Part shown: piece after piece, positions 1 to 64,000 of the stretch
Numbering within the stretch: the first letter of the stretch is position 1
How the letters are laid out: each line of letters begins with the position of its first letter
Source: Microbacterium esteraromaticum
GTDB lineage: Bacteria; Actinomycetota; Actinomycetes; Actinomycetales; Microbacteriaceae
Length of the DNA stretch: 64,000 bases
Assembly (NCBI RefSeq): GCF_017303215.1
Contig: NZ_JAEMWU010000001.1
Coordinates: 930,001-994,000 of the forward strand
Direction of reading: 5' to 3'
Position numbers and translations under genes: made by a program
The notes under the pieces: model-generated
The model's input: only the letters and a program-made list of their open reading frames with translations
Database searches by the model: none
What the model was told of the DNA's origin: nothing

Positions 1-406
1 CCTTGTCGACCTGTTCCTGGTCCTCGGCGACGAGCACGCGTGCACCGCTGTCCTGAAGCAGGTAGGTGACCTCGGCGAGGGGGTTCGTCGGGTACAGGCC
101 GACGATCGCGGCCCGCAGCGACGCGGCCGCGACGTCGGAGAAGAGCCATTCCGGTCGGTTCTCGGACTGAATGGCCACCCGGTCGCCGGCGCCGACACCG
201 AGCGCGGCGAAGCCGTACGCCAAACGTTCGACATGCCGTTGGTAGTCGGCCCAGGTGATGTCGCGCCAGACGCCGGTCTGCTTGACCCGCAGCGCCGTGC
301 GGTCGGGCATCGCTGCGGCCGCTGCGCGGAGCAGGCGCGGCAGGTACGACGTCTCGGACGAGACGTCGGGGCCTCCGTCGACGGTGAGGGGCGCGGGATC
401 GGTCAT
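1..406 (-). CDS. AMP-dependent acyl-CoA synthetase, N-terminal part (cut by window edge)
   Basis: The minus-strand frame starts at the ATG at 406 and runs off the left edge. It encodes about 135 residues typical of the N-terminus of long-chain fatty-acid or aryl CoA ligases (ANL superfamily): a leader with MPDRTAL, then TWADYQRHVERLAYGFAALG, GDRVAIQSENRPEW and GLYPTNPLAEV. These enzymes activate a carboxylic acid as acyl-AMP and then acyl-CoA. The start overlaps the livG stop as ATGA, so it is the third gene of a livF-livG-ligase operon. This suggests the ABC transporter imports a carboxylate that is activated on entry. The core AMP-binding motif lies outside the window, so the substrate cannot be judged. 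Confidence 0.88.
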   Translation of the reverse strand, partial: MTDPAPLTVDGGPDVSSETSYLPRLLRAAAAAMPDRTALRVKQTGVWRDITWADYQRHVERLAYGFAALGVGAGDRVAIQSENRPEWLFSDVAAASLRAAIVGLYPTNPLAEVTYLLQDSGARVLVAEDQEQVDK

Positions 407-1239
407 CGTGCGTCCTCCCGATCGGATGCTGCGGGTCCGTCGAGCTCGTCGTGAACCTGCTCGGCCATCTCGGCGGTGGCGCCGCCCAGGTAGGCGGCGA
501 TGACCGCGGGGTCGCGTTGCACCTCGTCCGGCGTGCCCAGGGCGATGCGCTTGCCGAAGTCGATGACCATCACCCGGTCGGCGAGGTCCATCACCAGGCG
601 CATGTCGTGTTCGACCATGATCATCGAGGTGCCCAGTTCGCTGCGGATGTCGAGGATGAACCGGGCCATGTCCTCGGTCTCTTCGGTGTTCATCCCGGCG
701 ACGGGTTCGTCGAGCAGCAGCAGGCGCGGCTCCATCGCCAGAGCGCGTCCGAGCTCGACCCGTTTGCGGATGCCGTAGGGCAGGATGCCCACCGGCATGT
801 TGCGCACGCCGGCCAGGTCGAGGAACTCGATCAGGTCTTCGATGCGTCGGCGTGAGATGAGCTCTTGTCTGCGGGCGCGTCCGAACCAGACCATCGCCTC
901 GGGCCACGAGTAGCCGGCGCTGATGTGGCGCCCGAGCAGCAGGTTGTCGAGCACGGTCAGGTTGTCGAACAGCTCGACGTTCTGAAAACTCCGGGCGACG
1001 CCGCGGCGCGCGACCTCGTCGGGGGCGCTGCCCAGCAGGGGCTCGCCGTCGAGCAGGATCGACCCGGCCTGCGGGCGGTACACCCCCGAGATGCAGTTGA
1101 ATGTCGAGGTCTTGCCGGCGCCGTTGGGGCCGATCACGGCGAACAGCTCGCCCTCGGCGACATCGAATGAGACGCCGTCGAGCGTGGTCGCGCCGCCGAA
1201 GCGCAGGGTCAGGTCGCGCACATCGAGCAGAGCGGTCAT
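403..1239 (-). CDS. livG: Branched-chain amino acid-type ABC transporter ATP-binding protein (LivG-like)
   Basis: A 278-residue ATPase. Walker A is GPNGAGKT near residue 40, followed by a Q-loop (SFQNVELF), the LivG-style insertion (GRHISAGYSWPEAMVWF) and Walker B LLLLDEPVAGMN; the C-terminus carries LGTPDEV. The order of motifs and the GMN after Walker B are typical of LivG. The ATG at 1239 is preferred over an in-frame GTG at 1248 because it overlaps the livF stop as ATGA. It would energise uptake together with LivF, with permeases and a binding protein outside the window. The neighbouring CoA ligase suggests an organic acid rather than an amino acid; that is inference. Confidence 0.9.
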   Translation of the reverse strand: MTALLDVRDLTLRFGGATTLDGVSFDVAEGELFAVIGPNGAGKTSTFNCISGVYRPQAGSILLDGEPLLGSAPDEVARRGVARSFQNVELFDNLTVLDNLLLGRHISAGYSWPEAMVWFGRARRQELISRRRIEDLIEFLDLAGVRNMPVGILPYGIRKRVELGRALAMEPRLLLLDEPVAGMNTEETEDMARFILDIRSELGTSMIMVEHDMRLVMDLADRVMVIDFGKRIALGTPDEVQRDPAVIAAYLGGATAEMAEQVHDELDGPAASDREDAR

Positions 1240-2021
1240 GACAGCCACCGCTTCCGTCGCTTGTAGTGTTTGACGTCTCGCAGGCTGCCCGACGTGGCGC
1301 CGGTGCCGAGGTAGAACTCGCGGATGTCGTCGTCGTCGCGCAACGCCTGGGCGGGGGCATCCATCACGATCTTGCCGTTCTCCATCACGTACCCGTGGTC
1401 GGCGATCGACAGGGCCATCGCGGCGTTCTGCTCGACCAGCAGCACGCCGGTGCCGTCGTCGCGGATCGTGACGATCAGGTCGCGGATCTGCTCGACGATC
1501 TGCGGGGCAAGTCCCAGGCTCGGCTCGTCGAGCAGAATGTAGCGCGGCTCGGCCATCAGCGCCCGACCGATCGCGAGCATCTGCTGCTCACCGCCCGACA
1601 GGTAGCCCGCGCGCTGTCCGCGGCGGTCGCGCAGGATCGGGAACATCGTGTAGATGCGGTCGAGTTTGCCGGCGACGCCGGAGCGGCTGCGCGTGTAGGC
1701 GCCGATGCGCAGGTTCTCTTCGACGGTGAACTCGCCGAAGACCCGGCGCCCCTCCATCACCTGGCTCACCCCGGCGCGCACGACGTCGGGGGCGCGGCGG
1801 GTGTCGATTTCGGCGCCGTCGATCGACACGTGTCCGCGCGAGATCCGGCCGCGGTGCACATCGAGCAGTCCCGTCATGGCCCGCAACAGCGTCGTCTTGC
1901 CGGCGCCGTTCGCGCCGAGCAGGGCGACGATGCCGTCCGCGGGCACGTGCAGGCTCGCGCCCTTGACCACGAGCATCACGTCTTCGTAGACAACCTCGAT
2001 GTTGTGTACCCCAAGTGTCAT
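1236..2021 (-). CDS. livF: Branched-chain amino acid-type ABC transporter ATP-binding protein (LivF-like)
   Basis: A 261-residue ATPase beginning MTLGVHNIEVVYEDV. It shows Walker A GANGAGKTT, signature YLSGGEQQM and Walker B YILLDEPSLGL, followed by LLVEQNAAMAL, which is the LivF form. The start chosen is the ATG at 2021, which has an AAGGGGA ribosome binding site just upstream; a longer frame reaches 2057 but lacks similarity there. It is the first gene of the visible operon and overlaps livG by ATGA. It would pair with LivG in a heteromeric importer at the inner face of the membrane. Confidence 0.9.
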   Translation of the reverse strand: MTLGVHNIEVVYEDVMLVVKGASLHVPADGIVALLGANGAGKTTLLRAMTGLLDVHRGRISRGHVSIDGAEIDTRRAPDVVRAGVSQVMEGRRVFGEFTVEENLRIGAYTRSRSGVAGKLDRIYTMFPILRDRRGQRAGYLSGGEQQMLAIGRALMAEPRYILLDEPSLGLAPQIVEQIRDLIVTIRDDGTGVLLVEQNAAMALSIADHGYVMENGKIVMDAPAQALRDDDDIREFYLGTGATSGSLRDVKHYKRRKRWLS

Positions 2022-2115
2022 AGCGTCCCCTTCGCTGCGGCGCTGTGATGGCGTCAACCCAGCAGCGGGCCGGGGCGTGTGGCCCTTTCGTTATGAATGC
2101 GAGACTCACAGAAGT

Positions 2116-2130
2116 TGAGACTCGGTCTCA
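2116..2130. promoter_or_regulatory. Short inverted repeat upstream of the liv operon
   Basis: TGAGAC-TCG-GTCTCA is an interrupted palindrome 95 bp upstream of the livF start. A second GAGACTC copy lies at 2101-2107. The position fits an operator for the minus-strand liv/ligase operon, but no regulator is adjacent and the assignment is only positional. Confidence 0.3.
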
Positions 2131-2159
2131 GGCGAGGTGAGGGGTTGTGCGGCAACGAT

Positions 2160-2190
2160 TTGACACCTCTGATACCCCCGGGGGTATACT
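2160..2190 (+). promoter_or_regulatory. Promoter with 19-bp spacer containing a CsoR-family-like operator
   Basis: A consensus -35 TTGACA (2160-2165) is followed after 19 bp by TATACT (2185-2190). The spacer holds the perfect 16-bp palindrome ATACCCCC-GGGGGTAT (2172-2187), which runs into the -10. TACCCC...GGGGTA palindromes are the known operator type of CsoR/RcnR-family repressors (copper CsoR, persulfide CstR). It lies 33 bp upstream of the Cys-rich small gene at 2223. No CsoR-family gene is visible in the window. Confidence 0.65.
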
Positions 2191-2222
2191 CATTCTCAAG
2201 CCACCCCTGAAAGGATTGAACT

Positions 2223-2339
2223 ATGTGTGCACGAGTGACCTGTGGAATCTGCGGCAAGGCGACCTGGGACGGCTGCGGCCAGCACGTGGAGGAGGCCCTG
2301 GCGGGCGTCCCCGCGGAGCAGCGCTGCGCCGGCCACTGA
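2223..2339 (+). CDS. 38-residue Cys-rich zinc-ribbon-like protein
   Basis: A short frame with an ATG at 2223, preceded by AAAGGA (2209-2214), and a TGA at 2337. The protein has five cysteines: Cys2, a CGIC pair (7 and 10), Cys18 in GCG, and Cys35 near the end. The CxxCGK...W.GCG spacing resembles a small metal- or redox-active knuckle, a type found as short hypothetical proteins in many bacteria. It is the first gene after the CsoR-like promoter and lies 12 bp before the thioredoxin gene, so the two are probably co-transcribed. A role in sulfane-sulfur or copper stress is inferred from operator and neighbour only. Confidence 0.7.
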   Translation: MCARVTCGICGKATWDGCGQHVEEALAGVPAEQRCAGH

Positions 2340-2351
2340 GCTGAGCCGACG

Positions 2352-2735
2352 ATGACCACCCGGACCATCACCGCTGCCGACCTGCGCAGCACCATCGACG
2401 ACAACGACATCGTCCTGCTCGACTTCTGGGCGGCATGGTGCGGACCCTGCCGCGCCTTCGCCCCGGTGTTCGAGAAGGCATCGGATGCCAATCCCGACAT
2501 CGTGTTCGGAAAGATCGACACCGAGGCCGAGCAAGAGCTCGCCGCGGGATTCCAGATCCGCTCCATCCCGACGCTGATGGTGTTCCGCGGCGGCATCCTG
2601 GTCTTCTCGCAGCCCGGCGCCCTCAACGAGGCGCAGCTCGACCAGGTCGTCACCGCCGTGCGCGGGCTCGACATGGACGAGGTGCGCGCCGAGGTCGCGC
2701 GCCAACAGGCCGAGCAGCAGACCGCGAACGGCTGA
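2352..2735 (+). CDS. Thioredoxin
   Basis: A 127-residue thioredoxin-fold protein with the active site WAAWCGPCR near residue 35, and IRSIPTLMVF carrying the cis-proline. It reduces disulfides (or persulfides) in the cytoplasm; no signal peptide or membrane segment is seen. The C-terminus has an acidic and Gln-rich tail (VARQQAEQQTANG) beyond the usual fold. It lies 12 bp downstream of the Cys-rich gene under the CsoR-like promoter, which suggests a stress-induced thioredoxin rather than the housekeeping TrxA. A strong hairpin follows at 2754. Confidence 0.92.
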   Translation: MTTRTITAADLRSTIDDNDIVLLDFWAAWCGPCRAFAPVFEKASDANPDIVFGKIDTEAEQELAAGFQIRSIPTLMVFRGGILVFSQPGALNEAQLDQVVTAVRGLDMDEVRAEVARQQAEQQTANG

Positions 2736-2753
2736 GTCACGGGCATCCGACAC

Positions 2754-2801
2754 ACCTGAGCGCCCCGGCGATCCCCCTCACTCCCGCCGGGGTGCTCAGG
2801 T
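2754..2801 (+). terminator. Long hairpin after the thioredoxin gene
   Basis: Arms of 17 nt (2754-2770 and 2785-2801, one G-T pair) enclose a 14-nt loop. No T-run follows. It ends 12 bp before the metP ATG, so it may also shape metP expression. Confidence 0.6.
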
Positions 2802-2812
2802 AGTGTCGTGCC

Positions 2813-4435
2813 ATGGCTAACGCGACGACGCAGGCACCACGACGCGAGGCGTTCAGCTCTCGCAACGTCTTCATTCTCTCGGCCATCGGCTCGGCCGTGG
2901 GGCTGGGGAACATCTGGCGGTTCCCGTACGTCGCCTACGAGGGCGGCGGTGGTGCCTTCCTCATCCCGTACCTGTGCGCCCTGCTGACCGCGGGTATTCC
3001 GCTGCTGTTCTTCGACTACGCGATCGGGCACCGCTTCCGCGGTTCGGCTCCGCTCGCCTTCCGTCGTATGCACCGCGCCGCCGAGCCGCTGGGCTGGTGG
3101 CAGGTGCTCATCTGCGTCGTGATCGCCGCCTACTACGCCGTGATCATCGCCTGGGCGGCGATGTACACCTGGTTCTCGGCGCGGCTCAGCTGGGGCGCGG
3201 GTAACGAAGAGAACTTCTTCTTCACTGAATTCCTGCAGCTCGGCGACGTCGGTGCAGATGGCCTGTCGGGCAGCTTCGTTCCGCAGGTGGGCCTCCCCCT
3301 GATCGCCGTCTGGCTGGTGGTGATCGCGATCATGGCGCTCGGCGTCAAGCGCGGTATCGGTCGGGCCAACATGGTGCTGATGCCCCTGCTGACGGCGATG
3401 TTCGTGATCCTCGTCGTGCAGGCGTTGTTCCTGCCGGGTGCTGCCGACGGACTCAACGCGTTCTTCACCCCGAACTGGGCGGCCCTCGCCGACCCCGCCG
3501 TGTGGGCGGCCGCCTATGGGCACATCTTCTTCTCGCTGTCGGTGGCCTTCGGCATCATGGTCACCTATTCGTCGTACCTCAAGCGAAAGACCGACCTCAC
3601 CGGCTCGGGCTTGGTCGTCGGCTTCGCCAACTCGGGCTTCGAGATCCTCGCCGGCATCGGAGTGTTCGCGGCGCTCGGCTTCATGGCGCAGGCAGCCGGC
3701 ACTGACGTCTCGAATCAGGCCAGTGCGGGTATCGGTCTGGCGTTCGTGGCCTTCCCCACGATCGTGTCGCAGGCCACCGGTGGTTCGATCATCGGAGTGC
3801 TGTTCTTCGGTGCGCTGGTCTTCGCCGGCATCACGTCGTTGATCTCGGTGCTCGAAGTCGTCGTCTCTGCCCTGCAGGACAAGCTCGGCTGGGGGCGCGT
3901 GCGCACGACCCTGGTTGTGACGATCCCGATCGGACTCGTCTCGATCGCACTGTTCTCGACAACCACCGCGCTGCTGGTGCTTGACACGGCCGACGCGTTC
4001 ATCAATGCGTTCGGCATCATGGCCGGCGCCTTCGTCTCGGTGATCGTCGTGTCATGGGTGCTGTACAAGCTGCCGGTGCTGCGCGAGCACCTCAACCGCC
4101 GCTCCAGCTTCCGCGTCGGTCGGGTGTGGATGCTGCTGGTCGGCGTGCTCGCCCCGGTGGTGCTCGGCTACCTGCTCGTCAGCGAGATCATCGCCAAGTC
4201 CGCCGAGCCGTACGGTGGCTACCCGGTGTGGTTCCTGTGGGTGTTCGGCTGGGGCATGGTGATCGGGCTGATCGTGCTGGCCGTGCTGCTGTCTCTGCTG
4301 CCGTGGAGCAGCCGGTCGCACGCCAAGGACGACCCCGATTACGACGAGTTTCTGCAGGTCGAGAGCTACGCGCCCGACTCCGAGACCGGCACCGTTCGAT
4401 TGCCGGATGCCACACAGAAGGGAGCAGGCGCATGA
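2813..4435 (+). CDS. metP: Sodium-dependent amino acid importer, NSS family, large subunit (MetP-like)
   Basis: A 540-residue polytopic membrane protein with the neurotransmitter:sodium symporter signature near residues 20-45: SAIGSAVGLGNIWRFPY, then GGGAF. About 11-12 hydrophobic segments follow, with SLSVAFGIMVTYSSYLK in the middle. Such proteins couple Na+ entry to amino acid uptake. The MetP assignment rests on the tiny metS-like gene that overlaps its stop by ATGA; MetPS is the methionine/alanine importer described in corynebacteria. A TAGTGT element at 2801-2806 sits 7 bp before the ATG, which would make the transcript leaderless. Confidence 0.88.
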   Translation: MANATTQAPRREAFSSRNVFILSAIGSAVGLGNIWRFPYVAYEGGGGAFLIPYLCALLTAGIPLLFFDYAIGHRFRGSAPLAFRRMHRAAEPLGWWQVLICVVIAAYYAVIIAWAAMYTWFSARLSWGAGNEENFFFTEFLQLGDVGADGLSGSFVPQVGLPLIAVWLVVIAIMALGVKRGIGRANMVLMPLLTAMFVILVVQALFLPGAADGLNAFFTPNWAALADPAVWAAAYGHIFFSLSVAFGIMVTYSSYLKRKTDLTGSGLVVGFANSGFEILAGIGVFAALGFMAQAAGTDVSNQASAGIGLAFVAFPTIVSQATGGSIIGVLFFGALVFAGITSLISVLEVVVSALQDKLGWGRVRTTLVVTIPIGLVSIALFSTTTALLVLDTADAFINAFGIMAGAFVSVIVVSWVLYKLPVLREHLNRRSSFRVGRVWMLLVGVLAPVVLGYLLVSEIIAKSAEPYGGYPVWFLWVFGWGMVIGLIVLAVLLSLLPWSSRSHAKDDPDYDEFLQVESYAPDSETGTVRLPDATQKGAGA

Positions 4436-4566
4436 CCACCACAGCCGTCGTCATGATGGTCGTCGCGATGGCCACCGTCTGGGGAGGCCTGATCGCCGCG
4501 ATCGTGAATCTGGCGCGCCACCCCGAGGTAGCCGAGAACGAGCCCGCGCCCCCGATCGAGCTCTGA
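4432..4566 (+). CDS. metS: Small membrane subunit of methionine/alanine importer (MetS)
   Basis: A 44-residue protein starting at the ATG that overlaps the metP stop (ATGA at 4432-4435). It has one transmembrane segment (residues about 4-26, VVMMVVAMATVWGGLIAAIV), then NLARHPE and an acidic tail. This layout matches MetS, which is required for the NSS-type MetP importer. Size, topology and overlap agree; the protein is too short for finer conclusions. Confidence 0.85.
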   Translation: MTTTAVVMMVVAMATVWGGLIAAIVNLARHPEVAENEPAPPIEL

Positions 4567-4605
4567 GCCGCGGCGCACTGTTGCGTGACACTGGTGTGCC
4601 GCGGC
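4567..4605 (+). terminator. Hairpin directly after metS
   Basis: GCCGCGGCGCAC and GTGTGCCGCGGC (4567-4578 and 4594-4605, one G-T pair) form a 12-bp stem with a 15-nt loop. It starts at the base after the metS stop and separates metPS from the GntR gene. Confidence 0.55.
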
Positions 4606-4627
4606 GTCCGGGTGGTTGAATCCGAAG

Positions 4628-5275
4628 ATGGAGATCGAACGGACCACCGAGCTCGAGTCGGTGCGCGTGGCAACGGCGCTGCGTGACGACATCATGCTGG
4701 GCCGCCGGCTTCCCGGTGACCGTTTGATCGAACGCGACATCGCTGCTGAGCTGCAAGTGTCGCGCCTGCCGGTGCGCGAGGCGATCAGGCAGCTCGTGGC
4801 CGAGGGCGTCGTGGTGACCAGGCCGCGCACGTGGGCGGTCGTGCGGGAGTTCTCTGAGAAGGACCTGAAGGACTTCGCTGAGGTGCGCGAGGCCATGGAG
4901 ACACTGGCTTTCGTGCTGGCGGCAGAGCGCATCGACGGTGACGGTATCGCGCAGCTCGAAGCCCTGGTCGTGCACGAAGAGGCTTCGGCGATGTCCAACG
5001 ATGTGGACGCCGCCTACGACGCGGCGGCCGCCTTTCACATGACCGCCGTGCACCTGTCGGGCAACGCGATGCTGATCGAGTTGGCCGAGTCTCTGGTCAC
5101 CCGGTTGCGCTGGCTGTTCGGGCAGCACGAAGACCTGGGGCAGATGGCCAGCGCCCACCGGGTGATCCTCGAGGCGATGCGTGCCGGTGATGCCGAGGCC
5201 ATGCGCGTCTTGATCCCGGAGCACCTCGAACACGGACGCGCGGTGGCCGAAGACAGGCTGCGCCGAGGTCGGTGA
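4628..5275 (+). CDS. GntR-family transcriptional regulator (FCD/FadR subfamily)
   Basis: A 215-residue protein. The N-terminal winged helix-turn-helix spans about 10-72 (LRDDIMLGRRLPGDRL, RLPVREAIRQLVAEG). A helical FCD ligand domain follows (EVREAMETLAF ... FHMTAVHLSGN ... AHRVILEAMRAGDAEAM), with the Asp/His pattern that often binds a metal and a carboxylate. The ATG at 4628 is chosen over a TTG at 4616. It lies downstream of metPS behind a hairpin, so control of that importer is possible but not shown. Such regulators usually repress organic-acid or amino-acid catabolic genes. Confidence 0.85.
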   Translation: MEIERTTELESVRVATALRDDIMLGRRLPGDRLIERDIAAELQVSRLPVREAIRQLVAEGVVVTRPRTWAVVREFSEKDLKDFAEVREAMETLAFVLAAERIDGDGIAQLEALVVHEEASAMSNDVDAAYDAAAAFHMTAVHLSGNAMLIELAESLVTRLRWLFGQHEDLGQMASAHRVILEAMRAGDAEAMRVLIPEHLEHGRAVAEDRLRRGR

Positions 5276-5305
5276 CTGCCGGTACGCTCAAGTTGGGAGG
5301 TGCTC

Positions 5306-5950
5306 GTGGGACGAACAGCGGATGCCATCGCCGAGGGTGTCGCCATCGCCACGGCGGCCGCCCGCCTGGCTGTGAAGAACCAGATCCTGGTCGGCACGAT
5401 CGCGCGCGACGGAACGTTCGACATCGATCATTACAAGGCCGAGGCGCGTAAGGCGCTGCTGGCCATGGCGCACGAGTCCGAAGAAGCGGCCGAGTTGCTG
5501 ACGCGACTGCGCAAGCGCGCGCGGGGGCGGCACTCCGACCCGCACGGCACGCACGACTACCGTGACCGTGACGTGCGCAACCTGCGCCGGCGCGCCCGGC
5601 AGTCGCTGGGTGTCGCCGACAACCTGCGCAAGATGGCCGACGACTCCGAGGCGTTGCGCGCCCTGGTTGAGGATGCCAGGGCAGCGGCCTGGGCCGATGT
5701 GCGCAGCAACCTCGATCGGCGGTTGCAGGTCGAGGGCATGCGACCCGAGCAGGACCCCGAGTACGAGACCATGCGCGAGGCGCGCATGCAGGCGCTGAAG
5801 CTGGTTGATCTGCAGGCGCTGTCGTCCGAGCAGCGGGCTCGCCACAAGCGTGAGAGTGCCGCGCGAAAGGCCGCCGAGAAGGACACCGTGAAGGCGACGA
5901 CGCGCGCTGAGCGGGCCGGCCGACGCGGCGCGCGCGCGGTCGGCGGGTGA
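5306..5950 (+). CDS. Hypothetical basic helical protein
   Basis: A 214-residue protein starting at the GTG at 5306, with GGGAGG at 5295-5300 as ribosome binding site (an earlier GTG at 5300 would overlap that site). I do not recognise the family. The sequence is helical and highly charged: an Ala-rich start (ADAIAEGVAIATAAARLAVKNQ), a middle rich in Arg with DPHGTHDYRDRDVRNLRRRA, and a very basic tail (KRESAARKAAEKDTVKATT). No signal peptide or membrane segment is seen. The basic tail could bind nucleic acid. It stands alone between the GntR gene and tRNA-Arg. Confidence 0.7.
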   Translation: MGRTADAIAEGVAIATAAARLAVKNQILVGTIARDGTFDIDHYKAEARKALLAMAHESEEAAELLTRLRKRARGRHSDPHGTHDYRDRDVRNLRRRARQSLGVADNLRKMADDSEALRALVEDARAAAWADVRSNLDRRLQVEGMRPEQDPEYETMREARMQALKLVDLQALSSEQRARHKRESAARKAAEKDTVKATTRAERAGRRGARAVGG

Positions 5951-5965
5951 CCTCAGGGGCTCGAT

Positions 5966-6021
5966 TTCGCATATGCGCGGATCGTGTTGTAGTCTATTCA
6001 ACGGCCCGCTGAGCGGGCCGT
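5966..6021 (+). promoter_or_regulatory. Likely tRNA promoter and leader hairpin
   Basis: TTCGCA (5966-5971) and TAGTCT (5990-5995) are spaced by 18 bp, placing a start near 6002. The following bases 6001-6021 form a perfect 9-bp hairpin, ACGGCCCGC-TGA-GCGGGCCGT, ending right before the tRNA, so the precursor would carry a 5' leader stem. Confidence 0.4.
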
Positions 6022-6094
6022 GCGCCCCTAGCTCAATGGATAGAGCATCTGACTACGGATCAGAAGGTTGGGGGTTCGAGTCCCTCGGGGCGCG
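6022..6094 (+). tRNA. tRNA-Arg (anticodon ACG)
   Basis: A cloverleaf folds by eye: acceptor GCGCCCC/GGGGCGC (6022-6028, 6087-6093), D arm GCTC...GAGC, anticodon stem TCTGA/TCAGA with loop CTACGGA giving anticodon ACG, variable loop AGGTT, and T arm GGGGG-TTCGAGT-CCCTC. The discriminator is G6094 and CCA is not encoded. ACG reads CGU and, with inosine, CGC and CGA arginine codons. Confidence 0.96.
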
Positions 6095-6114
6095 CACTGT
6101 GTTGAGACAGTATT

Positions 6115-6146
6115 GAAACCCCCGTCGCGAAAGCGGCGGGGGTTTC
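6115..6146 (+). terminator. Terminator after tRNA-Arg
   Basis: GAAACCCCCGTCGC and GCGGCGGGGGTTTC (6115-6128, 6133-6146) form a 14-bp stem with one G-T pair and a GAAA tetraloop. The arms carry AAA and TTT ends, giving an intrinsic-terminator shape between the tRNA and sdaA. Confidence 0.8.
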
Positions 6147-6196
6147 GTCCTTTCCGGGCGACCCCGCGAGGAGCCTGCGGGACGTAGGCTTGAAGG

Positions 6197-7693
6197 GTGA
6201 CTGCGTACGTCTCGGCTTTCGACCTGTTCTCCATCGGTGTGGGGCCTTCGAGCTCCCATACGGTCGGACCGATGCGGGCCGGTGTGGATTTCGCCGCCCG
6301 CCTGCGCGCGGACGACATGCTCGACCGTGTCGCACGCGTCTCGTGCGAGCTGTTCGGTTCGCTGGGTGCGACCGGCATCGGCCACGGTACGCCGGACGCC
6401 GTGCTCGCCGGGCTGCAGGGGCTGTTGCCCGAGACCTGCGATCCCGACGACGTACGCGCGCTGTGGACCAACTGGACCGAGGGGCGTGAGCTGCTGCTGG
6501 CCGGCGAGCACGCGATCGCCTTCGCCAAGGACGACATCGTCTTCTTGCCGCGCACGCGGCTTCCCGGGCATCCGAATGCCCTGACGCTGCACGCCTTCGA
6601 CGCCGAGGGTGCGACGGTGCTCGAGCAGACGTACTACTCCGTCGGTGGCGGGTTCATCCGCCGCGATGGCGAGCAGCCGCGCGTCACCACCGCCGAACAG
6701 CCGTACCCGTTCCGCGACGCCGAAGAACTGATGGCGCTGTGCGATGAGACCGGCATGTCGATCGCCGAGATCGCCCGCGCCAACGAGACGGCGCTGCGCA
6801 GTGAGGAAGACGTCGCAGCCGGTCTGGATGCGATCTGGGACGCGATGTTCTCGTGCGTCGACGCCGGGCTGCACTCCGGTGGCACGCTTCCGGGCATCCT
6901 CAAAGTCAAGCGCCGCGCCGCCGACATCCGCGAGCAGCTGGAGGCCTCAGAGGCGGATGGGCACCGCGAACTGCCGGGGGAGTGGCTGGGTGCGTTCGCG
7001 CTGGCCGTGAACGAAGAGAACGCTGCGGGCGGACGGGTGGTGACCGCACCCACCAACGGTGCCGCCGGCATTCTGCCCGCCGTCGCGATGTACTGGTGGC
7101 GCTTCATGGCCGATTCCGGTCTGGGCGTCGGCAACGCCGTCACGCCGCACGGTGAGCTCGTCGGCAGCGCGCTGCTCGGCTTCCACGCGGCCGGTGACGA
7201 CCCGGTCGCTGTCTCGGACGATGAAGAAGAAGCGGTCGCCGAGGCGAACCGTCGCCGGGGCATCCGCCGCTTCCTGCTGACTGCGACCGCGCTGGGGTCG
7301 CTGTTCAAGGCCAACGCATCGATCTCGGGAGCCGAGGGCGGATGCCAGGCCGAAGTCGGCTCGGCCTGCGCCATGGCCGCCGGTGGCCTCACGGCCGTCA
7401 TGGGCGGCACTGTGCGGCAGATCGAGAACGCCGCCGAGATCGCCATGGAGCACCATCTGGGGCTCACCTGCGACCCGATCGGCGGCCTTGTGCAGATCCC
7501 GTGCATCGAGCGCAACGCGATCGCGGCCTCCACCGCGGTGACCGCGGCGCGGCTTGCGCTGCGCGGCGACGGTCACCACTACGTCTCGCTGGATGCCGTG
7601 GTCGAGACCATGCGGCAGACCGGGGTCGACATGTCGACCAAGTACAAGGAGACCAGCGAGGGCGGCCTCGCGGTGAACGTCATCGAGTGCTGA
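6197..7693 (+). CDS. sdaA: L-serine ammonia-lyase, iron-sulfur dependent, single chain
   Basis: A 498-residue enzyme converting L-serine to pyruvate and ammonia. The N-terminal beta domain starts with SAFDLFSIGVGPSSSHTVGPM, a typical serine-binding stretch. The C-terminal alpha domain has cysteines at 383, 391, 425 and 436 (GGCQAEVGSAC, LTCDPIGG, IPCIERN), the set that supplies the 4Fe-4S ligands in this family. Start is the GTG at 6197. Both domains are in one chain, as in E. coli SdaA. The gene stands alone behind the tRNA terminator and converges on the hydrolase gene at 7715. Confidence 0.95.
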   Translation: MTAYVSAFDLFSIGVGPSSSHTVGPMRAGVDFAARLRADDMLDRVARVSCELFGSLGATGIGHGTPDAVLAGLQGLLPETCDPDDVRALWTNWTEGRELLLAGEHAIAFAKDDIVFLPRTRLPGHPNALTLHAFDAEGATVLEQTYYSVGGGFIRRDGEQPRVTTAEQPYPFRDAEELMALCDETGMSIAEIARANETALRSEEDVAAGLDAIWDAMFSCVDAGLHSGGTLPGILKVKRRAADIREQLEASEADGHRELPGEWLGAFALAVNEENAAGGRVVTAPTNGAAGILPAVAMYWWRFMADSGLGVGNAVTPHGELVGSALLGFHAAGDDPVAVSDDEEEAVAEANRRRGIRRFLLTATALGSLFKANASISGAEGGCQAEVGSACAMAAGGLTAVMGGTVRQIENAAEIAMEHHLGLTCDPIGGLVQIPCIERNAIAASTAVTAARLALRGDGHHYVSLDAVVETMRQTGVDMSTKYKETSEGGLAVNVIEC

Positions 7694-7714
7694 GGGCCCG
7701 GCTCTCGCCTCGGC

Positions 7715-8755
7715 TCACAGGCCGGCGAGGTACCCGCGGTACGTGTCGAGCACGGACGGCGCGAACAGCGCGCGCGGCCAGATCACGGCGGTGATCGCGC
7801 CGATCACGGGCGCGTCTTCCATCACGGGGCGCGCCAGCGGATGCGTCGCGTCGAAGTGCTCGACGCGCACGGCGTCGCCGAGCAACCGCTGATAGGTCCG
7901 CGCGGTCTCGTCGACATCGACGTTGCGGTCGCGGTCACCGAGCATGAGCAGCACGGGCACGTTGGCCTGGGCGAGCCCTTCGAGGCTCTCGGTGGCATCC
8001 GACGCGGCGTTCCGCTTCGCGAACCGCCAGCGGTCCTCGCTCATCGGGTCGGGGTCGCCGCTTTCGGCGAGATACCGGTCGTAGTCGGCATCGGCGGCTA
8101 TGAGGGAACGGATGCTGTCGCTGAGCGCGATCGCACGCTCGCGTTCGGCGGGTGTCGCGCCGGTGTCGTCGAGGCCGGACAGCAGGTGGTAGCGCCCCTG
8201 GCGCAGCCAGTTGATCGCCGGACCAACAGCGACAACGGCGTCGATGTCGTCGCGTGTGGCGGCGAGATCGGGCAGGACCCACCCCGCCTGACTGGCGCCC
8301 CACAGCACGATCCGCGTGGTGTCGATGTCGGGCTGTGCGTGCGCCCAGTCGATCGCTTCGGACGCCTCGGCGGCGCGATCGGCCATGCTCTGATGCAACC
8401 AGTGACCCTCTGAGGTGCCGACGCCGCGTTTGCTCCACGACAGCGTCGCGAACCCCGCGTCGGCGGCGGCCTCGAACCAGGGCAGGTACAGCCCGTCGTG
8501 GGTCGCCTCGACCGGGCCATCGCCGTGGATGACGATGACGAGTCCGCGGGTGTCGCCGGATGCCGGGCGCGTGAGCGCCCCCTCGAGCGCGCCCTGTGCG
8601 GTGGGGATCAGCACCGGCTCTTGGCGCAGGCGGTAGTCGTTGCCGATCACCGCGGTGATCGCGACGCCGACGACGAGTGTCACTGCGGTGACGCCGGCGG
8701 TGATGAGAAGGCGAGTCCATCTATTGATCTTCTTGCGCACGTTCGTAGCGTACAT
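7715..8755 (-). CDS. Membrane-anchored alpha/beta hydrolase
   Basis: A 346-residue protein. One N-terminal transmembrane or signal-anchor helix spans about 12-33 (LLITAGVTAVTLVVGVAITAVI), so the catalytic domain is probably outside the cytoplasm. Hydrolase motifs are the oxyanion HGDGP, nucleophile elbow GASQAG (Ser), the acid in LGDRDRNVD and the His in FDATHPL. Start ATG 8755 is preferred over an upstream in-frame codon because the divergent GNAT gene begins only 14 bp away. It resembles peptidase- or esterase-like S9/S15-type hydrolases; the substrate is unknown. Confidence 0.82.
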   Translation of the reverse strand: MYATNVRKKINRWTRLLITAGVTAVTLVVGVAITAVIGNDYRLRQEPVLIPTAQGALEGALTRPASGDTRGLVIVIHGDGPVEATHDGLYLPWFEAAADAGFATLSWSKRGVGTSEGHWLHQSMADRAAEASEAIDWAHAQPDIDTTRIVLWGASQAGWVLPDLAATRDDIDAVVAVGPAINWLRQGRYHLLSGLDDTGATPAERERAIALSDSIRSLIAADADYDRYLAESGDPDPMSEDRWRFAKRNAASDATESLEGLAQANVPVLLMLGDRDRNVDVDETARTYQRLLGDAVRVEHFDATHPLARPVMEDAPVIGAITAVIWPRALFAPSVLDTYRGYLAGL

Positions 8756-8763
8756 GATACATT
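8733..8763 (+). promoter_or_regulatory. Probable promoter giving a leaderless GNAT transcript
   Basis: TTGCGC (8733-8738) and TACATT (8758-8763) are spaced by 19 bp, and the ATG at 8770 begins 7 bp after the -10. Transcription would start at or next to the start codon. The promoter lies inside the first codons of the divergent hydrolase gene. Confidence 0.4.
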
Positions 8764-8769
8764 CTTGGC

Positions 8770-9354
8770 ATGGACGTGCAGATCTCACGCGGTTTCACAC
8801 CCGACGAGCGCGCCGAGGTAGGGCGCCTGTACTGGGAGGCCTTCGGTGCGAAGCTCATCGCGGCCTTTCCCGACGAGGCGACCGGTTCGGCGCTGATCAC
8901 CGCGGGCCTGCAGCCCGAACATGTTCTGGTGGCCCGGGCCGACGGCGACGTCGTCGGCGTCTGCGGCTTCAATGAGGATGGCAGCGGGGCCGTCGACATG
9001 AGCTGGGCGCACCTGCGCACCCGGCTCTCGCGCACCCGCTCGGTTTGGGCGGCGATCGTGCTGACGATCCTGGCGCGCGGCGAGCAGTCGGGCGTGCTGG
9101 TACTCGACGGCATCTGCGTGAACGCCGACCGGCGCGGACTCGGCATCGGTTCGGGTCTGCTGTCGGCGGCTGCCCTGGTCGCAGCCGAACGCGGCGATTC
9201 GCACGTGCAGCTATCGGTGATCTCGACGAACCCGCGTGCCGAAGCGCTGTACCGCCGTTCCGGGTTCGAGACCACCGACTACGGTTCGCTGGGCCCGCTG
9301 CGTCACCTGTTCGGGTTCGACCGGTACTCCACGATGCGCCGGGCACTCGCATGA
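8770..9354 (+). CDS. GNAT-family N-acetyltransferase
   Basis: A 194-residue acetyltransferase-fold protein. Core motifs are VLVARADGDVVGVCGF (beta strands), VLDGICVNADRRGLGIGSGLLSAA (acetyl-CoA pyrophosphate loop R/Q-x-x-G-x-G/A form) and ISTNPRAEALYRRSGFE (motif B). It would transfer an acetyl group from acetyl-CoA to an amine on an unknown acceptor. It is the first gene of an apparent four-gene unit; its stop overlaps the next start as ATGA. No ribosome binding site is seen before the ATG, consistent with leaderless translation. Confidence 0.85.
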   Translation: MDVQISRGFTPDERAEVGRLYWEAFGAKLIAAFPDEATGSALITAGLQPEHVLVARADGDVVGVCGFNEDGSGAVDMSWAHLRTRLSRTRSVWAAIVLTILARGEQSGVLVLDGICVNADRRGLGIGSGLLSAAALVAAERGDSHVQLSVISTNPRAEALYRRSGFETTDYGSLGPLRHLFGFDRYSTMRRALA

Positions 9355-10166
9355 GCACACCCGCGCTGGCCATCAGTCCGCGTACGGTCATCGAGGCGTT
9401 CCTGCCGCAGCAGGGCGCCGCATCGATGCGCGAGATCCTCGACACCGCCAATGCCGTGGGCCTCGACGACCATCCCGTGCGATTGGCCGTGCGCCGACTG
9501 ATCGCCGCGGGAGAGGTGACCCAGACCGGTCGCGGTCGGCACGGTGAGATCCACCTGACAGAGAGCGGACGCCGGCGTCTCGCGGGCGATCGGCTCGCCC
9601 TCGGTCTCGCCTTCGCACAGGACGACGGACGGATGCCCTGGGATGGCCGCTGGCACCTGATCTCGGTGACCGTCCCCGAGACCCGGCGGGCCCTGCGCGA
9701 CGGGCTGCGTCGCTCTCTGCGTGAGCTGGGGGCAGCACCGCTCTCGACCAGTCTCTACGTCAGCGCGCACGACCTCGCTGATCTCGCTACCCCCGACCTG
9801 CCTGAGCACCTCGTGCTGGCGGTGGCCACCGAGCTGAATGTGCACGGGGTCACCGACTCCCGTGAGATCGCGGCGCTGTTGTGGCCGGCCGCGCCGGTGC
9901 TCGCCGGATATGCGGCGATGGACGAGGTGCTGCGCTGGGCGCAGCAGCATCCGCTCGGTACGGAACAGGATGCCGTCGTTGTGCAGCTCTTCCTCGCGGA
10001 GGCCCTGGAGCAGGCCATGCGCGTCGACCCCTTGCTGCCGCCCGAACTGCGCCAAGACGCGTGGATGCCGGCGGACGCCCGCCACACGTGGCGGCGGTGC
10101 TGGGAGCGCGCGGGCGCCGCGTTGCCCGGCGATGTGCTCTACCGCGGGTGGCTCGTGGCCGACTGA
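9351..10166 (+). CDS. PaaX-family transcriptional regulator
   Basis: A 271-residue protein. The N-terminal winged helix spans about 10-75 (SMREILDTANAVGLDDHPVRLAVRRL, then VTQTGRGRHGEIHLTESGRRRL). The PaaX-like central part has WDGRWHLISVTVPETRRALRDGLRRSLRELG and STSLYVS, and the C-terminal domain has DPLLPPELRQDAWMPADARHTW, which is the PaaX hallmark (LLP-LP-WP region). PaaX in E. coli represses phenylacetate catabolism; here no paa gene is near. It is translationally coupled to the GNAT gene (ATGA) and precedes an ABC exporter, so its targets may be this operon. Confidence 0.87.
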   Translation: MSTPALAISPRTVIEAFLPQQGAASMREILDTANAVGLDDHPVRLAVRRLIAAGEVTQTGRGRHGEIHLTESGRRRLAGDRLALGLAFAQDDGRMPWDGRWHLISVTVPETRRALRDGLRRSLRELGAAPLSTSLYVSAHDLADLATPDLPEHLVLAVATELNVHGVTDSREIAALLWPAAPVLAGYAAMDEVLRWAQQHPLGTEQDAVVVQLFLAEALEQAMRVDPLLPPELRQDAWMPADARHTWRRCWERAGAALPGDVLYRGWLVAD

Positions 10167-10247
10167 GCAGAGGTCTTCGTGGCGGATGCCCGCACCCGTG
10201 CGTATGACCGCTTGACGTGCCCGCCGCGGGGGAGGAGAGTTCTGCTC

Positions 10248-11051
10248 GTGGCGGGTGACACGCACGATGCGGTGATCATCGACGGGCTGCAGGTCCGCCG
10301 AGGCGGTCGCATGGTGCTCGACGGCCTGTCACTGCACATCCCCGCCGGCCAGGTGATCGGTCTGCTCGGGCCCTCGGGGTGTGGCAAGACCACCCTGATG
10401 CGATCGATCGTCGGCGTGCAGCGTGTGCGCGGCGGCACAGTGCGGGTGCTCGGTGAGTCGGCTGGTGCCGTCGGCCTGCGTCATCGCGTCGCGTACGGCA
10501 CCCAGGATGCCGCGGTGTACGGAGACCTCGCCGTGCGCGAGAACCTGCGCTACTTCGCCGCAGTGCTCGGCCTGCCCTCGGCCGATGTCGACCGGGTGAT
10601 CGACGAGGTGGGGCTGACCGAACAGGCGGGGCGCGCGGTGGATGCCCTCAGCGGCGGACAGGTGAACCGGGTTTCGTTGGGGATCGCGCTGCTGGGGTCT
10701 CCCCAACTCGTCGTACTCGACGAGCCGACCGTCGGACTCGACCCGGTGCTTCGGGTCGAGCTGTGGGAGCTGTTCCGCCGGATTGCGTCGGGTGGCACGA
10801 CCATGCTCGTCTCGAGCCACGTGATGGATGAGGCGTTGCGCTGCGATCGTCTGCTATTGATGCGAGAGGGGCGCATCATCGCCGATACGACGCCCCAGCA
10901 GCTGCGCGACGAGACCGGCGAGTCCGATCCCGAGGCTGCGTTCCTCGCGATCATCGAACGCGACCTCGCCGCGGCGCGGCAGGCTGACGACGGGCATCCC
11001 GAGACGCGTCGCGAACGGCGCCTGCGTCAACAGGGTGAGGAGGACGCATGA
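10248..11051 (+). CDS. ABC exporter ATP-binding protein (DrrA/CcmA type)
   Basis: A 267-residue ATPase with Walker A GPSGCGKTT, a Q-loop in YGTQDAAVY, signature LSGGQVNRVSLG, Walker B LVVLDEPTVGLDP and H-loop SSHVMDEA. Start is the GTG at 10248, behind GGAGGAGAG; the frame is open further upstream without similarity. The signature and GLDP belong to the drug/antibiotic or heme exporter class. It overlaps the ABC-2 permease gene by ATGA, so the two form one exporter. The basic tail (ETRRERRLRQQGEED) is outside the ATPase fold. Confidence 0.9.
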   Translation: MAGDTHDAVIIDGLQVRRGGRMVLDGLSLHIPAGQVIGLLGPSGCGKTTLMRSIVGVQRVRGGTVRVLGESAGAVGLRHRVAYGTQDAAVYGDLAVRENLRYFAAVLGLPSADVDRVIDEVGLTEQAGRAVDALSGGQVNRVSLGIALLGSPQLVVLDEPTVGLDPVLRVELWELFRRIASGGTTMLVSSHVMDEALRCDRLLLMREGRIIADTTPQQLRDETGESDPEAAFLAIIERDLAAARQADDGHPETRRERRLRQQGEEDA

Positions 11052-11782
11052 ACCCGCGTCGCACCCTCGCCACCACCGGTCGGGTCCTGAACCAACTGCG
11101 GCACGACCCGCGATCCATCGCGCTCATGCTCGTCGCGCCGAGCCTGCTGGTGGGCCTGTTCGCCTGGCTCTTCGTCGATCAGACCGGCGTCTTCGATGTG
11201 TTCGGCGGGGCGATCCTGGCGCTGTTCCCGTTCACCGTGATGTTCCTCGTCACCTCGGTGACGACGCTGCGCGAGCGGCGGTCGGGCACGCTTGAACGGC
11301 TCATGACGACGCCGCTGGGCAAGGGCGACTTCATCATCGGATACGCGCTGGCGTTCGGGTTGATGGCGGTGCTGCAGGCCACGATCACGGTGCTGTTCGC
11401 CGTCTACATGTGCGGTCTCGAGGTGAATGGTCCGCTGTGGCAGCTCGGCGCCGTCGCGGTGGTCGACGCGGTGCTCGGCACCTCGTTGGGGCTTCTGGCC
11501 AGTGCGTTCGCGCAGACCGAGTTCCAGGCGGTGCAGTTCATGCCGCTTCTGGTGTTTCCACAGATCATCCTCGGCGGGCTGTTCATGCCGCGCGATCAGA
11601 TGCCCGACGTGCTGTATGCGATCTCGGACTGGCTGCCCCTGAGTCACGCGATCGACGCGATGGGCGCGGTCACCCGCGGTGATGAGGGATGGGACGTCGG
11701 CGGGCCGTTGCTGATCGTCGTCGCGTTCACCGTCGCGTTCCTCGTTCTCGCGCCGTTCACGCTGCGGCGGCGCACCGACTGA
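11048..11782 (+). CDS. ABC-2 type exporter permease
   Basis: A 244-residue integral membrane protein with about six hydrophobic segments (for example RSIALMLVAPSLLVGLFAWL, ILALFPFTVMFLVTSVTTLRE, FIIGYALAFGLMAVLQATITVLFAV, LLIVVAFTVAFLVLAPFTL). The TTLRERRSGTLERLMTTPL stretch after TM2 is characteristic of ABC-2 (DrrB-like) permeases. It starts inside the stop of the ATPase gene (ATGA). Likely exports a small hydrophobic compound; the substrate is unknown. It ends 6 bp from the converging hydrolase gene, with no obvious terminator between. Confidence 0.9.
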   Translation: MNPRRTLATTGRVLNQLRHDPRSIALMLVAPSLLVGLFAWLFVDQTGVFDVFGGAILALFPFTVMFLVTSVTTLRERRSGTLERLMTTPLGKGDFIIGYALAFGLMAVLQATITVLFAVYMCGLEVNGPLWQLGAVAVVDAVLGTSLGLLASAFAQTEFQAVQFMPLLVFPQIILGGLFMPRDQMPDVLYAISDWLPLSHAIDAMGAVTRGDEGWDVGGPLLIVVAFTVAFLVLAPFTLRRRTD

Positions 11783-11788
11783 CGACCG

Positions 11789-13444
11789 CTACTCGGTGTA
11801 CGACGAGATCGGCGCGTATGTCTCGATCTCTGCCTGGATGCGCTCGATCGCCTCGGGCGACAGCGCGGCATCGCCGGTCACCTGACGCCATCCCGTGACG
11901 ACGACATCGCCGTAGTTGTGGCCGTGCTGGGCCGGTACGGCCTCGCCGCCCAGCATGTCCACGGTCACCTGCAGGCCGGTCACGACCGGGATCCACCGCA
12001 TCGATGCGCTCACATCCGAGCTGCGCTGAGCGGACTCGAGCCATTCCGGTGAACGGAACAGCAGCTCGGGCGAGAGCCAGGTCACCGGATCGTTCGCATG
12101 CTGCAGGTAGAGCACCCGTGGCTGCTCCCACGGGCCCGTCAGCAGGTCCTCGTCGCCGGCACGCGACATCCAGCGCACCTCACGGCCGGCGTCGAGCACC
12201 GGCTGCCAAGCGGGGCTGTCGGCATCGCGCGCGGCCTGCAGCGAACGCCACAGCGATGAGCCATTCGGGCTGCCGACGAACATCGCGGCGTCGGTGCGCG
12301 CGCGCACGTCTTCGAGGTCGGCGAAGACCGCCTGGCTGCCGTGCGCGCCGAGGCTCAGGCCGTACGAGACCAGCAGCGGGCGCTCATCGACCGGCAGCTG
12401 CAGCCACCGCTGCTCGACGGCCTCGAACAGCGCCCGGGCGGCTCCGACGGGGGCATCCGGGTCGAAGACGAACGAGACCCAGCTGGGAGTGTAGGCGTAC
12501 TGCATGGCCGCGATCGCGGTGTCGCCGCCGTGCAGGTACTCCAGCGCGTCGACGGTCTGCGGTTCCAGCCAACCCGAACCGGTGGCCGTCGCGACCACGA
12601 GCACCGACCGCTCGAAGGCGCCCGTGCGTTCGAGCTCGGCGACGACCAGGTCGGCGCGCTCCTCGATGGACGGCGCGGACTCGAGCCCCGCATAGACGCG
12701 GATGGGCTCGAGAGCGGGCGCTCCGGTGAGCTGGGTGATCTCGGCCGCGGTCGGACCGCCGCCGACGAAGTTCGCGCCGTGCCGGCCGAGTGACTCCCAC
12801 GCGATCGACGAGGCCTCGCCGGCCGAGTGGAAGTCGGAGGTGGGCTCGGCGACCTCGGCGTCGGGCAGGGCGTTTCGTGCGAGGTAGATGCGATCGACGC
12901 CCACCACGGCGGCGAAGACGAGACCACCGACCACAGCGACGACGACGATCGCAGACGCGGCGGTGGCGAGCACGGCACCGATGCGCCGCCGCAGGTGGCC
13001 GAACATGCTCGCGGTCGCCTTGCCCGCGGCGAGCAGCAGCACCGCCAGCAGCAGGAACGAGAGCAGGAATCCGGTGACGTTGACCCCGTCGAGTGGTGGC
13101 ATCGCGACCAGGCCGCGTACGTCGTTCTGCCAGTCGAGGGCCAGGGCCGAGAGGCCGAGGATCGCGGCCACCCAGATCGCGGCGTACACGAACCACCACC
13201 CCGGACGGAACGGCGGCACCGTGCCGCCGCGCCACAGCAACCGGCGCACGAGCGCCCAGACCACGGCCCCGAGCAGGTATCCCACGGCGAACGAGATGCC
13301 GGCCAGCGCGCCCTGCAGCACGGCGGGGCGCGGCAGCAGCGACGGGGTGATCGACAGCACGGCGAACGCGAGCCCCACGAGGGATCCGGCGGGGTCGAGC
13401 GCCCACCAGTGGCGGGTTCTCGTCTGCGTGGAGCGCGACGTCAT
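11789..13444 (-). CDS. Integral membrane alpha/beta-hydrolase (Abhydrolase_9 family)
   Basis: A 551-residue protein. Residues about 20-180 hold four or five transmembrane segments (GSLVGLAFAVLSITPSLLPR, GISFAVGYLLGAVVWALV, AAIWVAAILGLSAL, GFLLSFLLLAVLLLAAG, AIVVVAVVGGLVFAAVVG). The C-terminal half carries the hydrolase part with YGLSLGAHGSQAVF, a GLSLGA-type nucleophile elbow, and SPNGSSLW. This is the two-part architecture of actinobacterial membrane alpha/beta-hydrolases annotated as Abhydrolase_9_N plus Abhydrolase_9. Function is unknown; a lipid or cell-envelope substrate is plausible from topology. It lies 31 bp downstream of hrpB and may be co-transcribed. Confidence 0.85.
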   Translation of the reverse strand: MTSRSTQTRTRHWWALDPAGSLVGLAFAVLSITPSLLPRPAVLQGALAGISFAVGYLLGAVVWALVRRLLWRGGTVPPFRPGWWFVYAAIWVAAILGLSALALDWQNDVRGLVAMPPLDGVNVTGFLLSFLLLAVLLLAAGKATASMFGHLRRRIGAVLATAASAIVVVAVVGGLVFAAVVGVDRIYLARNALPDAEVAEPTSDFHSAGEASSIAWESLGRHGANFVGGGPTAAEITQLTGAPALEPIRVYAGLESAPSIEERADLVVAELERTGAFERSVLVVATATGSGWLEPQTVDALEYLHGGDTAIAAMQYAYTPSWVSFVFDPDAPVGAARALFEAVEQRWLQLPVDERPLLVSYGLSLGAHGSQAVFADLEDVRARTDAAMFVGSPNGSSLWRSLQAARDADSPAWQPVLDAGREVRWMSRAGDEDLLTGPWEQPRVLYLQHANDPVTWLSPELLFRSPEWLESAQRSSDVSASMRWIPVVTGLQVTVDMLGGEAVPAQHGHNYGDVVVTGWRQVTGDAALSPEAIERIQAEIETYAPISSYTE

Positions 13445-13475
13445 CGTTGTCCTGCTTCCTTGGTTCTGTTGGCTC

Positions 13476-16022
13476 TTAGTTCTGTTCGCGCGCGGCGCGC
13501 GCTTTCGTGTGCCGGGTGGCGGTCGCGGCCCAGGGGTCCTCGGGCCACGGATGCTTCGGATACCGCCCGCGCATCTCGGCGCGCACCTGCGTGTAGGGGC
13601 CCGACCAGAACGACGCCAGGTCGGCGGTGACGGCGAGCGGCCGTCCGGCCGGTGACAGCAAGTGAAACAGTACCGGCACGCGGCCGTCGATCAGGCGCGG
13701 GGTCTCGGCCCAGCCGAAGCATTCCTGCAGCTTCACCGCCACCACGGGAGGAGCGTCGATGTCGTCGACGGCCGGGTAATCGATGCGGATGCGCGACCCG
13801 CTGGGCACCGTCAGGCGTTCGGGCACGAGGTCGTCGAAGGCGGTGGCGGCCGGCCACGGCAGCAGACGGCGCACGGCCGGTGCGAGATCGATCCGATCGG
13901 CGGGAGTGCCGGTGGCGAGAGCATCGAGCTCGGGGCCGAGCCAGTCGTCGAGACCCGCGACGAGGGCGTCGTCGGTCATGGCGGGCCAGGGTGCGCCCAG
14001 CGTTCGGTGCAGCAGCGCGAGGCGACGGCGCAGGCCGTCGGCCGCCTCCGACCAACGGAACAGCCCCAGTCCCTGTGCTTTCAGCGCCCGCGCTATGGCC
14101 TCGCGCGCCTCGACCAGAGATGGGCGCACCGGCACCGACGAGCGCACGATGGCGCCGACGCGCTGTTCGCGCCGCGCCGTCAGACGCCCCTCGACGAACT
14201 GCGCCTCGACGCGGTCGGTCAGCAGGTGATCGGCGGCCCGCTCCACCTGCTGCTCGGTGAGCACCGCGGCGGTACGGATGACGGCGCCCGACCCCGCGGC
14301 GGTGCGGCCCGTGGCGCGGGTTACTTCGGCGACCGCGAGCCACTCGGCGTGCGCCAGCGATCCCCGTACCCCGGCCCGCGTGCCCGACGCCAGCAGGAAC
14401 GTCGCGCCGTCGGCCGATCGGTCCACCCGTCGGGCGATGCGATCGGGAAAGGCGAGCGCGACGACCAGCCCGATGTCGTCGGTGCGGCCGGTGTGCTCGG
14501 TGTGCGGGGCGTGGCGCAGCATCCGCTCCACTTCCTGCGACCAGCGCCGGGCATCGGGGCCGCCGCGGCGCAGGCCGACGATCGCGGCGGCGATGTCGGC
14601 ATCGGGCATTCGAGTGTCTCCCCCGAGCAGCGCGACTACTTCGGCCGCCAGCCGCGCGCCCGTCAGGGCGCTGCCCTCATGCAGAGCCCTGGCCAGGCGC
14701 GGGTCGGCGGGCACGCGCGCGAGAGCGCGTCCGGTCTCGGTGACCCGGCCGTCCTCGTCGATCGCGCCGAGGCCGTGCAGCACGGTCGTCGCGTCGCGCA
14801 GACTATCGGCCGGCAGCGGATCGATCAGGCGCAGACCGGCCCCGCCGGGCGAGCCCCAGCAGGCGAGCAGCAGGGCAGCATCGGCGAGGTCGGTCGCGGC
14901 GATCTCGGGGGCGTCGCGCAGCGGCGCTGCAGCATAGGTGCGCTCGTCGACGCAGCGGATGACGGTGCCCGCGCCCTGACGGGTCGCACGGCCGGCACGC
15001 TGCACGGACGCCGCGCGCGACGCGGCCGTCGTCACGAGGCCGGTCATGCCGCGTGCCGCATCGCGCTGTGGGCGCCGGGCCAGTCCGCTGTCGATCACGA
15101 GCCGCACGCCGGGAACCGTGAGCGAGGATTCGGCCAGCGATGTCGTCACGATGAGTCGCCGGGGTTCGTGCGCCGCGCGTCCGCGGATCACGGCGTCCTG
15201 CTCGGCGGCACGGATCTGCCCGTGCAACTCGCGCACGTCGATGTGGGGAGCATCGTGCCGCAGACGGCGCGCGACCTCGCCGACCTCCCACGCGCCGGGC
15301 AGAAAGACGAGGGCATCCGCGGCAGGATCGTCCAGCTCTCGCACCGCGGATGCCGCCGTGCCGGCGACATGATCGAGGAATGCCCGGGTGACACCGCGCT
15401 CATCGAGCCGCGGTGACGGACTCGGCGCCCAGCGCTCGGTCAACGGGTGGGCCGGCAACGTGTGCTCCACCACGGGCGCCGGTGCCTGATCGGTACCCAG
15501 CACGGTGGCGAGCCGATCGGCATCGAGCGTCGCCGACATGGCGATCACGACGAGGTCGTCGCGCAGCTCGCGAACCTCACCCAACAGGCCGACGAGCAGA
15601 TCAGTCTCCAGACCCCGCTCGTGCACCTCGTCGAGCACGACGGCATCGACGCCTTCGAGGCCCGGGTCATCCAGCATCCGCCGCAGCAGCACTCCGGCGG
15701 TGACGAACTCGATGCGCGTGGACGGGCCGACCGCGCGCTCGCCGCGGACGGTGAACCCCACGCGCTCGCCGAGCGGCGACCCGTCGAGGCGGGCGAGGCG
15801 CCGCGCCGCAGCGCGGGCGGCCACGCGGCGCGGCTGCGTGACGATGATGCGACCGGGGGAGCGGGATGCCAGCAGCGGAGGCACCAGCGTCGTCTTGCCC
15901 GTGCCGGGCGGGGCGGTGATGACCACCGCCGTGGAGCGCGCCAGCGCGGCTTCGACGTCAGCGAGTGCGGCGGCGAAGGAGAGGCCGTCGCCGATGCGGG
16001 CCAGGTCGAATGTCGCGTTCAC
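13476..16022 (-). CDS. hrpB: ATP-dependent helicase HrpB
   Basis: A DEAH/RHA-type superfamily 2 helicase of about 848 residues. Walker A APPGTGKTT is near 39, DEVH near 132 and SAT near 164. The helicase C domain follows with VTTSLAESSLTVPGVRLVID and QRAGRATRQGAG. The HrpB-specific C-terminal domain ends FHLLSPAGRPLAVTADLASFW and MRGRYPKHPWPEDPW. Two adjacent GTG codons (16022 and 16025) are possible starts; 16022 is given. HrpB's substrate is still not well defined in bacteria. Its start overlaps the aztA stop, so it may be transcribed with aztA. Confidence 0.93.
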   Translation of the reverse strand: MNATFDLARIGDGLSFAAALADVEAALARSTAVVITAPPGTGKTTLVPPLLASRSPGRIIVTQPRRVAARAAARRLARLDGSPLGERVGFTVRGERAVGPSTRIEFVTAGVLLRRMLDDPGLEGVDAVVLDEVHERGLETDLLVGLLGEVRELRDDLVVIAMSATLDADRLATVLGTDQAPAPVVEHTLPAHPLTERWAPSPSPRLDERGVTRAFLDHVAGTAASAVRELDDPAADALVFLPGAWEVGEVARRLRHDAPHIDVRELHGQIRAAEQDAVIRGRAAHEPRRLIVTTSLAESSLTVPGVRLVIDSGLARRPQRDAARGMTGLVTTAASRAASVQRAGRATRQGAGTVIRCVDERTYAAAPLRDAPEIAATDLADAALLLACWGSPGGAGLRLIDPLPADSLRDATTVLHGLGAIDEDGRVTETGRALARVPADPRLARALHEGSALTGARLAAEVVALLGGDTRMPDADIAAAIVGLRRGGPDARRWSQEVERMLRHAPHTEHTGRTDDIGLVVALAFPDRIARRVDRSADGATFLLASGTRAGVRGSLAHAEWLAVAEVTRATGRTAAGSGAVIRTAAVLTEQQVERAADHLLTDRVEAQFVEGRLTARREQRVGAIVRSSVPVRPSLVEAREAIARALKAQGLGLFRWSEAADGLRRRLALLHRTLGAPWPAMTDDALVAGLDDWLGPELDALATGTPADRIDLAPAVRRLLPWPAATAFDDLVPERLTVPSGSRIRIDYPAVDDIDAPPVVAVKLQECFGWAETPRLIDGRVPVLFHLLSPAGRPLAVTADLASFWSGPYTQVRAEMRGRYPKHPWPEDPWAATATRHTKARAAREQN

Positions 16023-16672
16023 CACCCATCAAGTGTGGCCTGTTCGGGCACGAGTGTGCCGCGGTCGAGCAGGATCACCCGATCGGCGGAGGCGATGGCC
16101 GCGTCGTGGTGGGTCACGCAGGCGACGGCTGCGCCGCGGGCGGCTTCTTCGGCGAGGATCTGCTGCGTGCGGTCGATGCTCTCGCGGTCGAGGCCCGCGG
16201 CGGGCTCGTCGAGCAGCAGGATGTCGGGGCGGCGCACGATGCCCTGGGCGAGGAACACGCGTTGGCGCTGCCCGCCCGACAGCGCGGTGAGCGGGCGCGA
16301 GGCATGGTCGGCCATGCCGACGCGGCCGAGGGCGTCGGCTATCGCCGCGCGCCGGGTGGACGCGCTCATGCGTGTACCGCGCTTCCAGGTGCCGATGGCC
16401 ACGGTATCGGCGGCGGTGAGAGGGAGCGACGGGGGCGCTGTGGGGCGCTGCACGGCGAGCGCGAGATCGCCGTGGCGGATCACCCGTCCGCTGCTCGGCG
16501 TGCGCGTGCCGGCGAGGATCTCGAGCAGCGTCGTTTTGCCGGCCCCGTTGGCTCCGGCGATCGCCACCACCTCACCGTGGAAGAGCTGCGCCGAGACGTC
16601 GTGCAGCACGTCTTCGCGGTCGTAGGCGAAGCAGATCGAGTGCGCGGCGAGGGCGGTGTCGGTCGGGGCCAT
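16019..16672 (-). CDS. aztA: Zinc ABC transporter ATP-binding protein (AztA-like)
   Basis: A 217-residue ATPase of the metal-importer (ZnuC/AztA) class: Walker A GANGAGKTT, signature LSGGQRQRVFLAQG, Walker B ILLLDEPAAGLD and H-loop VTHHDAA. It is divergent from aztB and separated from it by a Zur-like box, so the two transcripts share control. The ATG at 16672 lies 7 bp after a TACAGT element (minus strand 16685-16680), which suggests a leaderless transcript; a GTG at 16681 is the alternative. It would power zinc uptake with AztB and AztC. Confidence 0.87.
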   Translation of the reverse strand: MAPTDTALAAHSICFAYDREDVLHDVSAQLFHGEVVAIAGANGAGKTTLLEILAGTRTPSSGRVIRHGDLALAVQRPTAPPSLPLTAADTVAIGTWKRGTRMSASTRRAAIADALGRVGMADHASRPLTALSGGQRQRVFLAQGIVRRPDILLLDEPAAGLDRESIDRTQQILAEEAARGAAVACVTHHDAAIASADRVILLDRGTLVPEQATLDGW

Positions 16673-16690
16673 GACGCTCACTGTAGCAAT

Positions 16691-16705
16691 TGATAATCAT
16701 TCTCA
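16691..16705. promoter_or_regulatory. Zur/Fur-type operator between aztA and aztB
   Basis: TGATAAT-C-ATTCTCA is a 7-1-7 inverted repeat with one mismatch (ideal second arm ATTATCA). It matches the general shape of actinobacterial Zur boxes (TGAnAATnATTnTCA). It is central in the divergent aztA/aztB region and overlaps the presumed -35 TTGATA (16690-16695) of the aztB promoter, whose -10 could be TACGGT (16714-16719). Confidence 0.75.
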
Positions 16706-16726
16706 TTCTCATGTACGGTGTGACGC

Positions 16727-17617
16727 GTGCTCATCCTCACCGACCCGCTCAGCTCTGCCTTTCTGGTGCGCGCCCTCATCGGCGGCGCCCTCGTGGCCGT
16801 GATCTGCGGCGTGGTCGGCACCTGGGTGGTCATTCGGGGCATGGCGTTTCTCGGCGAGGCGATCGGCCACGGCATGCTGCCCGGCGTAGCACTGGCGACC
16901 GTGCTCGGTCTGCCCGTCCTGCTGGGTGCGGCGGTCAGCGCCGTCGCGATGAGCGCCGCCATCGGTCTGCTGCAGCGCCGCGGGCGCCTGTCGTACGACA
17001 CCAGCATCGGACTGCTGTTCGTGGCCATGCTGTCGCTCGGCGTCATCATCGTGTCGCACTCGCGCAGCTTCGCCACCGACGCCACCGCGTTGCTGTTCGG
17101 CGACATCCTGGCGATCGGCACCGCCGACATCACCGGACTCGCGATCGCCCTGGTCATCACCGTCACGGTCGCTGTCGTGCTGCACCGTTCCTTCGTCGCG
17201 ACGGGCTTCGATCCGCGCATCGCCGCCAGCCTGGGGTTGCGGCCGCAGTTCGCCCACGTCGCCCTGGTCGGACTGATCACGCTCGCCGTCGTCGCCTCGT
17301 ACCAGGCCGTCGGCACGCTGCTCGTCGTCGCGCTGCTGCTCGCACCCGCTGTCGCCGCGCGCGCGTGGACAACCCGCATCCCCGCCACCATGGCGCTCGC
17401 CGCCGTTGCGGGCACCGTCGCCGTGGTGCTCGGGCTACTCGCGTCCTGGTACTTCGGCACATCCGCCGGTGCCTCGATCGCGGGAGCGGCGATCGTGCTC
17501 GCGGCACTGTCATCGGGCATCCGATCGCTCGTAAGCCGTCCTACCCGTCACGCCCTCCCGAACCGTCACACCGTTCCGACTACTCACGCCCTTCCGACTC
17601 CGCAAAGGACCGCATGA
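16727..17617 (+). CDS. aztB: Zinc ABC transporter permease (AztB-like)
   Basis: A 296-residue ABC-3 family permease with about eight transmembrane segments. Typical stretches are GTWVVIRGMAFLGEAIGHGMLPGVA (the conserved S/A-x-A-x-x-H-x-x-x-P-G-V region of metal permeases), TSIGLLFVAMLSLGVI, LLFGDILAI and YQAVGTLLVVALLLAPAVAAR. Starts at the GTG at 16727. The C-terminal 25 residues are unusual: three near-repeats of a short HxLP/HxVP pattern (RHALPNRHTVPTTHALP) after the last helix, giving a His-containing cytoplasmic tail. Stop overlaps the next start by ATGA. Confidence 0.9.
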   Translation: MLILTDPLSSAFLVRALIGGALVAVICGVVGTWVVIRGMAFLGEAIGHGMLPGVALATVLGLPVLLGAAVSAVAMSAAIGLLQRRGRLSYDTSIGLLFVAMLSLGVIIVSHSRSFATDATALLFGDILAIGTADITGLAIALVITVTVAVVLHRSFVATGFDPRIAASLGLRPQFAHVALVGLITLAVVASYQAVGTLLVVALLLAPAVAARAWTTRIPATMALAAVAGTVAVVLGLLASWYFGTSAGASIAGAAIVLAALSSGIRSLVSRPTRHALPNRHTVPTTHALPTPQRTA

Positions 17618-18831
17618 AGATCCGCAGACCCGTCGCCGCCCTGCCGGCGCTGCTCGCCGTCACGATCGTGACCGCGTGCGCGTCGCCGACGACCGGCGCC
17701 GCCTCCGACACGACCGCTCCGGATGCCGGGAACTCGGCCGGACACGGCGAGATCGCCGGCGCCGCCGAGGTTGCCGAGGCGCCGCTGGCGCTGCTGTCGG
17801 TCGACCGGGACGGCGGTGTGGGGATGCTTGATCTCGCCTCTGACGAGAGCGTCGACCTGGGGCGCATCCCGCTGGCGGGTGGCGCGGCGCTGACCGCACT
17901 GGCCAGCGACGGGCGCTACGGCTTCGTCAGCACCGGCGATGGACTGCAGATCATCGACAGCGGGCGATGGAGCTGGCATCACGGAGATCACTTCCACTTC
18001 TACCTGGCTGAACCGCGCATCCTCGGCGACGTGCCGGGAGAGGGGCCGGCGACCGTCAGCACGGGCCTGCTGTCGACCGCGGGCACGACGGGGGTGTTCT
18101 TCGCCGGATCCGGCGAGGGCGTGCTGCTCGACAACGAGGCGCTGTCCGACGGCGAGATCGTCGAACTCTTCCGCATCGACACCGGTGCGAACGACGGGCT
18201 GGTCGCGCCCCTCGGGCCGGGCGCCGCGGTGGCGGTCGGCGACCGCATCGACGTCCTCGACGCATCCGGCGCGACGGTCGGCTCGTCGGAGCCGTGCGTC
18301 GCCGCGTCGGGCGCGGTCACCACGACCGTCGGCCTGGTCATCGGCTGCGCCGACGGCGCCGTGCTGGTCACCGTCGACGACGCGCAGGCATCGTTCGAGC
18401 GCATTCCATACCCGGGCGACGTGACCGCCGAGCGGGCGACGACTCTCGACGGACGCAAGGGGCGCACCGCCGTCGCGGGCGCGGCCGGAGACGACGGCTT
18501 CTGGTTGCTCGATGCGCGCGAACGCGCCTGGGAGTTCGTTGCCACTGACGCCGCGCTCGTGCACGTCAGCGCCGTCGACGACGAGGCCGAACACGTCGTC
18601 GGCGTCGATCGGGATGGTCGGGTGCACGTACACAGCGCGGAAGGCGTCGTCGTGACCGATCCGGTGGTGACCGGCGCGGTCGGCTCGCTGACGGTCGACG
18701 CGCGGCGGGCATACCTCAACGATCCCGAAGACGGTGTCGTGATCGAGATCGACTTCGCCGACGCGGGGCGCGTCGCGCGCGTGCTGTCGACGCCGACTCG
18801 CCCCTGGCTGATGGCGGAGGTGGGGCGATGA
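17614..18831 (+). CDS. AztD-like zinc chaperone lipoprotein, first paralogue
   Basis: A 405-residue exported lipoprotein: basic start MKIRRP, hydrophobic stretch, lipobox VTAC near residue 22. The rest is made of repeated beta-rich units (LLSVDRDGGVGMLDL, ALASDGRYGFVSTGDGLQIIDSG), consistent with a beta-propeller. A His-rich loop HHGDHFHFY at residues 122-130 matches the kind of zinc site seen in AztD chaperones, which pass Zn to AztC outside the membrane. It overlaps aztB upstream and aztC downstream by ATGA, so it is tightly coupled to the transporter. A second AztD-like gene follows aztC. Confidence 0.78.
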   Translation: MKIRRPVAALPALLAVTIVTACASPTTGAASDTTAPDAGNSAGHGEIAGAAEVAEAPLALLSVDRDGGVGMLDLASDESVDLGRIPLAGGAALTALASDGRYGFVSTGDGLQIIDSGRWSWHHGDHFHFYLAEPRILGDVPGEGPATVSTGLLSTAGTTGVFFAGSGEGVLLDNEALSDGEIVELFRIDTGANDGLVAPLGPGAAVAVGDRIDVLDASGATVGSSEPCVAASGAVTTTVGLVIGCADGAVLVTVDDAQASFERIPYPGDVTAERATTLDGRKGRTAVAGAAGDDGFWLLDARERAWEFVATDAALVHVSAVDDEAEHVVGVDRDGRVHVHSAEGVVVTDPVVTGAVGSLTVDARRAYLNDPEDGVVIEIDFADAGRVARVLSTPTRPWLMAEVGR

Positions 18832-19757
18832 AGCGGATGCGACGGCCCGCACTGGTCGCCGCGGTTGCTCTGGTTGCTCTTGTCGGCGGTGGTCTGGTCG
18901 GATGCGCTCCCGCCACGGCCGGGTCCGACCGCCCGCAGGTCATCGTCACCACGAACATCCTCGGCGATGTCGTCGAGAACCTCGTGGGCGACGAAGCGCA
19001 GGTGACGACGCTGATGAGGCCGAACGCCGACCCGCACTCCTTCGAGATCTCGGTGCAGCAGGGCGCGCAGCTCGACGCCGCCGACCTGGTGATCTCCAAC
19101 GGGCTCGGCCTCGAAGAAGGCCTGCAGCAACACCTCGACCGCGTCGCCGAGAGCGGCGTGACCCAGGTCGTCGCGGGGGAGCACATCTCGGTGCTCGACT
19201 ACACCGACACGGATGCCGGAGGCGCGCCCGACCCCCACTTCTGGACAGACCCCGCGCGCATGCTCGACGTCGTCGACGCCATCGAGGCGGCGCTGATCGG
19301 CATCGACGGCGTCGATGCGTCGCAGATCACCGCCAACGGCGAGGCGTACCGCGACGAGCTGGAAGCTCTCGATGCCGAGATGACCGAAGCGTTCACGGCG
19401 ATCCCCGTCGAGCGACGCGCGCTGGTCACCAACCATCACGTCTTCGGATACCTCGCCGAGCGCTTCGACTTCCGCGTCGTCGGTGCGGTGATCCCCGGCG
19501 GCAGCACGCTCGCCGCGCCCAGCGCCGCAGACCTGCGCGAACTGGCATCCGCCATCGACGAAGCGGGCGTTCCCACGATCTTCGCCGAGTCCTCGCAACC
19601 CGACCGCCTCGTTCAGGTGCTCGCGGCCGAGGCGGGCGTCGAGGTGGCGGTCATCGAACTGTTCACCGAATCGCTGACCGAGCCCGACGGCGAGGCCGGC
19701 ACCTACCTGACCATGATGCGCGCCAACACCACGCGCATCGCCCACGGGCTGGGCTGA
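18828..19757 (+). CDS. aztC: Zinc-binding lipoprotein of ABC transporter (AztC-like)
   Basis: A 309-residue cluster A-I metal-binding protein. Lipobox LVGC gives Cys26 as the lipid anchor. The likely zinc ligands are His70 (NADPHSFE), His137 (PDPHFW), His203/204 (TNHHVFGY) and an acidic residue around IFAESSQPDR. It lacks the long His-rich loop of ZnuA, as expected for AztC, where a separate AztD chaperone supplies metal. It starts inside the stop of the first aztD-like gene (ATGA). It delivers Zn(II) to AztB at the outer face of the membrane. Confidence 0.9.
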   Translation: MKRMRRPALVAAVALVALVGGGLVGCAPATAGSDRPQVIVTTNILGDVVENLVGDEAQVTTLMRPNADPHSFEISVQQGAQLDAADLVISNGLGLEEGLQQHLDRVAESGVTQVVAGEHISVLDYTDTDAGGAPDPHFWTDPARMLDVVDAIEAALIGIDGVDASQITANGEAYRDELEALDAEMTEAFTAIPVERRALVTNHHVFGYLAERFDFRVVGAVIPGGSTLAAPSAADLRELASAIDEAGVPTIFAESSQPDRLVQVLAAEAGVEVAVIELFTESLTEPDGEAGTYLTMMRANTTRIAHGLG

Positions 19758-19806
19758 CGCCCGCCCCTGTCCCGCCCCGTCCCGGGGCATGCACCGAGAG
19801 GAACAC

Positions 19807-21012
19807 ATGAAGAAGTACACCAGAACGGGAGCGGCCGTCGCGGCGCTCGCCGGCGTCTCGCTGCTCGTCGCCGCCTGCGCGAGTCCCGCGGATGCCGGTG
19901 ATGCGGCGGCACCGGCATCCGACTCCGCCGGACACGAGCACTCCGACGGCCGGGTGGCGGTGGCGTTCGAGGGCGGCGTCGCCGTGCTCGACGCCGAGAC
20001 GCTCGAGGTGATCGAGGAGTTCGAGACCGAGGAGTTCATCCGGCTGAACCCGTTCGGCGACGGCCGCACAGTCGCCGTCACCACGTCGGAGGGGTTCCAG
20101 CTGCTCGACACGGCGACCCCCCGGCTGACCGACTTCGTCTTCCCGGCGACCGCGCCCGGGCACGTGGTGCCGCACGAGGGGCGCACGGCGCTGTACGACG
20201 ACGGCACCGGCACGACGACGATCCTCGACACGGATGCGTTCGCGGACGGCTACGACGTGCAGCCCGAAACCTCGACGTACGTCGCCGATGACGCGCACCA
20301 CGGCGTCTCGATCGTGCTCGAAGATGGCCTGCTGCTGACCACGGTCGGCGATGAGACGTCGCGCAGCGGAGCGGTCGCGCTGCATCCGCACGATGACCAC
20401 TGGCACGACGAGGCGACGAGCGACCAGTGCCCGGGCATCCACGGTGAGGGCACGGCACAGGACGAAGCCGTCGTGTTCGGGTGCGAGAACGGCGCGCTGT
20501 TGTTCGTCGATGAGGAGTTCGTGAAGCTCGACTCTCCTGATGAGTTCGGACGCGTGGGAAACATGTTCGTCTCAGAGACCAGCCCGATCGCCGTCGGAGA
20601 CTACAAGAATGATCCGGATGCCGAGGGTTACCTGCTCGATGCGGTGACGCTGATCGACACCGCCGCGCGCACGCTTGACGTTGTCGAGCTGCCCGACGAG
20701 GTGCGGTACACGTTCCGCGATATCGCGCGTGGTCCGGGTGACCTTGCCTACATCCTCTCTGCCGATGGGCAGATCCACGTGCTCGACCCGGAGTCGGGTG
20801 AGCTGACCGCCGCGTACCCCGTGGTCGCGCCGTGGGAGAGCCCCGCGCAGTGGCAGGAGGCCCACCCGGCGATCAAGGTGCACGGTGACATCGCGTACGT
20901 CACCGAGCCGGCCGCTGATGCGGTGCACGCAGTCGACCTCACCTCTGGTGACGTGATCGCTACGGTCACGTTGGGGCACACCCCCAACGAGATCGCGCTC
21001 GCCATCGGCTGA
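19807..21012 (+). CDS. aztD: AztD-like zinc chaperone lipoprotein, second paralogue
   Basis: A 401-residue lipoprotein starting at the ATG at 19807, after GAGAGGAACAC. Lipobox VAAC gives Cys24. Beta-propeller-like units follow (VAFEGGVAVLDAETLEVIEEF, ILSADGQIHVLDPESGELTAAYPV, YVTEPAADAVHAVDLTSGDVIATV). His-rich sites are HEHSDG near the N-terminus, DDAHHG, HPHDDHWHDE near 192-201 and HPAIKVHGD. It is longer in His motifs than the first paralogue and closer to the described AztD form. It lies 49 bp after aztC with its own ribosome binding site and is the last gene before the strong terminator. Confidence 0.85.
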   Translation: MKKYTRTGAAVAALAGVSLLVAACASPADAGDAAAPASDSAGHEHSDGRVAVAFEGGVAVLDAETLEVIEEFETEEFIRLNPFGDGRTVAVTTSEGFQLLDTATPRLTDFVFPATAPGHVVPHEGRTALYDDGTGTTTILDTDAFADGYDVQPETSTYVADDAHHGVSIVLEDGLLLTTVGDETSRSGAVALHPHDDHWHDEATSDQCPGIHGEGTAQDEAVVFGCENGALLFVDEEFVKLDSPDEFGRVGNMFVSETSPIAVGDYKNDPDAEGYLLDAVTLIDTAARTLDVVELPDEVRYTFRDIARGPGDLAYILSADGQIHVLDPESGELTAAYPVVAPWESPAQWQEAHPAIKVHGDIAYVTEPAADAVHAVDLTSGDVIATVTLGHTPNEIALAIG

Positions 21013-21057
21013 GGGGCTTCGCGCGGCTGAGCGGCTTCACTCGGCTGACGAAGCAGG

Positions 21058-21091
21058 AACCGGCGGAGGGGGCTGTGCCCCTCCGCCGGTT
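21058..21091. terminator. Strong bidirectional-type terminator between aztD and flotillin genes
   Basis: Perfect 14-bp GC-rich arms (21058-21071 and 21078-21091) enclose a 6-nt loop, with AA at the 5' base and TT at the 3' base. It lies between converging genes, 17 bp from the flotillin stop, so it can serve both. Confidence 0.8.
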
Positions 21092-21108
21092 CTGTGTGTG
21101 TGGACGCG

Positions 21109-22743
21109 TCAGTCGGCGTCGGTGTGCTCTGCGTTCTCCGCCGTGGCGGGGGCCGTGGCGGATGCTGCGGTGCGCTGCTTTGCCGGCTGCTTCGCGGGCT
21201 GCCCGGTCGGGTCGGCCGGGGCGGGCTGCGCCATGCCCGAGCCGATGCCGCGGCCGACGGCCTGGCCCTGGATGATGGCGGCCAGGTCGAGACCGGTGGC
21301 GGCGTTGACGCTGTCGAAGACGGCGCGCATCGCCTTGGCGTTGTCGCCGCCGATGACGTCGGATGCCCCGTCGTCGCCGCTGCCGCCGATGATCGACACG
21401 TTGCCGATCGCGGAGTAGCCCTTGGCGAACTCCGACATGATCGCCGGGAGCACGTCGAGCACGCGCTGCGACAGGAAGGCTTCCTGGTTGGAGGCGATCG
21501 CGTTCGCCTCGGCCTCGACGGCGGCCGCGCGGGCCTCACCCTCGGCACGGATGGCTTCTGCTTCGGCGTGGGAGCGCAGGCGGCGGGCCTCGGCTTCGGC
21601 TTCCGCCTGTGCGCGCAGCGCGTTGGCGTCACCGGCGGCCTTCGCTTCGGCGGCGGCGGCTTCACCGGCCGCGCGGGCGCGGTCGGCTTCTGCCTGCTGC
21701 TCGGCGATGCGGGTGCGCGCCTCGGCCTGCTTGATCTGTTCGATCGCGGCGGCCTCGGCAGACTTCTCACGGGTGAACAGGTCGGCCTGCGCGCGGGTTT
21801 CGGCCTCGTAGCGCTGCGCGTCGGCGACGCGCTTGACGTCGGCGTCGAGCTGAGCCTGTCGGTTCTCGGCCTGCTGCTGCAGGACGGCCTGCTCGGCCTG
21901 GGCGCGGGCGAGGTGCTCGGCCTGCTCGGCTTCGGCGCGGGCGCGGCCGATGCCGGCGTTGGCGTTTGCCGTGTTGGTGTCGAGCGCGGTCTGCTCGATC
22001 AGGTTCGCCTCTTCGTTGGCGATGTGCTTCTGGTTGATCGCGCGGTCGGCGTTGGTCTGCGAGATCTCGGCGGCCTGACGCTTGGCCTGGATCTCGGGGG
22101 CACCGAGTGACTGGATGTAGCCGACGGCGTCAGTGATGCCCTTGATCTGGAACGAGTCGAGGATGAGTCCCTGCTCGGCGAGCTCGTGCGAGACGTCGGA
22201 GGCGATCTGGTCGGAGAACTTCTTGCGCTCGCGCATGAGCTCGACGACCGACAGGGTGGCGACGATGCCGCGCAGGGCACCTTCGAGCTGTTCGGTGGTG
22301 AACTGCTCGATCGCTTTGTCCTGCGATGCGAAGCGCTCGGCGGCGCGGCGCACGTACAGCGGGTCGGAGCCGATCTTGACGATGGCGACGCCGTCGACGT
22401 TGAGCGTGACGCTGTCGAGCGACTGCGCCTCGGCGTTGAGTGACACCTGGCGTGAGCGCAGCGAGATGATCTCGTGGCGCTGCGTGATCGGGTTGACCAG
22501 CGACTTGCCGTTGACGATCACGGTGACCGGCGATTCGGCGAGTTCGGAACTGGTCGAGCCGTCCGGGTTGATGAGGGCGCGCTGCACCTTCTGTTTGCGA
22601 CCCGAGATGACGAGCGCCTCGTCGGCCCGCGCCACCTTGATCCAGCTGCGTGCGAACAGCAGCATGATCAGTAGGACGACGATGGCGGCGACGACGGCGA
22701 TGCCGATGATCAATAGGATGCCGACGATTCCGGCGATCTCCAT
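21109..22743 (-). CDS. Flotillin/SPFH-domain membrane protein
   Basis: A 544-residue protein. An N-terminal membrane segment (GIVGILLIIGIAVVAAIVVLLIMLLFA, about 5-31) is followed by the SPFH/band-7 domain (WIKVARADEALVISGRK, PITQRHEIISLRSRQVSLNAEAQSLDSVTLNVDGVA, FASQDKAIEQFTTEQLEGALRGIV). A long Ala/Glu/Gln-rich coiled coil follows from about 230 to 420. The tail is low complexity (PADPTGQPAKQPAKQ, then Ala/Thr). This is the layout of FloT/YqiK-type flotillins, which organise membrane microdomains. No NfeD-type partner gene is adjacent. It is monocistronic between a terminator and the HNH gene. Confidence 0.93.
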   Translation of the reverse strand: MEIAGIVGILLIIGIAVVAAIVVLLIMLLFARSWIKVARADEALVISGRKQKVQRALINPDGSTSSELAESPVTVIVNGKSLVNPITQRHEIISLRSRQVSLNAEAQSLDSVTLNVDGVAIVKIGSDPLYVRRAAERFASQDKAIEQFTTEQLEGALRGIVATLSVVELMRERKKFSDQIASDVSHELAEQGLILDSFQIKGITDAVGYIQSLGAPEIQAKRQAAEISQTNADRAINQKHIANEEANLIEQTALDTNTANANAGIGRARAEAEQAEHLARAQAEQAVLQQQAENRQAQLDADVKRVADAQRYEAETRAQADLFTREKSAEAAAIEQIKQAEARTRIAEQQAEADRARAAGEAAAAEAKAAGDANALRAQAEAEAEARRLRSHAEAEAIRAEGEARAAAVEAEANAIASNQEAFLSQRVLDVLPAIMSEFAKGYSAIGNVSIIGGSGDDGASDVIGGDNAKAMRAVFDSVNAATGLDLAAIIQGQAVGRGIGSGMAQPAPADPTGQPAKQPAKQRTAASATAPATAENAEHTDAD

Positions 22744-22885
22744 GGTTTCTCCCTAATGGTTGCGTTCCCCTCGAAGGCAACCCCCACACACCTTGCCAGA
22801 GCCGGGCGCAGTACTCGACCCCCAATAGTTGTCACGCGTAACTGGTGCGCACTCCGTGGCGCTGCCGCGCGTTCCCTGGCGCGAG

Positions 22886-24232
22886 CTACGCCGCGAGGCT
22901 GTAGCGCGCCAGACCGCCCCGCCGGGGTGTTCGCGACGGGTCCACGCTGGGCGGTGGGATGAGCCACACTGCGGCCGATGCGCCGGTACCGTCGATGCGG
23001 ATGTCCCACCCGTTGTCGTGGATGCGGTGATGACAGGTCTCGCAGAGCAGGACGCCGTTGTCGAGATCGGTCGGTCCGGCATCTCGTTGCCACCATCTGA
23101 TGTGGTGGGCGCGTGTCATTTCGGGCGGCAGGCCGCACATCGCGCATCCGCCGTCGCGTTCTGCCAGTGCCAGACGCTGTGCGGAGGTGAAGAAGCGACG
23201 TTTGCGTCCCCAGTCGAGCGGTTCGCTGTCGGATCCGAGCACGCACGGGATGACACCGCCGGATGCTGCCATGCGGCGCACGGCGCCGATGCTGACGGCG
23301 GTGTCTGAGCCGTCGATGGTGCCGTAGCCGGTGCCGTCGGTCAGGTCGCTGAGGTCGACGCGCACGATCACCGTTGCGCCGGCCAGGGCCGGGGCGTCGT
23401 TGTCGCACCCGATGACGTGCGCGCAGAGCGTGGTGAGTGCGTCGGCCTGCAGCTGCGGGACGGTGCGGTGATCGGCGTCGGGGGCGTCGGGGTCGATGGC
23501 GTCTTTGCGGGCGGCGAACTGCGCGGAGACGTATCCGTTGATTGCGGCGCGCAGGGGAGCCGCCGCCTCGATATCGAAGACACCGTTGAGATGGAATGCG
23601 CCATCGCGTTCGAACATGGTCACCGAACGCTGCGAGCGGATCTCGTCCTCGCGCGGGGCCACACCCTCGGGATCGAGCCAGGCCTCGGCGCGGGCGAGCA
23701 GCTTGCGCACGTCGTCTACCGAAAGGCCGGAGGCCTTCTCGACCAACTGTTCCTCAGCGGCGGCGAGGTGCTCGGGCGTGACCTTGAAGCGGACCTTGTC
23801 GAGCAGCGCGATGATCAAACCCGATGTGCTGGCGCCCAGGGCGCCTGCCCACAGTGCGGACTGCACTGCAGGGTACTTGGCGGGGAGCCGGTCGCCCACC
23901 AGGTCTGTGCGCGGCGCGGTCGCTTCTCCGACGCGCACCTGTCGAGAGGCCTCGGCCGTCGAGATGCCCGTCGTGGTGGCGATCATCTGCGTCGCGTTGC
24001 GGAATCCCTGCTGCTTCGCCAGCGAGTCGGGCCCCAGGCTCGTCCGAGATTCGGACGCGATGCCCGCCGCGATCTCGGTCTGCAGCGCATCGGTGAGACG
24101 GCGCACAGCGCCGAGCGCGTCGTTCGCATCGATCAGCTGCGCGCGGGTGAGGTCGGTCGCGTCGTGCGCACCTGACCAGGCCGCGTGCAGGCGTTCGATC
24201 GCCTCACTCAGCGGGGTCAGGTGGTTGGTCAT
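22886..24232 (-). CDS. DUF222 / 13E12-type protein with C-terminal HNH endonuclease domain
   Basis: A 448-residue protein with the two-part structure common in actinobacteria. Residues about 20-300 are the DUF222 region (ANDALGAVRRLTDALQTEIA, GVFDIEAAAPLRAAINGYV, PQLQADALTTLC). Residues about 364-410 form an HNH nuclease motif with two Cys pairs (CAMCGLP, RAHHIRWW, DNGVLLCETCHHRIHDNGW). These multi-copy genes are related to the 13E12 repeats of mycobacteria and have no settled function. A LexA-type box lies upstream at 24264-24279, which suggests DNA-damage control. Confidence 0.9.
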   Translation of the reverse strand: MTNHLTPLSEAIERLHAAWSGAHDATDLTRAQLIDANDALGAVRRLTDALQTEIAAGIASESRTSLGPDSLAKQQGFRNATQMIATTTGISTAEASRQVRVGEATAPRTDLVGDRLPAKYPAVQSALWAGALGASTSGLIIALLDKVRFKVTPEHLAAAEEQLVEKASGLSVDDVRKLLARAEAWLDPEGVAPREDEIRSQRSVTMFERDGAFHLNGVFDIEAAAPLRAAINGYVSAQFAARKDAIDPDAPDADHRTVPQLQADALTTLCAHVIGCDNDAPALAGATVIVRVDLSDLTDGTGYGTIDGSDTAVSIGAVRRMAASGGVIPCVLGSDSEPLDWGRKRRFFTSAQRLALAERDGGCAMCGLPPEMTRAHHIRWWQRDAGPTDLDNGVLLCETCHHRIHDNGWDIRIDGTGASAAVWLIPPPSVDPSRTPRRGGLARYSLAA

Positions 24233-24263
24233 GAGACCAGGCTACGGAGACTCAGATGTATAG

Positions 24264-24279
24264 TCAAACATTTGTTCGA
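24264..24279 (-). promoter_or_regulatory. LexA (SOS) box upstream of the DUF222-HNH gene
   Basis: On the minus strand the site reads TCGAAC-AAAT-GTTTGA, one mismatch from the actinobacterial SOS consensus TCGAAC-N4-GTTCGA. It is 31 bp upstream of the start codon and directly precedes a -10-like TATACA (minus strand, 24262-24257), an ideal place to block RNA polymerase. Confidence 0.75.
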
Positions 24280-24319
24280 TTTTTCTTGGAAGTATGCCGA
24301 AATCCCGGCATTCGATGTT

Positions 24320-24342
24320 CGAATCGCGCGTGCGCGGATTCG
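24320..24342 (-). terminator. Small hairpin after the MarR gene
   Basis: CGAATC-GCGC and GCGC-G-GATTCG pair with one bulge and a 2-nt gap. It lies 3 bp beyond the MarR stop codon and upstream of the LexA-boxed promoter, so it may separate the two units. No T-run. Confidence 0.35.
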
Positions 24343-24345
24343 TTG

Positions 24346-24780
24346 TTATCTTCGACTATCGCGGAGTTTCGACGTGAGCTCCAGCAGGCTGCGCAGTTCG
24401 TCGTCGTCGAGCGCTGCCATCATCTCGGCGATCGAACGCCCGTGCGTGGTGGCGACCTGCCGGAACGCGCGTGCGCCGGCATCCGTCGCGGTGAGTACTG
24501 AGCCGCGGCCGTCGTCGGGGTCGGCGCTCTTCGTGACCAGGCCGCGGTCGACCATCCGGTCGACGAGGCGTGACACGCTGGGCTGGCTGATCAGCATGTT
24601 CGTGGTGACGTCGCGCAGGCGCACGGTCATCTGCGGCGCGCGTACGACGGTGAGCAGCACGTCGTACTCGGCCTGGGTGATCGGTGCGTCGTTGAAGTCG
24701 GAACTCATGGCGGTGAAGAGCTCGTGTTGCGCGCGGAACAGGCTCTCCCACGCGCGGAGCGCCAGTTCGCGGTCTGTCAT
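24346..24780 (-). CDS. MarR-family transcriptional regulator
   Basis: A 144-residue winged-helix protein starting MTDRELALRAWESL. The DNA-binding part is ITQAEYDVLLTVV, VRLRDVTTNMLISQPSVSRLVDRMVDRGLV and SADPDDGRGSVLTATDAG, the latter containing the DxRxx wing of MarR proteins. The ATG at 24780 is chosen; the open frame continues upstream without similarity. A TACGCT element (minus strand 24793-24788) lies 7 bp before the ATG and no ribosome binding site is visible, consistent with a leaderless transcript. Ligand and target genes are unknown; no transporter or enzyme is paired with it. Confidence 0.88.
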   Translation of the reverse strand: MTDRELALRAWESLFRAQHELFTAMSSDFNDAPITQAEYDVLLTVVRAPQMTVRLRDVTTNMLISQPSVSRLVDRMVDRGLVTKSADPDDGRGSVLTATDAGARAFRQVATTHGRSIAEMMAALDDDELRSLLELTSKLRDSRR

Positions 24781-24825
24781 GTCGACAAGCGTAGTGCGGC
24801 GCGAAGCGCGGCCGGCGGATGCATG

Positions 24826-24857
24826 AGGGCCGGCCGGAGAGGCGTCCGGCCGGCCCT
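24826..24857 (-). terminator. Hairpin after the PucR-type regulator gene
   Basis: Perfect 13-bp GC-rich arms (24826-24838 and 24845-24857) with a 6-nt loop, located 108 bp past the stop of the minus-strand regulator gene at 24965. No T-run follows. Confidence 0.45.
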
Positions 24858-24964
24858 TGTCCCTTGCACCAAGAGTGTCCTGCAATCACATGCGGTGGAT
24901 GCCACAGCAAACATTCACCGTGCGATCACTCTATAACGGCGAGGTAACGAGTGCAACGGTTTGG

Positions 24965-26221
24965 TCACGGAAATCTGAGGTGTGTCTGTGCCGCATCAAC
25001 GAGTTCCGGGGCGAGATCCAGCACCAGCAGCGCGGCGGCGACGTGGGTCGGATTGTCTTCGACCTTGATGATCGACAGTTCGTTGGCCCGTGATACCCGA
25101 CGCTCCACGGTGTTCCTGTGCAGGTACAGCTGCGCTGCGGCGCGTGTGGTGTTGAAGCCGCACTGCACGTAGGTGAGCATCGCTTCTCGCAGGGTCGCGT
25201 CCGCCGTCGCCAGCGGGCCGAGGGCCTTGGTCACGAACCGCTGGGCACCGGCGCGATCCTTCGTGAGGCTGTCGATGAGCTCGACGTCGCTGTACACGGT
25301 GAATCGGCGATTCGACTCGAGTCGTGTGAGCATCACGTGGGTGGCGAGAGCGTCCTGATGGCTGGAACGGAACGCCTCGAGGCCTTCGCCCGGTTTGCCG
25401 AGCGCAGCGCGGACGACCCCCGCCCCCGATACCGCCTTCTCGATCTGGTGCCGGCCGGGTGCGTCGGGGCCGGACAGCCAGACCCAGCGCGAGGCCACGC
25501 TGGCACGTGCCACGAGCATGGCACCCGCGCGCGCGACGGTGCGTAGCGCGGCCACCGCCCTGTCGAGGGCACCGTCGTGATCCGGGGCATCCGTCCACAG
25601 GATGACGGCGACGTGCCGGCGCCCTAGTCGGTAGCCCAGTCGCTCCTCAGCGACGCCCTGCGTCATCGGCGCGCCGCCGACGAGCAACTGCAGCATGGCG
25701 AGCGTCTGGGCGTCTGCATTGCCCATCGACGCCGCAAGGTTGACCTCGCGCAGCACCGCCACCGAGTCGAGCGCGTACTGCATCAGCGAGTGCGCCGACA
25801 CGTCCAGCACCTCGACGAGCAGAGCGGGATCGGAACAGCGCGCCACGCAGACCTCCAGCCACCGTCGCCATGCGATCGACATCGCTGCCCGCCACCCCGC
25901 GACGTAGTCGGGGGTGATGCCCCGTGAGACGAGATCCGCGATGTACGCCTCCGACCTCGGCCCGACATAGGGGTCCACACGACGCCCCGGATGCTGGATG
26001 TTCGACGTGAGCCAGTGCACGGTGTCGGCGCGAAGGAGTTCACGATCCTCGGCCAGGAGCGACGCATCCGCGAGCAGCGCCGCATTGCCGTGCGCTTGGG
26101 CCATCGCGGTCGATTCGGCGAAGGCATCCGCGAAGCTGTCCGCGTCGGCCAGGAGATGCTCGCAGATCGAACGAAGCATCGCAGCTGCCGCGGGGCTGGG
26201 CAGGGTCCACAACTCTTCCAT
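24965..26221 (-). CDS. PucR-type transcriptional regulator (C-terminal HTH_30)
   Basis: A 418-residue protein starting MEELWTLPSPAAAAML (ATG at 26221; an upstream in-frame start at 26269 is less likely). The C-terminus carries the PucR/CdaR helix-turn-helix: LREAMLTYVQCGFNTTRAAAQLYLHRNTVERRVSRANEL, near residues 345-385. The middle has a GGDEF-like or CdaR-type domain (GYRLGRRHVAVILWTD). It is divergent from the monooxygenase operon across a 174-bp region with two inverted repeats, so it most likely controls that operon, probably as an activator sensing a pathway compound. Confidence 0.87.
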   Translation of the reverse strand: MEELWTLPSPAAAAMLRSICEHLLADADSFADAFAESTAMAQAHGNAALLADASLLAEDRELLRADTVHWLTSNIQHPGRRVDPYVGPRSEAYIADLVSRGITPDYVAGWRAAMSIAWRRWLEVCVARCSDPALLVEVLDVSAHSLMQYALDSVAVLREVNLAASMGNADAQTLAMLQLLVGGAPMTQGVAEERLGYRLGRRHVAVILWTDAPDHDGALDRAVAALRTVARAGAMLVARASVASRWVWLSGPDAPGRHQIEKAVSGAGVVRAALGKPGEGLEAFRSSHQDALATHVMLTRLESNRRFTVYSDVELIDSLTKDRAGAQRFVTKALGPLATADATLREAMLTYVQCGFNTTRAAAQLYLHRNTVERRVSRANELSIIKVEDNPTHVAAALLVLDLAPELVDAAQTHLRFP

Positions 26222-26295
26222 CCCAGCAGTCTGCCCTCGCACCCCGGCGTTTGTCGCCGGTCCTCGCATTCATTCGGCCAAGGCGTGTGCATGCT

Positions 26296-26350
26296 GCACC
26301 TGCGTCGTCAGAAGCAGGTGCGTCCTGACGTGGCGACCGGAACAGGTCGC
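26296..26350. promoter_or_regulatory. Two inverted repeats in the PucR/monooxygenase divergent region
   Basis: GCACCTGC-N10-GCAGGTGC (26296-26303 and 26314-26321) and GCGACC-N6-GGTCGC (26333-26338 and 26345-26350) lie 46-100 bp upstream of the monooxygenase start. They are the only clear dyads in the region and are candidate operators for the divergent regulator. Confidence 0.45.
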
Positions 26351-26395
26351 CGATCAGGCTTTGGAAAGCAGTCGTCGAGGTACAAGGAGTCAAGG

Positions 26396-27928
26396 ATGAC
26401 CGACAGGAGTTCTGACGTGGTCGAGGAGTTCGACATCGTCGTCATCGGGGCGGGGATATCGGGAATCGGCGCGGCGACGTACTTCAGCCGAGAGCTCCCC
26501 GGAAAGTCGCTGGTCGTACTCGAGGGTCGGGAGAGCATCGGCGGAACGTGGGATCTGTTCCGCTACCCGGGCATCCGCTCGGACTCGGATCTGCACACCT
26601 TCGGCTATGAGTTCAAGCCGTGGCGTCATGAGAACGCGATCGCCGACGCCCCGTTGATCCTGGACTATCTCCACGAGACGGTCGACGAGAACGCGCTCTC
26701 ACCTTTGATCCGAACGGGGCACCGCGTGCGGAGCGCGGAGTGGTCCTCGGCGGACGCGAGGTGGACACTCACCGTCGCGACGACGGATGCCACCACCGGG
26801 GCGACCGTGACGAAGACGATCCGGGCGGGGTGGGTGTTCGCCGCGACCGGCTACTACCGCTACGACGAGGGGTACGCCCCGACCTTCGCCGGGAGCGACG
26901 ACTTCGAGGGCACCATCGTGCATCCGCAGCACTGGCCGGAAGACCTCGACTACAGCGGCAAGAAGGTCATCGTGATCGGCAGCGGCGCCACCGCCGTGAC
27001 GGTGGTGCCGGCAATGACGAAGGGGCCAGGCGCCGCCGCGCACGTCACGATGCTGCAGCGCACCCCCACCTACGTCATGCCGCTGCCGCGTGTCGACCGC
27101 CTCGCGCTCGCCCTCACGAAGGTGCTCGGCGAGAAGCGCGGGTATGCGGCGACGAGGTTCAAGAACATCTGGCAAGAGCACTTCATGATCGAGGCTCTCC
27201 GTCGGTTCCCCCGCGCCGGACGCGCACTGATACGCCGCAAGAACATCAAGAGCCTCGGCAACGACTTCGATGTCGACACGCACTTCAACCCGCCCTACGA
27301 CCCCTGGGACCAGCGGTTGTGCGCAGCGCCCGACGGCGACTTCTTCCAGACGCTCAAAGCGGGTGACGCCTCGATCGTCACGGGTGGCATCGCCCGGTTC
27401 AGCGAGCGCGGGGTGGTGTTGAACTCGGGCGAAGAGCTCGAGGCCGACATCATCGTGACCGCGACCGGCCTCAACCTTCAGCTCTTCGACGGCATGCCGA
27501 TCGTCGTCGACGGGCGTCAGATCGACGTCGTCGACACGGTCGCGTATCGCGGAACGCTGCTCAGTGGCATCCCGAATTTCTCGATGGCGATCGGCTACAC
27601 CACCTCCTCCTGGACTCTCAAGGTGGGCTTGCTCTGCCGCTACGTCATCGATCTCGTGAAGCACATGGACGCGCGCGGGTTCGACACGGTCGTGCCCGTG
27701 GCGACCCCGGGCATGGAGACCAAGCCGCTCATGGATCTCCAGTCGGGGTACGCCAAGCGCGGCGAGAGGATGCTGCCACGGCAGGGCAGGGCGAAGCCGT
27801 GGCGCACGATGATGTCGTACCCGCAGGATGCCAAGGCGCTGCGCGGTCCGGTCGTTGACGAACACCTCAGGTTCGGGACCAGGACCGGGCCCAGCCCGAT
27901 CATCGAAGAACGAGTCGCTCATGTGTGA
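26396..27928 (+). CDS. Flavin-containing Baeyer-Villiger-type monooxygenase
   Basis: A 510-residue class B flavoprotein monooxygenase. The FAD dinucleotide motif is IVVIGAGISGIGAA near 14, followed by GRESIGGTWDLFRYPGIRSDSDLHT. The Baeyer-Villiger fingerprint F-x-G-x3-H-x3-W-P is complete at about 170-181 (FEGTIVHPQHWP), and the NADPH site is VIVIGSGATA near 194. The sequence is closest in style to mycobacterial EthA/MymA-type enzymes. It would insert oxygen next to a ketone to give an ester. Ribosome binding site AAGGAG precedes the ATG. It is the first gene of a four-gene operon with a hydrolase and an alcohol dehydrogenase. Confidence 0.93.
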   Translation: MTDRSSDVVEEFDIVVIGAGISGIGAATYFSRELPGKSLVVLEGRESIGGTWDLFRYPGIRSDSDLHTFGYEFKPWRHENAIADAPLILDYLHETVDENALSPLIRTGHRVRSAEWSSADARWTLTVATTDATTGATVTKTIRAGWVFAATGYYRYDEGYAPTFAGSDDFEGTIVHPQHWPEDLDYSGKKVIVIGSGATAVTVVPAMTKGPGAAAHVTMLQRTPTYVMPLPRVDRLALALTKVLGEKRGYAATRFKNIWQEHFMIEALRRFPRAGRALIRRKNIKSLGNDFDVDTHFNPPYDPWDQRLCAAPDGDFFQTLKAGDASIVTGGIARFSERGVVLNSGEELEADIIVTATGLNLQLFDGMPIVVDGRQIDVVDTVAYRGTLLSGIPNFSMAIGYTTSSWTLKVGLLCRYVIDLVKHMDARGFDTVVPVATPGMETKPLMDLQSGYAKRGERMLPRQGRAKPWRTMMSYPQDAKALRGPVVDEHLRFGTRTGPSPIIEERVAHV

Positions 27929-28865
27929 GCTCTCTGCGGCGAGCGTCGACCGGTTCGCCACGGCGCCCTCCGGAACGCGGATCTGCTTCCGCGATGCGGG
28001 TGACAAAGACGATCCGGCGATCATGCTCATCGCCGGACTCGGCGAAGACCTCACGTCGTGGACCGAATCGGTCGTGACCGCACTGGTCGAGCAGGGCTTG
28101 CGAGTGATCTCCATCGACAACCGTGACGTCGGGCAGTCCACCTTCGCGACAACGCCGCCACCCGGAGTGTGGCGTCAAGTGCTCGCGCGTCCGCGAGCCG
28201 ACGGCTACACGCTGGCGGACATGGCTCAGGACGCGGTGGGCGTACTGGATCATCTCGGCATCGAGCGCGTGCACCTCGTCGGCAGGTCGATGGGCGGCAT
28301 GATCGCGCAGACGATCGCGGCGACGCTGCCAGATCGTGTGGCGTCGCTGACGTCGATCTACTCGACGACGGGGGCGCCCAGGGTCGGTCAGCCCGCGCGA
28401 TCGAGCCTTCGGATGCTGATGGGGCCCGATCCGCGAAACAGGACGGATGCGGTGCGCGCTCACCTGCGGCTCACGAGACATATCGCCGGGAAGGACTTTC
28501 CGATCGACGACGCGGTTGAGGCCGCCATCGCCGCCCGCATCTGGGATCGGGCCGCGGGCGACCTGGGGGCCGGAGGGGCACGGCAGATCCAAGCCATCCA
28601 GCTATCGGGTGACCGCACTGCGCAGCTGCGCGGCATCACCGCACCCACGCTCGTCATTAACGGAGACCGCGATCTGCTGGTCGCCGAGACCGGCGGCGCG
28701 GCCGCCGTCAGGGTGATCCGCGGGGCGCGGCACATCGTGATCCCCGGGATGGGGCACCACATGCCCGAGTCCCTGGTCGAGACGATCACCGGGTACATCG
28801 GGCAACACGTTGACCGTGTCCGCCAGGCGGTTCCCTCGGCACATCGGAAAGGAACAGGCCAATGA
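27921..28865 (+). CDS. Alpha/beta hydrolase (esterase) of the monooxygenase operon
   Basis: A 314-residue hydrolase starting MCELSAASVDRFATAPSG, 8 bp inside the end of the monooxygenase gene. Motifs: GLGEDLTSW after the oxyanion strand, nucleophile elbow GRSMGGM (Ser near residue 126), acid in NGDRDLL and His in GMGHHMPES. It resembles soluble cytoplasmic esterases and epoxide-hydrolase-like proteins. Its coupling to the monooxygenase suggests it cleaves the ester or lactone made by that enzyme. It overlaps the next gene by ATGA. Confidence 0.9.
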   Translation: MCELSAASVDRFATAPSGTRICFRDAGDKDDPAIMLIAGLGEDLTSWTESVVTALVEQGLRVISIDNRDVGQSTFATTPPPGVWRQVLARPRADGYTLADMAQDAVGVLDHLGIERVHLVGRSMGGMIAQTIAATLPDRVASLTSIYSTTGAPRVGQPARSSLRMLMGPDPRNRTDAVRAHLRLTRHIAGKDFPIDDAVEAAIAARIWDRAAGDLGAGGARQIQAIQLSGDRTAQLRGITAPTLVINGDRDLLVAETGGAAAVRVIRGARHIVIPGMGHHMPESLVETITGYIGQHVDRVRQAVPSAHRKGTGQ

Positions 28866-29557
28866 TCGAAACGCTGTTCATCATCGCAGCCCTGTGGTTG
28901 GCCTTCGTCGGCCTCGTCTTCGGGGTGAAGTTCATCCGCGGATATCGCAACTACCTTCTGGGCATCGAGTGGATCATCGTCGGAACCTCGGCGATGAACT
29001 TTCTGCTCTGGTCGGTGCTCGGCGGCGACCCGAAGAACCCCATGTACAACCTCGCGTACTTTCTCGACGCGTTCTCCCGGTCGTTCGGATTCACACTCGT
29101 CCTGATCCTCGGGCTGATGATGGTGACGCAGCGCTACAAGCCGGCGCTCTGGCACGAGATCGGCGCCTTCGCCCTCTCGATCGCGGGCGGTGCCTACCTG
29201 GTGACGCTCCATCAGGACGGCATGTACGAGGGCGGTCCGGCGACGTTCTTGGTCGTCACGAACCTGATCGCATCGGTCTTCGTGTTCTTCTTCGCGACGC
29301 GGGTCTGGCGTGCGGGCGCGAAGGGGTGGGCCGTGGCGACCACGGCCATCACGCTGGTGGCGATGGTGATCGCGGCCAGTTACGACTTCTTCCCGTGGCC
29401 GTTCGACGACGCCTACCGCACGTACTTCTACACCGCTGCGCTGGCGACGTGGGGTACGCAGGGGTTCGTCTACTACTTCGGCTATAAGGCGGTGCACGCG
29501 CACAATGCGCGAGCCGATTCCGCTTCGGCCCTGCAGAACGCGAAGGTCGCGTCATGA
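28862..29557 (+). CDS. Seven-helix membrane protein of unknown function in the monooxygenase operon
   Basis: A 231-residue hydrophobic protein. Seven transmembrane segments can be counted: LFIIAALWLAFVGLVFGVKF, IEWIIVGTSAMNFLLWSVL, FGFTLVLILGLMMVT, IGAFALSIAGGAYLVTL, FLVVTNLIASVFVFFFAT, ATTAITLVAMVIAASYDFF and TYFYTAALATWGTQGFVYYF. I do not recognise the family. It starts within the hydrolase stop (ATGA), so it is made together with the enzymes. It could move the substrate or product or act as a membrane sensor; neither is shown. No ATPase or binding protein is nearby. Confidence 0.85.
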   Translation: MIETLFIIAALWLAFVGLVFGVKFIRGYRNYLLGIEWIIVGTSAMNFLLWSVLGGDPKNPMYNLAYFLDAFSRSFGFTLVLILGLMMVTQRYKPALWHEIGAFALSIAGGAYLVTLHQDGMYEGGPATFLVVTNLIASVFVFFFATRVWRAGAKGWAVATTAITLVAMVIAASYDFFPWPFDDAYRTYFYTAALATWGTQGFVYYFGYKAVHAHNARADSASALQNAKVAS

Positions 29558-29589
29558 ATCCCGAACCGCATTCGAAGGAGAAGAAGCCC

Positions 29590-30702
29590 ATGAAGGCCGT
29601 CGTGTTCCGTGACCCGGACAACCGTGTATCCCTCACCGACGTCGAGCTCGCAACGCCGAAGGCCGGTGAGGTGCGGGTCAAGATCGCGGCCGCCGGGGTC
29701 TGCCATTCCGATCTGCACGTGCGCCGGGGAGAATGGCCGGCGCCCGCGCCGATGGTGATGGGTCATGAGGGATCCGGCGTCGTCGTCGAGGTCGGTGACG
29801 GAGTCACGTCGCTCGCGGTCGGCGATCACGTTGTGCTGTGTTGGGTGCCGCCCTGCGGCGAGTGCCGCTACTGCCTGCAAGGGCGCGAAGCGCGCTGCCA
29901 GAAGGTTGCAACGGTCGTCGCTCCCCAGGGCGTGCTGTTCGACGGCACGTCGCGGCTCAGCATCCGCCACAGCGATGGTGACGATGAGCCCCTGCACCAC
30001 TACCTCGGCGTCTCTTCGTTCGCCGAAGAGGTGGTCGTTCCGGCATCCGGGGCCATCAAAGTGCGCGACGACGCACCGCTCGACGTCATCGCCGTGGTCG
30101 GCTGCGCGGTCGCGACCGGTGTGGGCGCGGTCACCAACACGGCGGCGGTCGAGCCGGGATCGACCGTCGCGGTCATCGGATGCGGGGGAGTGGGCCTCAA
30201 CGTGGTGCAGGGCGCCAAGCTCGCGGGCGCTGAGCGCATCGTCGCGATCGACGTCGTACCCGAGAAGACCGAGGCGGCGATGCAGTTCGGCGCGACGGAC
30301 CGCATCGATGCCTCGCAGGGTGACGCGGTGCAGCAGCTCTTCGCGCTCATCCCCGACGGTGTGGACTACGCCTTCGACGCGATCGGTCGCACGGTCACGA
30401 CCGAGCAGGCGATCCACATGCTCGGTCTGGGCGGCGCCGCGGTGATCGTCGGGCTGCCGCCCGCCGGCGCGCGCGCATCGTTCGAACCGCTCGTGCTCGC
30501 CGAGGCAGACCAGCGGATCATCGGGTCGAACTACGGCTCGGTGCGCCCGTCGGTCGACATTCCCGCGCTCGTCGACCGGTACATGGATGGCCAGCTCCAG
30601 CTCGACCCGCTGATCTCGGGCCGCCGCCCTCTCTCGGAAGCAGCCGAGGCGCTGGACGATCTCGCGGCCGGCGGTGTCTTGCGCACGCTCCTCATCCCCT
30701 GA
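29590..30702 (+). CDS. Zinc-dependent alcohol dehydrogenase (MDR superfamily)
   Basis: A 370-residue enzyme. Catalytic zinc ligands: Cys in GVCHSDLHV, His/Glu in GHEGSGVVVEVG and a later Cys in VVGCAVATG. Structural zinc: four cysteines in PPCGECRYCLQGREARC. NAD site GCGGVGLNVVQGAKLAGA followed by VAIDV. The ATG at 29590 is chosen because AAGGAGAAG precedes it; an ATG at 29554 overlapping the previous stop is the alternative. As the last gene of the operon it would oxidise an alcohol to the ketone used by the monooxygenase, or oxidise the alcohol released by the esterase. Confidence 0.93.
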   Translation: MKAVVFRDPDNRVSLTDVELATPKAGEVRVKIAAAGVCHSDLHVRRGEWPAPAPMVMGHEGSGVVVEVGDGVTSLAVGDHVVLCWVPPCGECRYCLQGREARCQKVATVVAPQGVLFDGTSRLSIRHSDGDDEPLHHYLGVSSFAEEVVVPASGAIKVRDDAPLDVIAVVGCAVATGVGAVTNTAAVEPGSTVAVIGCGGVGLNVVQGAKLAGAERIVAIDVVPEKTEAAMQFGATDRIDASQGDAVQQLFALIPDGVDYAFDAIGRTVTTEQAIHMLGLGGAAVIVGLPPAGARASFEPLVLAEADQRIIGSNYGSVRPSVDIPALVDRYMDGQLQLDPLISGRRPLSEAAEALDDLAAGGVLRTLLIP

Positions 30703-30794
30703 GCCGGGGTCGCGGCAGCTCTCGCCTCATGAGTTGAACGGTCACCCGCCCGCGGACGCCGCTGGGTTTGCCGTCGTTGACAACGAGGCATACC

Positions 30795-30938
30795 GTGGCC
30801 CGCATGGAGTGGATGTGGGTGGCCGGTGGGGGCCTGCTGGTGTTCGGAGCGGCAGTCTGGTCGACAGGGGCGCTGATGGCACGGTCGCGGCGTCGTCGCA
30901 TCGGGCGCGGCGCGGCCGAGGCCACCCGCGGCGACTGA
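30795..30938 (+). CDS. Possible small single-pass membrane protein
   Basis: A 47-residue frame from a GTG at 30795 (GAGG at 30785-30788) or an ATG at 30804, ending at 30938. It encodes one hydrophobic helix (WMWVAGGGLLVFGAAVWSTGALMA) followed by a basic tail (RSRRRRIGRGAAE), a positive-inside single-pass layout. It fills an otherwise empty stretch between the dehydrogenase and Nudix genes. No family is recognised; coding status rests on start context and composition only. Confidence 0.45.
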   Translation: MARMEWMWVAGGGLLVFGAAVWSTGALMARSRRRRIGRGAAEATRGD

Positions 30939-30970
30939 CAGCACACACGGTCAGTCCATGGGCTGACCGA

Positions 30971-31756
30971 TCACCCGCCCGCGGCGGCGTTCGCGTCGAC
31001 CGCGGCGTCGCGGAACGCCGCCCGGCGTCGCGCGACGGCGTGCGCGTCGTCCGCACTGTACTCGGCAGAACGGATCAGCGCGCCCAGCGGTAGATTCCCC
31101 GCGAGCAGCCGAGTGGCGACGCCGTGCAACACACCGAGCTCGACCGCGATCTCGTCGGCGGTCGCGCCGTGCGCCCGTCGCCGGGCGAACGCCGCCTCGG
31201 CGAGATCGACAGCATCGTTCAGCGCGCGAGCCCGGTCCGCCGCCGCCTGTACGGCGCTCCGAAGGTCACCCGCACCGCTACCGTGCTGCACGACGACGGC
31301 ATCCGCTTTGTCGACCGCGACGAATCGGATGCCGTCCGTCGGCCGGCCGCGTGTGATCCAATCGACCAGCGCGGCGCGGCCGGTGGGCGGCATGGGCAGG
31401 TCGTCGAACGCCGCGTCGAGCGGGAACCAGCGCAGCTCGCCCTCGGTGCAGGTGATCGGTGCCTCGCGGTCGTCGCGTAGCCGCCCGGCGAAGTAGTAGT
31501 TGATGCGCACCTCGTCGCCCATCTCGCGCACCGCCACACACCGCAGACCGAAATCCATGAGGTCGTCTTCGGTGAGACCGACCTCTTCGCGAAGCTCTCG
31601 AAGAGCGCCCTGCGCAGGGTCGGCGGTCTCGTTGTCGTCGAGGTGCCCGCCGATCCCGACGTACGAGTCGGGGATGACGCGCGAGCCTCGACGCAACAGC
31701 AGCAGCACCTCATCGTCGCGGTGTATCCACACCGACGTCATCTGTCGAACCCTCAT
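30971..31756 (-). CDS. Nudix hydrolase with C-terminal extension
   Basis: A 261-residue protein. Residues 1-150 are a Nudix domain with the box GGHLDDNE...RELREEVGL; the loop between Glu and REL has nine residues instead of the usual seven. It probably cleaves a nucleoside diphosphate linked to an unknown group. The last 110 residues are not part of the Nudix fold: a helical stretch (DRARALNDAVDLAEAAFARRRAHGATADEIAVELGV) resembles a helix-turn-helix, followed by LLAGNLPLGALIRSAEYSADDAHAVARRRAAF. Start ATG 31756 has GGAGG upstream. It is divergent from the sulfatase gene. Confidence 0.87.
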   Translation of the reverse strand: MRVRQMTSVWIHRDDEVLLLLRRGSRVIPDSYVGIGGHLDDNETADPAQGALRELREEVGLTEDDLMDFGLRCVAVREMGDEVRINYYFAGRLRDDREAPITCTEGELRWFPLDAAFDDLPMPPTGRAALVDWITRGRPTDGIRFVAVDKADAVVVQHGSGAGDLRSAVQAAADRARALNDAVDLAEAAFARRRAHGATADEIAVELGVLHGVATRLLAGNLPLGALIRSAEYSADDAHAVARRRAAFRDAAVDANAAAGG

Positions 31757-31871
31757 CGCCGCCTCCGCTCGCCTCTTGCGTCGATACCAGTCTGGTCAAC
31801 GGACCGCCGCCCTGCTTTACTTGCGCTCGAAGGACCCTATGACACCGCACGCACCGACGCGAGGAGTGACC

Positions 31872-33371
31872 ATGGCCGACAAACCCAACGTTCTCATCAT
31901 CTGGGGTGATGACATCGGGATCTCGAACCTCAGCACCTATTCGGACGGCTTGATGGGCTATCGCACGCCCAACATCGACCGCATCGCCGACGAGGGTGTG
32001 AAGTTCACCGACTACTACGGCGAGCAGAGTTGCACGGCGGGCCGTGCCGCGTTCCTCACCGGCCAGAACCCGTACCGCACGGGGCTCACCAAGGTGGGGA
32101 TGCCGGGGGCGAAGCTCGGCCTTCAGCCCGAGGACCCGACGCTCGCCGACGCCTTCAAACATCACGGCTACGCCACCGGACAGTTCGGCAAGAACCACCT
32201 CGGCGACCGCGACGAGCACCTGCCCACCGCGCACGGCTTCGACGAGTTCTTCGGCAACCTGTACCACCTCAACGCCGAAGAGGAGCCCGAGCACCCGGAC
32301 TATCCGACCGACGAGGAGTTCCCGGGGTTCACCGAGCGGTTCCGCCCGCGCGGCGTGCTGCGCTCCTGGGCGAACGCCGACGGCACCCAGCGCATCGAAG
32401 ACACCGGACCTCTGACCAAGAAACGCATGGAGACGGTCGATGAGGAGTTCCGCGACGCCGCCGCCGACTTCATCCGTCGGCAGGCCGACGATGACAACCC
32501 GTTCTTCGTGTGGTTCAACTCGACGCACATGCACTTCCGCACGCACACCAAACCCGAGAGCAAGGGACGCGCCGGGCGATGGCAGTCCAACTACCACGAC
32601 ACCATGCTCGATCACGATGACCTCGTGGGCAGCCTGCTCGACCTTCTCGATGAACTCGGGCTCGCCGAGAACACCATCGTGATGTACTCCACCGACAACG
32701 GCCCGCATATGAACAGCTGGCCGGACGCCGGCATGACACCGTTCCGCAATGAGAAGAACTCCAACTGGGAGGGTGCATACCGCGTGCCCGCCATGGTGCG
32801 CTGGCCCGGACACATCCCGGCCGGCACGACGTTGAACGGGATCGTGAGCCACAACGACTGGTTCGTCACCCTGCTCGCGGCCATCGGCGACGACGACATC
32901 GCCGACCGGCTCAAGGCCGGAACCGAACTGCACGGCACCGACTTCAAAGTGCACCTCGACGGGCTCAATCAGCTCGACTACATCACCGGCGCCGCCGACC
33001 ACAGCCCGCGTCGGCACTTCTTCTACGTCTCGGATGACGGCGACCTCACGGCGCTGCGCTTCGAGAACTGGAAGCTGGTGTTCCTCGAGCAGCGCGCCGT
33101 CGGCACGTTGAGCATCTGGCAGGAACCGTACATCGAACTGCGCTTTCCGAAGCTGTTCAACCTGCGCACCGACCCTTACGAACGGGCCGACATCACCTCG
33201 AACACCTACTGGGACTGGGTGCTCGATCACGTCTTCCTGTTCGTGCCCGCGCAGGCCTATGTGGCGCACATGCTGCAGACGCTCGTCGAGTTCCCGCCCC
33301 GGCAGAAGTCGGCGTCGTTCACGATCAATCAGGTGATGGCCAAGCTCGACTCCACCGTCGGCAGCTCCTGA
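31872..33371 (+). CDS. Sulfatase (arylsulfatase family)
   Basis: A 499-residue enzyme. It begins MADKPNVLIIWGDDIGISNLS with the metal-binding Asp pair. The active-site motif is SCTAGRAAFLTGQ (residues about 56-68), whose C-x-A-x-R form is a substrate for formylglycine-generating enzyme. Further landmarks: TPNIDRIADEGV, GKNHLGDRDEHLPTAHGFDEF, YSTDNGPH (metal ligands) and PFRNEKNSNWEGAYRVP. It hydrolyses sulfate esters; no signal peptide is seen, so it appears cytoplasmic. Start ATG 31872 follows GAGGAG. No formylglycine-generating enzyme or sulfonate transporter is in the window. Confidence 0.92.
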   Translation: MADKPNVLIIWGDDIGISNLSTYSDGLMGYRTPNIDRIADEGVKFTDYYGEQSCTAGRAAFLTGQNPYRTGLTKVGMPGAKLGLQPEDPTLADAFKHHGYATGQFGKNHLGDRDEHLPTAHGFDEFFGNLYHLNAEEEPEHPDYPTDEEFPGFTERFRPRGVLRSWANADGTQRIEDTGPLTKKRMETVDEEFRDAAADFIRRQADDDNPFFVWFNSTHMHFRTHTKPESKGRAGRWQSNYHDTMLDHDDLVGSLLDLLDELGLAENTIVMYSTDNGPHMNSWPDAGMTPFRNEKNSNWEGAYRVPAMVRWPGHIPAGTTLNGIVSHNDWFVTLLAAIGDDDIADRLKAGTELHGTDFKVHLDGLNQLDYITGAADHSPRRHFFYVSDDGDLTALRFENWKLVFLEQRAVGTLSIWQEPYIELRFPKLFNLRTDPYERADITSNTYWDWVLDHVFLFVPAQAYVAHMLQTLVEFPPRQKSASFTINQVMAKLDSTVGSS

Positions 33372-33377
33372 CGATCA

Positions 33378-33411
33378 CCTCGGCCGGCCTTCGTGGGATG
33401 GCCGGCCGAGG
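33378..33411 (+). terminator. Terminator after the sulfatase gene
   Basis: Perfect 12-bp arms CCTCGGCCGGCC and GGCCGGCCGAGG (33378-33389, 33400-33411) with a 10-nt loop, 7 bp after the sulfatase stop. Confidence 0.65.
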
Positions 33412-33507
33412 TCGGATGCTGCCGCTCGACCCCGTACGATAGAACGCGGAGTGTCGGGAAGTCTGGTCGACGAAGCCCGTTACCCCCACCCGAAGGACTC
33501 CTTCATC

Positions 33508-34806
33508 ATGGCCAAGAAGCCCTCCCGGTTCGCGCGAGTGCGCAACATCTTCCCCACCACGTCGCGCGCAGAGTCCCTGCGCGTCGGAGAGATCCTGCGC
33601 AAGGAAGCCGTCGGCGGCATCCTGCTCGTGGCCCTCGCCGCGATCGCCCTGGTGCTCGCCAACTCACCGTGGTCTGATGCGTATTTCAGCCTGCGCGACT
33701 TCGAGATCGGGTACGAGCCATGGCATCTCAAGCTGAGCCTCGGTGCGTGGGCGGCCGACGGACTGCTGGCGATCTTCTTCTTCCTCGTCGGTCTCGAGCT
33801 CAAGCGCGAGTTCGTCTCGGGTGACCTGCGCCAGTTCAGCACCGCTGTGGTGCCGATCGTCGCCGCCATCGGCGGCGTCATCGTTCCCGCTGGCATCTAC
33901 CTGGCGATCGCCGCCAGCTCGCCGGATGCCGCACGCGGCTGGGCCATTCCCACCGCCACCGACATCGCCTTCGCCGTCGCCGTGCTCGCCCTGATCGGCT
34001 CGCACCTGCCCAGCGCGCTGCGCGTGTTCCTACTGACCCTCGCGGTGGTTGACGACCTGATCGCCATCGGCATCATCGCGATCTTCTACACCGAGACGAT
34101 CGACCTGCTGCCGCTGGTCGCCGCTCTCGTCGTGATCGTGATCTACGGCGTGATCGCCCAGCGCTACCGCGACTTCTTCCACCTGCGCCCGTCGGCGGCA
34201 TGGCTCATCCTGCTGCCGATCGGCGTCATCGCCTGGGCGTTCATCCACGCCTCGGGCATCCACGCCACGATCGCGGGTGTGCTGCTGGGCTTCACGATTC
34301 CGGTGCTGCACAAGCGCGGCCTGCGCGGACCCGACGCCGGTCCCGGGCTGGCCGAGATCTTCGAGCACCGCTTCCGTCCGCTCTCGACCGGTTTCGCCGT
34401 GCCGATCTTCGCGTTCTTCTCGGCGGGCGTCGCACTCGGCGGCGCAGAGGGCATCGCCTCGGCGTTCGTCGACCCGATCGTCATCGGCATCATCGTCGCG
34501 CTCGTCGTCGGCAAGCCGATCGGCATCACCCTCGCCACGTGGGCGATCACTCGCATCCGCCGCATTGATCTCGATCCGTCGCTGCGCTGGATCGACATCA
34601 CCGGCGTCGGCCTGCTCGCCGGTATCGGCTTCACCGTCTCGCTGCTGGTGGCCGAGCTCAGCTTCGCACCGGGCAGCCCGGCGTACGACCACGCGAAGGT
34701 CGCGATCCTCGCGGCATCCGTGCTCGCCGCGACCGTGGCATCCATCCTGCTCGGATCGCGCAACCGTCGCTACCGCAAGATGGCGCTTGCCGGCGAACAG
34801 AACTGA
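33508..34806 (+). CDS. nhaA: Na+/H+ antiporter NhaA
   Basis: A 432-residue polytopic protein. NhaA landmarks are FFLVGLELKREFVSGDL, PTATDIAFAVAVLALIG, LTLAVVDDLIAIGIIAIFY with the paired Asp residues of the ion site, FIHASGIHATIAGVLLGF, and GVGLLAGIGFTVSLLVAELSF with the Lys-equivalent region of TM10 (GKPIGI). It exchanges Na+ for protons across the membrane. The ATG at 33508 is chosen; an in-frame GTG at 33451 would add 19 residues that do not fit the family. A TACGAT element near 33433-33438 suggests a leader of roughly 60 nt. Confidence 0.95.
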   Translation: MAKKPSRFARVRNIFPTTSRAESLRVGEILRKEAVGGILLVALAAIALVLANSPWSDAYFSLRDFEIGYEPWHLKLSLGAWAADGLLAIFFFLVGLELKREFVSGDLRQFSTAVVPIVAAIGGVIVPAGIYLAIAASSPDAARGWAIPTATDIAFAVAVLALIGSHLPSALRVFLLTLAVVDDLIAIGIIAIFYTETIDLLPLVAALVVIVIYGVIAQRYRDFFHLRPSAAWLILLPIGVIAWAFIHASGIHATIAGVLLGFTIPVLHKRGLRGPDAGPGLAEIFEHRFRPLSTGFAVPIFAFFSAGVALGGAEGIASAFVDPIVIGIIVALVVGKPIGITLATWAITRIRRIDLDPSLRWIDITGVGLLAGIGFTVSLLVAELSFAPGSPAYDHAKVAILAASVLAATVASILLGSRNRRYRKMALAGEQN

Positions 34807-34824
34807 CGCGCTGATCTGACGCGA

Positions 34825-34857
34825 GACGCGCCCCGGCCCATGCGGCCGGGGCGCGTC
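34825..34857. terminator. Terminator between nhaA and arsR
   Basis: Perfect 14-bp GC-rich arms (34825-34838 and 34844-34857) with loop CATGC, between converging genes, so it can serve both strands. Confidence 0.75.
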
Positions 34858-34890
34858 GCCATACATGCCGCCGTTACGCGCGGCCTGTCG

Positions 34891-35232
34891 TCATGCGGGG
34901 CGGAGCGCGTCTGCGGCCGATGCCAACGCCTCGCGGTTGACCGCGTAGTAGGCCCAGCGGCCGCGCTGCTCGCGTGTGACGAGACCGGCCTCGGTGAGGA
35001 TCTTCATGTGGTGCGAGACCGTGCCCTGAGACAGCCCCACCGGCTCGGTGAGGTCGCACACGCACGCCTCGCCGTCGGTGCTCGCGGCGATCAGCGAGAG
35101 CAGCATGACGCGCGTCGAGTCGCCGAGCGCCTTGAACGTCTGCGCGGCCCGTGCAGCTTCCTCGCCGTCCAGCGGCGAGGTGACGCGGGGCACGCAGCAA
35201 CGCGCATCGGCGGCGACGATCGGGAGGCTCAT
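34891..35232 (-). CDS. arsR: ArsR-family metalloregulator
   Basis: A 113-residue winged-helix repressor. ALGDSTRVMLLSLIAAS leads into EACVCDLTEPVGLSQGTVSHHMKILTEAGLV, where the CVCD pair in helix alpha-3 is the classic arsenite site. A second Cys pair lies at 12-13 (ARCCVP), which can add ligands as in actinobacterial ArsR variants. It is divergent from the flavoprotein gene of the arsenic cluster across an 82-bp region holding a long palindrome. It should repress both directions and release DNA on binding As(III). Confidence 0.92.
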   Translation of the reverse strand: MSLPIVAADARCCVPRVTSPLDGEEAARAAQTFKALGDSTRVMLLSLIAASTDGEACVCDLTEPVGLSQGTVSHHMKILTEAGLVTREQRGRWAYYAVNREALASAADALRPA

Positions 35233-35257
35233 GCGGCCAGTCTCTCACGTATTGACA

Positions 35258-35294
35258 TTCTTCGATAGGAGGAGCACGCTTTCATATCGAAGAA
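35258..35294. promoter_or_regulatory. Palindrome in the divergent arsR region (candidate ArsR operator)
   Basis: TTCTTCGATA-N17-TATCGAAGAA, perfect 10-bp arms, lies 26 bp upstream of arsR and 21 bp upstream of the flavoprotein gene. A TTGACA (35252-35257) abuts its left arm. The inner half-site TTCGATA resembles that of the second palindrome before acr3. Confidence 0.65.
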
Positions 35295-35314
35295 CATCGA
35301 TCTGAGGAGATGTC

Positions 35315-36649
35315 ATGCCTGAGCTTCCCGTCGTCGTCATCGGAGCGGGCCCGCAGGGTCTCGCGGCTGCGGCCCATCTGGCTGGGCGGGGGATTGAGGC
35401 CATCGTGGTCGAACGCGGCGACGGGGCCGGTGCGGCGGTCGCCGAGTGGGGGCACGTGCGTCTGTTCTCGGCCTGGCCGGAGCTGATCGACGACGCCTCG
35501 CGGCGACTGCTCGAATCCCGCGGCTGGCAGGCTCCCCAGCGCGGATATCCGACCGGTGCGCAGTGGGTCGAGGACTACCTCGCCCCGCTCGCCGAAGCCC
35601 TCGGCGATCGTGTGCGGTACGGCACCGAAGTGACCGGCATCGCCCGCGTCGGGCGCGACAAGGTCGTCGACGGCGGTCGTGCGCAGCAGCCCTTCGTGGT
35701 GCATACGCGTGACAGGGAGGGTCGCGAGGAGCGGATGCTTGCGCACGCCGTCATCGATGCGAGCGGCACCTGGTCGACACCCGGGTCCGCCGGTGCGGAC
35801 GGACTGCCCGCTATCGGCGAGATCGCGGCGGGGGAGCGGATCTCGTACCGCATTCCTGATGACGTGTCAGCGCTCGCCGGGACGCATGCGGTCGTCGTCG
35901 GTGCGGGGCATTCCGCCACCCATGCCGTGCTGCGCCTGAGTGAGCTCGCCCGCCGCGCACCCGGTACCCGGGTGACCTGGCTGATCCGTCGGAGTGGCGT
36001 CGAAGGCGTCTACGGCGGCGGTGCCGGCGATGGGCTCCCGCGGCGCGCTGCGCTCGGATCGCAGGCGCGCAAGATGATCGACTCTGGTGTCGTCGACGTG
36101 GTCACCGGATTCCGCGTCGCCGAGATCGCCGCCGGTGAGTCCCTGACGATCCGGGCAGAGGACGGTCGCGAGATCCCCGGCGTCGCCCAGATCTTCGCCC
36201 TGACCGGATTCCGGCCCGATATCGGCATGCTGCGCGAACTGCGCATCGCACTCGACCCGGCGCTCGACGCCGTGGCCGGCATCGCCGATGAGATCGATCC
36301 GAACCTGCACTCGTGCGGATCCGTCTCGGCGACCGGAGCGCGTCAACTCGCGCAGCCCGAGCAGGACTTCTTCATCGTCGGCGCCAAGTCGTACGGGCGG
36401 GCGCCCACGTTCCTCGCCCTGACGGGCTTCGAGCAGGTGCGCAGCGTTGTCGCGCACCTCGCCGGAGACCACGAGGCTGCGGCGCGCAACGACCTGGTGC
36501 TGCCCGCGACCGGTGCGTGCGGCGGTGCGGGCGATTACGACTCTGCCAACGGATCCGAGGTGGCCGGCTCTGACATCGGCGGATGCTGCGCCCCGGCGCC
36601 CGTGCTGCAGCTCGGTACCCGTCCTGCGGTCGATCCGGTGCCGAGATGA
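35315..36649 (+). CDS. FAD-dependent oxidoreductase of the arsenic cluster (ArsO-like flavoprotein)
   Basis: A 444-residue flavoprotein. FAD motif VVVIGAGPQGLAAAAHLAGRGIEAIVVE at the N-terminus, then WGHVRLFSAWPELID, and a second nucleotide motif VVVGAGHSATHAVLRL near 190. It belongs to the monooxygenase-like oxidoreductases often found in actinobacterial ars operons. The C-terminus has a cysteine cluster, GACGGAGD ... DIGGCCAP, that could bind arsenic or take part in thiol chemistry. Its exact reaction is not known. It is the first gene of the plus-strand ars unit, under the ArsR-type palindrome. Confidence 0.82.
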   Translation: MPELPVVVIGAGPQGLAAAAHLAGRGIEAIVVERGDGAGAAVAEWGHVRLFSAWPELIDDASRRLLESRGWQAPQRGYPTGAQWVEDYLAPLAEALGDRVRYGTEVTGIARVGRDKVVDGGRAQQPFVVHTRDREGREERMLAHAVIDASGTWSTPGSAGADGLPAIGEIAAGERISYRIPDDVSALAGTHAVVVGAGHSATHAVLRLSELARRAPGTRVTWLIRRSGVEGVYGGGAGDGLPRRAALGSQARKMIDSGVVDVVTGFRVAEIAAGESLTIRAEDGREIPGVAQIFALTGFRPDIGMLRELRIALDPALDAVAGIADEIDPNLHSCGSVSATGARQLAQPEQDFFIVGAKSYGRAPTFLALTGFEQVRSVVAHLAGDHEAAARNDLVLPATGACGGAGDYDSANGSEVAGSDIGGCCAPAPVLQLGTRPAVDPVPR

Positions 36650-36684
36650 CCATTCGGTGAACACCCTCGCCTGAGTTTGCGGCC

Positions 36685-36722
36685 TGATTCGACATGCATC
36701 AATATAGAAACATGTCGAATCA
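36685..36722. promoter_or_regulatory. Palindrome upstream of acr3 (candidate ArsR-type operator)
   Basis: TGATTCGACATG-N14-CATGTCGAATCA, perfect 12-bp arms, spans the acr3 start codon (36712) and encloses a -10-like TATAGA (36703-36708). Its inner half-site TTCGACA and the spacing of the two TTCGAYA halves (18 bp apart) match the palindrome at 35258 (17 bp apart). Confidence 0.65.
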
Positions 36723-37851
36723 AGCCGTAGTCACCCCGTCGGGCCGGGCGGTGCCCCGCCTCTCGACGCTCGATCGCTGGCTGCCCCTGTGGATCGCGCT
36801 CGCCATGATCGGTGGGCTGCTGCTGGGCCGCCTCGTACCGGGCGTCTCCGACCTGCTCGCGCGCCTCGAGGTCGGCGGCATCTCGATCCCGATCGCCCTC
36901 GGCCTGCTGGTGATGATGTACCCCGTGCTGGCCAAGGTGCGCTACGACCGGGTCGCCGCGGTCACGGGTGACAAGCGTCTGCTGATCTCCTCGCTGGTGC
37001 TGAACTGGCTGATCGGCCCCGCACTGATGTTCGTGCTGGCATGGACCTTCCTGCCCGATCTGCCCGAGTACCGCACCGGCCTGATCATCGTGGGCCTGGC
37101 GCGCTGCATCGCCATGGTCATCATCTGGAACGACCTCGCCTGCGGCGACCGCGAAGCGGCGGCCGTGCTCGTGGCCATCAACTCGGCATTCCAGGTCGTG
37201 GCCTTCGCTCTGCTCGGCTGGTTCTACCTCACCGTGCTCCCGGGCTGGCTGGGCCTCGACACCCAGGGGCTCGACGTCTCGATCGGCCAGATCGCCCTCA
37301 ACGTGCTGATCTTCTTGGGGGTTCCCCTCGTCGCCGGCTTCGCCTCGCGGTACATCGGCGAACGCCGCCGCGGGCGCGACTGGTACGAGCAGCGCTTCTT
37401 GCCGCGCGTCGGCCCGTGGGCCCTGTACGGCCTGCTGTTCACCATCGTGCTGCTGTTCGCCCTGCAGGGCGAGCGCATCACCTCGCAGCCGTGGGACGTC
37501 GCCCGCATCGCCGTTCCGCTGCTGGCCTACTTCGCGATCATGTGGTTCGTGGGGTTGCTCACCGGCAAGGCGATCGGCCTGGGCTACGCCCGCTCGACGA
37601 CCCTGGCGTTCACCGCCGCGGGCAACAACTTCGAGCTCGCCATCGCCGTCGCCATCGGCACGTTCGGAGCCGCCTCGGGGCAGGCGCTCGCCGGAGTGGT
37701 GGGCCCGCTGATCGAGGTTCCCGTGCTCGTCGGCCTCGTCTACGTCTCACTGTGGGCGGCGCGCCACTGGTTCGGCACCGACCCCCGCGCCGACATCGCC
37801 ACCCCCGCCGCCACGGACACGCGCACGCACACCGAGAGGACACCTTCGTGA
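36712..37851 (+). CDS. acr3: Arsenite efflux transporter, ACR3 family
   Basis: A 379-residue membrane protein with about ten transmembrane segments. Hallmarks: GLLVMMYPVLAKVRYD, LNWLIGPALMFVLAW, GLARCIAMVIIWNDLACGD with the conserved functional Cys, and FTAAGNNFELAIAVAIGTFG near the C-terminus. It extrudes As(OH)3 using the proton-motive force. The ATG at 36712 is chosen over one at 36694. Its stop overlaps the next gene's GTG start (GTGA). Confidence 0.95.
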   Translation: MSNQAVVTPSGRAVPRLSTLDRWLPLWIALAMIGGLLLGRLVPGVSDLLARLEVGGISIPIALGLLVMMYPVLAKVRYDRVAAVTGDKRLLISSLVLNWLIGPALMFVLAWTFLPDLPEYRTGLIIVGLARCIAMVIIWNDLACGDREAAAVLVAINSAFQVVAFALLGWFYLTVLPGWLGLDTQGLDVSIGQIALNVLIFLGVPLVAGFASRYIGERRRGRDWYEQRFLPRVGPWALYGLLFTIVLLFALQGERITSQPWDVARIAVPLLAYFAIMWFVGLLTGKAIGLGYARSTTLAFTAAGNNFELAIAVAIGTFGAASGQALAGVVGPLIEVPVLVGLVYVSLWAARHWFGTDPRADIATPAATDTRTHTERTPS

Positions 37852-38852
37852 AGATCTACCCCAAGGACCTTGATGCCTGCACCCCCGTCGCGACGCACGC
37901 CATCGGGCAGGACGCCGCCGCCGGTGTCGCCGCCACCCTGAAGGCGCTGGCCGACCCGCTGCGGCTGCGGATGCTCTCAGCCATCGCCGCCGACCCGCGC
38001 GGAGAGTCGTGCGTCTGCGACCTGGCCGAGCTCGCCGATGTCTCGCAGCCGACGATCTCGCACCACCTCAAGGTGCTCAAAGACGTCGACGTGCTCCGCT
38101 CGGAACGCCGCGGCACCTGGGTCTGGTACCGCATCACTCCCGGTCGGCGTGCCGCCGTCACCGCGCTGCTCGACTCGTTCGCACCCGCCGCGGTTGCTCC
38201 GGCATCCGACGCGCCTGCTGCCGACGACGCACCGCGCCCCGACTTCGATGCGCGCGTCACCCACCTCGCCGAGCAACTGGCCGCAGAGACGCCCGCGCTC
38301 GCCGCGGACGTCGTCTTCAGCACCGTGCGCGAGTCGTACACCGCCCTCGCCCGCACCGCCCGCGTGACCTCAGCGCTGATGCCGCTCACCGAGCGGTTCG
38401 CCCGCCAGCGCCTCGCCGACCTGATGCGCGACCGCGCGGTCGATCCGCCGCAGGTGCTGTTCGTGTGCGTCGCCAACGCCGGGCGCTCGCAGCTCGCCGC
38501 GGCACTGGTCAACCAGATCGCCGACGGAAAGGTGATCGCACGCTCCGCCGGCTCGCGCCCGGCCGACAGCATCCACCCCCAGGTGCGTTCGCTGCTCGCC
38601 GAGATCGAGCCAGACGCATCCGACACGCGCTTCCCGAAACCCCTCACCGACGACGCCGTGCGGGCCGCCGACGTCGTCATCACCATGGGCTGCGGCGACG
38701 TGTGCCCGGTGATCCCCGGCATCCGCTACGAAGACTGGGCGGTGGGCGATCCCGCCCTGGCATCCGATGAAGGCGTCGCGGCGATCCGCGACGACATCGC
38801 CGCCCGCGTCCGCACCCTCGTCGATACCCTCACCCACGCACAGGAGTCCTGA
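37848..38852 (+). CDS. ArsR regulator fused to arsenate reductase (ArsR - three-helix - ArsC)
   Basis: A 334-residue fusion from the GTG at 37848. Residues about 20-105 form an ArsR winged helix with LADPLRLRMLSAIA and ESCVCDLAELADVSQPTISHHLKVLKD, including the CVCD arsenite site. Residues about 130-195 form the small three-helix bundle seen in front of actinobacterial arsenate reductases (RESYTALARTARVTSAL, ERFARQRLADLM). Residues about 200-334 are a low-molecular-weight phosphatase-type ArsC with loop VCVANAGRSQ and ITMGCGDVCPVIPG. One protein could both sense As(III) and reduce As(V). Coupled to acr3 and to the second arsC. Confidence 0.92.
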   Translation: MKIYPKDLDACTPVATHAIGQDAAAGVAATLKALADPLRLRMLSAIAADPRGESCVCDLAELADVSQPTISHHLKVLKDVDVLRSERRGTWVWYRITPGRRAAVTALLDSFAPAAVAPASDAPAADDAPRPDFDARVTHLAEQLAAETPALAADVVFSTVRESYTALARTARVTSALMPLTERFARQRLADLMRDRAVDPPQVLFVCVANAGRSQLAAALVNQIADGKVIARSAGSRPADSIHPQVRSLLAEIEPDASDTRFPKPLTDDAVRAADVVITMGCGDVCPVIPGIRYEDWAVGDPALASDEGVAAIRDDIAARVRTLVDTLTHAQES

Positions 38853-39247
38853 TGACCACGCCCTCCGTCCTCTTCGTCTGCGTCCACAACGCCGGACGCT
38901 CGCAGATGGCCGCCGGCTTTGTGCGCCACCTCGCCGGCGACCGCATCGAGGTGCGTTCGGCCGGATCCATGCCCGCCGAGCAGATCAACCCGGTCGCCGT
39001 GCAGGCGATGGCCGAACTCGGCATCGACATCACCGCCGAACAGCCCAAGGTGCTCACCACCGAGGCCGTGCAGGCCTCGGACGTCGTCATCACCATGGGT
39101 TGCGGCGACGCCTGCCCGTTCTTCCCCGGCAAGCGCTACGAAGACTGGAAGCTTGACGACCCCGCCGGGCAGGGCCTCGACGCGGTGCGCCCCATCCGTG
39201 ACGACATCCGTCACCGCATCGAGCAGCTCATCGCCGAACTGGTCTGA
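38852..39247 (+). CDS. arsC: Arsenate reductase (LMW-PTP fold, thiol-coupled)
   Basis: A 131-residue enzyme. The P-loop VCVHNAGRSQMAAG carries the nucleophilic Cys near residue 10; ITMGCGDACPFFPGKRYEDWKLDDPAGQG carries two more Cys and the Asp-Pro acid loop. It reduces As(V) to As(III) for export by Acr3, using thioredoxin or mycothiol as reductant (undecided from sequence). Start overlaps the fusion gene stop by one base (TGATG). It is the last gene of the ars unit and is similar to the C-terminal domain of the fusion, so it is probably a duplicate. Confidence 0.95.
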   Translation: MTTPSVLFVCVHNAGRSQMAAGFVRHLAGDRIEVRSAGSMPAEQINPVAVQAMAELGIDITAEQPKVLTTEAVQASDVVITMGCGDACPFFPGKRYEDWKLDDPAGQGLDAVRPIRDDIRHRIEQLIAELV

Positions 39248-39518
39248 GGCGACGTCGCGATCAGCGCGGGCTCGATGCGCCCGGCGCTCTCGGCGCCTGG
39301 CTCGTGGTGAAGGGAGACCTGTTCGGTCACGGACTGCATCTGACCGGACAGCCCGACGTGATGTCGTCGACAGCGGGTGTCTTCGCGGTATGTCGAGCTT
39401 CTGGGAACGCGGAGCGCTCAGGCGGTCGCGCAGGTGCTGCGTGGGAAGACCTCGAGATCGTGCAGCACTGGTGCTCATTCCTCGACGACCCGAAACGGTA
39501 CTTGAGACACCTGCTCGA
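39248..39518. other. Gene-free spacer between arsC and the sigma factor gene
   Basis: 271 bp between converging units. It contains a 72-codon open frame (39304-39522) with no recognisable family, and no clear terminator. It could be the remnant of a lost gene, but nothing identifies one. Confidence 0.4.
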
Positions 39519-40415
39519 CTAGGCCGCCGCGAAGGCGTGATGCAGCTTGTGCGGGTTGCAGACCTGGCGGATGCCGCAGACGCGGCCATCGCCGTCGAAC
39601 TCCAGCGTCAGCACATCGACCCGACCCGAGTGCGCCAGAGCCAACGCCGGCTCGCCGTTGACCTCGATCACATCGAGAGTGAACGGCGTCGCCGCATCGT
39701 AGGCCGCGGCCTTCTGCAGCACGCCCAGGTAGAAGCGGCGCACCTTCTCGGCACCGAAGATCGGGTTGAGTGCGGCACCGACGACCCCACCGCCGTCCGA
39801 CCACAGGATCGCGTCGTCGGTGAGCAGATCGAACAGCGTCGACAGATCGCCGCCGCGCAGAGCATCCACCAGTGCCGACAGGGCGACGGGATCGGCGGGC
39901 TTCGGCGCGGGAGCATCCGCATCGAGACCGAGCCGCCGCTCACCGCGTGAGATCAGCTGACGCACCGCAGCGGGGGACTTCTGCAGAATGCCCCCGATCT
40001 CGACGGCGGTCATCGCGTACGCCCGATGAAGCACGACGGCAGCCCGCGCCTCGGGTGTCAGCTGCTCGGCCACGTGCAGCAACGCCAATGACAGCATCTC
40101 GCGGTCGGCGACGGCGTCTTCGGGCAAGCGGTCTGTGGTCACCGGCTCAGGCAGCCAATGGCCCACGTAGTCCTCGCGCACGGCCGACAGCATCCGCACC
40201 CGGTCGATCGAGCGGCGCACGCACGTCGTGGTCAGCCATGCCGGCCACGAGCGCACGGCGCCGGCATCCGCTCGCTCGGCCGTCAGCGCATCGACCGCGA
40301 CCTCCGAGACGACGTCCTCGGCATGGCCGAGGTCTCCCAGCATCCGATAGGCGATCCCGATCAGGCGACCGCGCTCGGCGTCCCAGGCGCGGGTGGCAGC
40401 GGTGGCGGCGCTCAT
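39519..40415 (-). CDS. RNA polymerase ECF sigma factor, ECF41 group
   Basis: A 298-residue sigma factor with sigma-2 (RLIGIAYRMLGDLGHAEDVVSEV) and sigma-4 (LTPEARAAVVLHRAYAMTAVEIGGILQKSPAAVRQLISR) domains, plus a C-terminal SnoaL-like domain of about 110 residues. ECF41 marks are all present: VGHWLPEPV in the linker, DGGG in the extension and NPHKL near the end. In this group the fused domain tunes activity, with no anti-sigma factor. The ATG at 40415 is chosen. It lies 20 bp downstream of an AhpD-like gene, the usual partner type. Confidence 0.93.
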   Translation of the reverse strand: MSAATAATRAWDAERGRLIGIAYRMLGDLGHAEDVVSEVAVDALTAERADAGAVRSWPAWLTTTCVRRSIDRVRMLSAVREDYVGHWLPEPVTTDRLPEDAVADREMLSLALLHVAEQLTPEARAAVVLHRAYAMTAVEIGGILQKSPAAVRQLISRGERRLGLDADAPAPKPADPVALSALVDALRGGDLSTLFDLLTDDAILWSDGGGVVGAALNPIFGAEKVRRFYLGVLQKAAAYDAATPFTLDVIEVNGEPALALAHSGRVDVLTLEFDGDGRVCGIRQVCNPHKLHHAFAAA

Positions 40416-40435
40416 GCACGCCACGCTACCGCCGT

Positions 40436-40894
40436 TCACACGATCGGATGCTTCACATCGACCGGCGGCAGCATCTGCGTCGCGATGGCGATGCGGTTCC
40501 AGATGTTGATCGTGCAGATCGCCATCACGAGGCCGCCGAGCTCGCTTTCGCTGAAGTGCTCGGCCGCGGCATCCCAGATCTCGTCGGTGACCGTGTCGGG
40601 GCCGAGCTGCGTGACCGCATCGGTGAGGGCGAGGGCGGCCAGCTCGCGCGGCTCGAACAGATTGTGGGCGTGCTGCCAGGCCCCGACCGCGTGCAAGGTT
40701 CGCTGCGGGATGCCGTGCTTCGCCCCGACCGTCGCGTGCATGTCGACGCAGAAGCCGCAGCCGTTCAGGATCGACGCGCGCAGCTTGATCAGCTCGTACA
40801 GGCGCTTGTCGACCGCCTTGCTCGAGTACGCCTCCATTCCCAGTACGGCCGCGTAGCCGAGCTTGTTCGTGCGTGCCATGTCGATCCTGGTCAT
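40436..40894 (-). CDS. Carboxymuconolactone decarboxylase / AhpD-like protein (ECF41 partner)
   Basis: A 152-residue protein with the CMD core: LYELIKLRASILNGCGFCVDMHATVGAKHG, where C-x-x-C (CGFC) plus the downstream His make the alkylhydroperoxidase-like redox site. The rest is helical (ALALTDAVTQLGPDTVTDEIWDAAAEHF). It probably acts as a small peroxidase or redox enzyme; the natural substrate is unknown. The start at 40894 has an AAAGGG ribosome binding site. Carboxymuconolactone decarboxylases are one of the enzyme types (with oxidoreductases and epimerases) that accompany ECF41 sigma factors, and an ECF41-like promoter lies upstream. Confidence 0.92.
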   Translation of the reverse strand: MTRIDMARTNKLGYAAVLGMEAYSSKAVDKRLYELIKLRASILNGCGFCVDMHATVGAKHGIPQRTLHAVGAWQHAHNLFEPRELAALALTDAVTQLGPDTVTDEIWDAAAEHFSESELGGLVMAICTINIWNRIAIATQMLPPVDVKHPIV

Positions 40895-40947
40895 GATCGC
40901 CCTTTCTCAGGTCGTCGGGGCGGCCTGTGTGCCGCCCTCATCTGTGT

Positions 40948-40974
40948 GTCGGATCGCCGCCCCGAAGTGTGACA
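40948..40974 (-). promoter_or_regulatory. ECF41-type promoter of the AhpD-sigma operon
   Basis: On the minus strand TGTCACA (40974-40968) is followed after 16 bp by CGAC (40951-40948). The known ECF41 promoter is TGTCACA-N16-CGTC, so only one base differs. It lies 54 bp upstream of the AhpD-like start and in the correct orientation. Confidence 0.72.
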
Positions 40975-41042
40975 CCCCCTGGCTGCCCGCCGCGCTCCCG
41001 CGCCCGCTCCCGCGCGCCCGCGCTCCGCGGCCCGTCGCCCGC

Positions 41043-41109
41043 TGAGAAACCACTTCTCGTGTGAGAAACCACGTGCGGCGTGGTTTCTCACACGGCAGAT
41101 GGTTTCTCA
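41043..41109. repeat. Nested palindrome: four TGAGAAACCA half-sites at 19-bp spacing
   Basis: Direct copies start at 41043 and 41062, inverted copies end at 41090 and 41109. All four are symmetric about one axis near 41076. The inner pair forms perfect 15-bp arms (41059-41073 and 41079-41093) around a 5-nt loop. The 19-bp period is close to two helical turns. It may be a multi-site operator or a REP-like element; it lies between divergent genes, so a terminator role is unlikely. Confidence 0.8.
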
Positions 41110-41204
41110 CGGGGTGGGTGGGGCGCGGGCGGCGTCATTCGGACTGCGCACGGGCGTCGTCCTGCGAGAATGTAAGCCCGAGCAGTCGACCCGAGGAGCG
41201 CCAC

Positions 41205-42623
41205 GTGCTGTACATCTCCACCCGCGGCGGCATGCAGCCGCAGCCGTTCAGCGAGACGCTTCTCGAGGGGCTCGCGCCCGACGGCGGTCTCGCGGTTCCC
41301 GAGCGGATGCCGCAGGTGGATGCCGAGACGCTCGCCTCGTGGCGGGGTTTGACGTACCCCGAGCTGGCCACCGAGGTGCTCGGCCTGTTCGCCACCGACA
41401 TTCCACGTGAGGACCTCGCCCGCATGACGGCCGCGGCGTACGCGGACTTCCCCGACGAGGTCGTGCCGCTGCGGTCGATCGGCGGCGGCATCACGCTGGT
41501 CGGACTGTCAGAGGGGCCGACGCTGGCCTTCAAAGACATGGCGATGCAGTTTCTCGGACAGGTGCTCGAGTACGTGCTCGAGAAGCAGGATCGCGTGCTG
41601 AACATCGTCGGCGCCACATCGGGCGACACCGGATCGGCGGCGGAGCACGCGCTGCGCGGCAAAGAGCGTGTGTCGGTGTTCATGCTGTCGCCGCAGGGGC
41701 GCATGAGCCCGTTCCAGCGCGCGCAGATGTACTCGCTCGACGACGCCAACGTGCACAACATCGCCGTGGCGGGCGTGTTCGACGACTGCCAGAACCTGGT
41801 CAAGCAGCTCGCCGGCGACATCGACTTCAAGAGGACTCAGAACCTCGGCGCGGTCAACTCGATCAACCTCGGCCGCATCGCCGCCCAGGTCGTGTACTAC
41901 TTCTGGGCGTGGCTGCGAGTGACCGATGGCGTTGAGCCCGAGTTCCGCAACGGGTTCGAGGTATCGTTCACGGTGCCGTCGGGCAACTTCGGCAACATCC
42001 TCTCGGGCTTCTTCGCTAAGAGCATGGGGCTGCCGGTGCGCCGTCTGGTGCTGGCCGCGAACGAGAACAACGTGCTCGACGAGTTCTTCCGCACGGGCGT
42101 GTACCGCCCCCGCTCGGCCGCCGACACGCACGCCACGTCGAGCCCGTCGATGGACATCTCGAAGGCCTCCAACCTCGAGCGCTTCATCTTCGACCTCGTC
42201 GGGCGGGATGCCTCGAGTGTCGTCGAGGCGTGGAAGGCGCTCGACCGCGAGGGCTTCTTCGACTTTTCGGCAGAGCAGCCCCGCTTCGAGAGCGAGTTCG
42301 GCATCGTCAGCGGAACTTCCACGCACGCCGACCGGCTGGCGACCATCCGGGCCGTGTACGACGAGTGCGGCGAGGTCATCGACCCGCACACCGCCGACGG
42401 CGTCAAGGTGGCCCGCGAGCACGTTGAGCAGGACGTGCCGATGCTCGTGCTCGAGACGGCAAAGCCCGAGAAGTTCGCCGAGACGATCACCGAGGCCATC
42501 GGCGTCATCCTCGACCTCTCGCCCGAGCTGAAGCAGATGATGGCCGCCCCGCAGCATGTCACTGAGATGGCCGACGACGAGCAGGCGCTGCGCGCCTTCG
42601 TGGCCGAGCACGCGCTGCGCTGA
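41205..42623 (+). CDS. thrC: Threonine synthase
   Basis: A 472-residue PLP enzyme converting O-phosphohomoserine to threonine. It starts with the family-typical MLYISTRGGMQPQPFSETLLEGLAPDGGLAVPE. The PLP lysine is in GPTLAFKDMAMQFLG (near residue 110), and the phosphate loop GATSGDTGSAAEHAL is about 20 residues later. SFTVPSGNFGNILSGFFAKSMGLPV is also conserved. The GTG at 41205 follows GAGGAG at a 6-bp distance; the frame stays open upstream. It is transcribed away from the ECF41 operon, and the palindrome array lies 96 bp upstream. Confidence 0.96.
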   Translation: MLYISTRGGMQPQPFSETLLEGLAPDGGLAVPERMPQVDAETLASWRGLTYPELATEVLGLFATDIPREDLARMTAAAYADFPDEVVPLRSIGGGITLVGLSEGPTLAFKDMAMQFLGQVLEYVLEKQDRVLNIVGATSGDTGSAAEHALRGKERVSVFMLSPQGRMSPFQRAQMYSLDDANVHNIAVAGVFDDCQNLVKQLAGDIDFKRTQNLGAVNSINLGRIAAQVVYYFWAWLRVTDGVEPEFRNGFEVSFTVPSGNFGNILSGFFAKSMGLPVRRLVLAANENNVLDEFFRTGVYRPRSAADTHATSSPSMDISKASNLERFIFDLVGRDASSVVEAWKALDREGFFDFSAEQPRFESEFGIVSGTSTHADRLATIRAVYDECGEVIDPHTADGVKVAREHVEQDVPMLVLETAKPEKFAETITEAIGVILDLSPELKQMMAAPQHVTEMADDEQALRAFVAEHALR

Positions 42624-42661
42624 GACCGCACTGCGTCACCGCGGGCGGCTAGGGTGAGCGG

Positions 42662-43993
42662 ATGAGCACCGTCCGCCCCGGCATCGCCGAGCGCCTGTCG
42701 CAGATGATCCAGCTGCCGACCGTGTCGGCCGAGCTCGCGCAGCGCGGGCATGAGCCGTTCGCCGCGTTCGAGCGTCTCATCGCCGAGCAGTACCCGCTCG
42801 TGCATGGGCACCTCGCGCTCGAGAAGCACACCGAGTACGGGCTGCTGTTCCACTGGAAGGGTACGCAGCCCGATGCCGCGCCCGCGGTGCTGATGGCGCA
42901 CTACGACGTGGTGCCCGTCGATGAGTCGGATGCCTGGACGTACCCGCCGTTCGAGGGCCGCATCGCCGACGGGCGCGTGTACGGGCGCGGAACCCTTGAC
43001 GACAAGGGCCCGCTCATCGTCATTCTTGAAGCCGTCGAGAACCTGCTGGCCGACGGTTTTGTGCCCGCCCGCGATGTCTACCTGTCGTTCGGCGGCAACG
43101 AGGAGACGTTCGGGGTCGCAGCTCAGGCCATCAGCGCGGCATTCCATCAGCGCGGCATCACCCCGTGGATCGTCATCGACGAGGGCGGTGCCGTGGTCGA
43201 CGCGCCGTTGCCCTTCGTACCCGGCCGGTCGGCGATGGTCGGCGTGGGAGAGAAGGGTGTTCTCAGCATCCGCCTCATTGCGCGCGGCGACGGCGGGCAC
43301 GCCTCGGCGCCGCCGACGCTCACCGCCGTGCGGCGGATCGCCCGCGCGGTCGACCGGCTCGGTCCGGGAACCTTCCCCGCGCGCGCACCGCGTGCGATCT
43401 CTCGGATGCTGTCGCAGCTGGCCGCACAGACGCCGGGCCCGGCCCGCCACCTGCTGCGTCTGCTCGGTGCGGTGCCGCCACTGACCGCGCGCCTGTTCGC
43501 GGCGCTCGGTGGTGAGCCGGCGGCGCTGGTGCGCACCACCGTCGCGCCCACGATGCAGTCCGGCGGCACCGCCGCCAATGTTCTTCCGTCGCAGGCATCC
43601 GCCACGATCAACCTGCGGATCGCCCTCGGTGAGACGGTGGATGCCACGGTGCTGCGCGTACGCGACCGCATCGGCGATCCCCTCGTGGCGATCGAGGTAC
43701 TCGAGGGCAGCGAGCCCTCGCCCGAGTCGGCCACCGACAATGCGCAGTTCGCGCTGATCTCCGAGGCGCTCAGCGTGTCGCATCCCGACGCCCCCGCCGT
43801 GCCGTACGTCATGATGGCGGCCACCGACTCGCGGCATTTTCACCGCTTCACGCCCGCCGTGTATCGGTTCGCGCCGCTGGAGATGTCGAACGCGCAGCGC
43901 GCGGCGATCCACGGCGTCGACGAGAACGTCGAGATCGCTGCCCTCGAACGCGGCGAGCGATTCCATCGCGAGCTGCTGCAACGGCTACAGTGA
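42662..43993 (+). CDS. M20-family zinc peptidase/deacylase
   Basis: A 443-residue metallopeptidase. Metal ligands: His in VLMAHYDVVPVD, the bridging Asp in GRGTLDDKGPL, the catalytic Glu pair in GGNEETFG, Asp/Glu in IDEGGAVVD and the C-terminal His in TDSRHFHRFTPAVYRF. The dimerisation domain lies between (GDGGHASAPP). Sequence style is that of carboxypeptidase S / N-acyl-amino-acid hydrolases. No signal peptide, so it acts in the cytoplasm on small peptides or N-acyl amino acids. It lies 38 bp after thrC. Confidence 0.9.
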   Translation: MSTVRPGIAERLSQMIQLPTVSAELAQRGHEPFAAFERLIAEQYPLVHGHLALEKHTEYGLLFHWKGTQPDAAPAVLMAHYDVVPVDESDAWTYPPFEGRIADGRVYGRGTLDDKGPLIVILEAVENLLADGFVPARDVYLSFGGNEETFGVAAQAISAAFHQRGITPWIVIDEGGAVVDAPLPFVPGRSAMVGVGEKGVLSIRLIARGDGGHASAPPTLTAVRRIARAVDRLGPGTFPARAPRAISRMLSQLAAQTPGPARHLLRLLGAVPPLTARLFAALGGEPAALVRTTVAPTMQSGGTAANVLPSQASATINLRIALGETVDATVLRVRDRIGDPLVAIEVLEGSEPSPESATDNAQFALISEALSVSHPDAPAVPYVMMAATDSRHFHRFTPAVYRFAPLEMSNAQRAAIHGVDENVEIAALERGERFHRELLQRLQ

Positions 43994-44030
43994 TCCCACC
44001 CGACTGTTCTGTCTTCAGAAAGGGGGCGCG

Positions 44031-45485
44031 ATGACGCGCTCCGTCACCCTCGGCGCGCTCGCCAGCGTCGTCGGATTCCTCGCCTTCGTCGAGTTCACCA
44101 GCGGTGTGCTGCAGGGCTACTACACGCCGATGCTCACCGACATCGCCCGGCATCTCGGCATCCATGACGCCGATGTCAACTGGCTCGAGGGCGCTCAGCT
44201 GATGCTGTCGGCGCTCGTCGTGCCGGCCTTCGCCAAGCTCGGCGACATGATCGGGCACAAGCGGATGCTGCTGGTGTCGACCGCGCTGACGGCGGCCGCC
44301 GCGCTCGTGCTGCCGTTCACCGACTCGTTCACGGTGTTCCTGATCGGCTGGGCCCTGATGGGCTTCTACGTGGTGTGGCTGCCGCTGGAGATCGCGCTGA
44401 TCTGGTCGCGCTCGCGGTCGATGGCCTCGCGCTCGATCATCACCGCCCGGGCAGCGGGCCTGCTCGTGGCCGCGCTCGAAGCCGGCGCGATCATCGGTGC
44501 GTTGGCCGGCGGAGCGCTGATCGATGCACTGCCGCTGACCGTCGTGCTGCTGATCCCCGCGCTGCTGGTCGTGGTCTGCTTCTTCGTGATCCTGTTCGGC
44601 GTGAAGGAGTCACCGGAGATGACCGGCGGCCGCCTCGACACCACCGGCCTGGTGCTGATCTCGTTCGCCCTGATCGCCTTCACCGGCGGACTCAGCCTGC
44701 TGCGCCTGCCCGGCGGGCTGACGAGCTTCTGGTCGTGGGGCGTGGTGCTGCTCGGTCTGTTGCTGATCGTGCCGTTCGTGCTGTGGGAATTGCGGCACGA
44801 CGACCCGCTGATCGACGTGCGCATGTTCCGCTCGCCCGCGCTCGGCCCGGTCTTCCTCACCGCCGGGCTCTTCGGCGTGAGTGTGCTCGGGGCACAGGCG
44901 CCGTTGTCGACCTTCGCCCGCACCGATCCGTCGGTGTACGGCTACGGCCTGGGCACGACGGGTTTCGCGACGTCACTGATCATCGGCATCTACCTGATCG
45001 CGATGATCACCGGTGCGCTGCTGTTCCCGTTGATCGCCCGGGTCACCACTCCGCGGATCACCCTGATCGGCGCCTCGCTACTGGTCGGGATCGGCTTTCT
45101 GCTCTTCCTGCCGTTCCACGACACGTACCTGCAGGTCGTCACGAACATGGTGTTCGCGGGGCTTGGATCGGGCGCACTGGTGGCGGCGTTGCCGGCCGCC
45201 GCGGCGTCTGCGGCACCGGCCACCCAGACCGGCGTCGCCACGGGCCTGACGAACTCGGTGAAGACCGTCGGCGGCGCGATCGCGTCGTGCATCTTCGGTA
45301 TCGCACTGCTCGGCGGTGTCGCCGGGGCCGCCGGTGCGACCGAGGGCACCGCGGGATCTCTCGCGGGCTACATGACGGTGTGGATCGTGTGCGGCGCCAC
45401 GGCACTGGCATCCGCGGTGCTTCTCGCCTTCGTGCCCAAGCAGGCGTTCACCGACCGCGCTGCCGAGGTCGCGTCGACGCACTGA
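44031..45485 (+). CDS. Major facilitator superfamily transporter (14-TM, drug exporter type)
   Basis: A 484-residue membrane protein with about 14 hydrophobic segments. LGDMIGHKRMLLVSTALTAAAALVLPF matches motif A of the DHA2 group, and GALAGGALIDALPLTVVLLIPALLVVV matches motif C region. It carries out proton-coupled export of small molecules; the substrate is unknown. Start ATG 44031 has AAAGGGGG upstream. It lies 37 bp downstream of the peptidase gene and may be co-transcribed. No local regulator is paired with it. Confidence 0.88.
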   Translation: MTRSVTLGALASVVGFLAFVEFTSGVLQGYYTPMLTDIARHLGIHDADVNWLEGAQLMLSALVVPAFAKLGDMIGHKRMLLVSTALTAAAALVLPFTDSFTVFLIGWALMGFYVVWLPLEIALIWSRSRSMASRSIITARAAGLLVAALEAGAIIGALAGGALIDALPLTVVLLIPALLVVVCFFVILFGVKESPEMTGGRLDTTGLVLISFALIAFTGGLSLLRLPGGLTSFWSWGVVLLGLLLIVPFVLWELRHDDPLIDVRMFRSPALGPVFLTAGLFGVSVLGAQAPLSTFARTDPSVYGYGLGTTGFATSLIIGIYLIAMITGALLFPLIARVTTPRITLIGASLLVGIGFLLFLPFHDTYLQVVTNMVFAGLGSGALVAALPAAAASAAPATQTGVATGLTNSVKTVGGAIASCIFGIALLGGVAGAAGATEGTAGSLAGYMTVWIVCGATALASAVLLAFVPKQAFTDRAAEVASTH

Positions 45486-45524
45486 GCGCGCGACGGACGT
45501 CGCGACCGCGGAGCTACCACAAAG

Positions 45525-45538
45525 TGATCGTTTGATCG
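45525..45538 (+). promoter_or_regulatory. Shared 14-mer operator, copy 1 (carbohydrate locus)
   Basis: TGATCG-TT-TGATCG, a direct repeat of a hexamer. It ends 8 bp before a -35 TTGACC (45547-45552), which has a -10 GATAGT (45570-45575) at 17-bp spacing. The identical 14-mer occurs at 47750-47763 before the sugar-binding protein gene. Location suggests control by the DeoR/LacI hybrid encoded between the two copies. Confidence 0.75.
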
Positions 45539-45609
45539 AATTCTGGTTGACCGAACAGTCACTCTCCGTGATAGTGGAGTGATCTTCTTCCGACCGCAGG
45601 AGCACTGTG

Positions 45610-45657
45610 ATGATTTTGACCTCGTCCGCCGCAACGTCGCGTGGGGCGAGCCGGTGA
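45610..45657 (+). CDS. Possible 15-residue leader peptide
   Basis: An ATG at 45610, with AGGAG at 45598-45602, opens a 15-codon frame (MILTSSAATSRGASR) ending in TGA at 45655-45657. That stop overlaps the GTG start of the dehydrogenase (45654) as GTGA. The dehydrogenase itself has a weak ribosome binding site, so the leader could couple its translation. It could also mark a misplaced dehydrogenase start. Confidence 0.45.
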   Translation: MILTSSAATSRGASR

Positions 45658-46640
45658 GCCTGCGCCGACCGCGCGCGGCACTGGCCATGACCCCCGATCT
45701 GCCCGAACCGCTGTTCGGTGCGGACTACGCAGAGCGCTTCGCGCCGGCGGTGGAGCTGCTCGGGTCTCTCGAAGACGTCGCCCCGGAGCAGTGGGAACAG
45801 ATCGAAGTGCTGATCGGATGCTGGGGCGCGCCCGAACTGGATGCCGACCTGCTGGCGCGCATGCCCCGGCTGCGCGGCATGGTCTACGCGGCGGGTTCGG
45901 TGCGCGGCATCATGACGTCCGAGGCCTACGAACGCGGAGTGCGGATCAGCTCGGGAGCCGACGCGAACGCGGTGCCGGTGGCGGAGTTCACGTTGGCCGC
46001 GATCCTGCTTGCCGGCAAGCGCGTTTTCGCCATCGACGAGGAGTACCGGCGCACGCAGCAGTACCGGCCGGCGAGCACCGCGCACGAGCGATGGGGCAAC
46101 TTCGGCACGCGGGTCGGCATCATCGGCGCCTCGCGCATCGGTCGGCGGGTGATCGAGTTGCTCGCGCCGTTCGACGTCGAGGTGCTCGTGTGGGACCCGA
46201 CCCTGCAGCATGACATCGACGGCGTGACCCGGGTCGGGCTCGACGAACTGCTGTCCACGTCGGACGTGGTGAGCCTGCACGCACCCTCGCTACCCGAGAC
46301 CCGGGGAATGCTGGGAGAGCGCGAGCTGGCCCTGCTGTCGGACGGCGCCACGCTGATCAACACCGCACGCGGCGCGCTGATCGACCAGGACGCTCTCGTG
46401 CGCGAGCTGAACGCCAGACGGATCCACGCCGTGATCGACGTCACCGAACCCGATGTGCTGCCCGTCGGGCATCCGCTGTTCTCGGCACCCAACCTCACCC
46501 TCACGCCGCACATCGCCGGCTCGCAGGGGTCTGAGCTGCGTCGACTCGGAGACGCGGCCTTTGACGAGCTGCAGAGATTCGCACGCGGCGAGATGTTTCG
46601 CCATGACGTGTCGGAGCCGCAGTTCGCGCTGCTGGCCTGA
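45654..46640 (+). CDS. D-2-hydroxyacid dehydrogenase
   Basis: A 328-residue NAD(P)-dependent oxidoreductase. The nucleotide motif GIIGASRIGRRVIELL is in the middle; the catalytic Arg is in INTARGALID, and the His in LTPHIAGSQGSEL. The acid region is VTEPDVLPVGHPLF. It interconverts a 2-keto acid and a D-2-hydroxy acid. The start used is the GTG at 45654, giving a usual family length; the frame is open to 45579. It is the first gene of the carbohydrate locus after the 14-mer operator, so it may act on a sugar-acid intermediate. Confidence 0.88.
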   Translation: MSLRRPRAALAMTPDLPEPLFGADYAERFAPAVELLGSLEDVAPEQWEQIEVLIGCWGAPELDADLLARMPRLRGMVYAAGSVRGIMTSEAYERGVRISSGADANAVPVAEFTLAAILLAGKRVFAIDEEYRRTQQYRPASTAHERWGNFGTRVGIIGASRIGRRVIELLAPFDVEVLVWDPTLQHDIDGVTRVGLDELLSTSDVVSLHAPSLPETRGMLGERELALLSDGATLINTARGALIDQDALVRELNARRIHAVIDVTEPDVLPVGHPLFSAPNLTLTPHIAGSQGSELRRLGDAAFDELQRFARGEMFRHDVSEPQFALLA

Positions 46641-46673
46641 CGCGACGGAACCGCAGGTTGAGAAGGAGAAGTC

Positions 46674-47738
46674 ATGCGAGCGGCAGAGCGACGCTCGGCG
46701 ATCGAACGTGAGCTGAACCTGACCGGACGCGTCGACGTCGCGGTGCTGGCCAGACAGCTCACCGTCTCGCCGATCAGCATCCGACGCGACCTCAACGACC
46801 TCGTCGAGAAGGGGATCGCGCGCCGGGTGCATGGCGGGGCGATCGCCGCGCGGATGCCCTCCGCAAGCGGCCCGCAGATCGTGCGACGCCCGCCGCCCGC
46901 CCGCAGCGAGGGCGGGATCATCGGCCTGGTGGTGCCCTCATCGCACTATTACTACGCCGGGGTTCTGGAAGGCGTGAAAGCCGCGGCGGTCGAGGCGCGC
47001 GTGCGCGTGGCGCTGCTCGTCTCGGGGTACTCGCAGGAGCAGGAGCTGGCCCAGATCAAGCGGCTCGTCGATCGCGGAGTGACGTCTCTCATCGCCACAC
47101 CCGCCGTCATCCCCGAACGCGACCCGCGCACCTACGAGGCCCTGCGGGAGGTCGGTAGTCCGGTCGTGCTGCTCGAGCGGGACGGCGGCGATGACTTCGC
47201 CATGCTCGACTCGGTGCGCTCCGACCACGAGTTCGGAGCCAGGCTGGCGTTTCAGCAGCTCGCAGACGACGGGCACCGGTCGGTGGCGCTGGTGTCGGCC
47301 GAGCGCACGCCCACGGCCGGATGGCTGCGCGCCGGATTCGAGGCGAAGCGCGGCCTGTTCGATGGTGCGACCGAGCGGATGGCGATCCCCTCGGCTCCGG
47401 AGTACGCCCCGGAACTGCAGGAGAGCCTCGACACTGTGCTGGACCGCTTCGCACAGCTCGGCACGACCGGAGCGCTGGTGCACTCCGACCTCGCCGCCGT
47501 CGCGCTCGCGCAGCGCGCCCGCGAGCGCGGCATAGACGTCTCGGTCATCGCGTACGACGACGAGATCGCGGCGCTTGCCGACCCGCCCATGGATGCTGTC
47601 GCGCCGCGCAAGCATGAGGTCGGGCGGCTTGCGCTGATGACCGCGCTGGAGCGGGCGGGGCAGAGCGCGGAAGACGTGGTGCCGCGGCATGTGACGGTGC
47701 CGCCCGCGTTCGCGCTGCGGCGTGCGCAGGACGCGTAA
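46674..47738 (+). CDS. Hybrid transcriptional regulator: DeoR winged helix plus LacI-type sensor domain
   Basis: A 354-residue protein. Residues 1-60 are a DeoR-type winged helix (RRSAIERELNLTGRVDVAVLARQLTVSPISIRRDLNDLVEKG, then RRVHGGA). Residues about 80-350 are a periplasmic-binding-protein-like sensor as in LacI/GalR proteins (GLVVPSSHYYYAGVLEGVKAAA, DSVRSDHEFGARLAFQQLADDGH, GALVHSDLAAVAL, VIAYDDEIAALADPPM). It would bind a sugar-like ligand and control DNA binding. It lies between the two genes preceded by the same 14-mer, making that 14-mer its likely target. It follows the dehydrogenase gene by 33 bp. Confidence 0.9.
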   Translation: MRAAERRSAIERELNLTGRVDVAVLARQLTVSPISIRRDLNDLVEKGIARRVHGGAIAARMPSASGPQIVRRPPPARSEGGIIGLVVPSSHYYYAGVLEGVKAAAVEARVRVALLVSGYSQEQELAQIKRLVDRGVTSLIATPAVIPERDPRTYEALREVGSPVVLLERDGGDDFAMLDSVRSDHEFGARLAFQQLADDGHRSVALVSAERTPTAGWLRAGFEAKRGLFDGATERMAIPSAPEYAPELQESLDTVLDRFAQLGTTGALVHSDLAAVALAQRARERGIDVSVIAYDDEIAALADPPMDAVAPRKHEVGRLALMTALERAGQSAEDVVPRHVTVPPAFALRRAQDA

Positions 47739-47749
47739 CGACCAGCTTC

Positions 47750-47763
47750 TGATCGTTTGATCG
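47750..47763 (+). promoter_or_regulatory. Shared 14-mer operator, copy 2 (carbohydrate locus)
   Basis: TGATCG-TT-TGATCG, identical to copy 1. It ends 7 bp before a -35-like TTGAGT (47771-47776), which has a CATAGC -10 (47793-47798). Similarity to copy 1 extends downstream into a TGGTT word next to the -35. Confidence 0.75.
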
Positions 47764-47853
47764 TTATGGTTTGAGTCGTCCAATCGATCGGTCATAGCAT
47801 CGCGTCGACGGAGAGCCCTTTCCCACGGCTCGCCCCGGACCGAAGGAGTTCCT

Positions 47854-49248
47854 GTGCAGATCACCCCCACCACCCGTCGGCGGGCCACCGCCACCGCAGG
47901 GGCGCTCGTGCTGAGCGCAACCCTGCTGCTCACCAGCTGCGCGTCCACCGACGCGGCACCCGCGGATGCCGGCGAGCCGGTCGGCCCGTTCGGTGCTCCC
48001 TCGGCGCAGTCGATCGAGGTCTACGCGTTCGATGGCGGATACGGCACCGAGTACACCGACGCCGTGATCAAGGTCTACAACGAGCAGCTGCCTGACAGCG
48101 AGGTCGACCTCAAGTCAGTGCAGGAGATCTCGACGCAGCTGCAGCCGCGCTTCGTCGGCGGCAACCCGCCGGACCTGATCGACAACTCGGGCAAGCCGAT
48201 CGAGACCACGACGCTCGCTGACAGCGGCCAGCTTCTCGACCTGGGCGAGCTGCTCGAGGCGCCCTCGTGGGATGACCCTGACGTGACCGTCGGCGAGACC
48301 CTGACCCCCGGTGTCGTCGAGACCGGCACGTACGACGGAAAGCTGCTCGAGCTGCGCTACGTGAACACCGCCAAGGGCCTGTGGTACTCGCAGTCGCTGT
48401 TCGAGGAGCACGGCTGGGAGATCCCCACCACCTGGGACGCCTTCGTCGAGCTCGGTGAGCAGGCGAAGAACGAGGGCATCGCCCTGTTCGCCTACCCCGG
48501 ACAGGTCATCAGCTACCCCGCCGACGTGTTCATCACTCTGATCGGCAAGCAGGCGGGCATCGACGCGCTGCGCTCGCTCGACAACCTCGAGAGCGGTGCC
48601 TGGGAGTCGGATGTCGTCGTCGACGCGTTCGGAGCCCTCGCCGAGCTGCACGACAAGGACCTGATCCTGAAGGGCTCCGAGGCGCTGACGCACACCGAGG
48701 CGCAGACCGAGTTCGTCCGGGGTGAAGCACTGTTCTACCCGGCGGGCTCGTGGCTCGAGAACGAGATGAAGGGCGTCACGCCCGAGGGCTTCGACATGGC
48801 GATCACGCCGATCCCGCTGCTCGACGAGGCCACCGCAGCGCTCGGATTCGAGCAGTTGCAGGTCGCGCCCGGTGAGGCATTCATCATCCCCACCGAGGCG
48901 AAGAACCCCAAGGGGGCGATGGAGTACCTGCGGGCCATGCTCTCGAAGGAGGCCGCGTCGGAGTTCTCGCGCCTGACGGGCGCACCCACCGTCGTCAAGG
49001 GTTCGCTGGAAGGCGTCGACGTCACGCCGGCACTGCAGACGGTGACCGACGCGATCGAGGTCGGCGGCAACGCCGAGCTGCGTGTGTCGTTCCGTGGCTG
49101 GTACGAGCCGCTGCGCACCCAGTGGTTCACGACTCTCGGTGACGTGCTCGCTGGCCGGGTAAGCCCCGAAGAGGCCTCGCAGACGATGCAGCAGGCGGCC
49201 GACGAGATCGCCGCTGACGACAGCATCACGAAGTACACGAGGGACTGA
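47854..49248 (+). CDS. Sugar ABC transporter substrate-binding lipoprotein (NgcE-like)
   Basis: A 464-residue binding protein. Signal peptide with lipobox LTSC (Cys near residue 29), then VYAFDGGYGTEYTDAVIKVYNEQLPDSEVDL, FVGGNPPDLIDNSG, YVNTAKGLWYSQSLFEEHGWEIPTTWDAF and ALFYPAGSWLENEMK. The style is that of actinobacterial NgcE/family-1 sugar-binding proteins, some of which bind N-acetylglucosamine or chitobiose. Here the ligand is more likely a product of the fucosidase and lyase-like enzymes downstream. GTG start at 47854. First gene of the transporter unit behind operator copy 2. Confidence 0.9.
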   Translation: MQITPTTRRRATATAGALVLSATLLLTSCASTDAAPADAGEPVGPFGAPSAQSIEVYAFDGGYGTEYTDAVIKVYNEQLPDSEVDLKSVQEISTQLQPRFVGGNPPDLIDNSGKPIETTTLADSGQLLDLGELLEAPSWDDPDVTVGETLTPGVVETGTYDGKLLELRYVNTAKGLWYSQSLFEEHGWEIPTTWDAFVELGEQAKNEGIALFAYPGQVISYPADVFITLIGKQAGIDALRSLDNLESGAWESDVVVDAFGALAELHDKDLILKGSEALTHTEAQTEFVRGEALFYPAGSWLENEMKGVTPEGFDMAITPIPLLDEATAALGFEQLQVAPGEAFIIPTEAKNPKGAMEYLRAMLSKEAASEFSRLTGAPTVVKGSLEGVDVTPALQTVTDAIEVGGNAELRVSFRGWYEPLRTQWFTTLGDVLAGRVSPEEASQTMQQAADEIAADDSITKYTRD

Positions 49249-49255
49249 GCGCGCC

Positions 49256-50164
49256 ATGAAGCACGGCCGCACCAGATTCATCACCCTCTTTCTCGCAGCT
49301 CCGCTGGTCCTGTACGGGGTGTTCATCCTCTACCCGTACGTCCAAGGCGTGATCATCTCGTTCACGGACTGGAGCGGCTACTCGCGCGACCGGGAGTTCA
49401 TCGGCTTCGCGAACTACATCAAGCTGGCCGGCGATGATCGATTCTGGGCGGCCCTGTCGCACAACGCGATGTTCCTGCTCGTCCTCCCACCCGTCACGCT
49501 CGGTATCGCGCTGGTCTTCGCCGCGCTCACCAGCGTGGCGGGCGGGAAGGGCGGACGGGTCGGCCCGATCGCCGGCTCCGGCTGGTACCGGGCGATCTAC
49601 TTCTTCCCGAACATCCTGCCCATCGTGATGAGCCTGGTGCTCTGGCAGTTCGTGTTCAATCCTCGTATCGGCCTGCTCAACGGCTTTCTCGAAGCGGTCG
49701 GACTCGGGGCCTGGGCGCACGCCTGGCTCGGTGACCCGAACACCGCGCCGTGGGCGGTGCTGAGTGTGCTGGTGTGGGGGCAGATCGGCTTCTACTACGT
49801 GCTGTTCTCGGCATCGATCCAGGGCATCCCGCGCGAGTACTTCGAAGCCGCCCAGCTCGACGGCGTCGGCCGGTTCCGCATGTTCTTCACGATCACGCTG
49901 CCGATGATGCTGCAGACCGTGCAGGTCGCGTGGATCTACATCGGGATGTTCGCGCTCGACATGTTCGTCACCGTCGCGATTCTCACACCCGACGGTGGAC
50001 CTTCCGGCTCGACGGACGTCATCGCGACATACATGCAGCGGCTCGCGTTCAGCGGCGGTCGCTTCGGCTACAGCGCGACCATCGGCGTCGTGCTCACGGT
50101 GCTCACGCTGCTGTTCGCCTTCATCACCTTCCGTGTGACGCGCCGCGAGCGCGTCGAGTACTAG
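49256..50164 (+). CDS. Sugar ABC transporter permease (MalF/NgcF type)
   Basis: A 302-residue permease with six transmembrane segments. It begins with FITLFLAAPLVLYGVFILYPYVQGVIISFTDWSG, and the EAA loop is EYFEAAQLDGVGRFRMFFTITLPMMLQ. It forms the membrane channel with the next permease. Seven bases separate it from the binding protein gene and 8 bp from the next. No ATPase gene is in the locus, so a shared MsiK-type ATPase encoded elsewhere must power it, as in many actinobacterial sugar importers. Confidence 0.92.
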   Translation: MKHGRTRFITLFLAAPLVLYGVFILYPYVQGVIISFTDWSGYSRDREFIGFANYIKLAGDDRFWAALSHNAMFLLVLPPVTLGIALVFAALTSVAGGKGGRVGPIAGSGWYRAIYFFPNILPIVMSLVLWQFVFNPRIGLLNGFLEAVGLGAWAHAWLGDPNTAPWAVLSVLVWGQIGFYYVLFSASIQGIPREYFEAAQLDGVGRFRMFFTITLPMMLQTVQVAWIYIGMFALDMFVTVAILTPDGGPSGSTDVIATYMQRLAFSGGRFGYSATIGVVLTVLTLLFAFITFRVTRRERVEY

Positions 50165-50172
50165 GAGTCGAC

Positions 50173-51120
50173 GTGACCGCTCCGATCATGACCCGTCCCG
50201 AGGCTCCGTCGAAGGGCGCCTCGTCGCCGGCATCCGCTCCGGCTCCCGGTGCGGCGCTTCCGCGCAAGCGCCGCACCAACCCCTATTCGTGGCTGACCGA
50301 GTCGCTCGGCAAGGGCGTCGCGCATGTGTTCCTGATCGCGTGGGCGGTCATCGCGCTGTTCCCGATCCTGTGGGGTGTGTTCAGCTCGCTCAAGGCGAAT
50401 GACGAGATCTTCGCCTCGCCCTGGGCGATGCCCGAGGCGCTGCAGTGGGACAACTACGTGCGCGCCTGGAACGAGGCCGATATCGGCCGGTACTTCTGGA
50501 ACACGATCGTCGTGGTCGGCGGATCGCTGATCGTCACCATGGTGCTCGGCGCGATGGTCGCGTACGTGCTGGCACGCTTTCAATTCCGTCTGAACCGCCC
50601 GATCTTCTACCTGTTCATGGTCGGCATGATGTTCCCGATCTTCCTGGCGATCGTGCCGTTGTTCTTCGTCGTCAACGACCTCGGCCTGCTGGGCACGCAT
50701 CTCGGGCTGATTCTGGTTCTGTCGGCCTACGGGCTGCCGTTCACCGTGTTCTTCCTGGTCGGGTTCTTCGCGACGCTGCCCGAGTCGGTGGCCGAGGCAG
50801 CCCTGCTTGACGGATGCGGGCATGCCGAGACGTTCTTCCGGATCATGCTGCCGATGGCCAAGCCGGGGCTGGTGAGCGTCGGGATCTTCAACTTCCTCAA
50901 CCTGTGGAACAACTACCTGATCCCGCTCGTGCTCAACCCGGACCCCGAGAAGTACGTGCTCTCGCAGGGACTCGCATCCCTTGCCATCACTCAGGGCTAC
51001 GCCGCCGACTATGGCGCACTGTTCGCCGGTCTGGTCATCGCGATGCTGCCGGTGCTGGCCGCCTACCTCGCCTTCCACCGGCAGCTGCAGGGCGGCATCT
51101 CTCTCGGCGCGCTCAAGTGA
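50173..51120 (+). CDS. Sugar ABC transporter permease (MalG/NgcG type)
   Basis: A 315-residue permease. A 55-residue Pro/Ala-rich cytoplasmic start (RPEAPSKGASSPASAPAPG) precedes six transmembrane segments: VFLIAWAVIALFPILWGVFSSLK, TIVVVGGSLIVTMVLGAMVAYVLA, LFMVGMMFPIFLAIVPLFFVV and others. The EAA loop is ESVAEAALLDGCGHAETFFRIMLPMAKPGLVSV. GTG start at 50173, with AGGAG upstream. Partner of the preceding permease. Confidence 0.92.
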   Translation: MTAPIMTRPEAPSKGASSPASAPAPGAALPRKRRTNPYSWLTESLGKGVAHVFLIAWAVIALFPILWGVFSSLKANDEIFASPWAMPEALQWDNYVRAWNEADIGRYFWNTIVVVGGSLIVTMVLGAMVAYVLARFQFRLNRPIFYLFMVGMMFPIFLAIVPLFFVVNDLGLLGTHLGLILVLSAYGLPFTVFFLVGFFATLPESVAEAALLDGCGHAETFFRIMLPMAKPGLVSVGIFNFLNLWNNYLIPLVLNPDPEKYVLSQGLASLAITQGYAADYGALFAGLVIAMLPVLAAYLAFHRQLQGGISLGALK

Positions 51121-51174
51121 CGCCGACGACGCCGCAGTAGTACGTCTCGAATACGACGAAGGAGTACGTTTTCC

Positions 51175-52458
51175 ATGACTGACACCGCCGATCGCACCGC
51201 GTGGTTCCGCCACGATCACTTCGGCATGTTCATCCACTACGGCACCTATTCGGTGCTGGGGCGGCAGGAGTGGGTGAAGCGTTTCGACCGCGTCCCCGAT
51301 GACGAGTACGTCCGGCTCGCCGACCATTTCGACCCCGACCTGTTCGACGCCGGTGAGATCGCCCGGCTGGCCAAAGCGGCCGGCCAGAGGTACGCCGTGC
51401 TGACAGCGAAGCACCACGAGGGCTTCTGCCTGTGGGACACGGCGACCACTGACTACTCGATCGGCACGACGCGGGGGCGCGACCTCGTGCGCGAGTACGT
51501 CGACGCGTTGCGTGCCGAGGGTCTGCGCGTCGGGCTGTACTTCTCGTTGCTGGACTGGCACCACCCCGACTACACGGTCGACTGGTCGCATCCGCTCGGC
51601 AACCGCGACGACATCGATGACCTCAACGCGAACCGCGATATGGACCGTTTCCGGGCCTACATGCGTGAGCAGCTGCGCGAGCTGCTGACCGACTACGGCA
51701 CGATCGACTACCTGTTCGTCGACTTCACGCAGCCCGGCCCTGTCGACGGTGTTCCCGGCAAGACGCCCGAGGACTGGGACGCCGAGGGGCTCATGGCAAT
51801 GTGCCGCGAGCTGCAACCCGAGATGATCATCAACGATCGGTTCGGCATCCCCGGCGACTTGGCCACCCCCGAGCAGTACCAGCCGGTCAAGCCGATCGAG
51901 GTCAACGGCGAGAAGGTGCTGTGGGAAGCGTGCCACACCATCAACGGTGCCTGGGGTTACGACCGCGAGAACACCGATGACAAAAGTCCCGAGCTGCTTG
52001 CGCGAATGCTGGCGCAGACCGTCTCGCTCGGCGGAAACCTGCTGCTCAACGTGGGTCCGACCGCGCGCGGTGAGGTACCCGAGGGACATGACGACATCTT
52101 GCTCGAAGTCGGGCGGTGGTTGCGCCGCAACGGCGGTGCGATCTACGGCGCCGGCCCTTCGGAGTTCGAATCGCCCTCGGGCGTCGTTTACACGCAGAAC
52201 GGCAACAAGCTGTTCGCGCACATCTTCGACTGGCCGTTCAAGACGCTGTACCTGCCGGGGCTGGCCGACCGGGTGACGTTCACTCGCCTGCTATCCGACG
52301 GCGCGGTCATCAACACGTACCCGATCGTCACCGACCCCGATCACGTCGGCGCGAGTCTGCACCCGGCCGCGCCGGAACCGGGCACGCTTGTGCTCTCCTT
52401 GCCGGTCGTCCGTCCCAAGGAACTGCTTCCGGTCATCGAGTTGACGCTCACCGACTGA
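51175..52458 (+). CDS. Alpha-L-fucosidase (GH29)
   Basis: A 427-residue glycoside hydrolase. GH29 landmarks: WFRHDHFGMFIHYGTYSVLGRQEWV, RYAVLTAKHHEGFCLWDT, LRVGLYFSLLDWHHPDY, and DYLFVDFTQPG in place of the common WFDG nucleophile strand. The C-terminal part has GGNLLLNVGPTARGEVPEGH and a small beta domain. It removes alpha-linked L-fucose by a retaining mechanism. No signal peptide is seen, so it works on imported oligosaccharides. It lies 54 bp after the permease gene in the same unit. Confidence 0.92.
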   Translation: MTDTADRTAWFRHDHFGMFIHYGTYSVLGRQEWVKRFDRVPDDEYVRLADHFDPDLFDAGEIARLAKAAGQRYAVLTAKHHEGFCLWDTATTDYSIGTTRGRDLVREYVDALRAEGLRVGLYFSLLDWHHPDYTVDWSHPLGNRDDIDDLNANRDMDRFRAYMREQLRELLTDYGTIDYLFVDFTQPGPVDGVPGKTPEDWDAEGLMAMCRELQPEMIINDRFGIPGDLATPEQYQPVKPIEVNGEKVLWEACHTINGAWGYDRENTDDKSPELLARMLAQTVSLGGNLLLNVGPTARGEVPEGHDDILLEVGRWLRRNGGAIYGAGPSEFESPSGVVYTQNGNKLFAHIFDWPFKTLYLPGLADRVTFTRLLSDGAVINTYPIVTDPDHVGASLHPAAPEPGTLVLSLPVVRPKELLPVIELTLTD

Positions 52459-52498
52459 AGCAGAACACTCCATCGATCTACACAACGAGGTGAAGAGC

Positions 52499-55400
52499 AT
52501 GAGAAAACACAGGACCCGCTGGGCCAGTGCGGCGATCGTCGCCGCACTCCTGGTCTCACCGATCTCGGCGGCCGCCGTCGAGGTTGGTGAGGACGCCGTC
52601 GCGAACGGCTCGTTCGAACAATTCACGGGGGCGAACCCCGACAGCTGGGGGCGCTGGAACGCAGCCGGAACGGGGGAGGTGACACGGGTTCCTGGCATCG
52701 CCGGGCAGAACGCCGTGCAGATCACGACCAACACGACTTCGTCGCGCCTGGCGTTGGTGCAGGACGTGCCGGTGACCGCCGGGCTGTACCGATTGGACTT
52801 CCAGGTGAAGCGTACGGGCATGTCGGGCAACGGCACCGCGGGCATCCGCATCAACGTCGCGGGGGCGACGTCGGCTCCGTTCATCGGCGGAAACACCGAC
52901 ACCGACGGCTGGACGCCCGCTTCCGCATGGGTGCGGGTGCCCGCGGGGTCGACCAGCGCGCGCGTGCACCTGTTCAACGACATGGTGAGGGGCACGATGA
53001 CGGTCGACGACGTGCGCTTCTCCAGGGCGGATGCCGACGACTTCGTCCTCGCATCGATCACGGCATCCGGCGACATCGGGCTCGATTGGGATGTGACGGA
53101 TGCGCGAGGCGCCGACCACTACGAGATCATGCGCGAGACGGTGGGGTCCGAAGCGGAGGCGCAGCTGGTGCGCCGAGTGCCGGCCGTTCTCACCGAAGCG
53201 ACCGACCAGGACTGGAACCCCGGCGAGAGCTACGTGTACACGGTGATCGCGCGCGACAGCGGTGGGGCGGAGGTGTTCCGCACGACGGAGGCGACGATCA
53301 CCGCGCCGGACGAGAGCAACATTCTGACCAGCTCGTTGGCCGCAATCGAGGCTGAGGCAGATGTGCATCTCAGTTGGGCCGCTGCGCGCGATGTCAAGGG
53401 AGCGCTGTCGCTCGTGGCATCTGACGAATCCCTCGCGGGTGGAGATCTCTCTGACGCGACGACGGTCGCCACCGGCGTTGAGGCGGTGGGATCGGCCCGA
53501 GCCCAGACACCGGCGCGGTACTTCGCGCTCGTCGCGGACGGCGAGGTCATCGCCACCGCAGCACGGGGAGCGCAGTCGCATCCACGCATCATGTTCACCG
53601 ATGAGGTGCGCGACAAGATCGCGCGCATCACAGCGGTTCCCGGCACCCCGCAGGAACAGCTCGAGGTGATCACCGCGCGGGTCGACGGAGGTGTCGGGAC
53701 CTCGGGAACCTCGGCACATCGCTACGCCCGCGAGGCCGCCTTCCTCTACCAGGTGACGGGTCAGCAACGGTACGCGGACCTGACATTCGAGGCGTTCGAG
53801 ATCGCCGCGGATGAGACGCCATTCGGCGCCAGTCAGCCACTGGATACCGCGAACCCCGCTTCGCAGCTGGCGCTCGCCTACGACTGGGCGTACAACGGTT
53901 GGAGCAACACCCAGCGGACGTTCGCGCAGGAGTACTTCGAACGCGCTGCGGTACTGCTCGAACTCGCCGATCACCCCAACATGGTGTGGGACGACAAGGC
54001 GAGCAACTGGGTCGGCGTCACGCGCGGCGCAGAACTTGCGCAGCATCTCGCCGTGCGCGGTGACGGTGACTACGGCATGCGTGATGCGCGGATCGCGCGT
54101 CTGCTCGACCAGCTCTCGCGTCACGCGGAACAGGGCTACTCAGAGTCCGGCTGGTATCAAGAGGGGCTCGACTACCTCGACTACGACAACATGATCGCCA
54201 CCACTGGCGTACTTGGGTCGTTCGATGCGGGTATCGATGCCATCAAGGAGGCATGGTACGAGCCGCAGACCGCGAGTCTGCTGCTGCATGCCGCATCGCT
54301 CCGGCAGGGGACGGGATCATCTCTGCAGTGGGGCGTGGGGACCGGCGGCCAGCCGGCATGGCCGCTGTACTTCGACCGCGCGGCCGAAGATGGTGAGCTC
54401 GACCGCGTCGCCGCGATGTTCGAGCGCACGCAGGGGCATCTCGCCGAGAACGGCTGGTACTCGCCGGGGTTCGGGCTCTACACCTTCGCCTACTGGCCGG
54501 AGGAGAGCCCGCCGAGTCTTCGGAGCGATGAGGTGCTTCCCGCGCTGTACGACGCCGAGTCCGGCGTCGCGATGTTCCGCAACCGGATCCAGGATGCCGA
54601 TGATGTGCTCATTGGGCTGCACAACCGCAACCACGACCACCTCGGCTGGAGCGGCCTCGACACCTTCGGGCTCTCGATCATCGGCGGTGACACGCTGTGG
54701 GCGGGGCAACCCGGCAAGAGCGCGGCCGATGCGGCCAAGTACTCGCGGGTGTTCGTCGACAATGAGATCGCACAGGAGGTCGGGCACGGTCGTACCGAGG
54801 CATCCCGTTCGTACAACGCGCAGGGTGGCGGCTACGTGCTGTTCGACGGTGCAGGCAACCTGGGGGTCGCGACGGCCACGCGTGAGGCCGCTGTCGACAT
54901 GACGCCCCGCGCGACAGCCGACACCATCATGGTGCTCTCGGACTCGTTCTCCGACGACGAGGCCCGTCGTTGGACGTGGCAGCTGGCGCCGCAAGCCGGG
55001 GTGACGGCTGAGATCGCCGATTCGGTCGACGGTGCGCGCCAGATCGTCCTGCGCAATGGTGACGCCTGGATGCAGCTCACGCTGCTTGATGCCGATGGTG
55101 CCGAGATCACGTACGCCGATGGAGTGCTGCGGATCCAGCGCGCCGGGAAGACCGCCGACTTCGACATCGTCGCGGCGTTCGGTACAGGCGCGGACCTGCC
55201 CAGGGTGGAGGTGATCGGAACCGTCATCGCCATCGACGGGTTCGTCGCGGATGCCAGTGACCTCGCCGACTTCGAGCCGGTGTCGGCGGCCAATGTGTGG
55301 GACGCATCAGCCTCGTACCGCGCTGGTGATCGAGTCAGCTTCGAAGGAAGCCTGTTCGAGGCGATACGGCCGACGAGCGCCGATGAACCGGGCGAGAAGC

Positions 55401-55579
55401 CGCGCGGTCCGTGGCAGCAGATCCGGGCGATCGGGGATACGTCGATCTGGACTCCGACAGGAGAGTTCCAGCGCGGCGACGTGGTCCTGCACGAGGGGCA
55501 GACCTACACGGCGATGCGCAAGAACCGCGGCTCCGAACCGGGCCGCTCCAACGACCGGGCCTGGACGCTGACCGACTGA
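52499..55579 (+). CDS. Large secreted modular polysaccharide-active protein (lyase-like) with two C-terminal CBM5/12-type modules
   Basis: A 1026-residue secreted protein (ATG 52499 after ACGAGGTG). Signal peptide to about 26 (cleavage near SAAAVE). Residues about 27-180 are a jelly-roll-like carbohydrate-binding module (VANGSFEQFTGANPDSWGRWNAAGTG). Two fibronectin-III-like domains run to about 355. Residues about 360-700 are a helical toroid typical of heparinase II/III and alginate lyases (HPRIMFTDEVRDKIARI, NPASQLALAYDWAYNGWS, NWVGVTRGAELAQHLAVRGDGDYG, SGWYQEGLDYLDYDNM). A beta-rich half follows. The end has two CBM5/12 chitin/cellulose-type modules (VWDASASYRAGDRVSFEGSLFEA; WTPTGEFQRGDVVLHEGQTYTA). 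The exact polysaccharide is unknown. Confidence 0.85.
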   Translation: MRKHRTRWASAAIVAALLVSPISAAAVEVGEDAVANGSFEQFTGANPDSWGRWNAAGTGEVTRVPGIAGQNAVQITTNTTSSRLALVQDVPVTAGLYRLDFQVKRTGMSGNGTAGIRINVAGATSAPFIGGNTDTDGWTPASAWVRVPAGSTSARVHLFNDMVRGTMTVDDVRFSRADADDFVLASITASGDIGLDWDVTDARGADHYEIMRETVGSEAEAQLVRRVPAVLTEATDQDWNPGESYVYTVIARDSGGAEVFRTTEATITAPDESNILTSSLAAIEAEADVHLSWAAARDVKGALSLVASDESLAGGDLSDATTVATGVEAVGSARAQTPARYFALVADGEVIATAARGAQSHPRIMFTDEVRDKIARITAVPGTPQEQLEVITARVDGGVGTSGTSAHRYAREAAFLYQVTGQQRYADLTFEAFEIAADETPFGASQPLDTANPASQLALAYDWAYNGWSNTQRTFAQEYFERAAVLLELADHPNMVWDDKASNWVGVTRGAELAQHLAVRGDGDYGMRDARIARLLDQLSRHAEQGYSESGWYQEGLDYLDYDNMIATTGVLGSFDAGIDAIKEAWYEPQTASLLLHAASLRQGTGSSLQWGVGTGGQPAWPLYFDRAAEDGELDRVAAMFERTQGHLAENGWYSPGFGLYTFAYWPEESPPSLRSDEVLPALYDAESGVAMFRNRIQDADDVLIGLHNRNHDHLGWSGLDTFGLSIIGGDTLWAGQPGKSAADAAKYSRVFVDNEIAQEVGHGRTEASRSYNAQGGGYVLFDGAGNLGVATATREAAVDMTPRATADTIMVLSDSFSDDEARRWTWQLAPQAGVTAEIADSVDGARQIVLRNGDAWMQLTLLDADGAEITYADGVLRIQRAGKTADFDIVAAFGTGADLPRVEVIGTVIAIDGFVADASDLADFEPVSAANVWDASASYRAGDRVSFEGSLFEAIRPTSADEPGEKPRGPWQQIRAIGDTSIWTPTGEFQRGDVVLHEGQTYTAMRKNRGSEPGRSNDRAWTLTD

Positions 55580-55632
55580 AAGCCCGCCCGTCGCTGGGGT
55601 CGTGCGGTGCTCGGGCACGGCAGACTAGAAGG

Positions 55633-56046
55633 ATGACCGCTGTTTCCCTGATCCGTGCCGATGCCCTCTCTGATGCCGCCCAGTACGCCTATGCCGCCAC
55701 CGCCCCCAGCGATGCCCGGCTCATCTTCCTCGCGGGCGCCTGCCCGCTGAACACCGACGGAACGACCGCCGCCGTCGGCGATTATGCCGGCCAGGCAGCG
55801 AAATGCCTGGAGACACTGCACGGTGCGCTCGCCGCCGCCGGTGCCGAGCTGACCGACATCATCAGTACCCGGGTGCTCGTGGCCTCCACGCAGCAGGCCG
55901 ACCTCGTCACGGCGTGGGAGGTCGTGCGCGACGGGTTCGGCGACCACGACGTGCCGAGCACGCTGCTGGGCGTTACCGTGCTCGGGTACGACGACCAGCT
56001 CGTCGAGATCGAGGCCATCGCCGCCGTCGTCGACGAGGCCCGCTGA
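55633..56046 (+). CDS. RidA-family protein (Rid/YjgF-like)
   Basis: A 137-residue protein. RIADAL-style start, then LIFLAGACPLNTDGTTAAVGDYAGQAAKCLETLHGALAAAGAELTDIISTRVLV and PSTLLGVTVLGYDDQLVEIEAIAAV, the standard Rid fold order. The canonical catalytic Arg appears in STRVLV. RidA deaminases remove reactive enamine/imine intermediates. It lies 53 bp downstream of the lyase-like gene but could have its own promoter. Its relation to the carbohydrate locus is unclear. Confidence 0.85.
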   Translation: MTAVSLIRADALSDAAQYAYAATAPSDARLIFLAGACPLNTDGTTAAVGDYAGQAAKCLETLHGALAAAGAELTDIISTRVLVASTQQADLVTAWEVVRDGFGDHDVPSTLLGVTVLGYDDQLVEIEAIAAVVDEAR

Positions 56047-56070
56047 GCGAACGCGCCCGCGCGTTCGTAC

Positions 56071-56184
56071 TCCCGTCGCAGTTTCTCCCGCTTCGCGCCT
56101 GCGGATGCGGGAGAAACTGCGACGGGAACGTGGAGCGCCGTCGCGGATGCGGGAGAAACTGCGACCGGAACGCGGAGCGCCGTC
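56071..56184. repeat. REP-like element: 21-bp inverted repeat plus a 42-bp tandem repeat
   Basis: Perfect 21-bp arms (56071-56091 and 56107-56127) flank a 15-nt loop. The right arm belongs to a 42-bp unit (56101-56142) repeated in tandem at 56143-56184 with two differences. Each unit contains GGGAGAAACTGC, similar to the GTGAGAAACCAC word of the array upstream of thrC. The element fills the space between RidA and the phosphatase and touches the phosphatase stop codon. Confidence 0.88.
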
Positions 56185-56917
56185 AGCGACTGGCGGGGAC
56201 GAGCATCGCCTTGCGCAGCTGCGTGAGCGCGTCGTCATCGACTCCGTGCGCTCCCAGGTACTCGGCGCTGCCGCCCCAGGTGCGTTCGATGCGATCGAAA
56301 GCTCCCTGCAGCAGCTCGGGAGGTGAGGCGGTGGCCCGATGTGCGGCCATGCCCGGCAGGTTCTCGGCGTCGACATCGGCGAAGAGATCGGCGAGGTACT
56401 CGGCGCCGAGGCGCTGCTGCGACTGCGCGAAGTCGTCGAGCACCAGGGTGCGCTCGACCCCGAGCACGTCCAGCACGAGCGCGCTGAGCACGCCGGTGCG
56501 ATCCTTGCCGGCCGTGCAGTGGATCAGCACGCCCCGCTCGGCGCCCGCCGCGATGGCGCTGAACGCGCGGGCGAGGGCGGCGCCACTGTCATCGATCATC
56601 ACCGCGTAGAGCTCGGCGAGGTCGGCGAAGCGGATCTCGTGCAACCGATCTTCGAACACCGGCATCGCGCGTGCGCTGAGCGACGGATGCTGCCAGGCGC
56701 CGGGCGTCGAGGCGCGCTCACGTGCGTCGCGCAGGTCGAGGATCGTTGCGACGCCGAGACCGACGACGGCTTCGCTCGCCGGCTGCCGCTGCGATAGCGG
56801 TGCGGCCGAGCGCCAGACGAGATCCGCCCGAACGACGCCACCGTCCGCGGTCGGGAGTCCGCCGACCGGGCGGAAGTTGTGCAGCGGGGTCGGGGTGATC
56901 AGCTGACCACTCATCAT
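56183..56917 (-). CDS. Tyrosine-type protein phosphatase (Y_phosphatase3 family)
   Basis: A 244-residue enzyme with the catalytic loop HCTAGKDRTG (Cys and Arg of the PTP/DSP signature) near residue 155. It has PLHNFRPVGGLP and ADLVWRSAAPLS at the N-terminus, as in the MptpB/PF13350 group. These enzymes dephosphorylate phosphotyrosine, phosphoserine/threonine or phosphoinositides. Start is the first of two adjacent ATGs (56917), overlapping the ABC ATPase stop as ATGA, so it is the last gene of the Dpp-type operon. That link suggests dephosphorylation of an imported compound. Confidence 0.92.
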   Translation of the reverse strand: MMSGQLITPTPLHNFRPVGGLPTADGGVVRADLVWRSAAPLSQRQPASEAVVGLGVATILDLRDARERASTPGAWQHPSLSARAMPVFEDRLHEIRFADLAELYAVMIDDSGAALARAFSAIAAGAERGVLIHCTAGKDRTGVLSALVLDVLGVERTLVLDDFAQSQQRLGAEYLADLFADVDAENLPGMAAHRATASPPELLQGAFDRIERTWGGSAEYLGAHGVDDDALTQLRKAMLVPASR

Positions 56918-57705
56918 GGGGTGCTCCTGGGGGCGTCGGCGGGGCGGGGCGGAAGCAGAGGCACGCTCTCGATCAGCTCTCGGGTGTAGGGATGGGTGGG
57001 GTTCTCCAGTACGTCGATGACCGGGCCGCGTTCGACGATGCGTCCTTCGGTCATCACCAGCGCATCGGTGCAGAGTCCGTCGATGATGCCCAGGTCGTGC
57101 GAGACGGCCACGATCGTCAGCTCCTCGTGCGCAGCCAGGCGGCGCAGCAGGCGCAGAACCTGCGCGCGCACCGATACGTCGAGCGCGCTGACCGGTTCGT
57201 CGGCGATCACGACCTCGGGGCGCACGGCGAGGGCGCGGGCGATCGCGACGCGCTGGCGCTGCCCGCCAGACAGTTCGCGGGGCAGCCGCTGTGCCGCGTC
57301 GGCGGGCAGCTCGACGGCGGCGAGCATCTCGGCTGCGCGGGCATCCGCATCCCATTCCGGGCGGAGGGCGCGCACCGGTTCGGCGATGATGCGCCCCACC
57401 GGCATCCGCGGGCTCAGCGACGCGAACGGATCCTGCAGCACCACCTGCACGCGACGGCGGAAGTCGCGGGCGGCACGCCCGCGGCCGGCGGGAACCCGCT
57501 CACCGCGGTAGGTGACGGTGCCCGTCGTGGGGCGCTGCAACCCGAGCAGGACGCGGGTCAGCGTCGACTTTCCCGAGCCCGACTCGCCGATGATCCCGAG
57601 GTGACGGCCGGCGTCGATGCGCAGATCGATGTCCTGCAACGCCGCGCGGTCCATCCCCGGGTAGGTGACGCCGATGCCGTCGGCATGGAACAGCTCGGTG
57701 CTCAT
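56914..57705 (-). CDS. Peptide/nickel-type ABC transporter ATP-binding protein (DppF-like)
   Basis: A 263-residue ATPase: Walker A GESGSGKST, Q-loop VVLQDPFASLSPRM, signature LSGGQRQRVAIARA, Walker B VVIADEPVSALDVS, and a C-terminal NPTHPYTRELIESVPLLPP, the OppF/DppF-type tail. It pairs with the preceding DppD-like ATPase. Start ATG 57705 overlaps that gene's stop (ATGA); the longer open frame upstream is not similar to the family. Confidence 0.93.
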   Translation of the reverse strand: MSTELFHADGIGVTYPGMDRAALQDIDLRIDAGRHLGIIGESGSGKSTLTRVLLGLQRPTTGTVTYRGERVPAGRGRAARDFRRRVQVVLQDPFASLSPRMPVGRIIAEPVRALRPEWDADARAAEMLAAVELPADAAQRLPRELSGGQRQRVAIARALAVRPEVVIADEPVSALDVSVRAQVLRLLRRLAAHEELTIVAVSHDLGIIDGLCTDALVMTEGRIVERGPVIDVLENPTHPYTRELIESVPLLPPRPADAPRSTP

Positions 57706-58508
57706 GCGGCCACAGCCTCCCGCATACGGCGCGGCTGCCAGCCGGTGGCGTACGCGGCATCGATCAGCTCGGCCGTGTAGGCGGTGCGCGGCTGGTGGAT
57801 CAGGTCGGCCGGACGGCCCTCTTCGACGATCCGCCCCGACTGCATCACGATGATGCGGTCGCACTGCGAGGCGGCGACCGCCATATCGTGGGTGACGAGC
57901 AGGCTGCCCGCGCCGCTGCGGTTGACCAGGTCTGACATCAGGCGCAGCACGCGTGCCTGGACGGTCACGTCCAGGGCGGTGGTCGGTTCATCGGCGAGCA
58001 GCAGCCGCGGCGACGTCGACATCGCCATCGCGATCATCACCCGCTGGCGCTGCCCGCCCGAGAGCTCATGCGGATAGCGCCGCACCAGTTGCGCGGCATC
58101 GGGCAGGCCCACGCTCTCGGCCAGGCGGATCGCCGTCTCACGTGCGGCGCCACGGGGCAGCATCCCGTGGGCGCGCAGGGGCGCCACCAGGTGCCGGTGG
58201 ATCGGGAGCAGCGGATCCAGCGCGCTCTGCGGTTCCTGAAAGACGCAGCCGACGATCTTGCCGCGCAGGGCGCGCAGCGTCGCGGCATCCGCGTCGATCG
58301 TCTCGACACCTTCCACACGAACGCTGCCCGACAGCTCTCCGCGCGGCGGGCGCAGCCCGAGCACGGCCATGCTGGTGAGCGACTTGCCGGAACCCGACTC
58401 GCCGATGAGTCCCACGCGCTCGCCGGCATCGACATGCAGTGAGACATCGTCGACGACGGTGCGTCCGTCGATGCGGATCGTGAGGTTGCGGATGTCGAGG
58501 AGCGTCAT
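57702..58508 (-). CDS. Peptide/nickel-type ABC transporter ATP-binding protein (DppD-like)
   Basis: A 268-residue ATPase: Walker A GESGSGKSL, FQEPQSALDPLLPI Q-loop, signature LSGGQRQRVMIAMA, Walker B LLLADEPTTALDVT, and the tail PRTAYTAELIDAAYATG. It lacks the long Cys-containing C-terminus of iron-sulfur OppD proteins. Start ATG 58508 overlaps the DppC-like stop (ATGA). With the DppF-like protein it energises the importer. Confidence 0.93.
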   Translation of the reverse strand: MTLLDIRNLTIRIDGRTVVDDVSLHVDAGERVGLIGESGSGKSLTSMAVLGLRPPRGELSGSVRVEGVETIDADAATLRALRGKIVGCVFQEPQSALDPLLPIHRHLVAPLRAHGMLPRGAARETAIRLAESVGLPDAAQLVRRYPHELSGGQRQRVMIAMAMSTSPRLLLADEPTTALDVTVQARVLRLMSDLVNRSGAGSLLVTHDMAVAASQCDRIIVMQSGRIVEEGRPADLIHQPRTAYTAELIDAAYATGWQPRRMREAVAA

Positions 58509-59386
58509 GCGGGCACCTTCTTTGTGGAACGGCGGGCGGTTTTGGGGGAGGGGCGGGCGGATGCTGCGCGCACCTGGTCGGGTTCGAGTGCGTCGCGCAG
58601 TGCATCGCCCAGCAGGGCAAAGCCGATCACCAGCGTCGTGATGGCCAGGCTCGGGGCGATCAGCACTTCGGGGCGCACGAGCACCTGCGATTGCAGATCG
58701 GCGAGCGTGCGTCCCCACGACGGGGTCGGGGGTGGCGTGCCGAAGCCGAGGTACGACAGGCCGGCCTCGGCCAGTGCCGCGACCGAGAGCAGCTGGGTGG
58801 CGCGGATCAGCAGCGTCGGCGCCGTATTGGGCATCACGTGACGCCACACGATGCCGCCAATGCTCACCCCGCCGGCCGTCGCCAGCGTGACGTAGGGGCT
58901 CGCGAGGGCGCCGCGCAGTTCGGGAACCATGGTGCGGGCCACGACGACCGCGCCGCCGAGCCCGATCGCGAGCGACGAGACCCAGATGCTGGCGCCGTAC
59001 GAGGTGACCAGGATGATCGCCAGCACGAGCGTGGGGAAGGCGATCGCGATGTCGATGCCGCGTTCGAGCAGAAGACCGAGTCTGCGTGAGGCGAGTGCGG
59101 CTCCCAGTGCGAGGGGGAGCCCGACGGCGACGGCGATCAGCGTCGCGAGCACGGTGGCGAGCATCGTCGACTGGGCGCCGACGAGCAGGATGCTGAACAG
59201 GTCGCGACCACCGTTGTCCGTGCCGAGCAGATGGGCGGACGACGGCGGCAGCCAGCGGTCGGCGGGCGAGAAGACCGTCGGGTCGTACGGAACCCACAGC
59301 AACGAGATCAGCGCGGCACACGTCGGGATGCCGACGAGCACGAGCCCGGTGATTCCGAGCGGATGGCGCAGGAAGCGAGCGATCAT
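58505..59386 (-). CDS. Peptide/nickel-type ABC transporter permease (DppC-like)
   Basis: A 293-residue permease with six transmembrane segments. After TM1 it has HLLGTDNGGRDLFSILLVGAQSTMLATVLATLIAVAVGLPLALGA, the DppC/OppC hallmark. It also has SLSYLGFGTPPPTPSWGRTLADLQ-type residues (LSYLGFGTPPPTPSWG). Start ATG 59386 has GGAGG upstream and overlaps the DppB stop (ATGA). The Ser/Lys-rich C-terminus (PSPKTARRSTKK) is an extra. Confidence 0.93.
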   Translation of the reverse strand: MIARFLRHPLGITGLVLVGIPTCAALISLLWVPYDPTVFSPADRWLPPSSAHLLGTDNGGRDLFSILLVGAQSTMLATVLATLIAVAVGLPLALGAALASRRLGLLLERGIDIAIAFPTLVLAIILVTSYGASIWVSSLAIGLGGAVVVARTMVPELRGALASPYVTLATAGGVSIGGIVWRHVMPNTAPTLLIRATQLLSVAALAEAGLSYLGFGTPPPTPSWGRTLADLQSQVLVRPEVLIAPSLAITTLVIGFALLGDALRDALEPDQVRAASARPSPKTARRSTKKVPA

Positions 59387-60399
59387 GAGGTCCTCCGGAT
59401 GCGCGGATCGAGAACGCGTGAGAGCGCGGTGAGCGTGACGGTCGAGATCATCACCAGAGCGGTGAGCACGAACAAGGTGCTCTGAATCGAGACGATGTCG
59501 CGGTTGCCCACATCGGCGAGCAGCATGCCGCCGACGCCGGGCAACGCGAACAGCTGCTCGACGATCACCGACCCCATCAGGACTCCGGCGATCTCCAGGC
59601 CGAGCACACCCAGCAGCGGAAGGGCCGCATTGCGCATGCCCTGACGCACCAGCACCGCACGCAGCGGCCATCCCTGCGCGAGCCCCGTGCGCACCCACTC
59701 CTTCATCAGCACATCGATCGTGGCGCTGCGCACGAAACGCACGAGCACGGCCGCCTGGCCGATCGCGATGGCGGTGGCCGGAAGGATGAGCGCGCGAAGC
59801 GCCTCGCCGGGCTCCGCCCACCGGTCGGCCGGGAAACCCTGCACCGGGAAGAGGCGGGTGGGAAGAGCGACGAACACCATGAGGGCGAGGCCGAGCACGA
59901 AGGTCGGCACGGCGGCGGCGAGCTGACTCAGAGCCGCGATCGCACGGCCCAAGGCCGACTCGCGGTACACGGCCGCGACGACACCGACCGGCACGGCGAT
60001 GAGCACGCTCAGCACCAGGGCGAGCAGGCCGAGCGGAACCGTCACCTGCAGCTTCTCACCGAGCTCGGCCGCCACCGGACGCGAATCCAGTGCCGAGGTG
60101 CCCAGGTCACCCGTCAGCACGCCGCCCATCCAGTCGAGATAGCGCGCCCACAGGGGACGATCCAGACCCATCTGCGCGCGCAGCGCCTCGAGCTGCTCGG
60201 GGGTGGCATCCATTCCGCCGATGACCGCCGCGGGGTCGCCGGGCAGCACCGCCAGCAGGCCGAAGATCACCATGCTCGCGGCGATCAGCGACACCACCAG
60301 CACGGCGGCCTCGTTGAGCAGTTCTGCGGCGACCCGCCGGACACGGTGTGAACCGTGTCCGGCGGGCATCCGCACCTGCGCAGGTGCAGTCGTGCTCAT
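59383..60399 (-). CDS. Peptide/nickel-type ABC transporter permease (DppB-like)
   Basis: A 338-residue permease: TM1 (LLNEAAVLVVSLIAASMVIFGLLAVLPGDP), then LRAQMGLDRPLWARYLDWMGGVLTGDLGTS, the DppB periplasmic loop, and VEQLFALPGVGGMLLADVGNRDIVSIQ near the C-terminus. One base separates it from the binding-protein stop. Partner of the DppC-like permease. Confidence 0.93.
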   Translation of the reverse strand: MSTTAPAQVRMPAGHGSHRVRRVAAELLNEAAVLVVSLIAASMVIFGLLAVLPGDPAAVIGGMDATPEQLEALRAQMGLDRPLWARYLDWMGGVLTGDLGTSALDSRPVAAELGEKLQVTVPLGLLALVLSVLIAVPVGVVAAVYRESALGRAIAALSQLAAAVPTFVLGLALMVFVALPTRLFPVQGFPADRWAEPGEALRALILPATAIAIGQAAVLVRFVRSATIDVLMKEWVRTGLAQGWPLRAVLVRQGMRNAALPLLGVLGLEIAGVLMGSVIVEQLFALPGVGGMLLADVGNRDIVSIQSTLFVLTALVMISTVTLTALSRVLDPRIRRTS

Positions 60400-60400
60400 G

Positions 60401-61903
60401 TCACTCGGCGGCGGTGATGCCGCTCACCCGGAAGTTGTTCGAGATGCGGTCGACGGGGAAGCCCGCCACGTCCTCACCCGCGACGATGACGGTCTGCGGC
60501 GAGTACAGCCAGTCGCTCGCCGAGTCGGCCGCGACCAGCTCGGCGACCGCACGCAGCTTCTCGTCGCGCTCCTCGGGCGTGGCCGACTGCCGAGCCTCGG
60601 TCACGAGTGTCTGCGCCTCGGCATTGTCGTAGTTCCAGTAGTAGGCGGGGTTGCCGTAGTACGTGATCGTGGCGGGGTCCACGTGCAGCACCATGGTGAG
60701 CTCGTAGTCCTTGTTCGTGTAGACGTCCTCGAGCCAGGTGGCGAACTCGACCGTGTCGATCGTGACGTCCACGCCCACCTCGGCCAGTTCGGCCGCGATG
60801 AACTCGGTGATGATCGTGTCGTAGGTGTTCGCGACGGTGAGGGTCAGGCTCAGGTCCTCCTGGCCCGCTTCGGCGAGCAGTTCCTTCGCGGCGGCCTGGT
60901 CGTACGGTGCCGAGTCGGTGGCGTCGACATGCCAGGCGTCGGTGGGCACCGTGATCGTGCCGACCTCGAGGGCCTGCCCGCCGATGACCTCGATGAGCTC
61001 CTGCTTGTCGATCGCCTGGCGCAGCGCCTGACGCACGCGCTGGTCGTCGAACGGCGCGACGGCGTTGTTGAAGCCCAGGGTCATCCAGCTGGTCGAGTCA
61101 CCCTCGACCACCTGGAACTCAGCGTCTCCGCCGAGCAGCTCGGCCGTCTCGGCGCTGACGCCGGCGAGGATGTCGACCTCGCCGCTGCGCAGTGCGCTCG
61201 CCGCCGTGGTCTCGTCGGCGATGTAGTGGTACACGACGCCGCCGTTGAGCGGCGCTTCACCCCAGTAGTCGGCGAACGGCTCCAGCGACAGGGTCGCGCC
61301 GCGGTTCCACTGGCCGAGCGTGTAGGGGCCGGTGCCGTTGGTGGCCGAGGCGAGGTCGACCGACGACTCGAGCGGGACGACATAGCCCGCCGAGGTGGTC
61401 AGCGACTCGAGAAAGTTGATGTCGCGCTCTGACAGGGTGACCACGACCGTGGTGTCGTCGGTGGCCTCGACCGAGGCGACCGAGCCCATGCGCTTCGCGT
61501 CGGGGTTCGTCGATCCCTCGGCGCTGGACGCCTGCAGCGAGGCGACGACATCGGCGACGGTCATCGGGGTGCCGTCGTGGAAGGTCACGCCCTCGCGGAC
61601 CGTGAAGGTGTAGGTCAGCCCGTCGTCGGAGATCTCCCAGTCGGAGGCCAACGCCGGGAGGATCTCGAGGTCCTCGCTCAGGCCGACCAGGCCCTCGTAG
61701 ACGTTGCCGCGCATGACCTGCACGAGGCCGGCGCCCGAGGTGGTGGTCACATCGAGGCTGGTCGGCTCGAGTCCGACGCGGATGTCGATGATCGCGGATT
61801 CGGAGGACTCGGGGGCGTCCGTGCCCGTGGCGGGCGAGGAGGCGCAACCGGCGAGCAGCACGCCGCCGAGGATGAGTGCTGTGGACGCAAACGTTCTGCG
61901 CAT
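60401..61903 (-). CDS. Extracellular solute-binding lipoprotein, family 5 (DppA/NikA type)
   Basis: A 500-residue binding protein. Lipobox LLAGC gives Cys20. Family 5 marks: VMRGNVYEGLVGLSEDLEILPALASDWEISDDGLTYTFTVREGVTFHDGTPMTVADVVASLQ, GTGPYTLGQW and QRVRQALRQAIDKQEL (DDQRVRQALRQAIDK). These proteins bind peptides, nickel chelates, opines or other charged solutes. Its leader holds a short GCGGGG/CCCCGC hairpin (61920-61934) just before the AAAGG ribosome binding site. First gene of the operon, divergent from the GntR-UTRA gene. Confidence 0.93.
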   Translation of the reverse strand: MRRTFASTALILGGVLLAGCASSPATGTDAPESSESAIIDIRVGLEPTSLDVTTTSGAGLVQVMRGNVYEGLVGLSEDLEILPALASDWEISDDGLTYTFTVREGVTFHDGTPMTVADVVASLQASSAEGSTNPDAKRMGSVASVEATDDTTVVVTLSERDINFLESLTTSAGYVVPLESSVDLASATNGTGPYTLGQWNRGATLSLEPFADYWGEAPLNGGVVYHYIADETTAASALRSGEVDILAGVSAETAELLGGDAEFQVVEGDSTSWMTLGFNNAVAPFDDQRVRQALRQAIDKQELIEVIGGQALEVGTITVPTDAWHVDATDSAPYDQAAAKELLAEAGQEDLSLTLTVANTYDTIITEFIAAELAEVGVDVTIDTVEFATWLEDVYTNKDYELTMVLHVDPATITYYGNPAYYWNYDNAEAQTLVTEARQSATPEERDEKLRAVAELVAADSASDWLYSPQTVIVAGEDVAGFPVDRISNNFRVSGITAAE

Positions 61904-61919
61904 GGCTTACCTTTCTGTT

Positions 61920-61962
61920 GCGGGGTTTCCCCGCGGCTGTGATCGAGACGTCTATATGTCTA
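61920..61962. promoter_or_regulatory. Divergent control region: leader hairpin and GTCTA direct repeat
   Basis: GTCTATAT-GTCTA (61950-61962) is a direct repeat of GTCTA, and the minus strand there reads as a -10-like ATATAGAC. GCGGGG-TTT-CCCCGC (61920-61934) forms a short hairpin in the leader of the binding-protein gene. Both lie between the Dpp-type operon and its probable GntR regulator; assignment is positional. Confidence 0.4.
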
Positions 61963-61994
61963 CGGATCGACGGTGTCGAGAAGAGGAGTGCCAG

Positions 61995-62810
61995 GTGAAC
62001 GATCGGCGAAGTGAGCGTGTCCGACCGAGCACGGGCACGCCCGCGTACCGGCGCATCGCCACTGCGTTGTGGGAGCAGATCCAGTCGGGCGAGCTCGCCC
62101 CGGGCGAGCGGCTGCCGAACGAGGCCGACCTCGCGGCGCGCTTCGGCGTGACCCGGCTGACGCTTCGCCAGGCCGTGATCGAACTGCAGCGACTGGGTGC
62201 CGTCGAGATCCGACGGGGCGTGGGCACGTTCGTGATGTCACCGCCCGACCTGGTCGAGATCGTCGCGAGCGTTCCGTCACTGCGCCAGGAATCGGATGCC
62301 ACCGCTGACGCGCTCGACGAGCACGCGCTGCGCCGATCCGCCCGTCCGGTGCGGATGGTCGACGAGCGCATTCTGCAGGCCGGGGCGGCTACCGGCCCGT
62401 TCGCCGATGAAGCCGCCGCGCATCTCGACCTGCCTGTTGAGCGCCTGCACCGCCTGGACACCGTGATGGTGCGCGACGGGCGGCATTGGATCGCCAACAG
62501 CTACTGGTTCGATGAGCGATGGGCCGGTGTCGACGAGCTGGTCGACGCCCATGCGCTCGTCGTGCGGGCCTTCGCCGATGGGTTCGGCCTGCAGCTCGGC
62601 TACCTGTGGCGGGCGTTCAGTGCGGTCGGGGCCGACTTCGACGACGCCGAGACCCTCGGTGTGCCCACGGGCACCGCGCTGCTCGTGCGAGACGGGGTAT
62701 CCGCCGATGAGAGCGGACACCCCGTGTTCTACGTCCGTCGCCGCCTTCGGGGCGATGACGCGAAGTTCGTACTGCGTTACGACACCGAATCGGCGCGCGT
62801 CGACGGCTGA
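61995..62810 (+). CDS. GntR-family regulator with UTRA domain (HutC subfamily)
   Basis: A 271-residue regulator from the GTG at 61995, with AGAGGAG upstream. N-terminal winged helix: PAYRRIATALWEQIQSGELAPGERLPNEADLAARFGVTRLTLRQAVIELQRLGAVEIRRGVGTFV (residues about 15-80). The UTRA sensor follows (EERILQAG-like DERILQAGAAT, VERLHRLDTVMVRDGRHWIANSYWF, VFYVRRRLRGDDAKFVLRYD). UTRA domains sense sugars, amino acids or phosphonates. It is divergent from the Dpp-type operon, its probable target. Its 3' end overlaps the converging metallophosphoesterase gene by 34 bp. Confidence 0.92.
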   Translation: MNDRRSERVRPSTGTPAYRRIATALWEQIQSGELAPGERLPNEADLAARFGVTRLTLRQAVIELQRLGAVEIRRGVGTFVMSPPDLVEIVASVPSLRQESDATADALDEHALRRSARPVRMVDERILQAGAATGPFADEAAAHLDLPVERLHRLDTVMVRDGRHWIANSYWFDERWAGVDELVDAHALVVRAFADGFGLQLGYLWRAFSAVGADFDDAETLGVPTGTALLVRDGVSADESGHPVFYVRRRLRGDDAKFVLRYDTESARVDG

Positions 62811-63679
62811 CCCGCGGCATCGATGATCCGCGCCACGATGTCGGCGGGGAAGCGGAACACCTCGGTGTCATCCGACATCCGCTCGACGAACGGCGCCACC
62901 CGCACGCGCTCGCCACGGATGTCGACGACCGCGCCGCCGAAGCCGTCGATCGCGGACTCCTCGCGCGGGTCGTCGAAGGAGCGCGCGATGTTGGCGACCC
63001 CCGGAGCGACGACGACCGGGACCCCGGCGACGGTTTCGACCAGCGGCAGGTGGTAGTGCCCACTGAGCACCACGCGCACGTCTGAGCCGCGCATTACGTC
63101 GAGCAGCGCGTGGGTGTCGTCCGCATCGAGCGCGAGCGCCTGCAGCAGCTCGGTCTGCGCGTCGATCGGCGGGTGATGGATCACGAGCACCGTGCCGTTC
63201 GGTGCGGGGGTGGCCAGCTGGGAGCGCAGAAACTCGAGCTGCTCGGGTTCGATCGATCCGTATCCCCGCTGCGGGATCGAGCTGTCGAGAACGATCGTGC
63301 GCCAGCCGTCGACGGTGGCGGTGGATGCTACGGGGCGGGCCTCGTCGGTACCCGCCATCACCTGTTCGCGGGCATCCGGCTGGCCCCCACCGAGTACCTC
63401 GCGGAACGTCTCGCGGCGGTCGTGGTTGCCCATCGCATAGACGACGCGTGCACCGCGCTCACGAGCCCAGGTGCCCAGCGTCTCGCGCAGCCACCGGTAC
63501 GACTCGGCGGTGCCGTCTTCGCTGACATCCCCCGAGCAGACCACCAGGTCGAAGCGCAGGTGGCCGACATGCCCGAGCGCCCGCGTCAGATGCTCGCGCG
63601 TGTCGACACGGTCGTAGTGGCGGCTGTCATCGCCGAAGAGATGGGTGTCGGTGAGATGCAGGATGCGCAGAGACGTCAT
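62777..63679 (-). CDS. Metallophosphoesterase (CpdA-like)
   Basis: A 300-residue calcineurin-like phosphoesterase. All metal-site motifs are present: LTDTHLFG (D-x-H), VVCSGDVSEDG (GD), YAMGNHDRRE (GNHD), VIHHPPID (His) and VVLSGHYHLPL (GHxH). The class includes cyclic-nucleotide and glycerophosphodiester phosphodiesterases. No signal peptide. It converges with the GntR-UTRA gene, overlapping its last 34 bp. Together with the tyrosine-type phosphatase at 56183 it adds to a phosphate-ester theme around the Dpp-type operon. Confidence 0.92.
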   Translation of the reverse strand: MTSLRILHLTDTHLFGDDSRHYDRVDTREHLTRALGHVGHLRFDLVVCSGDVSEDGTAESYRWLRETLGTWARERGARVVYAMGNHDRRETFREVLGGGQPDAREQVMAGTDEARPVASTATVDGWRTIVLDSSIPQRGYGSIEPEQLEFLRSQLATPAPNGTVLVIHHPPIDAQTELLQALALDADDTHALLDVMRGSDVRVVLSGHYHLPLVETVAGVPVVVAPGVANIARSFDDPREESAIDGFGGAVVDIRGERVRVAPFVERMSDDTEVFRFPADIVARIIDAAGQPSTRADSVS

Positions 63680-63695
63680 GCCAGCAGCAATACCA

Positions 63696-63727
63696 GCCCG
63701 AGGTGAACGTCTGTGCGCACCTCGGGC
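63696..63727 (-). terminator. Hairpin between the siderophore-interacting protein and phosphoesterase genes
   Basis: GCCCGAGGTG and CACCTCGGGC (63696-63705, 63718-63727) form a perfect 10-bp stem with a 12-nt loop, 16 bp after the stop at 63743. No T-run. Confidence 0.5.
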
Positions 63728-63742
63728 CGGCGTATGCCCGGA

Positions 63743-64000
63743 TCAGTGCGGCGCGTGGTACTCGTCCTCGCCGCGCTTCCAGTAGCCCTTCACGACGGCC
63801 TTGGATGTGTCGACGCCCCAGCGTTCGAGCAGCGCACGGCCGGGCTTGACGATGGACTGCTCTGCAGCGATGAAGCAGAACGGGTCATCGCCGACAGCAT
63901 CCGCCGGTCCCAGACCGTCGAGGAAGGCGATCAGCGCCGAACCCGCCGATGCCTCGCCGCGGTGCAGCCACTCGACCGTCACGGGTGCGTCGATCTCGAC
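63743..64000 (-). CDS. Siderophore-interacting protein, C-terminal fragment (cut by window edge)
   Basis: The last 85 codons of a minus-strand gene entering from the right edge. VTVEWLHRGEASAGSALIAFLDGL, AAEQSIVKPGRALLERWGVDTSKAVVKGYWKRGEDEYH match the C-terminal end of SIP/ViuB-type flavoproteins: the WLHRG segment, the A-x-E plus R-x-L-x-x-x-x-G region and the closing G-Y-W-x-x-G-E. These NADPH-dependent enzymes reduce ferric siderophores in the cytoplasm to release iron. The FAD and NADPH parts lie outside the window. Confidence 0.87.
   Translation of the reverse strand, partial: VEIDAPVTVEWLHRGEASAGSALIAFLDGLGPADAVGDDPFCFIAAEQSIVKPGRALLERWGVDTSKAVVKGYWKRGEDEYHAPH

Follow-up and report, generated by a model that had tools for sequence, protein, structure and literature searches.

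Passages of PMC3870299 describe DeoR-type binding motifs as two imperfect direct repeats with a period of 10-11 bp, and the operators of the DeoR-family regulator RhaR treated there combine imperfect direct repeats with a DeoR-type helix-turn-helix (HTH), as does the locus described here. LacI/GalR sugar repressors such as CcpA and RbsR have in common with the regulator of this locus the sensor domain and a role in sugar uptake loci. In passages of PMC8579813 on Caldicellulosiruptor, upstream AraC sites are read as activator sites. Searching the open-licence PMC literature, we found no description of a hybrid joining a DeoR-type HTH to a LacI-type sensor, or of its operator. Here we analyzed the surroundings of such a hybrid in a 64,000-nucleotide stretch of the Microbacterium esteraromaticum genome (hereafter the window).

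The 14-mer TGATCGTTTGATCG (TGATCG-TT-TGATCG) is present as an exact match at 45525-45538 (site A) and at 47750-47763 (site B), both on the forward strand and both outside annotated genes, as a preliminary description of this DNA had reported; its placing of the copies 8 and 7 bp before -35-like hexamers was likewise correct. Promoter A consists of a -35-like TTGACC (45547-45552), 8 bp past site A, and, after a spacer of 17, a -10-like GATAGT (45570-45575) that was chosen by eye and is weak, not of the form TANNNT. Promoter B has TTGAGT (47771-47776), 7 bp past site B, and, after a spacer of 18, a fair -10, TAGCAT (47795-47800; TANNNT at offset 31). Downstream of promoter A, a leader ORF of 15 residues, MILTSSAATSRGASR (45610-45657), follows a good ribosome-binding site (AGGAG, 45598-45602), and its stop overlaps the start of a gene for a D-isomer specific 2-hydroxyacid dehydrogenase (45654-46640, start inferred; PF02826, 157 bits from the upstream start at 45579). 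The leader frame is kept, with one residue altered, in a second genome of the species (G071), where the dehydrogenase start codon is ATG instead of GTG and the overlap ATGA instead of GTGA; an ORF ending in this way on the start of the next gene suggests translational coupling. The regulator gene follows (46674-47738). The preliminary description had rightly recognized a DeoR/LacI hybrid between the two copies but had taken it for the only gene there, whereas the dehydrogenase lies there too; since both genes stand between the sites, site A probably controls both. Beyond promoter B, the forward strand encodes an ABC transporter sugar-binding lipoprotein of the NgcE type (47854-49248; TIGR03851, 502.8 bits against a cut-off of 399.65), two ABC permeases (49256-50164, PF00528, 48.1 bits; 50173-51120, start inferred, PF00528, 70.5 bits in a run from 50176), an alpha-L-fucosidase (51175-52458; PF01120, 269.5 bits) and a 1029-aa CBM5/12 protein (52490-55579; PF02839, 45.7 bits), whose signal-peptide-like start would fit secretion.

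To judge how unusual the repeat is, we considered recurrence in the window and in the genome. Recurrence alone is common, as 234 different 14-mers repeat on the forward strand of the window, among which TGATCGTTTGATCG is the most AT-rich, and near-matches with up to three mismatches are uninformative (six in the window, 5.7 expected). Across the 3,063,803 bases of the genome, however, where 0.025 (Markov order 1) or 0.046 (order 2) exact copies would be expected, the only two are those on either side of the hybrid gene, so that the unrelated copies sought by the preliminary description did not turn up. Two copies with one mismatch exist, each within a reading frame: one at window position 4717, in an apparent GntR-type gene, and one at C1:1148666, close to the end of an ORF. 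The degenerate form TGWNCRTTTGANCG gains a single extra match in the genome, that at window position 4717. Read as a direct repeat, the two hexamers of the 14-mer agree at 6/6 positions; read by eye as an inverted repeat, it agrees in GATC-N4-GATC only and is no full palindrome, and the direct repeat proposed earlier is thus the better description. Its half-sites are 8 bp apart, in place of the 10-11 bp period of DeoR-type direct repeats, and neither window site has a hexamer at -10 or -11.

The regulator encoded between the sites carries an N-terminal DeoR-type HTH (PF08220, 46.2 bits against a cut-off of 21), the only HTH model matched at E <= 0.001 being HTH_DeoR, and a LacI-type sensor (PF13377, 65.1 bits against a cut-off of 26.5) whose nearest PDB chains are CcpA and RbsR. 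Neither a LacI-type HTH among its profile matches nor the DeoR C-terminal sensor PF00455 among its Pfam matches was found, the latter being present in the genome's other, classical DeoR protein (C1:489154). A DeoR-type HTH was matched three times in the genome, in the classical protein, in the hybrid and at C1:333188, whose frame reads by sequence, not by profile, as another HTH family and shows no LacI-type sensor match to the hybrid at E <= 0.01. The protein between the sites is therefore the sole DeoR-HTH/LacI-sensor hybrid found in this genome. A different hybrid at C1:90167-91123 (L195 1281-2657) joins the same type of sensor (PF13377) to a GntR HTH (PF00392), not a DeoR HTH, and is followed by an oxidoreductase-like gene.

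A scan of the genome_contigs collection with the regulator as query found no relative. Among 149 genomes of the genus, 145 gave some match to the regulator at E <= 0.001, many of them through one domain only; at E <= 1e-40, matches came from 40 of the 398 family genomes. Identity reaches 99% in G071 and otherwise at most 42-43% across these 149 and 398 genomes, so true orthologues are rare. Between G071 and the window there are 117 differences in 6000 bp and none in 45488-45649, which holds site A, or in 47660-47942; this conservation says little because the two genomes are nearly identical. With the sugar-binding protein as query (E <= 1e-80), 198 genomes returned the same species and two 38% matches only, and therefore no further orthologous loci in those 198.

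A more distant comparison came from the 297 genomes of the order, which contain one regulator orthologue, 58-61% identical and from another family (G816). In the recognition region the two proteins are almost identical (VSPISIRRDLN and VSPVSIRRDLN). Between the orthologue's gene and the divergent gene stands TGATCGTTTGAACG, followed after 7 bp by TTGACA; it shares 13 of 14 bases with the window 14-mer, has the spacing to the -35 of promoter B and, like the window sites, has by eye no hexamer at -10 or -11. Conservation ahead of orthologous loci, which the preliminary description had called for, is thus seen in the one distant orthologue found. The divergent gene behind this site encodes a PL8 polysaccharide lyase with no detectable similarity to the 1029-aa protein of the window. 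At the same locus, a second 8-bp pair, TGATCGGTTGACCG (L231 8152-8165, reverse strand), faces the regulator's own gene, and autoregulation through it is possible.

We then compared the regions beside more distant hybrids. In one of these relative searches, matches lacking an HTH or scoring below 90 bits were left out. Among the regions listed beside 55 hybrids, we saw like sites just ahead of TTGACA-type -35 elements. Once aligned, the relatives' sites are hexamers TGWNCG arranged in tandem with a spacing of 10-11 bp, frequently followed by a third hexamer 8 bp on. Of the 11 non-redundant sites left after 7 of 18 non-own sites were dropped (regulators >=70% identical), 7 carry TGNNCG at -10, 2 carry it at -11 and 5 carry it at +8, whereas other offsets average 0.04. 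The 8-bp pair of the window corresponds to the proximal hexamer together with the optional third hexamer of the relatives' operator, both of them perfect. The identical 14-mer, followed after 8 bp by TTGACT, also precedes a sugar-binding-protein gene beside a hybrid from a different genus (L170/L172); in L172 all three hexamers are TGATCG, even though its regulator is just 32% identical. We also tried an inverted-repeat reading of the relatives' sites, which fits L140 and L152 (GTTC-N4-GAAC) but fails with the G- and A-type half-sites of L088, L134 and L118 and is therefore kept as a minor possibility only.

The direction of the sites was assessed with the core TGWNCRNTTG, counted by zone and strand around 111 of 113 regulators, the two own-species ones being left out. 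Downstream of the regulator gene, the core occurs 20 times on the forward strand and once on the reverse strand in 18.9 kb; upstream, it occurs 0 times on the forward and 7 times on the reverse strand. By comparison, there are 2 within regulator genes (119 kb) and 13 elsewhere (705 kb), and density falls from 1.06 per kb just downstream on the forward strand to about 0.01 per kb elsewhere. Thus, 27 of 28 cores are directed away from the regulator (14/15 for regulators below 70% identity), as are 46 of 50 tandems at 10-11 bp (19/22) and 8 of 9 pairs at 8 bp (5/5), while tandems away from the regulator gene are about evenly split between strands (26 vs 22). The same tendency was observed in an order-level set of 26 loci unused in pattern finding, with 14/17 tandems and 4/4 cores pointing outward, or 10/13 and 3/3 for the 19 regulators below 70% identity, although four rows (L209, L212, L213 and L218) are nearly one sequence. 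Since every locus was oriented by its regulator gene, direction is not an artefact of fetching, and these counts indicate that the sites mostly point from the regulator towards the neighboring gene. Most regulators show neither pattern, an adjacent core being found for 22 of 111 and a tandem for 29 of 111. Because some sites overlap and two regulators share a locus in some cases, the counts are not all independent; moreover, the patterns were drawn up once the likeness to the window site was known, and zone limits and promoter classes were set post hoc.

The distance between site and promoter is often fixed as well. Of the 46 oriented tandems, 12 have TTG exactly 7-8 bp past the 14-bp frame, compared with 1 of 52 other tandems within the same loci (Fisher p 0.0005), and TANNNT stands 20-21 bp past the frame in 8/46 compared with 1/52 (Fisher p 0.012); no oriented tandem (0/46) has both and 26/46 have neither. 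The two distance classes thus define two promoter layouts whose -10 elements are about 10 bp, or one turn, apart. The -35 layout comprises both window sites and 10 of 18 non-own sites, none of the 10 with TANNNT at the -10 distance, and the TANNNT layout comprises 7 of 18, none with TTG at 7-8 bp. One turn further out again, the pair TGATCGATTGATCG of L142 (about 4567-4580) lies 18 bp ahead of TTGACA; an inverted CGATCAATCG comes after this pair. Of 18 oriented rows in the order-level set, 3 (L211 and, twice, L214) have TTG at 7-8 bp, as does the orthologue, and the distance rule therefore replicates weakly.

Searches by exact pattern and without any pattern gave a more mixed picture. Among the 149 genus genomes, TGWTCGTTTGAWCG is present in 2, both of M. 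esteraromaticum; in the family, 18 of the 398 genomes contain it, with 19 places in all, 2 of them the window's own; the backwards control pattern gave 2 matches in the family genomes. Four of the 17 non-own places adjoin a hybrid (L165, L166, L167 and L170), as judged with 40 of 95 regulators as queries, and 13 do not, so chance copies exist in some family genomes. De novo motif search downstream of the 95 regulators found no such motif. Applied to 16 relatives (3 of 19 dropped as near-duplicates, some related ones staying in), it placed the window sites in two of four settings, at ranks 1 and 4 (tied) among some 128,000 positions with width 20 on the forward strand and at ranks 2 and 4 with width 14 on both strands, with shuffled controls run from 40 starts as against 150. 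The other two settings yielded either a ribosome-binding motif or a different register, and the window sites were not in their top 8.

Together, the orthologue's site and the oriented, fixed-distance sites beside relatives make the 14-mer, in its two-hexamer 8-bp form, very probably the operator of the DeoR/LacI hybrid encoded between its copies. The copies themselves, their rarity, position, direction and distance, and the counterpart at the orthologue are direct observations.

The genes behind the sites offer a view of what the regulator may sense. In those relatives whose downstream frame was read, the genes behind the sites resemble, by sequence, those of sugar-binding lipoproteins (L088, L134, L135, L097, L103, L105, L096 and L142, among others) or of a 2-hydroxyacid dehydrogenase (L136, L070 and L152, with L140 added by the dehydrogenase search), the same two types that follow window sites B and A, respectively. 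More generally, the 2-hydroxyacid dehydrogenase travels with hybrid regulators; relatives of it (E <= 1e-25) were found in 44 of 122 loci (L073-L194; five own-species, three duplicates). In the window, the NgcE-type binding protein points, by model TIGR03851, to N-acetylglucosamine or diacetylchitobiose, and over some 120-150 residues the 1029-aa protein weakly matches PL35 chondroitinase/DUF4962 chains (8khw, E 4e-6; 9o3q, E 3.7e-5). Standing beside a fucosidase, it possibly marks a locus for an acidic or fucosylated glycosaminoglycan. The PL8 family, to which the lyase behind the orthologue's site belongs, takes in hyaluronate, chondroitin and xanthan lyases; the last are also placed there in passages of PMC12772297. 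Fucose is a possible ligand, but this lyase and transporter evidence points no less to an acidic or amino-sugar polysaccharide as the source of the ligand, and a uronic-acid or amino-sugar oligosaccharide is no less probable than a fucosylated sugar.

Binding by the hybrid, activation, the nature of the ligand and the transcription start sites we infer as follows. The regulator would recognize head-to-tail TGATCG half-sites 8 bp apart, the 14-mer being its predicted operator, which by the inferred start sites would span roughly -57 to -44 in each promoter. A sugar released from a polysaccharide by the operon's own degradation would switch the regulator, which, when bound, would aid RNA polymerase at two weak promoters, promoter A serving the dehydrogenase-regulator unit and promoter B the unit of ABC transporter, fucosidase and lyase-like protein. 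We regard this proposal as a whole, operator and sugar-switched activation together, as somewhat probable from the DNA at hand. Position, direction and the weakness of the promoter cores speak for activation rather than blocking, since an asymmetric operator keeps one direction and set distances upstream of incomplete promoters. Several considerations count against it: the fixed geometry could in part have been inherited with the module, promoter B does have a fair -10, and published DeoR/LacI sugar regulators are mostly read as repressors.

The hybrid might instead be a repressor at the 14-mer, blocking the alpha subunits of polymerase or touching the -35 until a sugar ligand releases it. This we consider possible but doubtful. 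In passages of PMC8579813, all 12 LacI and DeoR sugar regulators of Caldicellulosiruptor bescii are inferred to be repressors, some -35 hexamers beside the sites are the consensus TTGACA, and the orthologue's second pair faces the regulator's own gene. However, the repressor sites in those passages are located within the 5' UTR or overlap elements of the promoter, whereas here, wherever a -35 is seen, the sites precede it with constant spacing and a single orientation, neither of which simple blocking needs.

The preliminary description had suggested activation or a looped repressor rather than simple blocking. Fixed position and direction do argue beyond blocking; the looped alternative fares worse, although tetramers can form among LacI relatives. 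A tetramer that bridges the 2.2 kb between sites A and B and silences both promoters is very unlikely: there are two identical sites, and in 12 of 29 tandem-bearing regulators oriented sites flank the gene on either side (L136, L070, L140 and L152 among them), but 17 of 29 have tandem sites on one side only, within limited flank lengths, so that looping is not needed in relatives; nor does looping need a fixed direction relative to the promoter. Binding by another regulator of the genome seems more improbable still. The classical DeoR protein and the GntR-HTH/LacI hybrid are both present, and a site-like sequence lies about 4 kb from the classical DeoR gene, yet the exact copies flank the DeoR/LacI hybrid only and the same class of site adjoins hybrids in other genera. 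The site-like sequence, TGATTGTTTGAGCG at C1:485223 (L202 about 2724-2737, reverse strand; two mismatches), stands ahead of a SIS-domain gene and is possibly an operator of the classical protein. A chance repeat can practically be dismissed, as the recurring 14-mers of the window and the family matches away from hybrids are outweighed by the small number of copies expected per genome, by the orthologue's counterpart and by the oriented enrichment in relatives.

The activator reading might extend beyond this locus. A large clade of hybrids in Microbacteriaceae-type actinobacteria and their relatives may act as ligand-switched activators on directional head-to-tail operators placed at one of a few positions whole helical turns apart, a LacI-type sensor having been turned to activation by an exchange of HTH; we regard this suggestion, taken as a whole, as about as likely as not. 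If so, a hybrid family that adjoins sugar transporters in many genomes of the bacterial family would gain an operator code that can be tested, activation would be predicted where DeoR and LacI relatives usually count as repressors, and many sugar loci still lacking an assignment could be given predicted regulons and substrates.

Several known systems resemble the locus in part. According to passages of PMC12772297, Microbacterium sp. XT11 and Paenarthrobacter ilicis each have a xanthan utilization region with a PL8 lyase, an ABC sugar transporter and a hydroxyacid dehydrogenase, but with other enzymes than the window locus; LacI-family regulators are listed for the P. ilicis region, and the likeness is one of gene mix. 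LacI/GalR repressors share the sensor and the setting, but the window regulator has no LacI-type HTH match, its operator is not a full palindrome and its site lies upstream of the -35. RhaR is treated as a DeoR-family protein in passages of PMC3870299 that do not mention a LacI-type sensor, whereas the window regulator has one; the 10-11 bp period of RhaR sites is common to the sites of the relatives, and the window operator differs from it in its 8-bp spacing. Direct-repeat operators of DeoR-type regulators are thus already known, and the two-hexamer, 8-bp form predicted for this hybrid would be a new variant of them.
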